Source: Chloroflexota bacterium
GTDB taxonomy: Bacteria; Chloroflexota; Anaerolineae; DTLA01
NCBI GenBank assembly: GCA_014360805.1
Contig: JACIWU010000017.1
Coordinates: 1 to 45,501, forward strand
Direction of reading: 5' to 3'
Length of the DNA stretch: 45,501 bases
Under the pieces are notes generated by a model. That model had not been told where the DNA came from. It made no database searches and saw only the letters and a program-made list of their open reading frames with translations. Position numbers and translations under genes: made by a program. This document shows, one piece after another, positions 1 through 45,501 of the stretch. Every line of letters begins with the position of its first letter. Position 1 is the first letter of the stretch.

Positions 1-8
1 AAGACACA

Positions 9-157
9 TAGGGCGGCTTTCCACAGCCGCCGAAGGCAAGGGGCAGGTATGGAAACCTGCCCTACGCTCGCAAGGGGTTGGTGGCGCAATGCCAAGACAC
101 GTAGGGCGGCTTTCCATAGCCGCCAAAGGCAGGGGGCAGTATGGGAACCTGCCCTAC
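9..157. repeat. Tandem pair of GTAGGGC...GCCCTAC palindromic repeats
   Basis: Two copies (9-65 and 101-157), each preceded by AAGACAC. Each copy contains two hairpins: one built on GGCGGCTTTCC/AGCCGCC and one on GGCAGGTATGG/AACCTGCC, with outer ends GTAGGGC and GCCCTAC (the first copy begins ATAGGGC). A third full copy lies at 13833-13890 and related pieces at 41449-41475 and 41619-41635. They look like non-autonomous REP/MITE-type intergenic elements. No coding capacity is credible in 1-190. Confidence 0.8.
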
Positions 158-191
158 GCTCCTTTGAAACCGCGCCTTCCGCGCTGCCGAG

Positions 192-220
192 TTGCCAATT
201 CCACCCCGCGCGGGTATAAT
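192..220 (+). promoter_or_regulatory. Promoter of tRNA-Ser
   Basis: TTGCCA at 192-197, a 17-nt spacer, and a perfect TATAAT at 215-220, placing the start about 10 nt before the mature tRNA. Confidence 0.8.
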
Positions 221-236
221 GCCCTCGCTCGTGCGC

Positions 237-321
237 GGAGAGGTGCGAGAGTGGACGAATCGGCGCGATTGGAAATCGCGTGAGGAGCAATCCTCCGTGG
301 GTTCGAATCCCACCCTCTCCG
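237..321 (+). tRNA. tRNA-Ser (anticodon GGA)
   Basis: The acceptor strand GGAGAGG (237-243) pairs with CCTCTCC (314-320), followed by discriminator G321. The anticodon arm is CGCGA-TTGGAAA-TCGCG, giving anticodon GGA, which reads UCC/UCU serine codons. A long class II variable arm (GAGGA...TCCTC type) and the T-loop GTTCGAATC are present. The long variable arm and the anticodon both fit serine. The CCA tail is not encoded: the sequence continues CCTTTT after the discriminator base. Confidence 0.97.
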
Positions 322-335
322 CCTTTTCATTTCAT

Positions 336-364
336 TTGACATTCCCGACGCCATCGGGTAACAT
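336..364 (+). promoter_or_regulatory. Promoter of SRP RNA
   Basis: TTGACA at 336-341, a 17-nt spacer and TAACAT at 359-364. The -10 box is imperfect, but the predicted start falls at the 5' end of the SRP RNA (371). Confidence 0.7.
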
Positions 365-370
365 GAACCT

Positions 371-640
371 GGGTCGTGCTAAACGGGGAGCTAGCGGTGC
401 CCTGTACCCGCAATCCGCTACAGCGGGGTTGAATGCCCTTTTGCGGCCTGCGATTTCCTGGGACTGCTTCGGTCAAGCGGCGTTGAAGGCTGGGTCCTGT
501 GCGGCAGAAACCTCCGAACCCCGCCAGGTCCGGGAGGAAGCAACGGTAAGGAGTGCCTTCTGGGCGACACAGGGTCGCCTGGCCGGAGTTGGCTGATCGG
601 GCAAGCCGGGGGATGCAGGTCAAGGAAGGGTGCACGACCC
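371..640 (+). ncRNA. ffs: Signal recognition particle RNA, large bacterial type
   Basis: This is the RNA scaffold of the signal recognition particle, which binds Ffh and targets nascent membrane proteins. The 5' strand GGGTCGTGC (371-379) is perfectly complementary to GCACGACCC (632-640), closing the molecule. The 5' region GTGCTAAACGGGGAGCTAGC and the following CCTGTACCCGCAATCCGCT match the Alu-domain pattern of Bacillus-type scRNA. The S-domain apex is visible as CAGGTCCGGGAGGAAGCA, with the invariant GGAAGCA at 536-542. The roughly 270-nt length fits the large form with an Alu domain rather than the short 4.5S RNA. Start and end are set by the terminal pairing. Confidence 0.93.
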
Positions 641-685
641 TTCGTTTATGGCCGGGACACGGCCAAGGGATCTCACAGGAGGATG

Positions 686-2206
686 ATGTACCCTCTATCC
701 TGCGACCAGGCAATGAGGCAGGATGCCACAAAATCAGCGCGTGGGCTGGGGCATGCGGCGCGGGCGGTTGCCCTCGCGATGCTCGTCATCCTGTTGGTGG
801 CGTTCGGATGGCGCGCCTACGCGCAGACGGCCACGCCGATCGCGCTGTGGGTGGACGGGCAGTTCCACCCCGTTACTACGCACGCGGCCACGGTGGGCGC
901 GCTTCTGGAACAGCAGGGGGTTCGCCTTTCGGCTGCCGACGCCGTGTGGCCGAGCCTGGAAACCCCGCTGACCCCGCATATGGCCATTACGGTGCATCGG
1001 GCGCGCACGATTACCATTCGCGCGGACGGCCACGTCTTCACCGTCCGGACGCGCGCGGCCACTCCGTCGCAAATCCTGGAAGAGGCCGGCATCCACGTGG
1101 GCGACCGCGACCTGATCCTGGTGGACGGGCAGGCCGCAGCCCTGCCGTCCGGCTTGGAGGCGAACCCGCGCGCGGCATCCAGCCGAGGCGGCCGCGACAT
1201 CGGCCAGCGGGCCACGCTGACGGTGGAAGTTCGCCGCGCCATCCCCCTGACCGTGAGCGACGGCGGCGTAACGGCGCAAATCCTCACCACCGCGCCCACC
1301 GTAGGCGAGGCGCTCGCGGCCGCCGGGGTGAGCCTGCTGGAAGGCGATGCGGTCTTCCCCGAAGCCGACACGCCTGTCGCGCCCGGATTGGTCCTCTACA
1401 TCCGCCGCGCCATCCCCGTGGAGATAGAGGTGGACTCGCGCCTGGTCTCGGCCCGCGTTCAGGGCGCGACCGTCGGCGACGCGCTGGCCCAGGCGGGAAT
1501 CGTCCTGGTCGGCATGGACTACACCGACCCGCCCGCCGACACGCCCCTGCACACAGGGATGCGAATCCAGGTGGTCAGGTTGCGCCAGACGTTCACCATT
1601 GAGCAGGAGCCCATCGGCTACTCGGTCGTGTGGCAGCCGGACCCGACGCTGGAGATTGACCAGCGGCGGCTGCTCCGGCCCGGCGAAGACGGCCTGCGCA
1701 AGCGCCGCGTGCGCACCGTTGTCCGCGATGGCGTGGAGGTGCAGCGCGACGTCATGGACGAATGGGTGGCGCTGGAACCGAAGGACCAGGTCTTCGCCTA
1801 CGGCACCAAGATCGTCATCCGCGAGTTGGAGACCCCCTACGGCACGATCCAATACTGGCGCAAGTTGCGCGTGCTGGCCACGTCGTACACGGCGGCCACG
1901 TCGGGCAAGACGCGAGACCACCCCGAATATGGAATCACGCGCGTGGGCTGGCGGGCCAGGAAGGGCATCATCGCCGTGGACCCGACCGTCGTCAACTTGA
2001 AGACCAAGATGTACGTCCCGGGCTACGGCATCGGCGACGTGGGCGACACCGGCGGCGCCATCAAGGGCCTGCGCATTGACCTGTGCTACGATGAGGATAA
2101 CCTGGTGTTGTGGAAGAAGTGGGTGGACGTTTACCTGTTGGCCCCGCCGCCCCCGCCCGACCAGATTCGGTATGTCCTGCCGGACTGGCCGGTAGAGTCC
2201 AGGTAG
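686..2206 (+). CDS. YabE-like cell-wall protein: DUF348 repeats, G5 and 3D domains
   Basis: Predicted secreted or membrane-anchored wall-remodelling protein of about 506 residues. Near the N-terminus one hydrophobic segment (AVALAMLVILLVAFGW) follows a basic stretch. Four DUF348-type repeats follow (about residues 50-300), each with a pattern like ATVGDALAQAGI. Next comes a G5-like domain (about 305-385), then a C-terminal 3D domain (about 395-495) containing DTGGAIKGLRIDLCYD, the conserved Asp-rich signature shared with the MltA/Rpf2 barrel. The Rpf lysozyme-like domain is absent, as in Bacillus YabE. AGGAGG at 677-682 favours ATG 686 (3-nt spacing); ATG 713 is an alternative that keeps the signal segment. 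rsmA starts 7 nt downstream, the same order as yabE-rsmA regions of Firmicutes. Confidence 0.88.
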   Translation: MYPLSCDQAMRQDATKSARGLGHAARAVALAMLVILLVAFGWRAYAQTATPIALWVDGQFHPVTTHAATVGALLEQQGVRLSAADAVWPSLETPLTPHMAITVHRARTITIRADGHVFTVRTRAATPSQILEEAGIHVGDRDLILVDGQAAALPSGLEANPRAASSRGGRDIGQRATLTVEVRRAIPLTVSDGGVTAQILTTAPTVGEALAAAGVSLLEGDAVFPEADTPVAPGLVLYIRRAIPVEIEVDSRLVSARVQGATVGDALAQAGIVLVGMDYTDPPADTPLHTGMRIQVVRLRQTFTIEQEPIGYSVVWQPDPTLEIDQRRLLRPGEDGLRKRRVRTVVRDGVEVQRDVMDEWVALEPKDQVFAYGTKIVIRELETPYGTIQYWRKLRVLATSYTAATSGKTRDHPEYGITRVGWRARKGIIAVDPTVVNLKTKMYVPGYGIGDVGDTGGAIKGLRIDLCYDEDNLVLWKKWVDVYLLAPPPPPDQIRYVLPDWPVESR

Positions 2207-2213
2207 GCGCGCC

Positions 2214-3074
2214 ATGTCCCGGCTGCAGGGCATCCTGGACGAAGGCCCTGTGCGCCCGAAGAAGAGCCTGGGTCAGAACTTCCTCGCCGACCCCGTGTAC
2301 CTGCGCAAGATCGTGGAAGCGGCAGACCTGTCACCCGACGACGTGGTGCTGGAAATCGGGCCGGGGACGGGCAACCTAACCGAGCACTTGCTGGCCCATG
2401 CGGGGCACGTCGTCGCCGTGGAACTGGACCCCCGCATGGTACGCCTGCTAGAAGAGCGTTTCGCGGGCCATCCGCGACTGTCGCTGGTACACGCCGACAT
2501 CCTGGCCACCGACATCGGGCAACTTCTCCGCCCGCACCTGGCGCGCTCCCTCCCGTACAAGGTCGTCGCCAACCTGCCCTACTACATCACCTCGGCGGTG
2601 CTCCGCCTGCTGTTGGAGGCGGACGTGCGCCCCTCGCTGGCCGTGCTGACGGTGCAGTGGGAAGTGGCGCAGCGAATCTGCGCGCGGCCAGGCGCCATGA
2701 GCCTGCTGGCCGTGGCGGTGCAGTGGTACGCGGCCTCGCGCATCGTAACCCGCATCCCGGCAGGAGCCTTCACCCCCGCGCCCAAGGTGGATTCGGCCAT
2801 CCTGCGGCTGGAAACGCGACCCTCGCCCGTGGCCCCCGTGGCCGACGAGGCGCTGCTGTTCCGCGTGGCAAGGGCGGGCTTCTCGCAGCGGCGCAAGCAA
2901 CTGCGCAACGCCTTGAGCGCGGGGCTGGGCATCCCGCCGGAGCAGGCCGAAGCCGCGCTCAAGGCCGCGGGCGTGGATCCGAAGCGGCGCGCCGAAACGC
3001 TGCGCCTGGAGGAGTGGGCTGCGCTGGCCAACGTCTTCGCCGCTGGTGGCGGGCACCCGGTTATCCACGAATAG
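2214..3074 (+). CDS. rsmA: 16S rRNA (adenine1518-N6/adenine1519-N6)-dimethyltransferase
   Basis: RsmA/KsgA dimethylates two adjacent adenines in the 3'-terminal hairpin of 16S rRNA during 30S maturation, using S-adenosylmethionine. The N-terminal KKSLGQNFL, SAM motif EIGPGTGNLTEHL, and catalytic NLPYYITS are all present, and the C-terminal helical domain has SQRRKQLRNAL. The length (286 aa) is normal. It is 7 nt downstream of the yabE-like gene, so probably co-transcribed. Oddity: the last residues, ending HPVIHE-stop, are encoded by a dispersed repeat (3061-3132), so the native C-terminus has probably been replaced by repeat insertion. Confidence 0.96.
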   Translation: MSRLQGILDEGPVRPKKSLGQNFLADPVYLRKIVEAADLSPDDVVLEIGPGTGNLTEHLLAHAGHVVAVELDPRMVRLLEERFAGHPRLSLVHADILATDIGQLLRPHLARSLPYKVVANLPYYITSAVLRLLLEADVRPSLAVLTVQWEVAQRICARPGAMSLLAVAVQWYAASRIVTRIPAGAFTPAPKVDSAILRLETRPSPVAPVADEALLFRVARAGFSQRRKQLRNALSAGLGIPPEQAEAALKAAGVDPKRRAETLRLEEWAALANVFAAGGGHPVIHE

Positions 3075-3132
3075 CGCGAATCTACACGAATAGAGCCAAA
3101 CAATTCGTGTCCACTCGTAGTATTCGTGGATT
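3061..3132. repeat. Dispersed ATCCACGAAT repeat, inverted pair, at rsmA 3' end
   Basis: The left arm (3061-3091) reads ATCCACGAATAGCGCGAATC and continues to TACACGAAT. The right arm (3102-3132) is an imperfect reverse complement ending ATTCGTGGAT. The pair could fold into a long hairpin between the convergent rsmA and sortase genes and may act as a bidirectional terminator. Related copies are at 31651-31682 and, more diverged, 45441-45472. The rsmA stop codon lies inside this element. Confidence 0.8.
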
Positions 3133-3193
3133 GCACATTCGCCCAGATTCGCGTCCGTTCGCGGTTCAGGAATTGCCCTGCTGTGGTGAACGG

Positions 3194-4012
3194 CTACTTC
3201 GCGTCGGCGGGTGGGGGAACGGGCCGCGCAACGACCACGACGCGATGGGTGTTGCTGGTGTAGGGCCAGCAGGTTACCAGGGTCAGCCGCTCGTCGGGAA
3301 AGTATCCGATGAGTTCCGCATTCTTCCGCTGCTGCTCATCCGAGGCGTACTTTTCGGGCAGAATCTGCTTGCTCTCCACCCGGTAGTAGTAGGCCCGGCC
3401 ATCGGCGTACAGGATGACGAGGTCTCCCGGGTTCACGTTCACCAGATACCGGAACACCTTGCCCCGCACGTTGTGGTGGCCCGATAGGACCGTATTCCCG
3501 ACGTTGCCCGGATAGGCCGAGCCGATGTGGAATCCCGCCGCGTAGTCGGCTACCTCCCACTCGGTTGTCGTCTGCCCGTCGCGCTCCACCACTTTCCAGC
3601 CGACCTCCACCACGGGCGCGTCCAGGTTGATGGCGGGGATGACGATGCGGGTCGGGGGCGATGTGGCCGGCGCGGGCATCGCCACCGCAGGCGTGCTGCG
3701 GGCTATCGTGGGCAGGGCCACCGTTGCGGGCGCGCCCGCGACGGGCGATTCGGTCGGCGGGGGCGTCGGGGTGAGCGTGGGCGGCGCGACCGTCGGGAAT
3801 GGCGTGGGCTGCACCGCTGCGGGCAACCCCGCGTCGTCTTGGCCCCGCCGCGCCCACAGGACCGCGAACGCGACGATGAGAACCACGCCCAGCACCATCA
3901 GCGCCTCGGCGATGTGGAAGCGGCGCAACACGCCCGCCTTGCGCGCAGGGCTTTCCCCGCGCTCCGGGCCAGCCGAGACTGGATGGACTTCCGAGATTTC
4001 CGGCTCTACCAC
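3194..4012 (-). CDS. Sortase (class D/E-like transpeptidase)
   Basis: Membrane-anchored cysteine transpeptidase, expected to cleave a sorting signal and attach proteins to the envelope or polymerise them. With the GTG start at 4012 it has 272 residues: a short cytoplasmic part, one transmembrane segment (about 35-54, VLGVVLIVAFAVLW), a Pro/Thr-rich spacer (about 68-120), then the sortase barrel. The catalytic triad is visible as SGHHN (His179/180), LVTCWP (Cys248) and THRVVV (Arg257). GTG 4012 is chosen because AGAGG lies 9 nt upstream; a TTG at 4129 would add 39 unlikely residues. It is downstream of the LysM lipoprotein on the same strand. No LPxTG-like substrate is encoded next to it, so its target is unknown. 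Confidence 0.88.
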   Translation of the reverse strand: MVEPEISEVHPVSAGPERGESPARKAGVLRRFHIAEALMVLGVVLIVAFAVLWARRGQDDAGLPAAVQPTPFPTVAPPTLTPTPPPTESPVAGAPATVALPTIARSTPAVAMPAPATSPPTRIVIPAINLDAPVVEVGWKVVERDGQTTTEWEVADYAAGFHIGSAYPGNVGNTVLSGHHNVRGKVFRYLVNVNPGDLVILYADGRAYYYRVESKQILPEKYASDEQQRKNAELIGYFPDERLTLVTCWPYTSNTHRVVVVARPVPPPADAK

Positions 4013-4132
4013 AACGACATTCCTCTGGCAAACGGTAACAGGTTTATGCGCGTAACTCCGACAACGTTTGGAGCACGCAACCCGCGAGGTGCCTTTCGCG
4101 TTTCTCGCGAGATTTCGTGTCCTCTGCAACGC

Positions 4133-5101
4133 TCATTCGCCGAGACTTTCCCCCTGCGCCTGCACGCGGCAGCGGTCAATGGCCGCCCCCAGCGGCGTCA
4201 GGCTCACGCGGAACGCCCCCTGCTCGCCCGGGCCGAGGACCGGTGGGTCGGTGGGCACTTCGCGAACCGCGACGGGGCGGCCCTCGGCGTCGTAGCACGT
4301 TACGACGGCGAAGGGCCTGGCGATGGCCGCGCCTTCGTTGCGCACCGTCCCCGCCACCTCAACCGACCCGTTGCGGACGGTCCGCAACTCATGAGAAGGC
4401 ACGCCGAAATCCAGGTACAGGTGACCCAGGTGCTGGAGCACGTCCGCGCTCACGACGGCGACGCGGTAGTTCGCGAAAGTCGGCGCATGGGGAAACAGGA
4501 CCGCAAAGGCCGCCGCCTCGCCCGCGGGAAGGACCTCCAGCAAGGTGGCCGCCTGCTCCTGGGCAACCACGCCTCCCGCGCCGTCCAGCAGGGTTACCTC
4601 CACCGCCACGCGTTCCACCGCCTGGGGCAGCGGATTCACTACCTCGCCGAGGACGCAGAAGCCCCCGGCAGGCAGAGCGTGCACGCTCAGCCGCTCCACG
4701 CGCACGGACACAGGCGTGGGCGTCGGCAGCGCCTGCGCCGTCCCCTGCTCGGGCGGCGGGATGAGCAACTCTTGGCCGATTTGCAGCCGCCTTGGATCCA
4801 CGATGCCGTTGGCCGTTTGCAACACGGTGGCCGAGACGCCGAACTGCCTCGCGATACCGATGAGCGTGTCGCCCTTCTGCACCACGTAGATGACGGGCGT
4901 CGGCGTGGGCGCGGGCGTGCGCGTCGGAAGCCAAACCGGCTGCGGCGGGCGGGGGGTGCCGGTGGGCGTGGGCGGCGCCGGCGAAGGCGTGATGGCAGCC
5001 GCCGACGGGGCCGGCGTGTCCGTCGGGAGCGTCCACACATGCCCGCATGCCGCAAGGAGCACGAGCGCCAGGCACAGGGCCACGGTAAGGGCGCGTCGCA
5101 T
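4133..5101 (-). CDS. LysM-domain lipoprotein
   Basis: Predicted exported lipoprotein of 322 residues. The N-terminus MRRALTVALCLALVLLAACG is a type II signal peptide with lipobox LAAC. A Pro/Thr-rich linker follows, then one LysM domain (about residues 70-118; VQKGDTLIGIARQFGV and IGQELLIPP), which binds glycan such as peptidoglycan. Two Ig-like or CARDB/FxLYD-like beta modules (about 130-320) complete it. ATG 5101 is preferred because it begins the signal peptide and has AGGG upstream; longer in-frame starts would bury the lipobox. The -10 box at 5181-5186 fits this start with a leader of about 70 nt. The sortase gene follows on the same strand, 120 nt further on. Confidence 0.85.
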   Translation of the reverse strand: MRRALTVALCLALVLLAACGHVWTLPTDTPAPSAAAITPSPAPPTPTGTPRPPQPVWLPTRTPAPTPTPVIYVVQKGDTLIGIARQFGVSATVLQTANGIVDPRRLQIGQELLIPPPEQGTAQALPTPTPVSVRVERLSVHALPAGGFCVLGEVVNPLPQAVERVAVEVTLLDGAGGVVAQEQAATLLEVLPAGEAAAFAVLFPHAPTFANYRVAVVSADVLQHLGHLYLDFGVPSHELRTVRNGSVEVAGTVRNEGAAIARPFAVVTCYDAEGRPVAVREVPTDPPVLGPGEQGAFRVSLTPLGAAIDRCRVQAQGESLGE

Positions 5102-5180
5102 TGCGTCCCTACCCCTGCGGTACGGCTCCGTTCTGGCCCCAGGCGTGCTGAACATCGCGGCGTGCTTCCTCATAGTCCCT

Positions 5181-5209
5181 ATTATACCGCGGTCGCGCCA
5201 AAATCCGAA
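5181..5209 (-). promoter_or_regulatory. Promoter of the LysM lipoprotein gene
   Basis: On the minus strand a perfect TATAAT (5186-5181) lies 17 nt from a weak -35 TTCGGA (5209-5204). It is back-to-back with the hpf promoter. Confidence 0.5.
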
Positions 5210-5217
5210 TTCGCTTA

Positions 5218-5246
5218 TTGCCAAATGGACACTTGTGCGCTATAAT
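5218..5246 (+). promoter_or_regulatory. Promoter of hpf
   Basis: TTGCCA 5218-5223, 17-nt spacer, TATAAT 5241-5246. The predicted start near 5253 leaves a leader of about 175 nt before hpf. Confidence 0.8.
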
Positions 5247-5324
5247 GGATCTGCAATCGTAACCCGTCTTTTCCTGTCGCGACCACGGATAGGCGGTATA
5301 GATGAGCGCTTCGGGGGAAAGGTG

Positions 5325-5361
5325 AGGCCGACCTCCACGGGCAAATGCCACAGGTCGGCCT
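5325..5361 (+). promoter_or_regulatory. Hairpin in the hpf leader
   Basis: A perfect 10-bp stem, AGGCCGACCT (5325-5334) with AGGTCGGCCT (5352-5361), followed by a short weak U stretch (TTGTC). It could be an attenuator or an mRNA stability element for hpf. I match it to no known riboswitch class. The rest of 5102-5429 holds only the two divergent promoters. Confidence 0.5.
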
Positions 5362-5429
5362 TTGTCATGGAGCGTTGAACACATCCCGAGTTTCTCGGCA
5401 CGATATCCTAAACCATAAGGAGCAGGGAG

Positions 5430-5972
5430 ATGCAACTGATCATCACGGGCAAGAACGTGGAGGTTACGGACTGGCTACGGTCATACGTGGAGAAGAAGAT
5501 CGGCAAACTGGATCGGTACCTTCCCACCATTGACGAGGCGCGTGTGGAATTGGCCGTGGAGAAGACCAAGAGCGCCCAGGACCGCCAGGTTGTGCAGGTA
5601 ACGGTGCGCAGCAGCGGCACGATCCTCCGCGTGGAGGAGAAATCCGCCGATATGTTCGCCTCCATTGACGCCGCGGTGGACAAGATGCACCGCCAGATCG
5701 CGCGGTACAAGGGCAAGCAGCGTCGCCGCGGCCGCCCAAGCCCCGGGGAGATGCCCCCGGTCCCCGTGAGCGAAGCGGAGGAGGAAGAACCCCACATCGT
5801 CCGCACCAAGCGGTTCCGCGTGGACCGCATGGACGAGACCGAAGCCATTGAGCAGATGGAACTCCTGGGGCACGACTTCTTCATCTTTATGAACGTGAAC
5901 ACCGACCGCCTGAGCGTGGTTTACCGTCGGCATGACGGCGACTACGGCCTGCTGGAGCCGGAGGTCGTCTAG
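5430..5972 (+). CDS. hpf: Ribosome hibernation promoting factor, long form
   Basis: Long HPF binds the decoding region of idle 30S subunits and dimerises 70S ribosomes into inactive 100S particles under stress. The 180-residue protein has the N-terminal S30AE/YfiA domain (about 1-105; MQLIITGKNVEVTDWLRSYV) and the C-terminal dimerisation domain (about 120-178; VRTKRFRVDRMDETEAIEQM and FFIFMNVNTDRLSVVYRR). A strong AAGGAG precedes the ATG. It is monocistronic or leads into the downstream gene after a GGGGCTAG hairpin at 6028-6055. A long leader with a 10-bp hairpin suggests post-initiation control. Confidence 0.95.
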   Translation: MQLIITGKNVEVTDWLRSYVEKKIGKLDRYLPTIDEARVELAVEKTKSAQDRQVVQVTVRSSGTILRVEEKSADMFASIDAAVDKMHRQIARYKGKQRRRGRPSPGEMPPVPVSEAEEEEPHIVRTKRFRVDRMDETEAIEQMELLGHDFFIFMNVNTDRLSVVYRRHDGDYGLLEPEVV

Positions 5973-6027
5973 GGCCGCCTGCCGCACGGGCGCGCAACCC
6001 TCACAAACACCGATCCAATGTGCGGGA

Positions 6028-6055
6028 CGGGGCTAGGGCAGACGCTCTAGCCCCG
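6028..6055 (+). terminator. Hairpin downstream of hpf
   Basis: A 9-bp stem CGGGGCTAG (6028-6036) / CTAGCCCCG (6047-6055) with no U tract after it. It may be a processing or weak termination signal between hpf and the next gene. Confidence 0.4.
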
Positions 6056-6074
6056 CCGAATTTGGAGGGGCCGA

Positions 6075-7202
6075 ATGTCGGCGCATGTGGAACTGATCCT
6101 CATGGTGGGCGGAGACGAGACGACGCCCGAAGAGCAGATGATGGCGGAAGCCTGGCGCGCCGCCACGCTGGACTGGCTGGACCGCGCCGCCCGCGTGGGG
6201 AGCATCGGGCGGATGCTGGTGGCCGCCAATTCGGCGCGTTTCGCGGCGAGGATTCGCGCCTCGCACCCCGACGCCGAAGTGGCCCTGGACAGCGGAGCCT
6301 TCCACTTCGGGCGGCGCCTGCGCGACCTGGTAACGGCGCACCGCCTGGCGCGGCCCTTCTACGCGGGAGGCGGCAGCGGCATATTCCTCACAGAGGACGA
6401 CCTTCGCTGGATTTCGGACACCGTGGCGCAGGGCGAGAATCGGCTTGTGGCCAACAATTTCTACTCCTCGGACCTCGTCGCCTTCACGCCAGGCGAGGCC
6501 ATCGGCCGCATTGAGCCTCCCGACACCGACAACGACCTGGCGTGGCGACTGGCGCGACAGGCCGGCCTGGAGGCGCTGGCCCTCCCGCCGAGCGTCGCAA
6601 GCCTGTTTGACCTGGACACGCCCGTGGACCTGATGATCTGCCAGGCGCATCCCGCTTGCCCCCCGCGCCTGCGCGCGTATCTGGACGGCGTCGGGCTGGA
6701 CCTGTCTCCCATCCGGCGCGCGCTGGAGGTCCTGCGGAAGCCCGGCGCTCGCGTCCTGCTGGCGGGGAGGGTAGGGGCGGCCGCGCGCGCCTACCTGGAA
6801 GCGCACACCCCGTGCACGGTGGCCGTCCTGGCCGAGGAGCGCGGGATGAGGGCCAGCGGCCGCATGGACAGGGGCGAAGTGCGGACGGTCCTGGGGTATC
6901 TCCTGGGCGAGCGCGGCCCCGAAGGGCTGTTCCAGGCCCTGGCAGAAGTGGCCGACCTGGTCCTGCTGGACAGCCGCGTGCTCCTGTCGCACCTGGGCAA
7001 GTGGCCGACCAACGCGGACCGGTACCGCTCGGACCTGCTCCGCCCGGACGACATCGCCGACCCCGCGCTGAAGGCGATCACCCAGGCCGCCGCCGCTGCG
7101 CCCGTCCCCGTCCTGCTCGGCGGGCACTCGCTCGTCTCCGGAGGGCTGTACGCGCTGGTGGACATCGCGCAGGGCGCCCCGGAGCCGCAAGCCCGGCAAT
7201 AA
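6075..7202 (+). CDS. Conserved hypothetical protein, possible nucleotidyltransferase-like fold
   Basis: A 375-residue soluble protein with no signal peptide. I do not recognise the family with certainty. The N-terminal half (about 1-190) has an order of elements resembling MobA/CofC-like nucleotidyltransferases: a helix LDWLDRAARVGSIG, a strand MLVAANSAR, then FGRRLRDLV and FYAGGGSGIFLTEDDL, and the acidic PPDTDNDLAW. The C-terminal half (about 190-370) has repeated hydrophobic strand patterns such as VLLAGRVGAA and VADLVLLDSRVL, with a DRYRSDLL segment. GGAGGGG sits 5-6 nt before ATG 6075. The catalytic GxGxR/Lys loop of true NTP transferases is not evident at the N-terminus, so a catalytic role is only a guess. 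Confidence 0.6.
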   Translation: MSAHVELILMVGGDETTPEEQMMAEAWRAATLDWLDRAARVGSIGRMLVAANSARFAARIRASHPDAEVALDSGAFHFGRRLRDLVTAHRLARPFYAGGGSGIFLTEDDLRWISDTVAQGENRLVANNFYSSDLVAFTPGEAIGRIEPPDTDNDLAWRLARQAGLEALALPPSVASLFDLDTPVDLMICQAHPACPPRLRAYLDGVGLDLSPIRRALEVLRKPGARVLLAGRVGAAARAYLEAHTPCTVAVLAEERGMRASGRMDRGEVRTVLGYLLGERGPEGLFQALAEVADLVLLDSRVLLSHLGKWPTNADRYRSDLLRPDDIADPALKAITQAAAAAPVPVLLGGHSLVSGGLYALVDIAQGAPEPQARQ

Positions 7203-7230
7203 AACGACCCGCCTCTGTGGGCGGGTCGTT
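7203..7230 (-). terminator. Intrinsic terminator between convergent genes
   Basis: An 11-bp stem AACGACCCGCC (7203-7213) / GGCGGGTCGTT (7220-7230). On the minus strand it is followed by TTTTATT, making it a good terminator for the HNH gene; for the plus-strand gene the U tract is weak. Confidence 0.75.
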
Positions 7231-7258
7231 CGGACATCTTGCGGAAAGCCTCGGCGAC

Positions 7259-7762
7259 TCACCAGCCTTCAACGAACTTGCGCCATTCCTCGTATTCGTC
7301 CAGGTAGTGGCGAAACAGGTACAGGCTGTTGGCGCGCGGCTCAAACGCGGGCCGCAGAAGCCGCATTTGGGCCTCTTGGGGCGTCCGCCCGCCCTTGCGC
7401 CGATTGCACGCGGGACACGCCGACACCAGGTTGTCCCAAGTGGGCGTGCCGCCCCTGTGGCGGGGAATCACATGGTCCACCGTGAGGTGCTTGGATGGCT
7501 GCCCACAGTACTGGCACGTGTAGTTGTCGCGCCGGAAGATTTCCTTCTTACTGAGGCGCACGCGCGGATAGGGACGCATCACGGTCCGATGGAGCCGAAT
7601 GACCGACGGGCGGGGCAGCAAGCGCGAGGGCGTTCGCACGTACCCGCGGCCATTCTCCACGACTTCCGCCTTGCCCAGGTAGAGCAGGGTCATGGCCCGG
7701 CGCGTGCTGCATACGTGCAACGGTTGGAAATTGTGGTTCAGCACTAGGACGGGGGTATGCAC
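7259..7762 (-). CDS. HNH endonuclease family protein
   Basis: A 167-residue HNH protein of the widespread single-domain bacterial type beginning HTPVLVLNHNF. The HNH core is complete: CQYCG, then LTVDHVIPRHRGG, WDNLVSACPACNRRKG. Two CxxC pairs should bind structural zinc, and the His of VDHV is the expected catalytic residue. The N-terminal 70 residues form the family's conserved leader domain. GTG 7762 is selected because GGGAGGAG lies 5 nt upstream and the family usually starts at this VHTPVLVLN motif. Its cellular role is not established; it is a chromosomal housekeeping-like HNH gene, not part of a visible restriction or phage module. It has its own promoter at 7813-7842. Confidence 0.9.
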   Translation of the reverse strand: MHTPVLVLNHNFQPLHVCSTRRAMTLLYLGKAEVVENGRGYVRTPSRLLPRPSVIRLHRTVMRPYPRVRLSKKEIFRRDNYTCQYCGQPSKHLTVDHVIPRHRGGTPTWDNLVSACPACNRRKGGRTPQEAQMRLLRPAFEPRANSLYLFRHYLDEYEEWRKFVEGW

Positions 7763-7812
7763 TGTTCTCCTCCCCCTCGGCACGATGAACGCCTAGGTCA
7801 ATGTCGCTGCGT

Positions 7813-7842
7813 ATTCTAGCACGGTTTGCGAAGGACTACAAA
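7813..7842 (-). promoter_or_regulatory. Promoter of the HNH gene
   Basis: On the minus strand, TTTGTA (7842-7837), 18-nt spacer, TAGAAT (7818-7813), about 45 nt before the GTG start. Confidence 0.5.
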
Positions 7843-7881
7843 ATGGGGCGAGAGGCCGCGCACGGGCTGGCCCGGCGTAGC

Positions 7882-8559
7882 CTATCCTTCGGGCGCGGGC
7901 GCTTCGGGGCAACTGAACACGTACCCGATGCCGCGCACCGTGCGGATGTACTCGGGGCGGCAGGGGTCCGCCTCCAACTTCTTCCGCAGCCAGCGGATGT
8001 GCACGTAGATGGTGCGGATGTAGCCCATGTACGTCGTATCCCACACGGCCTCCAGAATCTGCTTCTTGGACAGAACCTCGCGGGGGCGGGTCATGAAGAA
8101 CTCCAGGAGGCGGAACTCCTTGGGGGTCAGCGGGCATCGCTCCTCGCCTTTCCACACGCACTGGTTCTCGTAGTCCAGCGTCAGGTCGCCCACGTGAATG
8201 GGTCTGGGTTTCTGTTGCGAGAGCAGTCGCCGCACATGGTACAAGATTCGGCGGGTTGTGGTCGGACGATCCAGCACGCGCTGATTCTCCGCCGCCGGCA
8301 CTTGGACGCCCTCGGGCGGCACGAACACCAACGGCGTGGAGCCGATGGCGCGCCGCAGCGAGTTGCCAAAGGATTGGGGAGATGTGGTGTGGCCGTTCAG
8401 GCTGAGGACAACCAGGGCGTAGCCTTGCCCCTTTGCCAGGCGTACCGCCTTGCGGCTGGGCGGAGCCATCTGCACGTGAAAACCCGCGCGCCGCAAAGAA
8501 GCCTGGATTCGCTCCGCTTCCAAGAGGTCGTCGTCAATCAGAAGGATTTTGGTTTCCAT
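7882..8559 (-). CDS. OmpR/PhoB-type response regulator with degenerate receiver
   Basis: A 225-residue DNA-binding regulator. Residues 1-115 form a receiver-like domain and about 125-220 a winged-helix Trans_reg_C domain (LTPKEFRLLEFFM, VDTTYM-like recognition region, VHIRWLRKKLE, IRTVRGIGYVF). The acidic pocket IDDD (8-11) is kept, but the phosphoacceptor Asp expected after the third strand is Ser53 (VVLSLNG), and the usual Lys of the KP motif is Arg in DRPTTT. So canonical aspartyl phosphorylation is unlikely, and it may be constitutive or respond to a ligand. No histidine kinase is adjacent. ATG 8559 is preferred over a TTG two codons earlier. Its mRNA has a 137-nt leader with a terminator-like element. 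Confidence 0.9.
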   Translation of the reverse strand: METKILLIDDDLLEAERIQASLRRAGFHVQMAPPSRKAVRLAKGQGYALVVLSLNGHTTSPQSFGNSLRRAIGSTPLVFVPPEGVQVPAAENQRVLDRPTTTRRILYHVRRLLSQQKPRPIHVGDLTLDYENQCVWKGEERCPLTPKEFRLLEFFMTRPREVLSKKQILEAVWDTTYMGYIRTIYVHIRWLRKKLEADPCRPEYIRTVRGIGYVFSCPEAPAPEG

Positions 8560-8696
8560 AGGCAATGTCCGGAATTTGCCTGGCCGCTATGACAATTTTG
8601 CTCGGCCCGTGAGCGAAAAAAGCCCCCGTGCCGGCAGTCGCTTCTCAAGATCCCTGGTGGCAATGGAGGCGAAAGATGTGAGTCCCCTGTGCGTGC
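8560..8696 (-). promoter_or_regulatory. Leader of the atypical response regulator mRNA with terminator-like element
   Basis: Transcription from the 8703-8731 promoter would start near 8696, giving a leader of about 137 nt. On the minus strand GCCTCC (8670-8665) can pair with GGGGGC (8627-8622), directly followed by six U (8621-8616), resembling an attenuator with a 37-nt loop that itself contains a TGCCGGCA palindrome. No recognised riboswitch class fits. Confidence 0.45.
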
Positions 8697-8702
8697 ACAC
8701 CT

Positions 8703-8731
8703 ATTATAACGCATTTGCGCGCGGTTAGCAA
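8703..8731 (-). promoter_or_regulatory. Promoter of the atypical response regulator
   Basis: On the minus strand, TTGCTA (8731-8726), 17-nt spacer, perfect TATAAT (8708-8703). Confidence 0.7.
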
Positions 8732-8785
8732 TATGCCACCGACGACTTTCGGAGAGAATTCACGCACATGTCAGACAAACCGCGT

Positions 8786-8814
8786 TTGACCCGCCCCGCC
8801 GAAAGGGCTATAAT
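8786..8814 (+). promoter_or_regulatory. Promoter of the mannosyltransferase-flippase operon
   Basis: TTGACC (8786-8791), 17-nt spacer, TATAAT (8809-8814). The start near 8821 rules out upstream in-frame start codons and supports ATG 8849. Confidence 0.8.
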
Positions 8815-8848
8815 CGCACCACCACCCTATGCTGAGAAGGGATGCTTG

Positions 8849-9595
8849 ATGACGGACGCAACCCGTTTGACCATGGTTGTCATACCGACCTACAACGAGG
8901 CCGACAACCTGCCCACCCTTGTGGCCGAACTGTTTGCCCAGCCGGTGCAGGATCTGCAGATTCTAGTCGTGGACGACGCCTCGCCGGACGGCACGGGCGA
9001 GGTGGCCGACGCCCTGGCCGCCAAATACCCGGGCCGCCTGCACGTCATCCACCGCCCCGGCAAGATGGGGCTAGGCACGGCCTACGTTACGGGCTTCCGC
9101 TACGCCATGGCCCACGGCGCCGACTACATCATCCAGATGGATGCCGACTTTTCCCACTCGCCGAACTACATACCCGTATTCCTGGAGAAGATGCCAGAGT
9201 ACGATGTCGTGGTCGGCTCCCGCTATGTGGAGGGCGGGCGGCTGGACGAGCAATGGGGCCTGGGCCGCTACCTGTTGAGTTGGTTCGCCAACAGCGTGTA
9301 CACGCGGCTGATCCTGGGCGTCAAGACGCGCGACGCCACGGCGGGGTTCAAGTGCTGGCGGCGCGAGGCGTTGGAGCGCATAGACCTGGACCGCGTGCAC
9401 TCCGGCGGGTACATCTTCCAGGTGGAGATGGCCTACCTGAGCGAGAAGTTAGGGTTGAGAGTACTGGAGATTCCCATTTTCTTTGAGGATCGGCGTATCG
9501 GCAGGTCCAAGATGACCATTCCCGTGAAACTAGAGGCCGCATGGCGCGTGTTTGAGATTCGCTGGCGGTATCGGCGGCTCCGAGGGGGCGGGTGA
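8849..9595 (+). CDS. Polyprenol monophosphomannose synthase (GT2, DPM1-like)
   Basis: Transfers a sugar, probably mannose, from a nucleotide sugar to polyprenyl phosphate on the cytoplasmic face, producing donors for GT-C enzymes outside. The 248-residue protein has no C-terminal membrane domain, as in the compact DPM1 class. Motifs in order: [28 protein letters not shown], the metal-binding [32 protein letters not shown] and a C-terminal RIGRSKM. GAGAAGGGA lies 6 nt before ATG 8849. Its TGA overlaps the GTG of the next gene by 4 nt, indicating translational coupling with the YfhO-flippase fusion. The donor sugar cannot be read from sequence. Confidence 0.93.
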
Positions 9596-12500
9596 GCGGC
9601 GTCAAGGTTGGTTTCGGCGCAGGGCTTCGGTTCTTCCAGACTCCTCGCGGGCGCAGGTGGCTCCCTGTGCTGGGATTCGCGCTGCTCCCGCTGATCTTCT
9701 TCTGGCCCGTCATCTTCGGGGGCAAGACCCTGCTGCCGGCGGACAACCTGTTCGCCTTTGAGCCGTGGCGTACCTTCGCGGCGTCGCTCGGCGTTCGCTT
9801 CCCCCACAACGAACTGCTGAGCGACCTCATCCTGGAGAACTACGTCTGGAAGCAGTTCATCCTCCAGTCGCTCCACCAGCGGCAGATTCCTCTGTGGAAC
9901 CCCTACCTGTTCGCGGGGGTTCCCTTCCTGGCGGCGGGGCAGCATTCGGCCATGTATCCCCTGAGCCTCGTGTACTACGTGCTGCCGCTGCCCCTGGCCT
10001 ACGGCGTGTTCACGTACATCCATTTCGTGCTGGCGGGGTTGTTTACGCACCTATTCGTGCGGACGTTGGGGGCCAGCCGCGCGGGGGCGTTTGTGGCAGG
10101 GGTTACGTTCACCTTCAGCGCCTTCATGGTGGTGAGCGTGGACTTCCCCATGATCGTCGCCGCGGTTACGTGGCTGCCCTTCCTGCTGTGGGTGGCCGAG
10201 AAACTGCTGCGCCTGGCCGAGGCGTCGGCCAGCCACTGGAGGGCCGCGCTGTGGGTGCTCGTGGGGGCCGCCGGCCTGGGCATGCAGATTTTGGCGGGCC
10301 ACGTGGAGATCATGGTGTACGTGGCCATCATCCTGGCCTACTACGCGGCGGGGCGGCTCGTCGCCATGGGGTTGCGGCACCAGCGGGCCTTCTGGCCCAT
10401 GGCGGGGCGGGCGGTGGCCTGGCTGGCGGCGCTGGGGGTGCTGGGCATCGGCCTGGGCGCGGTGCAGTGGGTTCCCCTGTACGAACTGGTCCGCCAGAAC
10501 TTCCGTCAGGGGGCCGCGAGTTACCAGCAGGTCGTCGGCTGGGCCTATCCCTGGCGGCAGATCATCACCTTCTTCGTCCCCGACTTCTTCGGCAACCCCA
10601 GCCACCACCAGTACTTTGACCTGTTCCGGTGGCAGGTTGTGCCCGTTACCACCAACGCCCTGGGCGAACCCATCACTGAAATCGCGTGGACAAAGGGGCT
10701 GCCCACGTGGAAGAACTACGTGGAGGCGGGAAGTTACGTCGGCATCCTGCCGCTGCTGCTGGCCGTGATCGCCGTCATCCGCAGGCGCGGCGCCGCCGTG
10801 TGGATTTTCGCGTCGCTGGCCGTCGTGTCGGTGCTGATGGCGTTCGGCACGCCGCTGTACGCGCTGTTCTTCTACCTGGTCCCCGGCGCCAACCAGTTGC
10901 ATTCGCCGTTCCGCTGGGTCTTCGCCTACACGCTCAGCGTGGCAGTGCTGGCGGGCCTTGGGGTTACGGCGCTCTCCCGCTGGGCGGCCGATTCCGAGCG
11001 CGTGAACCGCGCGACCCGATGGCTGGCCGGTTTCGCGGCGGCGGTCGGGGCGCTGGGACTTGGCGCGCTCCTGCTGTCCCGCGCGATGGGCGGGTTCACG
11101 CTCCGCCTGGCCGACCGCTTCGTCCAGACGCAGGGGCTGGCGCAGCGCGCCTTCGCCGACGGCGCCATGCTGTACTCGTATCAGTTCCGCAACTTCTTCC
11201 TGTTCGGCCTGTTCCTGCTCCTGTCGGGCCTGGTAGTGCGGTGGGCGGCGCGGGCGCGCGGGCACGGGTGGAAAATCGCCGCCGCAGCCGTCGTCGCCCT
11301 GGACCTGTTCGTGGTGGGCATCGGGTTCAACCCCCGAACCGACCCCGCGCTGCTGGAGTTCAAGCCGCCGGTGGTGGACTTCCTCCAGCGCGACCAGGGC
11401 CTGTGGCGGTTCACCACGTTTATCGCGCCCGGCGAAAAGCCCTTCAACGCCAATTCGGGCATGATCTTCGGCTTCCAGGACATTCGGGGCTACGACTCCA
11501 TCATCCCCAAGCAGTACGTAGAATACATGGGGTGGATTGAGGCGCAGGACGAACTGCTGTACAACCGCATCGCGCCGCTGTCGGAATTGAACTCGCTGGA
11601 CTCGCCGCTGCTACACCTGTTGAACGTGAAGTACGTCATCGCGACGCAGGAGATTGACCGCCCAGGCTACCGACTTGTGTACAGCGGCGAGGTGCGGGTG
11701 TACGAGAACCAGAACGCCATGCCGCGCGCCTTCGCGCTGCCGGCCACCGCCGCCGTCGTCGTGCCCCGCGAGAAGGTGGGCGACGCGCTGAAGCAGTACG
11801 ACCCGCGCATGTACGTTGTCCTGGAAGAGGAGCATGGGTTCCGCGCCCAGGCCGCCGCGCAGCCTGCCCAGTACGCGCCGGTGGCCGTGGAATCCTACGC
11901 GGGCAACGAGGTGTTTCTGAAGGCCAGCCTGGCCCAACCCAGCCTGGTGGTGCTCGCCGACAGTTACTTCCCGGGATGGAAGGCGTATGCCAGGGCCGAG
12001 GGCGACGCCGACGAGCGCGAACTGGCCCTCTACCGCGCCGACGGCAACTTCCGCGCCGTGTACCTGGAGCCGGGCACGTACACCATCCGCTTCAAGTACA
12101 CGCCCATGTCGTTCAAGTTGGGGCTGTATGCGTCGTTCCTGGCGGCCATGTCCATGGTGCTGCTGGCGGTGTTCGCCGTGTGGCGGCGCTTCTACCGCGC
12201 CGACGCGGGCGACTCGGCGGTGAAGCGCGTGGCGAAGAACTCGCTGGTGCTGATGGGGATGTCGCTGCTGAACCGCTTCATTGACCTGGTGTTCGCCATG
12301 CTCATGTTGCGCATCCTGGCCCCGGTGGGCGCGGGGCGCTACCAGACGGCCGTCAACCTCATCGGGTACTTTGAGATCCTCGTCCTGTTCGGCCTGGGGA
12401 CGCTCCTGACCCGCGAGGCGTCCAAGAAGCCCGAAGAGCAGCGCCGCTACCTGGGCAACACCCTCGTGCTACGGCTGCTGTTGTGGGCGGTGTCCTTGCC

Positions 12501-13719
12501 CATCCTGGCGGGCATCCTGGTGCTTTCGGCGCGGGTCGGCAACATGGCCATGGAGACCGTGTGGGCGGTGCTGCTGTTCAGCATCGGGCTGATCTTCAGC
12601 AGTTTCGCCGAGGCCATCTCGTCGGTGTTCTACGCCCACGAGCAGATGGAGTACCCCGCGGCCATCTCGTCGGTTACGACGATTCTGCGGGTGATGTTGG
12701 GGGCGCTGGTGCTGCTGCTGGGCTGGGGAGTGGTGGGGCTGGCGGGCGTGTCGGTGGTGGTCAACGTGATTACGCTGCTCATCCTGGGCATCCTGGCGGC
12801 GCGGTTCTACTTCCGCCCGCGCCTGGAGTTTGAGCCAAGTTTCGGCTACCGCCTCCTGTCCGACTCGTACCCGCTGATGATCAACCACCTGCTGGCCACT
12901 ATCTTCTTCCGCATTGACATTCAGTTCCTCCAGCAGTATCGGGGCGACGCGGAGGTGGGATACTACTCGGCCGCCCACCGCTGGATTGACGCGCTGCAAA
13001 TCGTGCCGTCGTACTTCACGCTGGCCATCTTCCCGCTCATGTCGCGCTACGCTGAATCGGCACGGGAGTCGCTGGTGCGCGCCTACATCCTGTCGCTGCG
13101 CCTGCTCCTGATGTTCATCTTGCCCGTTACCGTCATCACGCTGTTCATCTCCCGCGAACTCATCGCCGTGCTGGGCGGGAGCCGCTACCTGCCCCAATCC
13201 ATGATCGCGCTGCAACTGCTGATTCTCTCGCGGCCCTTCGGGTTCATCAACGCCGTTACCCAGTACGTGCTCATCGCCATTGACCAGCAGCGATTCCTGA
13301 CCAAAGCGTTCCTCATCGGGATGACCTTCAACGTGGTGATGAACTTCCTGTTCGTGCCGAGGTACGGATACCAGGCCGCGGCGGCGATCCTCATCTTCTC
13401 GGAGATCGCGCTCCTGCTGCCGTTCTACTACGCCGTGCGCAAGCACCTGACGCGCGTGCCGTGGGTGGGCATCACGTGGCAGCCGCTGGTGGCGTCGCTG
13501 GCGTGCGCGGGAATCCTGTGGGCGATGCGCCCCGTGAGCCTGCTGCTGGGGCTGCTGCTGGCGATCGTCGCGTATCCGGTCGTCCTGTGGCTTGTCGGCG
13601 GGTTCCGCGGGAAAGACCTGGACGTGGTGTTGGCCGCCATTCCAATGGGGCGATTGCGAAGCCTGCTGCGCGGAAAGGCTCCCGCCGCAGAGATCGCCGA
13701 GGGGGAGAGTACTCCTTGA
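9592..13719 (+). CDS. YfhO-family membrane protein fused to a MOP-type polysaccharide flippase
   Basis: A 1375-residue polytopic membrane protein in one uninterrupted frame. Residues 1-865 are YfhO/GT-C-like: an N-terminal transmembrane bundle with [11 protein letters not shown] and [10 protein letters not shown], many hydrophobic segments to about 575, an extracytoplasmic domain (about 585-835; [18 protein letters not shown]), and a last transmembrane helix (about 843-860). After a short linker (about 865-875), residues 875-1350 are a Wzx/RfbX-like flippase with about 12-14 transmembrane segments ([56 protein letters not shown]). It probably handles lipid-linked sugars from the upstream mannosyltransferase. 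The GTG start overlaps the preceding stop. YfhO is implicated in lipoteichoic acid glycosylation in Firmicutes; here function is inferred. Confidence 0.9.
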
Positions 13720-13750
13720 TGCTCTGTGATCTCTGTTGGGATCGTTTTCT

Positions 13751-13976
13751 CACACAGAGGCACAAAGACACGAAGAGATAAAGGCACAGAAAACAATCCC
13801 TTTGTGCTCCTGTGTCTCTGTGTGGAAGTTTCGTAGGGCGGCTTTCCATAGCCGCCGGAGGCAGGAGGCAGGTGTGGAAACCTGCCCTACGCTCGTAAAA
13901 GATTCTCACCGTGGAGACCGGCGAGAACGCGGAGATTTCAGGGTAACTCTCTGCGGTCTCCGCGTGCTCGGCGGTA
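13751..13976. repeat. Three different palindromic repeats stacked in one intergenic region
   Basis: 13751-13826 is a CACACAGAGGCACAAAGACACG-type element with an imperfect inverse arm ending CTCTGTGTGG (relatives at 29148-29193 and 38981-39095). 13833-13890 is the GTAGGGC...GCCCTAC element also found at the window start. 13904-13976 is a third type, with CACCGTGGAGACCGGCGAG opposed by GCGGTCTCCGCGTGCTCGGCGG. They fill most of 13720-14010; no gene is visible there. Confidence 0.8.
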
Positions 13977-14010
13977 AAATGGTATTGGCGGGCCACATGG
14001 GAGCGATGAC

Positions 14011-14556
14011 ATGAAACCGTTGCGCGGGACGGACTTGAAGCGGTTTCACCGCCAGGTGCGGCGGGAGTTGCCCATCGCCCACAGCATCGTCGCCATCCTG
14101 CAAAGCGTGGAGTATCCCGTCAATGTCGGTTCCATCTTCCGCATCGCCGACGCCGCCGCGCTGGATGAACTCATCCTCACCGGCATCACGCCGACGCCCG
14201 ACAACCCCACGGTGGCCAAGGTGGGCCGCGGCAAGCACGCCCGCGTCCCGTGGCGCTACGTGCCCGACGCCGCCGATGCCATCCGCCAGGTCAAGGACGA
14301 CGGGTATCGCGTCTACGCGCTGGAACTCACCGCCGACGCCGCCCCGTACCATGCCGTGGACTGGCCCGACAAGGTGTGCCTGGTGGTGGGCCACGAGGAT
14401 CACGGCGTAACGAAGGCCACGCTGGCGCTATGCGACGAGGCCGTGTTCATCCCCATGTGGGGCAAGGGTGCGTCGCTCAACGTCCACGTGGCGCTGGCGA
14501 TTGTGGTGTACCACATCCGCCAGAAGACAGACTCACCCCCGTCCGCTGGCCGTTGA
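14011..14556 (+). CDS. TrmH/SpoU-family RNA 2'-O-methyltransferase
   Basis: A 181-residue SPOUT-fold methyltransferase using S-adenosylmethionine to methylate a ribose 2'-OH of tRNA or rRNA. Family motifs are in order: motif 1 YPVNVGSIFRIADAA (about 33-47), motif 2 CLVVGHEDHGV (about 123-133), and motif 3 FIPMWGKGASLNVHVALAI (about 149-167). The Asn/Arg of motif 1 and the Asn of SLNV are the expected functional residues. It lacks an extra N-terminal RNA-binding domain, so the substrate cannot be assigned. The stop codon TGA (14554-14556) lies inside the -35 box of the next promoter. A diverged copy of its 3' end occurs at 15249-15386. Confidence 0.92.
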   Translation: MKPLRGTDLKRFHRQVRRELPIAHSIVAILQSVEYPVNVGSIFRIADAAALDELILTGITPTPDNPTVAKVGRGKHARVPWRYVPDAADAIRQVKDDGYRVYALELTADAAPYHAVDWPDKVCLVVGHEDHGVTKATLALCDEAVFIPMWGKGASLNVHVALAIVVYHIRQKTDSPPSAGR

Positions 14557-14581
14557 CGACCGGCAGTTCAGGGTCTATAAT
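14553..14581 (+). promoter_or_regulatory. Promoter of the nucleotidyltransferase pair
   Basis: TTGACG (14553-14558), 17-nt spacer, TATAAT (14576-14581). The -35 box contains the methyltransferase stop codon. Confidence 0.8.
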
Positions 14582-14625
14582 ACGATTGCAGGCATGTGTG
14601 GGCAAGGATGGGTCAGAAAGCACAG

Positions 14626-14829
14626 ATGAAAGAAAGACGCATCAGCAAAGTTTACAGGAAAGTGCGTATTTCCGAGCAACCAACCGATTTCGCCTATTGG
14701 CAGACCCTATCGTACCAAGCGAGACTCGCTGCCCTAGAAGAAATCCGCCGCGAATACCACAGGTGGAAGCACGGTGCTGAACCAAGACTTCAAAGAGTTT
14801 ATCATATCGTTAAACGACAACCTCGTTAG
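14626..14829 (+). CDS. Small partner protein of a nucleotidyltransferase (toxin-antitoxin-like pair)
   Basis: A 67-residue basic protein with no signal peptide. The segment DFAYWQTLSYQARLAALEEI and the following REYHRWKHGAEPRLQRVYHIVKR resemble, from memory, small proteins commonly encoded immediately ahead of DUF6036/AbiEii-like nucleotidyltransferases. The reading frame overlaps the next gene by 56 nt, implying coupled expression. ATG 14626 is chosen as start; in-frame ATG 14608 and GTG 14596 are also possible, since none has a clear ribosome-binding site. Which partner would be toxin or antitoxin, and whether it is such a system at all, is not established by sequence. Confidence 0.75.
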   Translation: MKERRISKVYRKVRISEQPTDFAYWQTLSYQARLAALEEIRREYHRWKHGAEPRLQRVYHIVKRQPR

Positions 14830-15211
14830 GTACCTGGTCATCGGTGGGTATGCGGTCGCCATCCATGGCTATCCCCGGTACACCAAGGACATAGACATTT
14901 GGATAGAGCCGACTCCCGAAAACGCAGCCAGGATCGTGAAGGCTTTGGAACAGTTCGGATTTGGCTCATTGGGACTGAAGGCCGAGGACTTCCTCGTCCC
15001 GGATCAGGTCATTCAGCTCGGGTACCCACCGAATCGGATAGACTTGCTCACAACGGCGTTGGGCGTGGAGTTTGGCACCTGCTACGCTTCGCGTGTGGAG
15101 GTTGAAGTAGACGGCGTTATCGTGAACTTCATAGACCTGGAAAACCTGAAGAAGAACAAGAAGGCCGTGGGACGATTGCAGGATTTGGCAGATTTGGAGA
15201 ACCTGCAGTGA
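14774..15211 (+). CDS. DUF6036/AbiEii-like nucleotidyltransferase
   Basis: A 145-residue minimal nucleotidyltransferase. The pol-beta-type core is visible: VIGGYAVAIHGYPRYTKDID contains the GG..A motif and the DxD metal ligands (KDIDIWIE). The third carboxylate is probably the Asp of NRIDLLT, and FIDLENLKKNKKA is a common C-terminal motif of the family. Related domains occur as toxins or AMP/NMP-transferases in type II, IV and VII toxin-antitoxin modules. The GTG start has AGGTGGA upstream and lies within the small partner gene. The pair has its own promoter (14553-14581) and sits between a methyltransferase gene and a diverged copy of that gene's 3' end. Confidence 0.85.
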   Translation: MLNQDFKEFIISLNDNLVRYLVIGGYAVAIHGYPRYTKDIDIWIEPTPENAARIVKALEQFGFGSLGLKAEDFLVPDQVIQLGYPPNRIDLLTTALGVEFGTCYASRVEVEVDGVIVNFIDLENLKKNKKAVGRLQDLADLENLQ

Positions 15212-15248
15212 ACCGGGGTGTGTTCCTGGGAGTGCTCGCCTGAAATTC

Positions 15249-15386
15249 ACATGTACCGCAAAGGATGACCGTGTGATACCACCGTGGGGCAAGGGCGCGT
15301 CGCTGAATGTGCGCGTCGCGCTGGGGATTGTGGCGTATCACATGCGGGGGCTGGGGCAGGAACGCCCCGCGCCACAGCACCCTTGA
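15249..15386 (+). pseudogene. 3' fragment of a TrmH/SpoU methyltransferase paralogue
   Basis: The frame reads AKDDRVIPPWGKGASLNVRV, then ALGIVAYHMRG, and ends at TGA 15384-15386. It matches motif 3 of the intact gene at 14011-14556 (FIPMWGKGASLNVHVALAI). Over the 63 nt from TGGGGCAAGG I count roughly 11 mismatches, mostly at third codon positions, so it is a diverged homologue, not a recent duplicate. No 5' part (motifs 1 and 2) is present. The remaining spacer to 15505 shows no convincing gene. Confidence 0.8.
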
Positions 15387-15505
15387 CGGCCTGGGGCGTA
15401 CATAGTATACTCTGGTTGAGCGGCGAGTGCGCGGCACAGAGGGCTGGCCCACGATGCCATTGAGGTGCTGGCGGCGGAAGACGTTCACATCATGGCTGTA
15501 GCACC

Positions 15506-15670
15506 ATGAGATTCCTCCTGGATCAGGATGTCTATCCGGCAACGGCTGGCTTGTCGCGCGCCGGCGATATGGAACTGCTACAGGCGACCCGTGAGCAGAG
15601 CCGTATTCTTGTTACCCGCGACAAGGACTTCGGCGGCCTCGTGTCTTGGAGGAGCAACCGTAACCCGTGA
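15506..15670 (+). pseudogene. Shrunken DUF5615-type PIN-like toxin
   Basis: The 54-residue frame starts MRFLLDQDVYPATAGLSRAG and continues through MELLQATREQSRILVTRDKD to FGGLVSW. The first strand with LLDQDV and the TRDKDFG motif are hallmarks of DUF5615 (PIN-like fold, usually about 110-120 residues). The region between YPATAGL and DMELLQ, and everything after FGGLV, appear deleted. ATG 15506 overlaps an upstream stop as ATGA, the arrangement seen where an antitoxin precedes the toxin, but I cannot identify an antitoxin upstream. Probably inactive. Confidence 0.7.
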
Positions 15671-15756
15671 TGCAATGTGCCCTTGCCATCACGGAGGAGC
15701 GGCACGTCCTGATACAATCAGCGGAGATTGTTCACAACACTTCAAGGAGGAAGGCG

Positions 15757-16950
15757 ATGAAAATCAAACGGGACGCGGTCATTGTCAGCGCGGTGCGCAC
15801 CCCCATCGGCAAGTTCATGGGAACCCTGTCCACAACCCCCGCCCCGCGTCTTGGGGCCGTCGCCGTCAAGGAGGCGGTGAAGCGCGCGGGCATTCCAGAC
15901 CCCGCGGCCATTGACGAAGTCCTCATGGGGTGCGTTGTGCCGGCGGGAGTGGGCCAGGCTCCCGCCCGCCAGGCGGCCATCTACGCCGGCCTGCCGCCCA
16001 CCGTCGGCGCGACGACCGTCAACAAGGTGTGCGGCTCCGGTCTCAAGACGGTGATGCTCGCGGCCCAGGCCATCAAAGCGGGCGACGGCGACATCTTCGT
16101 CGCGGGCGGCATGGAGAACATGAGCATGGCGCCGTACATCCTGCCGCAGGCGCGCGCCGGCTACCGGCTCGGCGACGGCAAGGTGGTGGACGCCGTCGTC
16201 CACGACGGTCTGTGGTGCGCCTTCGCCAACCACCACATGGGCAACTCCGCGGAATTCATCGCCGAACAGTATCACCTGACCCGCGAGGAGTTGGACCGCT
16301 TTGCCTACGAAAGCCAGATGAAGGCCATCGCCGCGATCCAGGCCGGCAAGTTCAAGGCGGAAATCGTGCCCGTGGAAGTGCCCCAGCGCAAGGGGCCGCC
16401 GCTGGTCTTTGACACTGACGAGTGCCCGCGGGCCGACACCACGCTGGAAGCCCTGGCCAAACTCCAGCCCGCGTTCAAGCCGGGCGGCATCGTTACGGCG
16501 GGCAACTCCCCCGGCATCACCGACGGCGCGGCGGCGGTTGTCGTCATGAGCCGCGAGAAAGCCGACCAACTCGGCATTCCGCCCATCGCCACCATCACCG
16601 GCTACGCCCAGGCCGCCGTGGAACCGCTGTGGCTGTTCATCGCGCCGGTACACGCCGTGCAGAGGCTGATGGAGCAGACCGGCAAGACCATCCACGACTA
16701 CGACCTGATAGAGGCCAACGAGGCTTTCGCCGCGCAGGCGCTGGCCGACGGCAAGGCGCTGGGCTGGGACTGGGCGCGGGTGAACGTGAACGGCGGAGCC
16801 ATCGCCCTGGGCCATCCCATCGGGTGCAGCGGCGCGCGCATCCTGGTAACGCTGCTCCATGCGCTCAAGGATCGCGGGCTGAAGACCGGCCTGGCGACGT
16901 TGTGCCTGGGCGGCGGCGAGGCCGTGGCGCTGAGCGTGGAGATGGAGTAG
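15757..16950 (+). CDS. Acetyl-CoA C-acetyltransferase (thiolase)
   Basis: Thiolase of 397 residues: condenses two acetyl-CoA to acetoacetyl-CoA or cleaves 3-ketoacyl-CoA in the reverse direction. Catalytic residues are in place: nucleophile Cys92 in NKVCGSGLKTV, His353 in ALGHPIGCSGARI, and Cys383 in LCLGGGEAV; NEAFAAQAL is also present. N-terminal DAVIVSAVRTPIGKF is typical. AAGGAGGAAGG precedes ATG 15757, which rules out the longer in-frame start at 15667. No beta-oxidation or PHB gene is adjacent, so the direction in vivo is unclear; the family pattern fits biosynthetic PhaA/AtoB-type enzymes. The gene stands alone inside a stretch of decayed toxin-antitoxin remnants. Confidence 0.95.
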   Translation: MKIKRDAVIVSAVRTPIGKFMGTLSTTPAPRLGAVAVKEAVKRAGIPDPAAIDEVLMGCVVPAGVGQAPARQAAIYAGLPPTVGATTVNKVCGSGLKTVMLAAQAIKAGDGDIFVAGGMENMSMAPYILPQARAGYRLGDGKVVDAVVHDGLWCAFANHHMGNSAEFIAEQYHLTREELDRFAYESQMKAIAAIQAGKFKAEIVPVEVPQRKGPPLVFDTDECPRADTTLEALAKLQPAFKPGGIVTAGNSPGITDGAAAVVVMSREKADQLGIPPIATITGYAQAAVEPLWLFIAPVHAVQRLMEQTGKTIHDYDLIEANEAFAAQALADGKALGWDWARVNVNGGAIALGHPIGCSGARILVTLLHALKDRGLKTGLATLCLGGGEAVALSVEME

Positions 16951-16952
16951 CC

Positions 16953-17084
16953 GGCCGTCTGTTCGTCGTCGTAACCGTTCGCGAAAACCTGCTCCGCGTA
17001 ATCTCGGCGCGAGATATGAGCCGTCGGGAACGGGAGGTGTACAGAGATGCGGAAGAAACGGGTGAAAGAAATACCGCAGTTTGA
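16953..17084 (+). pseudogene. 3' remnant of a BrnT-like toxin
   Basis: Immediately after the thiolase stop, a frame reads GRLFVVVTVRENLLRVISAR followed by DMSRREREVY and ends at 17084. This is the C-terminal half of BrnT-type RNase toxins (RxISARxxxxxEReVY). No start codon or N-terminal half exists: upstream bases belong to the thiolase. The frame overlaps the antitoxin start by 38 nt, the usual BrnT/BrnA layout, so the 5' part of the toxin gene was lost. Confidence 0.75.
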
Positions 17085-17340
17085 GAGCGAAGAGCAGGAG
17101 CGCGAGTTTTGGTCTGCCCACGACTCGGCGGAGTACGTGGACTGGAAGCAAGCGCGTGCCGTGCGGCTGCCGAACCTGAAACCGACGACGAGAACCGTCT
17201 CCATCCGCCTACCCGTAACGTTGCTGGAAGATCTGAAGTTGTTGGCGAACAAGCGCGACGTGCCTTACCAATCGCTGCTCAAAATATACCTGGCCGAACG
17301 CATTGAGGAGGAATTGCGCGCAGCAGCGGGGACGGACTAG
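17047..17340 (+). CDS. BrnA/CopG-family antitoxin (orphan)
   Basis: A 97-residue protein: an N-terminal toxin-binding segment (IPQFESEEQEREFWSAHDSA, about 9-28), then a ribbon-helix-helix-like domain (TVSIRLPVTLLEDLKLLANK, about 50-69; VPYQSLLKIYLAERI, about 72-86). RHH antitoxins of this type bind the toxin and repress their own operon. GGGAGG precedes the ATG by about 10 nt. The cognate BrnT toxin survives only as a 3' fragment overlapping this start. The antitoxin is intact in length and motifs; it could remain as an anti-addiction factor or be drifting. Confidence 0.88.
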   Translation: MRKKRVKEIPQFESEEQEREFWSAHDSAEYVDWKQARAVRLPNLKPTTRTVSIRLPVTLLEDLKLLANKRDVPYQSLLKIYLAERIEEELRAAAGTD

Positions 17341-17549
17341 TCGGAGTTCGGCCCGCACAGGCAATAGGGGAGCAGGGGCGGTCATCCACCCTGCAACGTA
17401 ACCTGGACGTGCAAGGCGGAGTATCACTGGCGGCGGCAATGACAGGGGCGAAACGTTGGCCGAAACAACGCCCTGTATCTGGCAGGCATCACAGCCAAAA
17501 GGCTTGCTTGTGGCCAGATTGCAAGAACTGTGCTTGAGGGAGCAGCGAT

Positions 17550-19145
17550 TTGAGTCCCAACTGGATCCGCGGTTTGCGTATGCAGGGTCGCATGGTGGAC
17601 GTTGTCGCTCTCGGCCTTGTTGCGCATCTCGGCCTGCTCTTGCTCCCGCTGCCCTTCGGAAGAGACCAGGGCATCTACGCATACGGCGGAAGTCTGATCC
17701 TTCGCGGAGAAGTCCTCTACCTGGACACGTGGCAGAATCCGGCGCCTGCCATCTACTGGACCTACGCCCTAGCAGAGTGGTTCTTCGGGCACAGCATTAT
17801 GAGCATCCGCATCGTGGAGTGGGTAGCACTCCTGGCAGGCTGCTGGTTGGCGGCGCGGGTAGCGGCGACCCTTTTCGGGCGAGGGGCTGGATACGCAGCC
17901 ATGGCAGCCTACGCTCTCCTATACGTGCCGCTAGATCCCTGGTTCAGCGCCCAGGCTGAATGCTTCGCCAACGTCTTCAGTCTGGCAGGGCTATACCTGC
18001 TGGTGCGCAGAGGTGATGGGCATCAACGCTGGAGACTGGTCGTCGCAGGTGGCCTGTTTGGCGCCGCCCTGTGTTATAAGCCAACCCTGGCGCTATGGCC
18101 CTTGGCGCTGGTGCTGTGGCTCGCCTTGAGTCGGCGGAAGGAGGCGTGGGCGCACGGGCTGCTGGATGCCGTATCATTTGCCGCTGGCGTCGGTGCGGTC
18201 CTGGCGGCGGCAGCGGCGTACTTTGTGGCAACCGGGGCACTGGGTGAACTAGTGAGCCAGGTCGGCACGTTCAACATGGTGATCTATCGCGAAACGGCAC
18301 GCCATGCCTCGTGGGGCGCCTGGGTACGCGATATGGTGGACGATACGCTGGCTTCGCTTTTCAGCATCGGCTGGGCGGGCTTCAGCATTCTGGCGATTGC
18401 GTCCACGCTCTGGCTTGTGGCGACGCGCACAGCGCGGAAACCAGCGCCTGTCCTCCTCATGGGCGTGGCTGCCGTCCTTGCCGTGTACGCCCAGCCTCAT
18501 CAATGGATATACCATTGGATTCCAATCTTCCCATACACGGCCATCCTGGCGGGGACTGCGCTCGCTGCGACAATTCGGGGGCTACGCGAGGCGCCGGACC
18601 GACTCCACACCTGGATCGCCATAACAGTTCTGGCGCTGGGAGTCGCTGGCTCGGTTTGGCCATGTCTCGTCCGTGCGGGAGATGTGATTCGCATCGCTGT
18701 CGGACTCAAGTCCCCAACAGAATTCTACGAACGGTTCAGCACCTATGGGCGCGGGGATTTCTCGTTCCTGGCGGAGATGGAGGTCGCGGACTACCTGCGC
18801 GCCCACACGATGCCCGAGGACTTCGTTCAGGTTTGGGGATTTGAGGCAGGCATCAACTTTCTTGCGGACAGGCGGTGCCCGACTCGTTTCAGTATAATCC
18901 TGCCCTTCGTGATTGACCGAAAGGGACATCCCCTGACCCAACGGTGGTTCGCCGACTTCTTAAGGGATCTTGATCTGCGCCGACCGCTCTATTTCATCGT
19001 TGTAGAGCAGGATTACAACCCGGTGCAGCGAGTGGACTCCAAGACGGCCCTGTCGTGGTACCCGCAGTTGGTAGAACGGCTGAAAACTCAGTACCAAGTG
19101 GAAACTGTCATAGAGCACTTCACGCTGTATCGGCGGGTTGACTGA
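17550..19145 (+). CDS. GT-C family membrane glycosyltransferase (GT39/ArnT-like)
   Basis: A 531-residue polytopic membrane protein expected to use a polyprenyl-phosphate sugar on the outer face of the membrane. The first extracytoplasmic loop carries the acidic catalytic-type motif GRDQGIYAYGGSLILRGEVL, followed by DTWQNPAPAIYWTYALAEWF. About 10-11 hydrophobic segments run to residue about 385, then a soluble C-terminal domain (about 390-530; YLRAHTMPEDFVQVWGFEAG). TTG 17550 is taken as start because GAGGGAG lies about 7 nt upstream; ATG 17580 or 17592 have no such signal. Codon use seems somewhat less GC-biased than neighbours. Donor and acceptor are unknown; the mannosyltransferase at 8849 could supply the lipid-linked sugar. 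Confidence 0.85.
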   Translation: MSPNWIRGLRMQGRMVDVVALGLVAHLGLLLLPLPFGRDQGIYAYGGSLILRGEVLYLDTWQNPAPAIYWTYALAEWFFGHSIMSIRIVEWVALLAGCWLAARVAATLFGRGAGYAAMAAYALLYVPLDPWFSAQAECFANVFSLAGLYLLVRRGDGHQRWRLVVAGGLFGAALCYKPTLALWPLALVLWLALSRRKEAWAHGLLDAVSFAAGVGAVLAAAAAYFVATGALGELVSQVGTFNMVIYRETARHASWGAWVRDMVDDTLASLFSIGWAGFSILAIASTLWLVATRTARKPAPVLLMGVAAVLAVYAQPHQWIYHWIPIFPYTAILAGTALAATIRGLREAPDRLHTWIAITVLALGVAGSVWPCLVRAGDVIRIAVGLKSPTEFYERFSTYGRGDFSFLAEMEVADYLRAHTMPEDFVQVWGFEAGINFLADRRCPTRFSIILPFVIDRKGHPLTQRWFADFLRDLDLRRPLYFIVVEQDYNPVQRVDSKTALSWYPQLVERLKTQYQVETVIEHFTLYRRVD

Positions 19146-19215
19146 ACCGCCCATTGCGGCGGGAGCAGCGCAGGAAGTTGTCAGTGTCTTGGCCAGTCCA
19201 CGCAGGACTTGGCGG

Positions 19216-20373
19216 CTATGGAGCGAACACCCCCGCCCCGTCCGCCGCGGCGCACACGTAGATTTCGGCTTCCAGCCCCGTCTGTTCGCGATACCCCCTG
19301 CGCAACGCCGTAACGAATGCATCCACGGCATCCACCCGCACCAGGTTGACCGTGCAGCCGCCAAACCCCGCGCCCGTCAGCCGCGCGCCCAGGCATCCCA
19401 CCTGGCGGCGCGCGATCTCCACGAGCGCGTCCAGTTCGCGGCAGGAGACCTCGTAGTCGTCGCGCAGACTGGCGTGCGAGGCGTCCATCAGCGCGCCGAA
19501 GGTTTCCGCTTCGCCCCGCCGCATGGCGGCCACGGCCTGCTCGACGCGGGCGTTCTCGGTGATGACATGCCGCGCCCGTCGGTACACCACGTCGGACAGG
19601 CGAGACCGCGCCGATGCCAGCGCCGCCTCGTCCGCATCCCGCAGCGCACGAACTCCCAGCATCCTCGCCGCTTCCTCGCACTGGCTGCGCCGCTCGTTGT
19701 ACGCCGAATCCACCAGCGCGCGCTTCACCATGGAGTTGGCGACGACGATGCGGAAGTCCGCGGGCAGGGGCACGTGCCGATATTCCAGCGTGCGGCAGTC
19801 CAGGAACAGCGCGTGCCCCGCGCGCCCCAGCACCGCGACGAACTGATCCATGATGCCGCAGCGGTTGCCCACGAACGCGTTCTCGGCGCGCTGGCAGGCG
19901 AGCGCCAATTCTTCCGGCGGGAGCGTTTCCCCCGCGCTTGCCAGCAGGGCGAGTCCCGCCGCCACCTCCAGCGCCGCCGACGAGGACAGCCCCGCACCGA
20001 TAGGGACGGTACCCTGGATGACGGCATCTAGCCCGCGCAGCGCTATGCCCTTTTCCCCCAGCGCCCACGCCACGCCGCGCACGTAGTTGCTCCACGGCTC
20101 GGAAGCGTCGTTCGCGAAGTCATCCAGCGCGAACACCGACGCCTGCCCGAAGTCCAGCGACCACAGGCGCACCGTGCGATCCTCGCGGGGACGGAATGCC
20201 ATCCAGATGTCGCGGTCAATCGCCATCGGGAGCACGAAGCCATCGTTGTAGTCGGTGTGCTCGCCGATGAGATTCACCCGCCCAGGCGCGCGGGCGCACA
20301 GGACGGGCTCCGCGCCCCACTGGCGGCGGAAGGCTACGCACAGGCGTTCCGGGCGATCATCGTTCGGCGTCAT
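19216..20373 (-). CDS. galK: Galactokinase
   Basis: ATP-dependent phosphorylation of alpha-D-galactose at C1, first step of the Leloir pathway, in the cytoplasm. The 385-residue GHMP kinase has the galactokinase signature GRVNLIGEHTDYNDGFVLP (about 30-48), the ATP-binding PIGAGLSSSAALEVA loop, RCGIMDQFV with the catalytic-base Asp, and a C-terminal LTGAGFGGCTVNLV. Its ATG overlaps the 3' end of galT by 17 nt, so the two are co-translated from one mRNA. galE and galM are not in the window; conversion of UDP-galactose must rely on a gene elsewhere. Confidence 0.96.
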   Translation of the reverse strand: MTPNDDRPERLCVAFRRQWGAEPVLCARAPGRVNLIGEHTDYNDGFVLPMAIDRDIWMAFRPREDRTVRLWSLDFGQASVFALDDFANDASEPWSNYVRGVAWALGEKGIALRGLDAVIQGTVPIGAGLSSSAALEVAAGLALLASAGETLPPEELALACQRAENAFVGNRCGIMDQFVAVLGRAGHALFLDCRTLEYRHVPLPADFRIVVANSMVKRALVDSAYNERRSQCEEAARMLGVRALRDADEAALASARSRLSDVVYRRARHVITENARVEQAVAAMRRGEAETFGALMDASHASLRDDYEVSCRELDALVEIARRQVGCLGARLTGAGFGGCTVNLVRVDAVDAFVTALRRGYREQTGLEAEIYVCAAADGAGVFAP

Positions 20374-21349
20374 CTACATTCACCTCTATGGCCCGCAGGC
20401 GCGCCGCGGTCTCCTCGGGGAGCGTGTCGTTGATGAACGTGCCCGCGCCCGATTCGCAACTGGCGCGATACTTCAGTTTGTCGGCGGCTCGGTGCGGCGG
20501 GTAGAACTCCACATGGAAATGATATTCAGGGTGCGCTTGACCATCCGTCGGCCTCTGGTGCATGAGCATCATGTAGGGTAGCGAGAAGCCGAACAGGCGG
20601 TCGTACTTCATGAGCACGGTCTTCAGGATGCGCGCAAAGTCGGCGCATTCCGCGGCGGTGAATTCGGGCATGGCGCCGATGTGCCGCCGCGAGAAGATGT
20701 GCACTTCGTAGGGCCAACGGGCGAAGAACGGGACGAAGGCCGCGAATCCATCGTTCTCGACCACCATCCGCCGGCCATCCGCCCTCTCCTCCGCGAGGAT
20801 GTCGCAGAACAGGCAGCGCCCCGTTCGGGCCTCGTGCGCCGTGGCTTGCTGAATCTCGCGCTCCAACACCGGCGGGATGAATGGGAACGCGTAGATTTGC
20901 CCGTGCGGGTGGTGCAGGGTAACGCCGATGTCCTCGCCCTTGTTCTCAAAGATCAGCACGTACTGCACATAGGGCAGGTTGCCCAATTCGGTATAGCGGT
21001 CCGTCCAGACCCGCACGAGTTTCTCGTACTGGCTCAACGGCAGTTGCGCCAGCGTCGTATCGTGCCGAGGCGTGTACAACACAACCTCACAGACGCCCTG
21101 GGCCGGCCGCACCGGATACAAATCCGTTGCCGACACCGAAGGCGCGGGCGGCGCGGAAAAGAACGTCGGGAACCTGTTCTCAAACACGGCCACATCGTAG
21201 TCGGGAAATGGCACCTCACTTTCAAAGCCGCCGGGTTTTGTCGGGCACAGGGGGCAATGGTCCGGGGGCGGCAGGAAAGTGCGCTCTTGCCGGTGGGTCG
21301 CCGTAACGACCCATTCTCCCAACAACGGGTTCCATCTCATTTCGGACAT
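20357..21349 (-). CDS. galT: Galactose-1-phosphate uridylyltransferase
   Basis: Exchanges UMP between UDP-glucose and galactose-1-phosphate through a uridylyl-histidine intermediate. The 330-residue HIT-superfamily protein has N-terminal MRWNPLLGEWVVTATHRQER, the zinc-type CPLC, NRFPTF, the active-site HHPHGQIYAFPFIPP with the HPH nucleophile region, a second CLFC pair, and C-terminal EYHFHVEFYPPHR. GAGGAG lies 6 nt before ATG. It is the first gene of a galT-galK operon. The upstream region (21350-21676) is the AT-rich, DnaA-box-rich segment, so its promoter (a TATAAA-like box on the minus strand near 21430) lies within that element. Confidence 0.96.
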   Translation of the reverse strand: MSEMRWNPLLGEWVVTATHRQERTFLPPPDHCPLCPTKPGGFESEVPFPDYDVAVFENRFPTFFSAPPAPSVSATDLYPVRPAQGVCEVVLYTPRHDTTLAQLPLSQYEKLVRVWTDRYTELGNLPYVQYVLIFENKGEDIGVTLHHPHGQIYAFPFIPPVLEREIQQATAHEARTGRCLFCDILAEERADGRRMVVENDGFAAFVPFFARWPYEVHIFSRRHIGAMPEFTAAECADFARILKTVLMKYDRLFGFSLPYMMLMHQRPTDGQAHPEYHFHVEFYPPHRAADKLKYRASCESGAGTFINDTLPEETAARLRAIEVNVDDAER

Positions 21350-21381
21350 GGGATGCTCCTCATAATCAAGAAGATGTCATC

Positions 21382-21656
21382 TGTGGATGGCATTGGGAAA
21401 TAACCTTGCTTCTCCATTAAGTTTGTATTTTATAGCCGCCGTAGTTGCAGGCTTGTGGACATGTGGAAAACTGCCGTTCTTCGGCCTTGTTGTAGTGAAG
21501 CGCTGCCATCCCCACTAGCGGTAGTGTCTTGTGTGCGCGGCGTGCCGGGGGACAAGTTGTGGACAGGGCCAGAACCATCCGTGCGCCGCCGCCCGAGATG
21601 CGCGCCGAGTGCGGGTTTTGTGGATGACGGTGGATATCTTTCGCGGGTTATCCACA
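21382..21656. other. Candidate replication origin: DnaA-box cluster with AT-rich stretch
   Basis: Intergenic 21350-21676 holds no gene. It contains a perfect DnaA box TTATCCACA (21648-21656), TTTTCCACA on the minus strand (21470-21462), and single- or double-mismatch boxes on the minus strand at 21390-21382, 21462-21454, 21566-21558, 21627-21619 and 21637-21629 (all built on TCCAC). Next to them, 21401-21436 is conspicuously AT-rich (TTAAGTTTGTATTTTATAG) for this high-GC DNA, as a duplex-unwinding element would be. dnaA and dnaN are not adjacent, and the AT-rich part may also serve the galT promoter, so the assignment is tentative. Confidence 0.5.
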
Positions 21657-21676
21657 GGGAATGCCCGATTCTGATG

Positions 21677-22357
21677 TCAGCCCCCCTCCACCAGTTTGTA
21701 GCCAACGCCCCAGATGGTTTCAATGGAAACGCCGCTGGATTGAATCTTGTTGCGAACGTGGGCAACATGGACGTCCACGGTGCGGGTCTCGCCGTAGAAG
21801 TCGTAGCCCCATGCCAGTTTCAGGATTTGCTCGCGGGTAACCACCATGCCCTTGTGCTGCGCGAGGACAAGGAGCACGTCAAACTCCTTGGTGCGCATGT
21901 CCACCCGCTGGCCTCGGATGGTAACCTCGCGGCGGTGGGGGTCTATCACGAGGTCGCCGATGCGGATCGGTTCGCCCGAGTCGGAGGGACCTTTGGCGCG
22001 CCTGAGCACGGCCCGCACACGGGCGACCAACTCGTGGGGGTTGAAGGGCTTGGTGAGGTAGTCGTCGGCCCCCAGTTCCAGGCCAACGATCTTGTCCACG
22101 TCGTCGGTGCGCGCCGTCAGCATGATGATGGGCACCTGCGATGTCGCGCGGATGCGGCGGCACACCTGCCAGCCGTCCACCTTTGGCAGCATCAGGTCCA
22201 GGACGATCAGGGCGGGGTTGAGCGAAGAGGCTTTGCGAAGGGCCTCCTCGCCGTCGCCTGCGCATTCAACGGAAAACCCCTCCTTCTCCAGGTACGTGCG
22301 CACCAACCGCACGATGTTCTCCTCGTCGTCCACGACCAGGATGAGATCTGTGGCCAT
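21677..22357 (-). CDS. OmpR/PhoB-family response regulator
   Basis: A 226-residue canonical two-component regulator. The receiver (1-120) has the acidic pair VVDDEEN, phosphoacceptor Asp in IVLDLMLPKVDG, Thr of MLTAR and Lys of YLTKPFNP. The winged-helix domain (about 130-224) has VDMRTKEFDVLLVLAQHKGM, TRTVDVHVAHVRNKI and IWGVGYKL. AAGGAGG precedes ATG. No histidine kinase gene is adjacent, so it is an orphan in this window. It contrasts with the degenerate regulator at 7882-8559. Target genes cannot be told from sequence; it ends about 20 nt from the candidate origin region. Confidence 0.95.
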   Translation of the reverse strand: MATDLILVVDDEENIVRLVRTYLEKEGFSVECAGDGEEALRKASSLNPALIVLDLMLPKVDGWQVCRRIRATSQVPIIMLTARTDDVDKIVGLELGADDYLTKPFNPHELVARVRAVLRRAKGPSDSGEPIRIGDLVIDPHRREVTIRGQRVDMRTKEFDVLLVLAQHKGMVVTREQILKLAWGYDFYGETRTVDVHVAHVRNKIQSSGVSIETIWGVGYKLVEGG

Positions 22358-22522
22358 GCTGACCTCCTTGGGACAGGCTCATTTTACGGCAGTTTTCGGG
22401 ATTCATCAAAGCCGCCGCGCGAGGCGCTTCGTTTGCGCACAGAGGACGCGAAGGCCACAGGAAAGAAACCTCGCGCCTCCGTTGCCAACACAAGACCGAA
22501 ATGAATCCACCGGCTCAACCCA

Positions 22523-22551
22523 TTGCCAAATGGCCCAACTGTGTGTATAAT
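22523..22551 (+). promoter_or_regulatory. Promoter giving a probably leaderless mRNA
   Basis: TTGCCA (22523-22528), 17-nt spacer, TATAAT (22546-22551). The A of ATG 22558 is 7 nt after the -10 box, the normal start position, so the transcript would begin at the start codon. The -35 flank TTGCCAAATGG is shared with the hpf promoter. The 22358-22522 stretch shows nothing else certain. Confidence 0.75.
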
Positions 22552-22557
22552 GGGGGC

Positions 22558-23352
22558 ATGGAAGGGAAGCCGCGCGAGAAGTTCCAACCCTGGCGACCGA
22601 GGGAGACGCAGCCAGGCCGCACCGGACTGACCTGGCAGCAGATGGCGTTTCTCATCGGGATCAACGCTATCATCGCCCTGGGCATCAGCGTTGTCGTAAC
22701 GCTGACCCTGGGGCGCGCCACCCCGGCATCGCGTGCGCCTGCGCCCTCGCCCAGCCCCGTGCCGCCCGTGGAGTCGCCCGTCGCGGCGGCGGCCACGACT
22801 CCAACCCAGCCGACCACCTACACGGTGAAGCCCGGCGACAGCCTCTCGGCCATCGCGTTCCAGTTCGGCATCTCGCTCCAGGAACTCATGGCGGCAAACG
22901 ACATCACCGATCCCGATGTCCTGTTTGCCGGCCAGAAACTCGTGATCCCTGTCCCCGGCAGCATCACCCCCGTCCCGACGCCGCGCCCCACCGTCGCGCC
23001 GACGGGAGCCGCTACTCCGATACCCACCAACACCCCGCCGACCGGCCCCGATTTGCGCATAGAGTCGGTCCAGATCCTACCGGACGAGCGCGACTCATTC
23101 GCCGTGATCACCAATTGGGGCATGTGGGCGCGGTTGAAGGGCTGGACGCTGGACGACGGCCAGGGGAATGTGTTCACGTTCCCCGACCTGTCGCTGTTCC
23201 AGGGCGGCAGCGTGCGAGTGCACACGGCCGCCGGAACCAACACCGAGGTGGATCTGTATTGGGGCATCAACAAGGCGGTGTTCGTTTCGGGCCGCACGCT
23301 CACTCTGAAGGATGCCACCGGCAAGGTGGTGGCCTCGTACACGGTGCCCTAG
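22558..23352 (+). CDS. Membrane-anchored LysM and lamin-tail-domain protein
   Basis: A 264-residue type II membrane protein. About 30 cytoplasmic residues, one transmembrane helix (about 33-55, MAFLIGINAIIALGISVVVT), a Pro-rich linker, a LysM domain (about 85-132; YTVKPGDSLSAIAFQFGISL and FAGQKLVIPVPG), a Pro/Thr linker, and a C-terminal lamin-tail-like beta domain (about 160-264; LRIESVQILPDERDSFAVIT, VDLYWGINKAVFVSGRTLTL). It probably binds peptidoglycan while tethered to the membrane. The start is fixed at 22558 because the upstream in-frame ATG at 22501 lies before the promoter. There is no ribosome-binding site, consistent with leaderless initiation. Confidence 0.85.
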   Translation: MEGKPREKFQPWRPRETQPGRTGLTWQQMAFLIGINAIIALGISVVVTLTLGRATPASRAPAPSPSPVPPVESPVAAAATTPTQPTTYTVKPGDSLSAIAFQFGISLQELMAANDITDPDVLFAGQKLVIPVPGSITPVPTPRPTVAPTGAATPIPTNTPPTGPDLRIESVQILPDERDSFAVITNWGMWARLKGWTLDDGQGNVFTFPDLSLFQGGSVRVHTAAGTNTEVDLYWGINKAVFVSGRTLTLKDATGKVVASYTVP

Positions 23353-23366
23353 CGGGGCCGCCGTCT

Positions 23367-23990
23367 TTACTCTTCGTCTAGCCCCCTCAGATGGCACGTG
23401 TCGTTGAGGTAGAGGAGAGACCGGCGGTGCGAATCCCACAGGAACGCGTTGATGCACCCGTTGTCCTGCGGCATGCGCCAATAGGCCGACGGGTCCATGC
23501 CGAGGATGTGGAGCATGACCGCCTTGCAGACGATCTCGTGGCTGAACAGGGCGACGGTCTGGCCCGAGTGCGCGGCGCTCAACTCGTTGAGCATCGCCAC
23601 GGCGCGCTCTAGCACGATGGGCAGCGAGTCGCCGCCGGGGAATTGGACCAGATGGGGCGCGTGGAGCCACTGGCGGTACAGGTCGGGCCAGAGTTCGCTG
23701 ACTTCCTTGGGGGTATGGCCCTGCCACTCGCCGTAGTCCGCCGAAATCAGCCCGCGGTGGATTTGGACCGGCAGGCCCAGCGCGTCGGCCAGGGGTTGAG
23801 CCGTCTGCACGGCCCGAAGGAGCGGGCTGGAGTAGATGGCGCGAATCGGCTCGCCCTTGAGCCACTCGGCAATCCGTTGCGCCTGGACGAAGCCCAAGTC
23901 GCTCAGCGGCAGGTCGGTCGTGCCGCGAAAGTGCAGGTCTTTGTTCCAGGCGGTCTGACCGTGGCGCACGAGCAGGAACCGCGTTGTCAT
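23367..23990 (-). CDS. Histidine phosphatase family protein (phosphoglycerate mutase-like)
   Basis: A 207-residue cytoplasmic member of the RHG phosphatase clan. The phosphohistidine motif is LLVRHGQTAWN (His10), with partner Arg in YSSPLLRAVQTA, the Glu in SADYGEWQG, and the second catalytic His in LFSHEIVCKAVM. This pattern suits broad-specificity or alpha-ribazole-type phosphatases as well as cofactor-dependent mutase-like proteins; the substrate cannot be fixed. It is convergent with the LysM/lamin-tail gene (14-nt gap) and divergent from the DUF1992 gene. Confidence 0.92.
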   Translation of the reverse strand: MTTRFLLVRHGQTAWNKDLHFRGTTDLPLSDLGFVQAQRIAEWLKGEPIRAIYSSPLLRAVQTAQPLADALGLPVQIHRGLISADYGEWQGHTPKEVSELWPDLYRQWLHAPHLVQFPGGDSLPIVLERAVAMLNELSAAHSGQTVALFSHEIVCKAVMLHILGMDPSAYWRMPQDNGCINAFLWDSHRRSLLYLNDTCHLRGLDEE

Positions 23991-24043
23991 GGAGTCGCTC
24001 CTAAACGATGATGTCGCGGCCGATTATAAGCCGCGCGAGGAGA

Positions 24044-24568
24044 ATGTCAATCGTGGGCAAGGAGCCGCTACCGGAAATAGACTGGAGCGCCCTGATAGAG
24101 GAGCAAATCCAGGAGGCGATGCGCAAGGGCGCCTTTGACAACCTCCCTGGCGCGGGCAAGCCGGTGCACCTGCCCAGGAATCCGTACCTGGATCCCGACA
24201 TGGAGATCGCGTTCAAGATTTTGCAGGATCACGGGTTCGCGCCCGAGTGGATAGAGGCAGACAAGGACGTGCGCGCTCGCGTCGGGCGGTGGCGGGACCG
24301 CCTTGTCCGCGAGTGGGAGTCCTATCGCCGTGCCGTGGCGCTCTGCGAGCAGAGGCCGGAGCCGTGGCGCGGCGTGCGCCGACAGCAGGCCGAGGCCGCG
24401 TGGCAGAAACGCTGGTCGGCGCTCCAGCGCGAACTGGCCGAGTTGAACCGCGACATAGACATCCTGAACCTGAAGATACCCCTTGCCTGGCTCCACCGCC
24501 CGCGGCTGGACGCCGAGCGGGAGTTGGACAAGGTGCGCATGGGAGAGCGTCGTGAACCCGAAGGATGA
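24044..24568 (+). CDS. DUF1992 (DnaJ-homologue C28-like) protein
   Basis: A 174-residue protein of the DUF1992 family, whose core is the conserved IEEQIQEAMRKGAFDNLPGA (about 17-36) continuing GKPVHL, then NPYLDPDMEIAFKIL. The C-terminal part is a long basic helix set (RWRDRLVREWESYRR; ALQRELAELNRDIDILNLKI) that may form coiled coil. The family occurs across bacteria and in human DNAJC28 without a known biochemical function. GAGGAG lies just upstream of ATG 24044; GTG 24053 or ATG 24008 are alternatives. It is the first gene of an overlapping operon with a small protein, a dipeptidase and an editing-domain protein. Confidence 0.9.
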   Translation: MSIVGKEPLPEIDWSALIEEQIQEAMRKGAFDNLPGAGKPVHLPRNPYLDPDMEIAFKILQDHGFAPEWIEADKDVRARVGRWRDRLVREWESYRRAVALCEQRPEPWRGVRRQQAEAAWQKRWSALQRELAELNRDIDILNLKIPLAWLHRPRLDAERELDKVRMGERREPEG

Positions 24569-24782
24569 AGCCCCCGCCCCCGAAGAAGACGTCCTGCACA
24601 GCGGCATCCGCCGGATTGTCCTGTCGCGCGAGACCATCCCGCGCACGCCCCGCTGGACCCGCGCCTTCCGCCGAACGCTGCTGCGCCTGGCGCGCACCAT
24701 CCGCGAAGCCGAGGCCCCCAGCCCATCCGACGCCAACGCCGGAATCCCACCTACGGAGGAACGCCACGATGACCGATCCTGA
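24552..24782 (+). CDS. Small basic hypothetical protein
   Basis: A 76-residue protein, unrecognised. It overlaps the DUF1992 gene by 17 nt and the dipeptidase gene by 14 nt. GTG 24552 has GGGAGAG about 5 nt upstream. The central part is basic and helical (IRRIVLSRETIPRTPRWTRA, FRRTLLRLARTIREAE), flanked by acidic or Pro-rich tails. It has no membrane segment. The tight overlaps and ribosome-binding site support it as real, but in high-GC DNA a chance frame is possible. Confidence 0.55.
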   Translation: MNPKDEAPAPEEDVLHSGIRRIVLSRETIPRTPRWTRAFRRTLLRLARTIREAEAPSPSDANAGIPPTEERHDDRS

Positions 24783-25752
24783 AGCCCTGCACCGCCGCTC
24801 CATCGTGATAGACGCCCATTGCGATACGGCGCTGCTGGCCGCCGAAGGCACGTACAACCTGGCGGACCGGCACGAGTCGCACCACCTGGATTTTCCGCGG
24901 ATGCGCGAAGGCGGCATAACGGCGCAGATATTCGCCGTGTTCGTGGAGGCGCGGTACCTTCCCGCCCAAGCCACCCGCCGCGCCCTCCAGGTCATAGACG
25001 CCATGTACCGCCAACTGGAGGCCGCCGGGAGCAGCGCGCGCCTGGTTACCCACGCCGCCGACATTGAGGCCGCCAAGGCCGATGGCGCGCTGGGGGTCAT
25101 CCTGGGGCTGGAAGGCGCCGAGGCGCTGGAAGGCGACCTGGGCGTGCTGCGGATGTTCCACCGCCTGGGCGTGCGCAACATCGGGCTGACCTGGAACTTC
25201 CGCAACCAGGCCGCCGACGGCGTAGGCGAGGAGCGCACCGGCGGCGGCCTCACCACCTTCGGCGTGGCGCTGGTGGAGGAGATGAACCGCCTGGGCATCT
25301 TGGTGGACATCGCCCATCTGTCGCCCGCCGGCGTGGAGGACGTGCTCAAGGTGAGCCAGGCTCCCGTGATCGCGTCGCACGCCAATGCCCGCGCCGTGTG
25401 CGATCACCGCCGCAATTTGACCGACGCGCAACTGGAAAAGATCGCCCGCAACGGCGGCGTGGTAGGCGTAACGTTCGTGCCCGCCTTTGTGGATGGGCGC
25501 GACGGCCAGGCCACCCTCGCGCGGGTGCTGGATCACATAGACCACATGGTGCGCGTGATGGGCGACGAGCATGTGGGCCTGGGGTCGGACTTTGACGGGT
25601 TCTTCGGCGACGAGAAGACCGTCGGCCTGGAGGAAGTTTCGCGGATGCCGGCCATCACTGCCGGCCTGCTGGAGCGGGGCTACTCGGAAGCCTCGGTGCA
25701 GAAGATTCTCGGCGGCAATTTCCTGCGCGTGTTCCGCCAGGTGGTGGGCTAG
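24769..25752 (+). CDS. Membrane dipeptidase (peptidase M19)
   Basis: A 327-residue zinc dipeptidase of the renal-dipeptidase family, hydrolysing dipeptides including those with D-residues. Expected metal ligands: His and Asp in IDAHCDTALL (about 15-20), Glu in LGLEGAEAL, His in VDIAHLSPAG and His in IASHANARAV; GLGSDFDGF is also conserved. GGAGG precedes ATG 24769 by 10 nt. There is no signal peptide, so it is cytoplasmic despite the family name. It is the third gene of an operon and is followed after 3 nt by an aminoacyl-tRNA editing-domain gene. Confidence 0.95.
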   Translation: MTDPEALHRRSIVIDAHCDTALLAAEGTYNLADRHESHHLDFPRMREGGITAQIFAVFVEARYLPAQATRRALQVIDAMYRQLEAAGSSARLVTHAADIEAAKADGALGVILGLEGAEALEGDLGVLRMFHRLGVRNIGLTWNFRNQAADGVGEERTGGGLTTFGVALVEEMNRLGILVDIAHLSPAGVEDVLKVSQAPVIASHANARAVCDHRRNLTDAQLEKIARNGGVVGVTFVPAFVDGRDGQATLARVLDHIDHMVRVMGDEHVGLGSDFDGFFGDEKTVGLEEVSRMPAITAGLLERGYSEASVQKILGGNFLRVFRQVVG

Positions 25753-25755
25753 GCC

Positions 25756-26166
25756 ATGAAACTCCTGATGTTCCAGGCCAAGCGCTTCTGGTTTCGCTCG
25801 TTCTCCAAGACGCTGGATTTCGTAGAAGACCAGGAGGTGGAGCAGGAGGTGCTGGACGCCGCCGTCATCTTCATCCACGCCGAAGCGGGCGACGAAGCGC
25901 AAGGCCCCTCTCTCCTGACCAAGGCGCTGAAGAACATCAAGTGGATTGCCAACAAGCGGGGGCTGAAGAACATCGTGCTCCATTCCTTCACCCACCTGGC
26001 CGAGACCACAGCGCCCGCCGAGTACGCCCAGGGCGCGCTGGAGACGCTTGCGGCGCGCCTGCGCGACGCGGGGTACTCGGTCGCGGTAACGCCATTCGGC
26101 TACTTCTGCGAGTGGGACTTGTCGGTGTACGGTGAGTCGCTGGCGAAGGTGTACAAGGCGCTGTAA
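25756..26166 (+). CDS. Standalone threonyl-tRNA synthetase editing-domain protein (archaeal type)
   Basis: A 136-residue protein resembling the N-terminal editing domain of archaeal ThrRS (tRNA-Thr_ED), related in fold to D-aminoacyl-tRNA deacylase. The N-terminus MKLLMFQAKRFWFRSFSKTL, the middle KNIVLHSFTHLAETTAP, and the C-terminal VAVTPFGYFCEWDLSVYGES follow the family pattern, with FG.F as the substrate-end motif. No synthetase catalytic domain is attached. Such proteins would hydrolyse mischarged Ser- or D-aminoacyl-tRNA in trans. It begins 3 nt after the dipeptidase stop, so is co-transcribed. The assignment rests on motif memory, not on a search. Confidence 0.82.
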   Translation: MKLLMFQAKRFWFRSFSKTLDFVEDQEVEQEVLDAAVIFIHAEAGDEAQGPSLLTKALKNIKWIANKRGLKNIVLHSFTHLAETTAPAEYAQGALETLAARLRDAGYSVAVTPFGYFCEWDLSVYGESLAKVYKAL

Positions 26167-26269
26167 GGGCCTCGGGTGTTCCTGCGTGCGACGCGGCCCA
26201 CTCCCACGCCCACTGGGGGCTTACTGCGCCCCCTCGCATGACGGGCACTCAAATTTCTTTCTTGCAGAC

Positions 26270-26297
26270 TTGACAAGAATCAAAACCGTGGTATAAT
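26270..26297 (+). promoter_or_regulatory. Promoter of the DUF2089-SHOCT operon
   Basis: Perfect TTGACA (26270-26275), 16-nt spacer, perfect TATAAT (26292-26297), in a locally AT-rich segment. One of the strongest promoters in the window. Confidence 0.85.
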
Positions 26298-26338
26298 AAT
26301 TTTGAATCACAATGTAATTCTTTTGGAGCGTGGGAATT

Positions 26339-26704
26339 ATGCAACCCGTGTTGGGCAAATGCCCTGTCTGCGGCGAAGACCTGATCGCGACCCGCTTGCA
26401 TTGCCCGAACTGCGACACCACCATAGAGGGCCGGTTCGCGCTGGAACGTTTCCACCGCCTGACGCCTGACCAGATGGCCTTCGTGGAGTTGTTCATCCGC
26501 TGCGAGGGCAAACTGAACCGCGTGCAGGACGAACTGGGCCTGTCCTATCCCACCGTCCGCAATCGGCTCAACGACGTTATCCGCGCCCTGGGGTATCAGG
26601 TGGCCGAGCAGGCCATGAGCGTGGAGGAGCGCAGGTCCATCCTGAACGACCTGGCCCAGGGCAAGATCACCGCCGAAGAAGCCGTCCAACTGCTGAAGGG
26701 GTAA
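26339..26704 (+). CDS. DUF2089 family protein
   Basis: A 121-residue predicted transcription regulator. It has an N-terminal zinc ribbon (CPVCGEDLIATRLHCPNCDT), a helix-turn-helix-like segment (VQDELGLSYPTVRNRLNDVI) and a C-terminal SHOCT-like helical hairpin (NDLAQGKITAEEAVQLLKG). ATG 26339 is preferred since GGAG lies 10 nt upstream. It is the first gene of a five-gene operon. The C-terminal hairpin recurs at the N-termini of the third and fourth gene products, suggesting that these proteins interact or respond together. Confidence 0.93.
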   Translation: MQPVLGKCPVCGEDLIATRLHCPNCDTTIEGRFALERFHRLTPDQMAFVELFIRCEGKLNRVQDELGLSYPTVRNRLNDVIRALGYQVAEQAMSVEERRSILNDLAQGKITAEEAVQLLKG

Positions 26705-26710
26705 AGAGTC

Positions 26711-27739
26711 GTGCTGGCAACGAGCGCCTCGCGCAAGGTCCCGTTCCGCGGCGTGCGCCGGCTGAGCCTGGCCCGCGACCTGCGCGATGTGGCGAACCTG
26801 ATTGAGCAGACCTTCGGGCAGGAGCCGGACCGCGCCGGACAGTCCGTCGCCTCCGAGTTCCGCGCCCTGGCCTGGTGGGGGCCGCTCCTGTGGGCGCTGG
26901 ATCGGCTGAGCATGGGCGGCGAGGCGTTCACGGGGTTCGTGTGGGAAGAGGATGGCCGCGTGGTGGGCAACGTAACGCTAAGCCGCGAATGGGCGGCGCC
27001 AGGCTGCTGGCTCATCAGCAATGTCGTCGTGGCCCCCGACTACCGGCGCAGGGGCATCGCCCGCGCGCTGATGGAGGCGGCGATGGAGTTCGTGGCGTCG
27101 CGGCGGGCCGTGTGTGCCTTCCTGATGGTGCGCCGCGAGAACCAGGCGGCCATCCGCCTGTATGAGGCGCTGGGCTTCGCAGAACTCGGCGGCCAGGTAA
27201 CGCTTCGGCGGGAATCGCCCCCGCGCCCCGTGGCCGAGCCGCCTCTGGGCCTCGGCCGCCTGGTGCGCGATGTTACCTTCCGCGATGGCAGGGCCCTCGC
27301 CGACCTGGCGCGGGCGGCCACGCCGGCAGCGGTCCAGCGGATTCAGCCGGTGCAGCCGGACGCCTGGCTCTCCGAAGCGCAGGCCGGGTCGGGGGGCTGG
27401 CTCCTGAACCGCCTGGGGCAGCGGTCTCGTCGGTGCGTCGTGGAGGAAGACGGGCGGCTGCTGGCCTATGCGCGGCTGAACATCGCCAGGCGCAAGTACC
27501 ATCGCCTGCGATTCATGGCGCTGCCCCATGTGCGGGGACAGGTTGAGGGGGCGCTGCTGTCGCGCATGCTGAACTTGCTGGCCGACGCGGCGGCGCTGCC
27601 GGTGCTGGCCGACGTCGGCGCAGAGGAGACCAGCGCCATAGATGTTCTACGCGCCCGCGGCTTCGCCGAGAGCCGCTGGCTCCTGATCATGGCGCGCCGC
27701 TTGGACACGGCCGCGCCGAGGTTTTCTGAGGAGGTGTGA
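26711..27739 (+). CDS. GNAT-family N-acetyltransferase with tandem GNAT-like domain
   Basis: A 342-residue protein. The N-terminal half (about 15-165) is a complete GNAT fold with the acetyl-CoA loop VVVAPDYRRRGIARALMEAA and the C-terminal NQAAIRLYEALGF. The second half (about 175-340) looks like a degenerate GNAT-like domain (RLLAYARLNIARRKYHRLRF, AIDVLRARGFAESRWLLIMA) without a clear RxxGxG/A loop. The substrate is unknown. The GTG start lies 6 nt after the DUF2089 stop, and the TGA overlaps the next ATG (TGATG), so the gene is embedded in the operon. Confidence 0.9.
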   Translation: MLATSASRKVPFRGVRRLSLARDLRDVANLIEQTFGQEPDRAGQSVASEFRALAWWGPLLWALDRLSMGGEAFTGFVWEEDGRVVGNVTLSREWAAPGCWLISNVVVAPDYRRRGIARALMEAAMEFVASRRAVCAFLMVRRENQAAIRLYEALGFAELGGQVTLRRESPPRPVAEPPLGLGRLVRDVTFRDGRALADLARAATPAAVQRIQPVQPDAWLSEAQAGSGGWLLNRLGQRSRRCVVEEDGRLLAYARLNIARRKYHRLRFMALPHVRGQVEGALLSRMLNLLADAAALPVLADVGAEETSAIDVLRARGFAESRWLLIMARRLDTAAPRFSEEV

Positions 27740-28329
27740 TGGAACCCGAACACAGGGAGATTCTCCGACTGGTGCAGGAGGGCAAGATCACCGCGGACGA
27801 GGCGGCCCGCCTGCTGGACGCGATGGGCGAGGGGGCCGCCGACGGCGAGGAACGCCCCCGCTCCGAGGGCGCGGCGACGGAGTCGTTGTCTCAACCGGTG
27901 GGACGGCCCCGCGCGTCTCGCCCTGTATACTGGCTGTTCGTGCTCCTGTTCGGCCTGGGGTGGACGCTGGCGGGCGCGGCCCTGACCCTGTGGGCTTTGG
28001 GCACGGGGTGGATGGTGCTGACGGTGCCGTTTCTCCTGGTGGGGCTGGCGATTCTGTCGCTGGGCGCGGCGTCGCGCGACGCAACCTGGCTCAGCGTCCG
28101 CATCACGGATTCGGAAGGCCGCCGCAAGTTCGCGCTGGATTTCCCGCTTCCCCTGCCGGTGTTGGCATGGGGTGTGAGGGTCGCCCGACCGTTCGTCCCC
28201 CAGTTCCGAGACACGGCGGTGGATGAACTCATCCTGTCATTGCAAGGGAGCGGCGCGGTGGGCGAACTGCTTCTTGTGGATGTGGTGGACGACGAAAGCG
28301 GGGAGCGCGTCCAGGTGAGGGTGGTTTAG
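27739..28329 (+). CDS. SHOCT-like domain membrane protein
   Basis: A 196-residue protein: an N-terminal SHOCT-like helical hairpin (ILRLVQEGKITADEAARLLD, about 8-27), a low-complexity linker, two transmembrane helices (about 56-78 and 82-104; YWLFVLLFGLGWTLAGAALT, MVLTVPFLLVGLAILSLGAA), then a soluble beta-rich C-terminal domain (about 112-196; WLSVRITDSEGRRKFALDFP) that resembles the YvlB-like domain of the next gene. ATG 27739 with GAGGAGG upstream is preferred over the adjacent GTG. Probably an envelope-stress-type component. Specific function unknown. Confidence 0.82.
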   Translation: MEPEHREILRLVQEGKITADEAARLLDAMGEGAADGEERPRSEGAATESLSQPVGRPRASRPVYWLFVLLFGLGWTLAGAALTLWALGTGWMVLTVPFLLVGLAILSLGAASRDATWLSVRITDSEGRRKFALDFPLPLPVLAWGVRVARPFVPQFRDTAVDELILSLQGSGAVGELLLVDVVDDESGERVQVRVV

Positions 28330-28348
28330 TCAAACGGAGGCAGGCAAG

Positions 28349-28723
28349 ATGTCATTGAGCGAAGAGCGAATGCAAATCCTGAAACTGCTGGAGCAAGGCC
28401 AGATCACCGCCGACGAAGCGGCGAAACTCCTGGCGGCGCTGGAGTCGGGTCGCAAAGAGGCCCCGTATTCGGGCGCGGCCTCGGCGCCTCGCTGGTTCCG
28501 CGTGCGGATCACCGATTTGCGTTCGGGCAAGGCCAAGGTGAACGTGAACATCCCCATGAGTCTGGTGGACGTGGGCCTCAAAATGGGCGCCAGGTTCGCG
28601 CCGGATATGGAGGGCGTGAACCTGGACGAGATCAAGCAGGCGATCCAGTCGGGCCTCCAGGGGAAGATCGTGGATGTGGAAGACGAGGAAGATCAGGAGC
28701 ACGTGGAGATCTTCATAGAGTAA
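28349..28723 (+). CDS. SHOCT-like/YvlB-type small protein
   Basis: A 124-residue soluble protein. The N-terminus carries the same hairpin (MQILKLLEQGQITADEAAKL, about 7-26) as its neighbours. The rest (about 48-124; WFRVRITDLRSGKAKVNVNI, MSLVDVGLKMGARFAPDMEG) is a short beta domain ending in a very acidic tail (VDVEDEEDQEHVEIFIE). This architecture is like the N-terminal part of YvlB/LiaX-like proteins linked to envelope stress responses in Firmicutes. It is followed after 11 nt by a YvlD-like membrane protein, as in yvl operons. Confidence 0.82.
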   Translation: MSLSEERMQILKLLEQGQITADEAAKLLAALESGRKEAPYSGAASAPRWFRVRITDLRSGKAKVNVNIPMSLVDVGLKMGARFAPDMEGVNLDEIKQAIQSGLQGKIVDVEDEEDQEHVEIFIE

Positions 28724-28734
28724 GGGAGACCGTC

Positions 28735-29118
28735 ATGTCAAGAGCGCTTTGGCGTTGGGTCATCAACGCGGTGGCGTTGTATGTCGCCGCGCGCGTCGTT
28801 ACGGGCATTGAACTCACGGGCGATTGGGTGTCGCTGGCCCTCATCGCCCTGGTCTTCGGCGTGGTGAACGCGCTGTTGGGGCCGATTCTCAAGTTGCTGT
28901 CGTGCCCGCTGATTCTGCTGTCGCTGGGCGTGTTCACCATCGTCATCAATGCGGCCCTGTTGCTGCTCACGTCGTACCTCAGCGAAGCGTTGAACCTAGG
29001 CTTCCATGTCAGCGGATTTGGGCCTGCCTTCCTGGGCGCGCTTCTCATCAGCGTCGTGAGTTTCATCCTCAACGTGTTTCTCAGGGATTCCGACAGGCAC
29101 GAGCGGCGGAAGAAGTAA
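28735..29118 (+). CDS. YvlD-like / phage holin family 4 membrane protein
   Basis: A 127-residue integral membrane protein with four predicted transmembrane helices (about 5-22, 30-50, 55-77, 90-115). ALIALVFGVVNALLGPILKL and the following LLSCPLILLSLGVFTIVINA are the typical PF04020 pattern. Despite the family name, chromosomal members beside YvlB-like genes are not lysis proteins; in Bacillus yvlD belongs to the envelope-stress yvlABCD operon. It is the last gene of the DUF2089 operon. A perfect 16-bp palindrome (29148-29193) follows and may terminate the transcript. Confidence 0.9.
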   Translation: MSRALWRWVINAVALYVAARVVTGIELTGDWVSLALIALVFGVVNALLGPILKLLSCPLILLSLGVFTIVINAALLLLTSYLSEALNLGFHVSGFGPAFLGALLISVVSFILNVFLRDSDRHERRKK

Positions 29119-29147
29119 CGCGCCGCCCGCCGCGGAGGCAATGCTTC

Positions 29148-29193
29148 ACACGAAGGCACAAAGACACGAAGGTTTTTCTTTGTGCCTTCGTGT
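29148..29193. repeat. Palindromic repeat with perfect 16-bp arms
   Basis: ACACGAAGGCACAAAG (29148-29163) and its exact reverse complement (29178-29193), separated by a 14-nt spacer ending in TTTTT. It belongs to the same dispersed family as 13751-13826 and 38981-39095 and may act as terminator of the YvlD-like operon. Confidence 0.85.
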
Positions 29194-29244
29194 TTCCGTA
29201 AACGTGCCCCCGCATATCCGGCACATGTAGCGCCGTCGTCGGGC

Positions 29245-29274
29245 TTGCGCTGCGCGGGCAAGTTGTGCTACACT
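29245..29274 (+). promoter_or_regulatory. Possible promoter of the YifB/ComM gene
   Basis: TTGCGC (29245-29250), 18-nt spacer, TACACT (29269-29274), about 45 nt before the ATG. Both boxes are imperfect. Confidence 0.4.
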
Positions 29275-29318
29275 TCGCATGACCTGAGACGCAGCACCAG
29301 CGCATCGCGGAGGCCGTT

Positions 29319-30842
29319 ATGCTGGCAAAAGTGCACAGTTGCGCGGTCGTGGGGCTTGACGGGGCGGTGGTGGAGGTGGAGGTGGACATCTCCGGCGGCC
29401 TCCCATCGCAGACCATCGTGGGCCTTCCGGACGCCGCCGTGCAGGAATCCAAGGAGCGCGTGCGGGCCGCCATCCGCAATTCGGGCTTCGTGTTCCCGGG
29501 TACGCGCCTGACGGTGAACCTGGCCCCCGCCGACATCCGCAAGGAAGGTCCCGCCTACGACCTGCCCATCGCGGTGGGCGTCCTCATCGCCACCGAGCAG
29601 ATGCCGCCGATCCCCGCCGATACGCTCCTCCTGGGCGAACTGTCGCTGGAGGGGACGGTGCGCCACACCAACGGCGTGCTGCCCATCGCCAGCCAGGCGC
29701 GGCAACTGGGGTTCTCCACGCTTCTGGTGCCGGAGGCCGACGCGCCCGAGGCCGCCCTCGTCCCCGACATCACGGTGATCCCCGTGCACGATCTGGTCTC
29801 GCTGGTCAAGCATTTCCTGGGGCTGGCGCCGATCCCGCCGTTTCCGCACCACGTGCCGAACATAGACACCGACGACCTGCCCACCTACTGCGTGGACTTC
29901 TCGGAGATCAAGGGGCAGGAGCACGCCAAGCGGGCCGTTGAGGTGGCGGCGGCAGGGGGGCACAACGTCCTCATGGTTGGCCCTCCCGGCGCCGGCAAGA
30001 CGCTCCTGGCCCGCGCCCTGCCCGCCATCCTGCCCAAGATGACCATAGACGAGGCCCTGGACGCCACGCGCATCTACAGTGTGGCCGATTGCCTCCCGCC
30101 GGACGTGCCTCTGATTCGGCATCGCCCGTTCCGCGCGCCCCACCACACCATCAGCCATGCGGGGCTTGTGGGCGGCGGGCGCTGGCCGCGGCCCGGCGAA
30201 ATCTCGCTGGCCCATCGCGGCGTCCTGTTCCTGGACGAACTCCCGGAATTCGGCCAGCGCACGCTGGAGGTGCTGCGCCAACCCCTGGAGGACAAGATCG
30301 TAACCATCGCCCGCGCCCAGGGCAGCCTCACCTTCCCGGCCAACTTCATGCTAGTCGCGGCCATGAACCCGTGCCCATGCGGCTACTACGGCGACCCGGT
30401 GCGCGAATGCACCTGCTCCATGAGCACCATCAGCCGCTACCAGAAGCGCATCTCGGGGCCGCTCTTGGATCGCATAGACATCCACGTGGAAGTGCCGCGC
30501 GTGGACTACGAGAAACTTTCCGACGACCGGCGCGGCGAACCCTCGGCCGTCATCCGCCGGAGGGTGCAGGCCGCCCGCGACCGCCAGCAGCAGCGCTTCG
30601 CGGGAACCGCCCTCACCTGCAACGCCGACATGGGCCCCGCCGAGGTGCGCGAGTTCTGCAAGATTGACGACAACGGCAAGAGCCTAATGAAGTCGGCCAT
30701 GCACCAGTTGCAACTCAGCGCCCGCGCCTACCACCGCATCCTCAAACTGGCGCGTACCATCGCCGACCTGGAAGGCAGCGCCGACATCCAACTCCACCAC
30801 ATTGCCGAGGCGCTCCAGTACCGGCCGCGCAAGATCGTCTAG
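29319..30842 (+). CDS. YifB/ComM family Mg-chelatase-like AAA+ ATPase
   Basis: A 507-residue AAA+ protein of the ComM/YifB family. ComM is a hexameric helicase that promotes branch migration during natural transformation in Vibrio and relatives. Regions in order: an N-terminal Lon-S5-like domain (1-170; [20 protein letters not shown]), Walker [16 protein letters not shown] (about 222-236), Walker [11 protein letters not shown] (about 302-311), sensor region [15 protein letters not shown] with the family Cys cluster, and C-terminal Mg_chelatase_C ([19 protein letters not shown]). GGAGG precedes the ATG. No competence or dprA gene is adjacent, though dprA often is in other genomes. Confidence 0.95.
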
Positions 30843-30873
30843 CGAGACGGAATCCCTATCACCACGAGGCACC

Positions 30874-31665
30874 ATGGACATCCTCTACCTTTCGCCGCAC
30901 CTGGACGACGCCGCACTGTCGTGTGGGGGACTCATCCACCAGCAGACCCGCGCGGGGCTGGCGGTGGGCGTGCTGACCATCTTCGCGGGTAGCGCGCAGA
31001 CCGACGTGCGTTCGCCGTTCGCGCAGGCCCTGGAGGCCCGCTGGGGCGCACAAGGCGACGCCATCGCCATGCGCCGCCGCGAGGACGAGGAGGCCCTCGC
31101 CGTGCTGGGCGCGCAACCCATCCATTGGCCCTACGAGGACGCTATCTACCGCCTGCACCCGCGCACGGGCGAACCGGTATACCCCGATCGCGAGGCCATC
31201 TTCGGCGACGTGAGCGCCCACGACCCCGTCAAGGCGCGGACGCTCGCGTCCGAGGTACGGCGACTGTGGCGCAAATCGGGCCGCCCTCGGTTGTACGCCA
31301 TGCTCGCCGCCGGGCAGCACGTGGATCACCAGGTCGTCCAGCGGGCCGTGCTGCACCTGGTGGAGCGCGACGGCCTGGAAATCGCCTGGTACGAGGACTA
31401 CCCCTACGCCGAAGACCAGGACGCCGTGCGCCAGGCTGTGGCCCGATCGCCGTTGGCCGCATTGCAACCGCAGTCGGCGCACCTGACAGAGGAAGACCTG
31501 ACCGCCAAACTGGACGCCATCGCCTGCTACCGGTCGCAGATTCCCATCTTCTGGCAGGACGAGGCCGACATGCGCCGACGCGTCAGGGAACATGCGCTGC
31601 GAATAGGCAGAGGTGTCCCCGCCGAACAGTACTGGGTGCGTGGCGGCAATTGTATCCACGAATAA
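30874..31665 (+). CDS. PIG-L family deacetylase
   Basis: A 263-residue zinc-dependent N-acetylglucosaminyl deacetylase of the LmbE/PIG-L family. The metal motif is LSPHLDDAALSCGG (His and two Asp, residues about 8-12), with the second site in LAAGQHVDHQVVQRAV. Substrates in the family include GlcNAc-inositol, bacillithiol and mycothiol precursors and glycans; none can be singled out. ATG 30874 is used because the domain begins at once. Oddity: the last residues (NCIHE-stop) come from a dispersed repeat (31651-31682), as in rsmA. Confidence 0.93.
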   Translation: MDILYLSPHLDDAALSCGGLIHQQTRAGLAVGVLTIFAGSAQTDVRSPFAQALEARWGAQGDAIAMRRREDEEALAVLGAQPIHWPYEDAIYRLHPRTGEPVYPDREAIFGDVSAHDPVKARTLASEVRRLWRKSGRPRLYAMLAAGQHVDHQVVQRAVLHLVERDGLEIAWYEDYPYAEDQDAVRQAVARSPLAALQPQSAHLTEEDLTAKLDAIACYRSQIPIFWQDEADMRRRVREHALRIGRGVPAEQYWVRGGNCIHE

Positions 31666-31682
31666 CACGAATCTACACGAAT
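31651..31682. repeat. Dispersed ATCCACGAAT repeat at the PIG-L 3' end
   Basis: Reads ATCCACGAATAACACGAATC, then TACACGAAT. It is nearly identical to the left arm at 3061-3091. The PIG-L stop codon TAA (31663-31665) lies in it. Confidence 0.8.
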
Positions 31683-31779
31683 GGAGAATAGACCCCAAGG
31701 GGCTTGGAGACACTTGGGGTCTCACGCCGTCGTTGCGGGCGCCGGCAAGATCCGGAATCGTATCTCTCGGCGTGGCAAT

Positions 31780-31808
31780 TTGGCAACCACCGCGAACCCG
31801 TGTATAAT
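31780..31808 (+). promoter_or_regulatory. Promoter of the greA-lysS-GH57 operon
   Basis: TTGGCA (31780-31785), 17-nt spacer, TATAAT (31803-31808). The predicted start near 31814 gives a leader of about 155 nt. Between 31683 and 31779 nothing else is visible. Confidence 0.8.
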
Positions 31809-31812
31809 AGCG

Positions 31813-31920
31813 CCAGAGAGAACGGTGTGCCTCGGCAATCGTCTCTCGGTTTTTGTTACAGGTGTGGAAAATGCGTTCTGGCTACGCCCCCAAGAGAAAA
31901 GGGCGACAGACGCTTTTTCT
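31813..31920 (+). promoter_or_regulatory. greA leader with two tandem terminator-like hairpins
   Basis: Hairpin 1: GAGAGA (31816-31821) pairs with TCTCTC (31842-31847), followed by GGTTTTTG. Hairpin 2: GCGTTCTG...CGCCC (31873-31889) pairs with GGGCGACAGACGC (31901-31913), followed by TTTTTCT. Both precede the greA ribosome-binding site. The first sits at the very 5' end, so early termination would release an RNA of about 40 nt, like GraL of E. coli greA. Confidence 0.65.
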
Positions 31921-31970
31921 ATTTGCCTCAGAAAGTCCAAAAACACTCTTCGCGAGGATTGAGAGGGCCG

Positions 31971-32438
31971 ATGTCACAGAAACCGGTTTTCCTGACCCCT
32001 GATGGACTTCGCAAACTGCAAGAGGAACTGGAGTACTACAAGAACGTCCGCCGCCCCGAAGTCGCCACCCGCATCCACTCCGCAAAAGAGGAAGGCGACG
32101 TTACCGAGAACGCCGAGTACGACGACGCCAAGAACGAGCAGGCTTTCATAGAAGGCCGCATCCTGACGCTGGAACAGATCCTGAACAACTACGTGCTGAT
32201 AGAAGAGGGCGGCACGTCCGACCGCGTTACGTTAGGGTCAAAGGTAACCATCGCAGAAGACGGCGAGCCGCCGGAGACGTTCCAAATCGTCGGGTCTGCC
32301 GAGGCCGACCCTGCCAGCGGCCGCATCTCCAACGAGTCGCCGCTGGGCAAGGCGCTGCTCATGCGCGGGGTGGGCGAGACCGTGCAGGTGCAGACCCCGG
32401 GCGGCGTGCGCCGCATCCGCATCATCGCCCTGGAATAG
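31971..32438 (+). CDS. greA: Transcription elongation factor GreA
   Basis: GreA stimulates the endonucleolytic activity of backtracked RNA polymerase so that arrested elongation can resume. The 155-residue protein has the N-terminal coiled coil (about 8-75) with the acidic tip region EGDVTENAEYDDAKNEQAFI, and the C-terminal FKBP-like domain with GRISNESPLGKALLMRGVG. The tip acidic residues (Asp/Glu of GDVTENAEYDDAK) that hold Mg2+ are present. GAGAGG precedes ATG 31971. It leads an operon with lysS, 24 nt downstream, and is preceded by a doubly attenuated leader suggesting autoregulation. Confidence 0.97.
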   Translation: MSQKPVFLTPDGLRKLQEELEYYKNVRRPEVATRIHSAKEEGDVTENAEYDDAKNEQAFIEGRILTLEQILNNYVLIEEGGTSDRVTLGSKVTIAEDGEPPETFQIVGSAEADPASGRISNESPLGKALLMRGVGETVQVQTPGGVRRIRIIALE

Positions 32439-32462
32439 CCGCACAACGGCGGAAGGGCCAAC

Positions 32463-33950
32463 ATGACCGAACGACTCACCGATCAGGAACAGTACCGACG
32501 GGAAAAACTGGCCAAGTTGCGCGAGAAGGGCGTAGATCCCTATCCCCCTCGCGTGGCGCGAACCCACACGGCGGAAGAAGCCAAGCGCGCCTTTGAGGCC
32601 GCGCCCGAAGGCGCCGAAGTGCGCGTAACCGTGGCGGGGCGCATTCTGACCGTGCGCGAGATGGGCAAGTCCACCTTCGCGCACATAGAGGACGGCTCCG
32701 GCCGGATTCAGATTTACCTGCGGGTGGATCGCCTGGGCGAAGAAGCCTACGACGACTTCCGCAGACTGTTTGACATCGGGGATTTCGTCTCGGTGGCGGG
32801 CGTCGTGTTTCGCACGCGCACCGGCGAGATCACCGTCCTGGCCGACTCTATCACGCTGGCCGCCAAGACGCTGCGCCCCCTGCCCGACAAGTGGCACGGG
32901 CTGAAGGATACCGAACTGCGGCACCGGCAGCGGTACCTGGATTTGCTGGCCAACCCCGAAGTGCGGGACATCTTCCGGATTCGGGCGCGGGCCGTTGCGG
33001 CGCTGCGCCGATTCCTGGACGAGCGCGGGTTCCTGGAAGTGGAGACGCCCATCCTGCAGCCCATCTACGGCGGGGCGGCCGCCCGCCCCTTCATCACGCA
33101 TCACAATCAACTGGACCAGGACCTCTACCTGCGCATCTCGTTTGAGTTGTACCTCAAGCGGCTCATCGTCGGCGGCTACGAGCGGGTGTACGAAATCGGC
33201 CGCGACTTCCGCAACGAGGGCATCTCCTTCAAGCACAATCCCGAGTTCACGCAGTTGGAGTTCTACCAGGCCTACGCCGACTACAACGACGTCATGCGCA
33301 CGGCCGAGGAGATGGTCGCCTTCACCGCCCGCGAGGTGCTGGGCACCACCAAGATCACGTACCAGGGACACGAGATTGACCTCACGCCGCCCTGGCGCAG
33401 AATCCCGCTCCGCGATGCCATCCGCGAGGCAACCGGTGTGGACTACGAGAAATACCCCGACGCCGAGAGCCTGTTCAAGGCCATCGTCGCCAAGGGGTTG
33501 GACGTGGAGGCCAAGTCCAGCCGCGGCAAACTGATTGACTCGCTCCTCGGCTCCTACGTGGAACCCAACCTGATTCAGCCCACGTTCCTAATAGACTACC
33601 CGATAGACGTGTCGCCGCTGGCCAAGAAGAAGCCCGGCTCCGAGACCACCGTGGAGCGGTTTGAGGGATTCGTGGCCGGTATGGAGATTTGCAACGCCTT
33701 CTCGGAACTCAACGACCCGCTGGACCAGCGCGAGCGGTTCCTGGCCCAGGCGCGGGATTTCGCCGCCGGAGATGAGGAGGCGCACCAGATGGACGAGGAC
33801 TTCATCACCGCGCTGAGTTACGGCATGCCGCCCACCGGCGGTTTCGGCATGGGGATTGACCGCCTGACGATGCTGCTGGCGGATCAGCCGAACATACGCG
33901 AGGTCATCCTGTTCCCGCACATGCGACCTCGCGACAGGGAGAATGCGTGA
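32463..33950 (+). CDS. lysS: Lysyl-tRNA synthetase, class II
   Basis: Charges tRNA-Lys with lysine. The 495-residue class II enzyme has the OB-fold anticodon-binding domain (about 55-145; VAGRILTVREMGKSTFAHIE) and the catalytic core (about 165-490): motif 1 around FLDERGFLEVETPILQPI, motif 2 GRDFRNEGISFKHNPEFTQL, and motif 3 GGFGMGIDRLTMLL. RHRQRYLDL and YADYNDVM are typical. It begins 24 nt after greA and overlaps the GH57 gene by 4 nt. The greA-lysS neighbourhood is common in bacteria. Confidence 0.97.
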   Translation: MTERLTDQEQYRREKLAKLREKGVDPYPPRVARTHTAEEAKRAFEAAPEGAEVRVTVAGRILTVREMGKSTFAHIEDGSGRIQIYLRVDRLGEEAYDDFRRLFDIGDFVSVAGVVFRTRTGEITVLADSITLAAKTLRPLPDKWHGLKDTELRHRQRYLDLLANPEVRDIFRIRARAVAALRRFLDERGFLEVETPILQPIYGGAAARPFITHHNQLDQDLYLRISFELYLKRLIVGGYERVYEIGRDFRNEGISFKHNPEFTQLEFYQAYADYNDVMRTAEEMVAFTAREVLGTTKITYQGHEIDLTPPWRRIPLRDAIREATGVDYEKYPDAESLFKAIVAKGLDVEAKSSRGKLIDSLLGSYVEPNLIQPTFLIDYPIDVSPLAKKKPGSETTVERFEGFVAGMEICNAFSELNDPLDQRERFLAQARDFAAGDEEAHQMDEDFITALSYGMPPTGGFGMGIDRLTMLLADQPNIREVILFPHMRPRDRENA

Positions 33951-36052
33951 GCCACCCGCTGCACGTTGCCATCCTGTGGCACATGCACCAACCGGACTAC
34001 CTGGACCCGCGCACGGGAGAGTACGCGCTCCCATGGGTGCGCCTGCATGCGGTCAAGGACTACCTCCGCATGGCCGAACTCCAGGCGCAGTATCCCCAAG
34101 TCCACGCCACCGTCAACTTCGTCCCCTCGCTCCTGGCGCAGATTGAAGCCTACGCCGAGGGCGCCGCGCAGGATCGCGCTCTAAAACTCAGCACCCAGAC
34201 GGCGTGGTCCAGGGAAGACAAAGCCTACATCCTGTCGCTCTTCTTCTGCGTGAACGAGCACAAGGTGATGGCGCGGTCTGCCCGCTACCTAGAACTCAAG
34301 GCGCGCAGAGATGCCACCCGCGGCGATGTGGACGCCTTTTCCGACGCCGACTACCTGGACCTCATCGCGCTGTTCAACCTGGCCTGGATGGACTCGCTGA
34401 ACCTGGCCCAGGATCCGCAATTCCAGGCCATCTCCCACAAGGGCGCGGGGTACACCCCCGAGGACATTCGCCTCATCCTGGCCAAGCAGCGCGAGGTGAT
34501 CGCGAGCATCATCCCGGCCTACAAGGCGCTGGCGGCTCAGGGACAGGTGGAACTCACCACGTCGCCCTACTACCATCCCATCCTGCCGCTCCTCATCAGC
34601 ACGGACTCGGCGCGGGTCGCCATGCCGGGCATCGCGCTGCCGAGCGTGGCCCTGGCGGCGCCCGAGGACGCGCGCGAACAACTGGCGCGCGCCGTCCAGG
34701 CCCACGCCGCGCGATTCGGCAAGAAGCCGGCGGGCCTGTGGCCGTCGGAGGGGGCGGTGGGCGCTGCCGTCGTGCCCCTGATCGCGGAGGCGGGGTTCGC
34801 CTGGTTCGCGTCCGACGAGGCCATCCTGGCCCGCAGCCTGGGGGTACGAATAGAGCGCGACGGCGCGGGCCATGTCAAGAACCCCTCCATCCTTTACCAG
34901 CCGTACTGGGTGGACGGCGGGGGTCGCCCCGTCGCCGCCGTCTTCCGCGACCACGCGCTGTCGGATCGCATCGGCTTCGTGTACCAGAGCATGAACCCGC
35001 AGGCCGCCGTGGACGACATGATCTACCGCCTGCACGTGATTCGCGAGCGGCTGGAGCCGGACGGCCTGCCCTACCTGGTGCCCATCATCCTGGACGGAGA
35101 AAACGCCTGGGAGTACTACGAGCAGAATGGCAATCCGTTCCTGAAGACCCTGTACCAGCGGCTGGGCGACGACCCGCTGCTGAAGCCCGTTACCGTGCGC
35201 GAATACCTGCGGAAGTACCCGCCGCGCGCGCGGATTGACCGCCTGTTCACCGGCTCGTGGATCAACGGGAACCTGGACACGTGGATCGGCGAGGAGAAGC
35301 ACAATCGCGCCTGGGCGTGGCTTGCCCAGACCCGCCAGCGGCTGATGGACTGGCAGGCGGCACATCCCGACGCGCCCGCGCAACTCCTCGGCGACGCGTG
35401 GGAGCGCATCTACCAGGCCGAGGGCAGCGACTGGTTCTGGTGGTACTCCAGCCGCAACCGCTCGCCCATGCAGGCCGAGTTTGACTGGCTGTACCGTGCG
35501 CGGCTGCTGGACGTGTACCGAATCCTGGGCGAGACGCCGCCCCGCGACCTGGCCGAGTTGGACGCGGCGTGGGGCCGGCCCGACAACGCGATTCCTTTCA
35601 TCCAGTCCGCCGCCAGCGGCTGGCCCGAAACGTGGGCCTGGGATCGGAGCCTCACGCTCGTTCCCCTGGCGGCGTCCCAGGGGGCTGCCCAGCGGGCCTA
35701 CGTCCCCGTGCGGCGGCTTCGCCTGCACCGCGACGAGCAGAGCCTGCACCTGCGCCTGGAAACCTACGAGCCGATGGAGAGCCCGAACGTCATCGTGGAC
35801 ATCTGGCCGACCGGAGACGGCACCGGCGCTCCCTGGACGGCGCATCTCGCTGGCGACACATCGGCGGAGGCGGGCGTGCGGGTGCGCCGGGGCACGCACG
35901 ACCTGTACTTGAGCATCCCGCTCGGCGCGGCGGGCATCGGGCGCTCGGCCAGCATCGGGTTGCGCGTCGCCCTCGTCCAGAAGGACGGGGAGAAGTGCTG
36001 GGTGCCATCGGAGGCTCCCGTCGCCCTTGTGCTGGATTCCATACAGGCATGA
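33947..36052 (+). CDS. Glycoside hydrolase family 57 (alpha-amylase/glucanotransferase-like)
   Basis: A 701-residue cytoplasmic GH57 enzyme acting on alpha-glucans such as glycogen. The N-terminal LWHMHQPDYLDP is the family HQP motif, the predicted nucleophile is Glu268 in GLWPSEGAV, and Asp383 in IILDGENAWEYY is the likely acid/base. GSWINGNLDTWIGEEKHNRA and DWFWWYSSRNRSPMQAEFDW are C-terminal helical-region motifs seen in the APU-like (DUF1957/3536) subgroup. Residues about 560-701 form a beta-sandwich. No signal peptide is present. The GTG start overlaps the lysS stop by 4 nt, tying storage-glucan use to the greA-lysS transcript, an arrangement I cannot explain functionally. Confidence 0.93.
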   Translation: MSHPLHVAILWHMHQPDYLDPRTGEYALPWVRLHAVKDYLRMAELQAQYPQVHATVNFVPSLLAQIEAYAEGAAQDRALKLSTQTAWSREDKAYILSLFFCVNEHKVMARSARYLELKARRDATRGDVDAFSDADYLDLIALFNLAWMDSLNLAQDPQFQAISHKGAGYTPEDIRLILAKQREVIASIIPAYKALAAQGQVELTTSPYYHPILPLLISTDSARVAMPGIALPSVALAAPEDAREQLARAVQAHAARFGKKPAGLWPSEGAVGAAVVPLIAEAGFAWFASDEAILARSLGVRIERDGAGHVKNPSILYQPYWVDGGGRPVAAVFRDHALSDRIGFVYQSMNPQAAVDDMIYRLHVIRERLEPDGLPYLVPIILDGENAWEYYEQNGNPFLKTLYQRLGDDPLLKPVTVREYLRKYPPRARIDRLFTGSWINGNLDTWIGEEKHNRAWAWLAQTRQRLMDWQAAHPDAPAQLLGDAWERIYQAEGSDWFWWYSSRNRSPMQAEFDWLYRARLLDVYRILGETPPRDLAELDAAWGRPDNAIPFIQSAASGWPETWAWDRSLTLVPLAASQGAAQRAYVPVRRLRLHRDEQSLHLRLETYEPMESPNVIVDIWPTGDGTGAPWTAHLAGDTSAEAGVRVRRGTHDLYLSIPLGAAGIGRSASIGLRVALVQKDGEKCWVPSEAPVALVLDSIQA

Positions 36053-36074
36053 ACGCAAATGCAAATGCGAATTA

Positions 36075-36104
36075 TTGACAGCCGTCGCGCGTCTATGCTA
36101 AAAT
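36075..36104 (+). promoter_or_regulatory. Promoter of hppA
   Basis: Perfect TTGACA (36075-36080), 18-nt spacer, TAAAAT (36099-36104), giving a leader of about 280 nt. Confidence 0.75.
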
Positions 36105-36109
36105 CGCGG

Positions 36110-36391
36110 CCATTCGGTGGGTCGGCACGCCCACCGAGAAGGGCGCAGTCTCCTGCCCTTCGGACTCCCGAAAGAACGCCGAGCGTCGGCTCACATTTGC
36201 GTTAGGGTCTCTTGCGCAACATGTGTTGCGTTAGCCCGTTCGCGTCTGTTGTTGGGCGCTTCAACCGAGATGGCGCGGCCATGCGGCGTTGTACAAGGCG
36301 GACCTAAGGGCGCTTTCGCGGCGGCCCACCTGGGAAAGCGCCGTTTTGTACAAGGGGGCGAAGACTCAATACTCTCAAGGAGGAGGCAATC
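36110..36391 (+). promoter_or_regulatory. Long structured leader of hppA
   Basis: The leader has several stems: GGTGGG/CCCACC near its start, AAGGGC/GCCCTT, the 16-nt palindrome CGCAACATGTGTTGCG (36215-36230), and a terminator-like stem GGCGCTTTC (36309-36317)/GAAAGCGCC (36334-36342) followed by GTTTTGT. That last hairpin is bracketed by direct copies of TTGTACAAGG (36289-36298 and 36346-36355). No open reading frame of note lies in it. I cannot match it to a known riboswitch. Confidence 0.55.
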
Positions 36392-38668
36392 GTGTCGGCA
36401 CTGAGTCCACTAGAACAAGGCATGCTCTTTGGTGTCATCGGTGTAGCCTTTCTGAGCCTGCTCTACGCCTACTGGCTTTGGCGCGATACGGTGCGGCGAG
36501 ACAAGGGCACCCCGGCCATGCAGCAGGTGTGGAGCGCCATCAAGGTGGGCGCCAACGCCTATCTCTGGCGGCAGTTGCGGACCATGCTGCCCATCCTGGG
36601 CGCGCTGGCCGTGGCGCTCTTCTTCAGCGTCTATGTGGTCAGGCCAAGCCATCAGGCCCTGGAGATGTTCGGCGGGAACGAAGCCGCCGCGAGGCTGGGC
36701 ATCGGCTTCGGGCGGATGCTGGCCTTCATCGCGGGCGCCACTTTCTCCATCCTGGTCGGCCAACTCGGAATGCGCGTCGCCATTGAGGGCAACATCCGCG
36801 TAACCGCCATGGCCGTCAAGGAGAACTACAACGGCGCGCTGACCGTCGCCTATCGCGCCGGAACGTTCACCGGCATGCTGACTGACGGCCTGGGGCTGTT
36901 GGGCGGCACCATTATCTTCATGGTCTTCGGCAAGGCGGCCCCCGACGCCCTGCTGGGCTTCGGCTTCGGCGGCACGCTGGTCGCCCTCTTCATGCGAATC
37001 GGCGGCGGCATCTACACTAAGGCGGCCGATGTGGGCGCCGACCTGGTGGGCAAGGTGGAGCAGGGCCTGCCCGAGGACGACCCGCGCAACGCCGCCGTGG
37101 TCGCCGACCTGGTGGGCGACAACGTGGGCGACTGCGCCGGTATGGCCGCGGACATCTTTGAGTCCTACGAGGTTACCATCGTCTCCACCCTGATTCTAGG
37201 ACTCTTCTTGTACGGCCTGACGGGGCATATCCAGTGGATTGTGTATCCCCTGATCGTGCGCGCCATCGGCGTCATCTCGTCCATCCTGGGCACCTTCACG
37301 GTTCCCATCTGGGAGAAGTTCCCCATCAAGTTCCTGCGCGCACGGGACGCCGAAGAGGCCATGTTCCGCTCCTACGAAGTGTCCTCCATCAACACCGTCA
37401 TCTGGGCCTTCGTCTTCTCCATCTTCTACGCCCAGGAGTGGCAACTGGCCACGCTGAACGCCGTCGGCGTGGGCCTGGCCGTGGTGTTCAACCCGCTGAC
37501 CTCGCTGTTCACCTCGCTCCACAAGAAGCCGGTGCAGGAGATCGCCGAATCCACCAAGACCGGCTCGGCCACGACCATTCTCTCGGGTCTGGCGGTGGGC
37601 ATGGAGGCCAGCGTTTGGAGCCTGCTGGCCATCGTGGTGGCGCTGGCTGCCAGCCACCTGATCTTCCACAACGAGGGCCTGATCTACACCCTCTACGGCG
37701 TCGCCATGGTCGGCATCGGTATGCTTTCGCACACTGGCAACAATGTGGCCATGGATTCCTTCGGGCCGATTTCGGACAACGCCAACGGCATCGGCGAGAT
37801 GGCCCATGTCGGCGAAAAGGCCTGGAAGATCCTGGCCGAGTTGGACGCGGTGGGCAACACCACAAAGGCGATCACCAAGCAGATCGCCATCGCCTCGGCC
37901 GTGGTCGCTGCCACGTCGCTCTTCTTCTCTTTTGTGGCCGACGCCCTGACGCTGCCCTACGGTGGGCTGGAAAGGATGGGAGTCAGCGAGTTCCTCAAGT
38001 TGCTGGACCAGGGCATCCCAGTCTCCACGCTGACGGGGACCATCGGCTTCCTGCTGGGCGGCGCGCTCCCGTTCTTGTTCTCCTCGTACTCGCTGCGTGC
38101 CGTGACGCGCGGCGCCAACCTGGTCGTGGACGAGGTGCGCAAGCAGTTCCGGGTCAAGGGCGTGCTGGAAGGCACGGTTACCCCCGACTATGGGAAGGTG
38201 GTGAGCATCACGACGGCCGCCGCGCAAAAGGAACTCATCAGCCTGGTGGCGCTCTCGGTGGCCCTGCCGCTGGTGGTGGGCATCGTCTTTGACGTCAAGG
38301 CGCTGGGGGCCTTCCTGGCTGGCGTGATCCTGAGCGGGCAGTTGCTGGCGGTCTTCATGGCCATCGCTGGCGGCGCGCTGGACAACGCCAAGAAGTACAT
38401 TGAAGACGGGCACTTCGGCGGCAAGGGTTCGCCCGCCCACAAGTGCGCTGTGGAGGGCGATACCTGCGGCGACCCGCTCAAGGATACGGCCGGGCCGGCC
38501 CTCAACCCGATGATCAAGGTAGTGAACCTGATCAGCCTGCTGGCCGCCCCGCTGATTGTGGAGAACCAGGGCAGGCCGGGCATGTACGTGGCCCTGGCCC
38601 TGCTCCTGGCCATCTTGGTCTGGGCCATCTGGCAGAGCAAGCGGGACGTATCCGTCGGCCTGGGGTAA
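36392..38668 (+). CDS. hppA: Membrane-bound H+-translocating pyrophosphatase, K+-independent type
   Basis: Couples pyrophosphate hydrolysis to proton pumping across the cytoplasmic membrane. The 758-residue protein has about 16 transmembrane helices and the substrate site DVGADLVGKVEQGLPEDDPR, then LVGDNVGDCAGMAADIFESY. The position that separates K+-dependent from independent enzymes is Lys492 in VGNTTKAITKQ; K+-dependent members have Ala there, so this one should be K+-independent and proton-pumping. C-terminal DPLKDTAGPALNPMIKV is conserved. GTG 36392 has AAGGAGGAGG upstream. The gene is monocistronic, with its own promoter, a long leader and a strong terminator. Confidence 0.97.
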   Translation: MSALSPLEQGMLFGVIGVAFLSLLYAYWLWRDTVRRDKGTPAMQQVWSAIKVGANAYLWRQLRTMLPILGALAVALFFSVYVVRPSHQALEMFGGNEAAARLGIGFGRMLAFIAGATFSILVGQLGMRVAIEGNIRVTAMAVKENYNGALTVAYRAGTFTGMLTDGLGLLGGTIIFMVFGKAAPDALLGFGFGGTLVALFMRIGGGIYTKAADVGADLVGKVEQGLPEDDPRNAAVVADLVGDNVGDCAGMAADIFESYEVTIVSTLILGLFLYGLTGHIQWIVYPLIVRAIGVISSILGTFTVPIWEKFPIKFLRARDAEEAMFRSYEVSSINTVIWAFVFSIFYAQEWQLATLNAVGVGLAVVFNPLTSLFTSLHKKPVQEIAESTKTGSATTILSGLAVGMEASVWSLLAIVVALAASHLIFHNEGLIYTLYGVAMVGIGMLSHTGNNVAMDSFGPISDNANGIGEMAHVGEKAWKILAELDAVGNTTKAITKQIAIASAVVAATSLFFSFVADALTLPYGGLERMGVSEFLKLLDQGIPVSTLTGTIGFLLGGALPFLFSSYSLRAVTRGANLVVDEVRKQFRVKGVLEGTVTPDYGKVVSITTAAAQKELISLVALSVALPLVVGIVFDVKALGAFLAGVILSGQLLAVFMAIAGGALDNAKKYIEDGHFGGKGSPAHKCAVEGDTCGDPLKDTAGPALNPMIKVVNLISLLAAPLIVENQGRPGMYVALALLLAILVWAIWQSKRDVSVGLG

Positions 38669-38695
38669 GCCGCTGGCCTCGTTTGCGACGACGAA

Positions 38696-38729
38696 AGACG
38701 CGAGAGGAACGCTCCTCTCGCGTCTTTTT
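38696..38729 (+). terminator. Intrinsic terminator of hppA
   Basis: A perfect 13-bp stem AGACGCGAGAGGA (38696-38708)/TCCTCTCGCGTCT (38713-38725), a 4-nt loop and a T5 tract, 28 nt after the hppA stop. Confidence 0.93.
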
Positions 38730-38771
38730 GTTCCGCAGCGACGGGCGACACGGGGCGGATTAGCCTGCGAT

Positions 38772-38860
38772 TTGCCATGCGCCAAAAACGCCGTACAATT
38801 CTCCCAGCAGATCGCGCTGCGCGGCAACCCATCCGCGTGCGCGGAACAAGTTGCCCGCGC
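38772..38860 (+). promoter_or_regulatory. Possible promoter followed by a strong hairpin; no gene
   Basis: TTGCCA (38772-38777), 16-nt spacer and TACAAT (38794-38799). About 20 nt later, GCGCGGCAAC (38819-38828) pairs with GTTGCCCGCGC (38850-38860), with an inner CCGCG/CGCGG stem. The only downstream gene begins at 39148. It could be a small RNA or a long leader; the remaining 38861-38980 shows nothing definite. Confidence 0.4.
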
Positions 38861-38980
38861 AGTACACCGAATCATACTCCGCCGTTCACATTATAGTGCT
38901 ACTCTGCAAGGAGTCAAGGGTTTTATGGGGAATCGGCCGCCACAAAAAGCCCGAGAAACTCCTGTGTGGGGAATTCTCCT

Positions 38981-39095
38981 CACACAAAGACGCCAAGGCA
39001 CGAAGAAATCCTCTGGGCCTTCACCCCCTTTGTGTCCTTGTGCCTCCGTGTGGGACATTGTTCTCACACAAAGACACCAGCGCACAGAGAGAACT
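38981..39095. repeat. CACACAAAGAC-type dispersed palindromic repeat
   Basis: The arm CACACAAAGACGCCAAGGCA (38981-39000, continuing CGAAG) faces an imperfect inverse arm CTTTGTGTCCTTGTGCCTCC (39028-39047, continuing GTGTGGG). A further half copy, CTCACACAAAGACACCAGCG, begins near 39063. Same family as 13751-13826 and 29148-29193. Confidence 0.75.
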
Positions 39096-39147
39096 TTCGC
39101 ATCCCTGGGTCATCCGCGCCTTGTCAGCACGATAGCGGGAGGTGGAG

Positions 39148-40185
39148 ATGAAAGCGGCGGTTGTGCGGGGAATCGGACACATTGAGGTCGCCGACGTGCC
39201 CATGCCCGAACCCGGCGCGGGCGAGGTGCTCATCCGCGTGGCCTATTGCGGCATCTGCGGGTCCGACATGGAGGCGTACCACGCCGGCATGTACGCGCCC
39301 GGGTTGATTCTCGGGCACGAGTTCTCGGGCGTCATCGTTGAGGCAGGGCCCGACGTGGTGGACTGGAAGCCCGGCGACCGCGTCGTGGTCAACGACGCCA
39401 TCCCCTGCGGCCAGTGCCTGCCCTGCCGCGAGGGGCGACTGGACGCGTGCGAGAGCCTGTACATGATCGGCGTAACCCACGACGGGGCCATGGCCGAATA
39501 CTGCGTCGCGCCGGTGCGCGGGGTGCATCGCCTGCCCGAGGGCGTGAGCCTGCGCCGCGGCGCGCTGGTGGAGCCGCTGTCGGTGGCGCTGCACGGCGTG
39601 CACCGCTCGCGGCTCAAGCCGGGCGACCGCGCCTTGGTCATGGGCGCCGGGCCTATCGGCCTGCTCACGCTACAGTGCGCGCTCCTGGCCGGCGCGCGGC
39701 GGGTGGCTGTAACCGAGGTGGATTCCACGCGCGCGTCGCTGGCGCGGAAACTGGGCGCGGCGCTCGTCCTGGACCCGACGCGGGACAACGTGAACGTGGC
39801 GCTGTCGGCCCTGACCGACGGGCAAGGCCCCGACGTCATCTACGTCTGCACGGGCGCGCCCCAGCCCTATCGCGACGCCATCTCCCTGGTGCGGAAGGGC
39901 GGGCAAATCTTCATCCTCGGCCTGTGCGTGGAGCCGGTGGAGGCCGACTTCATGAGCGTGGCCCTGGGCGACCTGTGCATTGAGGGGAGCCTGGCGGGCC
40001 GCGCCGCGTTTCCTGCGGCCATTGACTTCGTGGCCCAGGGGCGCGTGGATGTGGAATCGCTGGTAACCCACGAGATCGCACTGGACGACGTGGTGGACAA
40101 GGGGTTCAGGTTTCTGGACACCCCTGGTTCGGGCGCGGTCAAGGTACTCGTCCGAATCGCCGGGGAGCAACCCGCGGGCGGCTGA
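39148..40185 (+). CDS. Zinc-dependent alcohol dehydrogenase (MDR superfamily)
   Basis: A 345-residue medium-chain dehydrogenase oxidising an unknown polyol or alcohol with NAD(P). Catalytic zinc ligands are Cys of YCGICGSD and the His-Glu of LGHEFSG. The structural zinc lobe is present (CGQCLPCREGRLDAC), and GAGPIGLL is the Rossmann nucleotide loop (about 170-178), followed by VTEVDSTR where the Asp suggests some NAD preference. Overall layout is like threonine, sorbitol or butanediol dehydrogenases. GGGAGG precedes ATG 39148; the GTG two codons earlier is less likely. No pathway gene is adjacent. Confidence 0.93.
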   Translation: MKAAVVRGIGHIEVADVPMPEPGAGEVLIRVAYCGICGSDMEAYHAGMYAPGLILGHEFSGVIVEAGPDVVDWKPGDRVVVNDAIPCGQCLPCREGRLDACESLYMIGVTHDGAMAEYCVAPVRGVHRLPEGVSLRRGALVEPLSVALHGVHRSRLKPGDRALVMGAGPIGLLTLQCALLAGARRVAVTEVDSTRASLARKLGAALVLDPTRDNVNVALSALTDGQGPDVIYVCTGAPQPYRDAISLVRKGGQIFILGLCVEPVEADFMSVALGDLCIEGSLAGRAAFPAAIDFVAQGRVDVESLVTHEIALDDVVDKGFRFLDTPGSGAVKVLVRIAGEQPAGG

Positions 40186-40248
40186 CCGCTGCCCGCTGTC
40201 AACTGTTTGCTGATTGCTGACCGCTGACTGCTATATGAGGAGGTACAG

Positions 40249-40677
40249 ATGAAACTCGCCAGCCTGGAGTATTTGGAAGAAGTCAAGAGGCGCTCCAATG
40301 CAGACCCGCAGTATCTGGAACTGGCCAAGGGCAACAACGAGTCGTACACCCTGGTGCTGGAGCCGGAGCCGGCGCAGGGCGTCCACGAGCGCATCATCAT
40401 CGGGTTTGACAACGTGGACGGCAAGATGAACGAGGTGTGGATCGGCGAGCGGCCGACGTTGTTCACCCTGTCGGCACCCTATGGCGTGTGGGTGGACATC
40501 CTGCGCGGCAAGATGGGCGCCACCAAGGCCATCACCATGCGCAAACTCAAGACGCAAGGCCCGTTCCTGCAACTCCTGCAGGGCGCCAACCGCATCATCC
40601 GCTGGGTGGAAATCCTGACGACCATCCCCACGGAGTTTGAGGGCAACTACGCCCAGTACAACCTGCCGGGGAAGTAG
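40249..40677 (+). CDS. SCP2 sterol-transfer-like small protein
   Basis: A 142-residue soluble protein probably of the SCP2 lipid-binding fold: IIIGFDNVDGKMNEVWIGER is followed by PTLFTLSAPYGVWVDILRGK, a usual position for the SCP2 beta-sheet, and by a helical segment GPFLQLLQGANRIIRWVEIL. GAGGAGG precedes ATG. Its role may be lipid or acyl-CoA binding. The short 40186-40248 spacer is made of repeated CTGACCGCTG-like units. The family call is tentative. The following 40678-40878 contains no supportable gene. Confidence 0.7.
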   Translation: MKLASLEYLEEVKRRSNADPQYLELAKGNNESYTLVLEPEPAQGVHERIIIGFDNVDGKMNEVWIGERPTLFTLSAPYGVWVDILRGKMGATKAITMRKLKTQGPFLQLLQGANRIIRWVEILTTIPTEFEGNYAQYNLPGK

Positions 40678-40878
40678 TAGCGGCAGGGGGCTGGCAAGCG
40701 GGTCTCTGCACGCGCCCGACGGGGAGCCGGACGCCAACACGGGCGCGGCAAGGCGCTGCGTGTGACGGCCTGCGCTTCACCTGCGCCGCGGAGCGCGGCG
40801 GGCGGCGGCGGGTGGATGCGCGGGCTGTGCTGGATCGCGTCTCCGACGTCTGCCAAGCGCTCGGCTTCGCTTGTAATC

Positions 40879-41220
40879 CTACGGATATGCCTCCAGCCCG
40901 GCTTTCAGCGCTCCTTCAACCGTTCCGTCTACGTAGTCTGACCCCGGGAAGAACCACTCATCAGGATCGTACCGTTCGTCGCTGTACAGGTAGATCGCAA
41001 AGTCCCAATCATCCATGCGCCCCGTGTACTCCAGGCGACAGATGGGCCCTTTCACACCGTGGTCAAACCGATCAAGGTACACATACCTCCCCCGGTAACG
41101 GGCTACGTAATAGCAGTCGGGGTCTTTGATAACGGTCTCGTTGAATTTCTTTATGATCGCTTCAACCTTTTGCCGGACTTCCGGTGGAATACCTTGGGCA
41201 CGCATATTGTTGATTTGCAT
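40879..41220 (-). CDS. Hypothetical protein, family not recognised
   Basis: About 113 residues. It has an N-terminal helix (IPPEVRQKVEAIIKKFNETV) and a beta-rich part (CYYVARYRGRYVYLDRFDHG, ICRLEYTGRMDDWDFAIYLY) with acidic loops (SDERYDPDEWFFPGSDYVDG), ending EGALKAGLEAYP. There are no membrane segments. The pattern with a short helix and a folded strand domain resembles small bacterial proteins that often have no assigned function. The in-frame ATG at 41322 overlaps the -10 box of the promoter at 41318-41347, so a later start (41220, or 41205) is chosen. Codon composition is lower in GC than neighbours, suggesting recent acquisition. Confidence 0.7.
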   Translation of the reverse strand: MQINNMRAQGIPPEVRQKVEAIIKKFNETVIKDPDCYYVARYRGRYVYLDRFDHGVKGPICRLEYTGRMDDWDFAIYLYSDERYDPDEWFFPGSDYVDGTVEGALKAGLEAYP

Positions 41221-41317
41221 CCTTTGTTTCAGTTGTCCATCCTCATCATGCGAGACTCGCGCGGATGCTTTTTGTGCTATACTGAGAGCGACACGGTTGC
41301 CTGCGAACTGATGCCCA

Positions 41318-41347
41318 ATCATAACTCCACAACGGCGGCGTTGTCAA
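41318..41347 (-). promoter_or_regulatory. Promoter of the unrecognised small gene
   Basis: On the minus strand, perfect TTGACA -35 (41347-41342), 18-nt spacer, TATGAT (41323-41318). Confidence 0.6.
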
Positions 41348-41448
41348 TTCGGAAAACTACACATTTCGGTGGAGATTATTGAATCTCGCTACTCCAATAG
41401 AACACTCGCATCTTCAGTTCGGCCCGTCAGAACAGGGGGCCGCTAGAC

Positions 41449-41475
41449 GTAGGGCAAATTGCCAATTTGCCCTAC
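41449..41475. repeat. 27-nt palindrome with GTAGGGC/GCCCTAC ends
   Basis: GTAGGGCAAATTG (41449-41461) and its exact reverse complement (41463-41475) around a single central C. The ends match the 9-157 and 13833-13890 repeats but the core is different. A further half copy, GTAGGGCAGGTTTCTAT, is at 41619-41635. The rest of 41323-41654 contains no supportable gene. Confidence 0.8.
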
Positions 41476-41654
41476 GATGGCCGCCGAGAGAGCAGCGCCA
41501 ACCGAATGTGCGACCTCCCGATGGGCCTCCTGGCGCTGTGTTACCACATCGTGCGTTCTTATGAAAAAGCGAGCGTGAGTAGGCAGACCGATAATCGGCA
41601 GCATGAAACGCATAGAGTGTAGGGCAGGTTTCTATCGCGCCCCGGTCGGGGGTT

Positions 41655-41683
41655 TTGACAATCCTCCGAGGGCGGCGTATAAT
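41655..41683 (+). promoter_or_regulatory. Promoter of the flavoprotein reductase gene
   Basis: Perfect TTGACA (41655-41660), 17-nt spacer, perfect TATAAT (41678-41683). Confidence 0.88.
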
Positions 41684-41760
41684 GTCTTGTGAAGAATTGC
41701 ACAATAGCGCCCGCGGTCGGTTGCACCTGCGGGTAGCCCGCTGCAAGGAGAGAGTACCCT

Positions 41761-44025
41761 ATGGACTATGAGGAACGCTTGCGACAATGGGTGAGCGGCT
41801 ACGGCGACTGGTTCGCGGACGAGGGCAAACTCCGCGATGGTCGCATGACCGCCGACCTGTACCCGTACACCCACCTGTTTCAGCCCATCCAGGTCAACGG
41901 CGTGAAGATTCGCAACCGCATCGTCATGGGGCCGATGGGCAACATCTGCATGGCCGACGAGACGGGCCGACCCAGCGCCAAGATGATTGAGTACTTCGTG
42001 GCGCGGGCCAAGGGCGGTGTGGGCCTGATCACATCGGGGCTGGTCCCCGTGAGCCACGGCGTGGACCCGTCGGTTACGGAGCCGGGCGGCCTGTCCTACT
42101 TCCCGCGCATTGACCGTTCGCGCACCAACTATGCGGGCTGGCGCATCCTGGCGGAGAACTGCCACGCCCACGGCGCGCGCTTCTTCATCCAACTCACGCC
42201 GGGCCTGGGGCGCGTCGGCTCGCCCGAGTGCCTGGTCAAGAAGTACAAACTGCCCATCTCGTCCTATTGGAATCCCAACTTCTACATCCCCGAAGTGCCG
42301 TGCCGCCCGCTGACCAACCGCGAGTGCTGGAGAATCATCAAGAACGCGGGCCAGGCTGCCGCCGACGCCAAGGGCCTGCTCATTGACGGCGTGTATCTCC
42401 ACGGCCACGAGGGGTATCTCCTGGAGCAGATGACCAATCCGGCCTTCAACCGCCGAAAATGGGGCAAATTCGCCGACTGGCAGGCGTTCGGGATTGAACT
42501 GGTTCGGGAGATTCGCAAGCGCACCGGCCCGCGCTACCCCATCATGTACCGCATTGACCTGTCGCTGGCGCTCAATGCCACCTACGGCGAGCGGATGCAG
42601 TCGGTCAAGGGCCTGCGCCGGTTCCGCAACGAGCGCACGGTGGAGATGACGCTGGAGTACATGGTCAACCTGGTGCGCGCCGGGGTGGACATGTTTGACG
42701 TGGACTTGGGATGCTACGACAACTGGTGGCTGCCGCACCCGCCGGCGTCCATGCCGCCTGGATGCTACCTGGAGGTGGCCAAGATCGTCAAGGACTACTT
42801 CGCCGAGCACGGCGTCAAGTCCAACGCCGGGCTGGATGTGCCCATCGTGGCCGTGGGCAAACTGGGCTACCCGGACCTGGCGGAGCGCGCCTTGCGAGAA
42901 GGGATGTGCGACATGGTGATGCTGGCGCGGCCTCTGCTGGCCGACCCCGAATGGCCCAACAAGGCCTACGCAGGCCGGGTCAGCGAAATCATCCCGTGCA
43001 TCGGCGATCAGGAAGGCTGCCTCAACGAGTTCCTGGAGGGCGGGCATCCCCAGTGCGCCGTGAACCCGCGCACCGGCTTTGAGGAACTGCTGGCCGAGAC
43101 GCCGCCCCGCGCTGAGAAGCCCAAGCGCATCGCCGTGGTGGGGGCCGGCCCCGCCGGGGTGGTGTGCGCCACGACGGCGGCCCGCCGCGGCCATCGCGTT
43201 ACGCTGTACGACAGGAACGACAAGGCGGGCGGCACGCTCATCCCCGGCTGCGTCCCCAAGATCAAGTACGATGTCGCCAACTACGTGGACTACCTGAACG
43301 CCGCGGTGGGGCGCCACGCCCGCGACTACGACCTGACGGTGCGGTTCCGCACGGACGTGTCGCCCGAGGACCTGCGCGCGGGCGGGTTTGACGCCGTCGT
43401 CGTCTGCGCGGGCGCGAAGCCATGCGGCCTGCCCGTGCCCGGCGCTGACCTGCCCCATGTGGTCCAGGCGGTGGATGTGCTCCGCAACCCCGCGCTGGCC
43501 GAGGGCAAGGGCAAAATCGTGGTCGTGGGCGGCGGGTCCGTGGGCTGCGAGACGGCCTACTTCCTGGCCTACGAACTGGGCAAGGACGTAACGGTGGTGG
43601 AGATGCTGCCCTACTTCATGAAGGGCGTGTGCACGGCGAACCGTGGGCACCTGATCCATCACCTGGAGCGCAAGGGCGTGCGGCTGCTGAACTGCGCCAC
43701 GATCCAGCGCATCGGCGAGCGCGAGGTGGTCATTGCGCGCAACGTGTCGCCGACGGTGCCCGACCCATACGTAACGTGGCGGCCCATTCTGCCCGAGAAC
43801 GTGCCCAACCCGCTGGCGCGGCCCATCCGCGAGGAAGTGCGCGAGGAGACGCTGGCGGCCGACCTGGTGGTGCTCGCCGTGGGGATGAAGCCCGACGAGT
43901 CCCTGTACGAGGCGTGCGTGCGCGAGCGGGTGGCTGCCGAGGTGCACAACCTGGGCGATTCGTTCTCCGTGGGGCGCGTGTTTGAGGCGGTCAAGGCGGG
44001 CTATCGGGTAGGGCTGGCGCTCTGA
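41761..44025 (+). CDS. Old-yellow-enzyme/2,4-dienoyl-CoA-reductase-like flavoprotein with CxxD cluster motif
   Basis: A 754-residue multidomain oxidoreductase. The N-terminal TIM barrel (about 35-400) is an NADH:flavin oxidoreductase domain (LFQPIQVNGVKIRNRIVMGP; DGVYLHGHEGYLLEQMTNPA). A cluster-binding stretch follows, then an FAD/NAD domain with AVVGAGPAGVVCA (about 458-470) and VVVGGGSVGCETAYFLAYEL (about 582-601). In this family the [4Fe-4S] motif is CxxC...C...C; here it reads Cys413-Ile-Gly-Asp416...Cys420...Cys432, so the second Cys is Asp. The cluster may be Asp-ligated or lost. The substrate could be an enoate, dienoyl-CoA or trimethylamine-like compound. It is monocistronic, with its own strong promoter; CAAGGAGAG precedes the ATG. 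Confidence 0.93.
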   Translation: MDYEERLRQWVSGYGDWFADEGKLRDGRMTADLYPYTHLFQPIQVNGVKIRNRIVMGPMGNICMADETGRPSAKMIEYFVARAKGGVGLITSGLVPVSHGVDPSVTEPGGLSYFPRIDRSRTNYAGWRILAENCHAHGARFFIQLTPGLGRVGSPECLVKKYKLPISSYWNPNFYIPEVPCRPLTNRECWRIIKNAGQAAADAKGLLIDGVYLHGHEGYLLEQMTNPAFNRRKWGKFADWQAFGIELVREIRKRTGPRYPIMYRIDLSLALNATYGERMQSVKGLRRFRNERTVEMTLEYMVNLVRAGVDMFDVDLGCYDNWWLPHPPASMPPGCYLEVAKIVKDYFAEHGVKSNAGLDVPIVAVGKLGYPDLAERALREGMCDMVMLARPLLADPEWPNKAYAGRVSEIIPCIGDQEGCLNEFLEGGHPQCAVNPRTGFEELLAETPPRAEKPKRIAVVGAGPAGVVCATTAARRGHRVTLYDRNDKAGGTLIPGCVPKIKYDVANYVDYLNAAVGRHARDYDLTVRFRTDVSPEDLRAGGFDAVVVCAGAKPCGLPVPGADLPHVVQAVDVLRNPALAEGKGKIVVVGGGSVGCETAYFLAYELGKDVTVVEMLPYFMKGVCTANRGHLIHHLERKGVRLLNCATIQRIGEREVVIARNVSPTVPDPYVTWRPILPENVPNPLARPIREEVREETLAADLVVLAVGMKPDESLYEACVRERVAAEVHNLGDSFSVGRVFEAVKAGYRVGLAL

Positions 44026-44137
44026 GGCCGCGGCCTAAGGTGAGCAACAGTGGCAGAGGTCGCGACTCGGTTACAAAGTCCGTTGGTAGACCTCGTTGCG
44101 AGGGCGCGGAGCATCCGGGGCAATCCCTGGTCATACA

Positions 44138-44468
44138 CCTCACCCCCGGCCTACGACCTCTGGCTCTCTGCGGGCGGCGAGGGGGAACGAGGGGGTGAGG
44201 TCGGGCGAGATGGCTTCGCTCACGATAACGCACGAGGAGAATGTGCGCGGAGTTCACCGACACAAGGTGAAATCGAGCCGAGATCGTGAAACGCTTGTAA
44301 GTTTTGTGTATCATACTACAATACTAGGGCGCGCACAGGCTGTATGCAGAAACACGGGGTGCATGTTTCGGTTCGCTGCCTGGGATGATCTGGGGTGGCT
44401 AGCGGTGGAAGGAAGAGGGGTTCCCCCTCACCCTGACCCTCTCCCCATGGGAGAGGGCTAGGGTGAGG
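44138..44468. repeat. Two copies of a CCTCACCC...GGGTGAGG inverted repeat
   Basis: Copy 1: CCTCACCCCC (44138-44147) with exact reverse complement GGGGGTGAGG (44191-44200). Copy 2: CCTCACCC (44426-44433) with GGGTGAGG (44461-44468), containing an inner CCCTCTCCC/GGGAGAGGG stem. They occupy the gap upstream of the epimerase gene; no gene is supported in 44026-44496. Confidence 0.75.
44295..44322 (+). promoter_or_regulatory. Possible promoter of the epimerase gene
   Basis: TTGTAA (44295-44300), 16-nt spacer, TACAAT (44317-44322) in a locally AT-rich stretch, about 175 nt before the start codon. Confidence 0.5.
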
Positions 44469-44496
44469 CTGCTAACCCATTCGGGAGGTGTTTGCC

Positions 44497-45420
44497 ATGC
44501 GGATTCTGATCACAGGTGGGACGGGACTCATCGGGTCGGCGCTGGCGGCGGAACTGGCGCAGGCCGGGCACGAGGTCATCGTGCTGACCCGCAACCCCGA
44601 CAAGGCCACCGGCCTGCCGGCGGGCGTCCGCGCGGAACGCTGGGACGGGCGCACGGCGCAGGGCTGGGGGCATCTGGCCGACGGCGCGGGCGCCATCGTG
44701 AACCTGGCGGGCGCCAGCATCGCCGGCGAAGGTCTCCTGCCCAGCCGTTGGACGGACGAGCGCAAGTATCTCATCCTCCAGAGCCGCCTGGACGCGGGCC
44801 GCGCCGTGGTGGAGGCCGTGCAGCAGGCCGCCCACAAGCCCGGCGTCGTCGTCCAGGCGTCGGGCATCGGCATCTACGGGTTCGCGGACGACCGGGTGCT
44901 GGACGAGACCGCGCCCGCCGGGACCGACTGGCTCGCGCAGGTGGCCGTGCAGTGGGAGGCGGCGACCGCGCCGGTGGAAGCCATGGGCGTGCGCCGTGTC
45001 GTCATCCGCACGGCGGTGGTGTTCAGCCGAACGGGCGGGGTGCTGCCGCTGATGCTCCTGCCGTTTCGCCTGTTCGTCGGCGGGCCAGTCGGCAGCGGCA
45101 GGCAGTACGTCTCGTGGATTCACCTCGCCGACGAGGTGGGCGCCATTCGGTTCCTGATTGAGAACCCCGCCGCTTCCGGCCCGTTCAACCTGGTCGCGCC
45201 CGACGTGATGACCAACGCCGAGGTGAGCCGCGTCATCGGGCGGGTGCTACGCCGCCCGTCCTGGTTTCCCCTTCCCGCGTTCGCCATGCGACTGATGTTC
45301 GGCGAGGTCGCCACGCTGCTCCTGGAGGGCCAGCGCGCGCAACCGAAGCGCCTGCTGGAACTGGGGTACACGTTCCGCTTCCCCACGCTGGAAGCCGCGC
45401 TGCGGGACTTGACACGATAG
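44497..45420 (+). CDS. TIGR01777-family SDR epimerase-like protein
   Basis: A 307-residue extended short-chain dehydrogenase. The Rossmann motif [20 protein letters not shown] (about 5-24) binds NAD(P). [18 protein letters not shown] (with the Tyr of the usual YxxxK position altered in context) and [10 protein letters not shown] are typical of the TIGR01777/YfcH group. C-terminal [20 protein letters not shown] and [19 protein letters not shown] complete the domain, followed by the DUF1731-like tail ([20 protein letters not shown]). GGGAGG lies 8 nt before ATG 44497. Physiological substrate unknown. A diverged ATCCACG-type repeat (45441-45472) follows. Confidence 0.92.
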
Positions 45421-45440
45421 GCCGGACGGGTTCTGCCCCT

Positions 45441-45472
45441 GTAACCGCGAATCACGCCAATCCACGCGAATG
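45441..45472. repeat. Diverged copy of the ATCCACGAAT repeat
   Basis: Reads AACCGCGAATCACGCCAATC, then CACGCGAAT. It lies 21 nt after the epimerase stop and here does not provide a stop codon. Confidence 0.6.
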
Positions 45473-45501
45473 GGGAATTGGGCGTAGCCTTGACACGCCC
45501 T

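Follow-up and report, generated by a model that had tools for sequence, protein, structure and literature searches.

Among the closest described systems to the locus analyzed here is the oriC of B. subtilis with its basal unwinding system (BUS; PMC6669920, PMC8287927), in which tandem DnaA boxes are followed by a short spacer, TAG triplets (3'-GAT-5' when viewed from the strand of the boxes) and then AT-rich DNA. Under the strict definition of a BUS (PMC8287927), one box has two mismatches at most and the second four at most, and at least three consecutive NAN triplets lie no more than 16 bp from a DnaA box. The oriC of Caulobacter, with its CtrA sites, is an example of an origin that carries sites for a regulator besides DnaA. 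In this organism initiation is reported to be delayed when dNTPs are elevated, independently of CtrA and by an unknown route (PMC12186491). Finally NrdR, which acts at operators of ribonucleotide-reductase genes, needs two 16-bp boxes with spacers of 14-17 or 24-27 bp (PMC12051234).

The window, i.e., the whole stretch of 45,501 nucleotides under analysis, is the entire contig C17 of a 3.24-Mb draft genome of Chloroflexota, probably of class Anaerolineae (154 contigs, ~96% completeness). An earlier note had proposed a candidate oriC in the intergenic gap that separates galT from the gene of a response regulator. The present analysis supports that proposal, and we put the probability that this gap is the chromosomal replication origin (oriC) at roughly 0.92. 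It is the best reading of the site because of the clustering of the boxes, their conservation in the genus, an unwinding-region layout shared with loci across the class, the position of some of these loci beside dnaA, and a flip of strand skew at the corresponding locus of a closed genome; the dnaA region of the window genome, which is free of box clusters, agrees with it.

The galT/response-regulator gap

The left flank of the gap is galT (20357..21349, minus strand; Pfam GalP_UDP_transf, 2.6e-34), transcribed away from the putative origin, and the right flank encodes an OmpR-type response regulator (21677..22357, minus strand; Pfam Response_reg, 2.9e-32, and Trans_reg_C, 2e-24) transcribed towards it. 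The gap measures 327 bp, in line with the ~330 bp given previously. The dnaA gene of this genome is on a different contig (C47), where a scan of the dnaA region for box clusters found none, and a dnaA-adjacent origin was rejected for want of such a cluster. No parS sites beyond chance were detected in the window. A LysM+LTD protein is encoded at 22501-23352 (plus strand), ~0.85 kb from the distal DnaA box.

Six boxes or near-boxes on the minus strand of the gap are opposed by one perfect box on the plus strand. The tandem boxes ATGTCCACA and TTTTCCACA (21454..21470, minus strand) point at the AT-rich stretch and the triplet array described below; ATGTCCACA starts at 21454 and TTTTCCACA spans 21462-21470, so that the two overlap. 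Further to the right are the box CTGTCCACA (21558..21566, minus strand) and the near-boxes TCATCCACA (21619-21627) and ATATCCACC (21629-21637), which together occupy 21619..21637 on the minus strand. The perfect box TTATCCACA (21648..21656, plus strand) forms the distal end and is opposed to all the others. Beyond the AT-rich stretch, and ~30 bp ahead of galT, is a weak box, CCATCCACA (21382..21390, minus strand). Every box element listed in the earlier note was recovered at its position, including TTATCCACA and TTTTCCACA, and what it had described as nearly uniform orientation of the near-boxes proved complete, all five being on the minus strand.

The weighted box-cluster score of the gap is 31.1, a value reached by none of 200 first-order Markov resamples of the window, which served as the chance model (maximum 19.6, mean 12.7, sd 2.0); the next separate box cluster in the window scores ~13. 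A cluster of boxes beyond chance, one of the features by which an oriC is recognized, is therefore present at the galT gap. The count of boxes with one mismatch over the whole window is not raised (24 found vs 19.6 expected), and the signal accordingly lies in the clustering rather than in the total. Inverted box pairs at 15-45 bp were considered as a diagnostic and rejected, because the five places at which they occur equal the number for the reversed-pattern control and are not diagnostic alone. A genome-wide scan for boxes, which had been suggested as a check, found 19 exact TTWTCCACA sites in the whole 3.24-Mb draft, and the only two within 300 bp of each other are those of the galT gap.

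The AT-rich stretch at 21401..21436 is the candidate DNA unwinding element, with 69% A+T against a window mean of 35%, and it lies beside the boxes as is expected in an oriC. Its A+T content is reached by 0.11% of the 36-mers of the window; it had been called exceptional, which is justified, but it is not unique, a richer stretch being present near 26289. The maximum for 36-mers of the window, 81%, is reached at 26278-26330, in DNA without a DnaA-box cluster. A degenerate array resembling DnaA-trios, TAG CCG CCG TAG TTG CAG, was found at 21433..21450 (plus strand), with TAG, TAG and CAG in one triplet phase. Along the box strand, TTTTCCACA is followed by the overlapping ATGTCCACA, a short spacer, the triplets (TAG... 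on the other strand) and AT-rich DNA, which is the order and polarity of parts in B. subtilis. With one mismatch to TTATCCACA in TTTTCCACA and two in ATGTCCACA, the tandem boxes are within the limits of the strict BUS definition. In contrast to B. subtilis, the triplet array of the window is interrupted and lacks three consecutive NAN triplets as defined in PMC8287927; it is therefore labelled BUS-like only. Some relatives in the class (e.g., G214 and G068) do have three or more canonical TAG repeats. Further differences from B. subtilis are that the origin is not next to dnaA and that there is a strong opposed box ~200 bp away.

By analogy with the known BUS mechanism we infer that DnaA would bind the tandem boxes at 21454-21470 together with the weaker boxes of the same orientation, and that the opposed perfect box at 21648 would bound the DnaA complex. 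A DnaA-ATP filament starting from the tandem boxes would run leftwards over the TAG-containing strand (21433-21450) and open the AT-rich DNA at 21401-21436, where the helicase would be loaded. DnaA binding, the direction of the filament, the melting site and origin activity itself are all predictions for the window site.

Conservation in the genus and across the class

The response regulator is 83% identical in the congeners G001 and G002. The box cluster is kept with its orientations in the spacer between galT and the regulator gene in both, and the intervening sequence has diverged. Galactose genes flank the gap in G002, and the contig of G001 ends nearby. The elements retained beside the congener regulator are the tandem boxes (aligned as ATTTCCACA/TTATGCACA), the box within the conserved stretch CGGGGGAYAASTTGTGGRCA, which in the window contains CTGTCCACA, the paired TGTGGA elements (the near-boxes at 21619..21637 are kept as TTGTGGAC/T and TGTGGACA), and the opposed box as GTTRTCCACAGGGA, which is invariant in the genus. 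The weak box CCATCCACA is partly kept in G002. The trio-like array is likewise present, as TAGCCGCTGTAGTCGTAG in G002 and TAGCCGTTGTAGTTGTAG in G001, and the triplets of the congeners read TAG CCG CTG TAG TCG TAG and TAG CCG TTG TAG TTG TAG. Furthermore, the cluster in the galT gap is the sole comparable non-palindromic close pair of TTRTSCACA sites in each of the two congener genomes. Conservation of the boxes in relatives, which the earlier note had named as something to look for, is thus borne out by a cluster at the corresponding location in both congeners. An oriC is expected to keep its position and layout in relatives; here the spacer is the same in both congeners and the layout is common to the class loci.

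A core pattern, GTAGNNGN{0,6}TGTGGAN{1,3}TGTG, was written from the window, one congener and a distant relative (G011), and run over 298 genomes of the class. The pattern is circular for the window and its congeners, whose class membership rests on layout and conservation rather than on the match itself. The raw number of matches over the 298 genomes is about that of a reversed-pattern control, so that most single matches mean little, and the informative subset is the core matches with box clusters. Many matches, from many other families, have the canonical core GTAGTAGGGGCTGTGGATxxTGTG, also written GTAG(TAG)GGGCTGTGGATxxTGTG, and belong to box clusters in which opposed boxes, one to three in number, follow the core at ~200-300 bp, a layout like that of the window. 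Loci inside one family are not independent. The dnaA gene adjoins the core in 10 of the 44 class loci examined (one confirmed by Pfam), and the view that an origin in this group need not be next to dnaA thus holds for many class members as well as for the window genome. Dna​A-adjacent class origins (e.g., G210, G240, G057 and G236) resemble the window in the core, the polarity of the boxes and the opposed distal boxes; they lie on the 3' side of dnaA where the orientation was read. They differ in that the response regulator of the window takes the place of dnaA. In G011, two DnaA boxes 75 bp apart (L121, G011:C1:1837471-1837554) are located just upstream of a match to the C-terminal domain of DnaA, and the core locus of this genome is 0.89 Mb away.

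Other flanks of the core vary, and include SpoVS, LTD-domain, DinG-like and TsaD-like proteins, among others. This bears on a very improbable alternative, namely that the window site is a galT-galK promoter through which DnaA, as a transcription factor, regulates galactose metabolism. A box lying ~30 bp before the start of galT, and the transcription of galT away from the cluster, would suit such a promoter. However, opposed boxes over ~275 bp, an AT-rich element and the order of an unwinding region are not needed for promoter control, and the homologous core is found elsewhere beside dnaA and the genes just listed, not beside galT. The response regulator was also rejected as a general origin marker; its orthologues in ten other class genomes (57-68% identity) have neither galT nor a core match nor a strong cluster next to them. 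A contig search with the regulator recovered only distant loci from relatives, and no core match was present in them. LTD (lamin-tail-domain) or LTD-looking proteins are encoded no more than a few kb from oriC in several families (the core flanks of G028, G212, G110, G279, G171 and G247; Pfam was run on three of these six). A protein resembling deoxynucleoside kinases of dNTP salvage, by sequence motif only, is encoded ~1.4-2 kb to the right of the core in two families (L185 and L186; G262 and G232).

Strand skew was sampled in closed genomes. In G028 the core is at 505.3 kb and dnaA at 3.07 Mb. Every sample between 100 and 440 kb has a fourfold-site T/A skew of -0.12 to -0.15, and between 497 kb and 2.3 Mb most values are positive, i.e., the skew flips at the core copy. 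Sampled skew of the closed genomes G212 and G011 gave no clean switch, and neither the window nor a 101-kb congener contig has a clear one. Skew is weak in this lineage and uninformative for the window site. Another cluster of G028 (L120; G028:C1:150326-150559) contains five exact TTWTCCACA sites of one orientation in 234 bp, and is a possible site of DnaA titration or reactivation. The existence of such additional clusters in the class (this one, at 150.3-150.6 kb, is 355 kb from the core), together with the weakness of several boxes in the window, would be compatible with the window site being a titration or reactivation site of the datA/DARS type at which no replication starts. We regard this as improbable: the window has the parts of an unwinding region in their order (tandem boxes, TAG triplets in phase, AT-rich DNA), the draft has no competing close pair of TTWTCCACA sites, homologous loci are beside dnaA in several families, and the skew of G028 flips at the core and not at the five-box cluster. 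The gap is thus best read as oriC.

NrdR-like palindromes in the class origins

When the class loci are placed side by side, 16-bp palindromes such as CCCCCATATATGGGGG recur ~36-39, 66-79, 174-186, 203-216 and 323-358 bp from the core, in the interval from the unwinding region to the distal boxes. A palindromic matrix for the NrdR box was built from 33 pairs of boxes upstream of nrdR, with no origin sequence in the training set, and its consensus is CCCCCATATATGGGGG. The nrdR gene is present in all 38 of the genomes searched. Core loci having four or more DnaA boxes were taken as box-rich; the 18 of them come from 11 families and are not phylogenetically independent. Sites of at least 12 bits are present in 17 of these 18 and in 1.2% of 997 equally long background windows (Mann-Whitney p 2e-11). 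Pairs at 30-33 bp were present in 17/18 of the box-rich loci vs 0.8% of the background; the sole box-rich locus without NrdR-like boxes is that of G262. None of 200 column-shuffled palindromic matrices performed as well (mean 5.8%, best 72%). Among the 48 close site spacings in 26 loci, 27 are 30-33 bp from start to start, and 18 of them exactly 31. The palindromes therefore show what is expected of NrdR boxes, namely a match to the boxes of their own nrdR promoters and a paired spacing with spacers of 14-17 bp.

G011 and G110 each contain a single exact copy of the 12-mer core CCCATATATGGG, which is located in oriC in both genomes. In G212, CCCATATATGGG forms pairs with a separation of 112-145 bp at four non-oriC places (G212:C1, 1429725/1429860, 2057897/2058009, 2139410/2139555 and 2296998/2297133), perhaps as part of a mobile or repeated element. 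A 16.8-bit NrdR-like box, CCCCCATATATGGGCA, is located upstream of dnaA in G028 (L098:3101-3116), where dnaA is far from oriC.

The class-origin palindromes resemble the NrdR operators of ribonucleotide-reductase genes (PMC12051234) in their nrdR-promoter consensus and in the 31-bp pairing. They differ from them in being inside oriC, mostly away from nrd genes, and in numbering up to three pairs per origin. Control of a neighbouring gene is a less likely purpose, since the neighbours vary while the boxes stay. We consider the chances about even that the class origins contain paired NrdR operators through which NrdR loaded with dATP/ATP lowers initiation at high dNTP, so that one sensor serves both expression of ribonucleotide reductase and firing of the origin, with the site decayed or retuned in the genus of the window. 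Under this proposal, NrdR tetramers on the paired boxes of the relatives would lie between the core and the distal boxes, where NrdR at high dATP could hinder the assembly of DnaA or bend the DNA; loaded with dATP/ATP, it would damp initiation in these organisms when dNTPs are plentiful.

It is possible, with a clearly lower probability, that the palindromes are sites of another protein (a different palindrome-binding regulator or an origin factor) or structural elements that share the consensus by chance. Binding of NrdR to the origin boxes is putative, being deduced from sequence. Three pairs along an origin are also further apart than in nrd promoters, and bases of the NrdR box covary between promoter and origin at position 5 only, out of the four positions compared, a modest signal (rho 0.74, p 0.004 before correction for four tests, 13 families). 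Against this, the consensus was derived from nrdR promoters alone, the 31-bp pairing corresponds to the 14-17 bp spacer that NrdR requires (PMC12051234), nrdR was found in every genome searched, and the single copies of CCCATATATGGG in G011 and G110 are each in the origin. The comparison with Caulobacter is one of principle, both origins having sites for a regulator in addition to DnaA, whereas here the suggested regulator is NrdR rather than the adjacent OmpR-type regulator. The dNTP-dependent delay described in PMC12186491 fits the NrdR proposal and does not show it. A search of open-access literature (titles, abstracts and selected passages) turned up no description of NrdR boxes in an origin, and the novelty is provisional.

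The window itself has a conserved palindrome at 21512..21527, composed of CCACTAGC and GGTAGTGT (CCACTAGCGGTAGTGT), at +71 from the GTAG of the core, which is the slot of an NrdR-like box in many class origins. G001 and G002 carry CCACTAGCCGTAGTG at the same +71. Six of the eight arm positions pair in the window, and the arms resemble the nrdR-promoter boxes of the genus itself (CCACGACACATAGTGC); the centre is GC-rich, with GC/GG in place of TA/TA. The NrdR matrix gives 5.6, 6.0 and 4.0 bits for the window, G001 and G002, values reached by 0.8%, 0.7% and 1.5% of background slots, respectively. No good partner at 31 bp was found for the window palindrome. As a firm NrdR box it was rejected, since 5.6 bits compares with 12-20 in most box-rich class origins, and the NrdR part of the window site, judged by its letters, appears to be weak or decayed.

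Implications for origins in Chloroflexota

Few origins of Chloroflexota have been characterized, and many, that of the window included, are not beside dnaA; these are therefore missed by annotation based on dnaA. The core pattern, taken together with the layout of the boxes, can serve to locate origins in draft assemblies of the class. If functional, the NrdR-like operator pairs in these origins would provide a direct mechanism coupling nucleotide supply to initiation, which is an old question.
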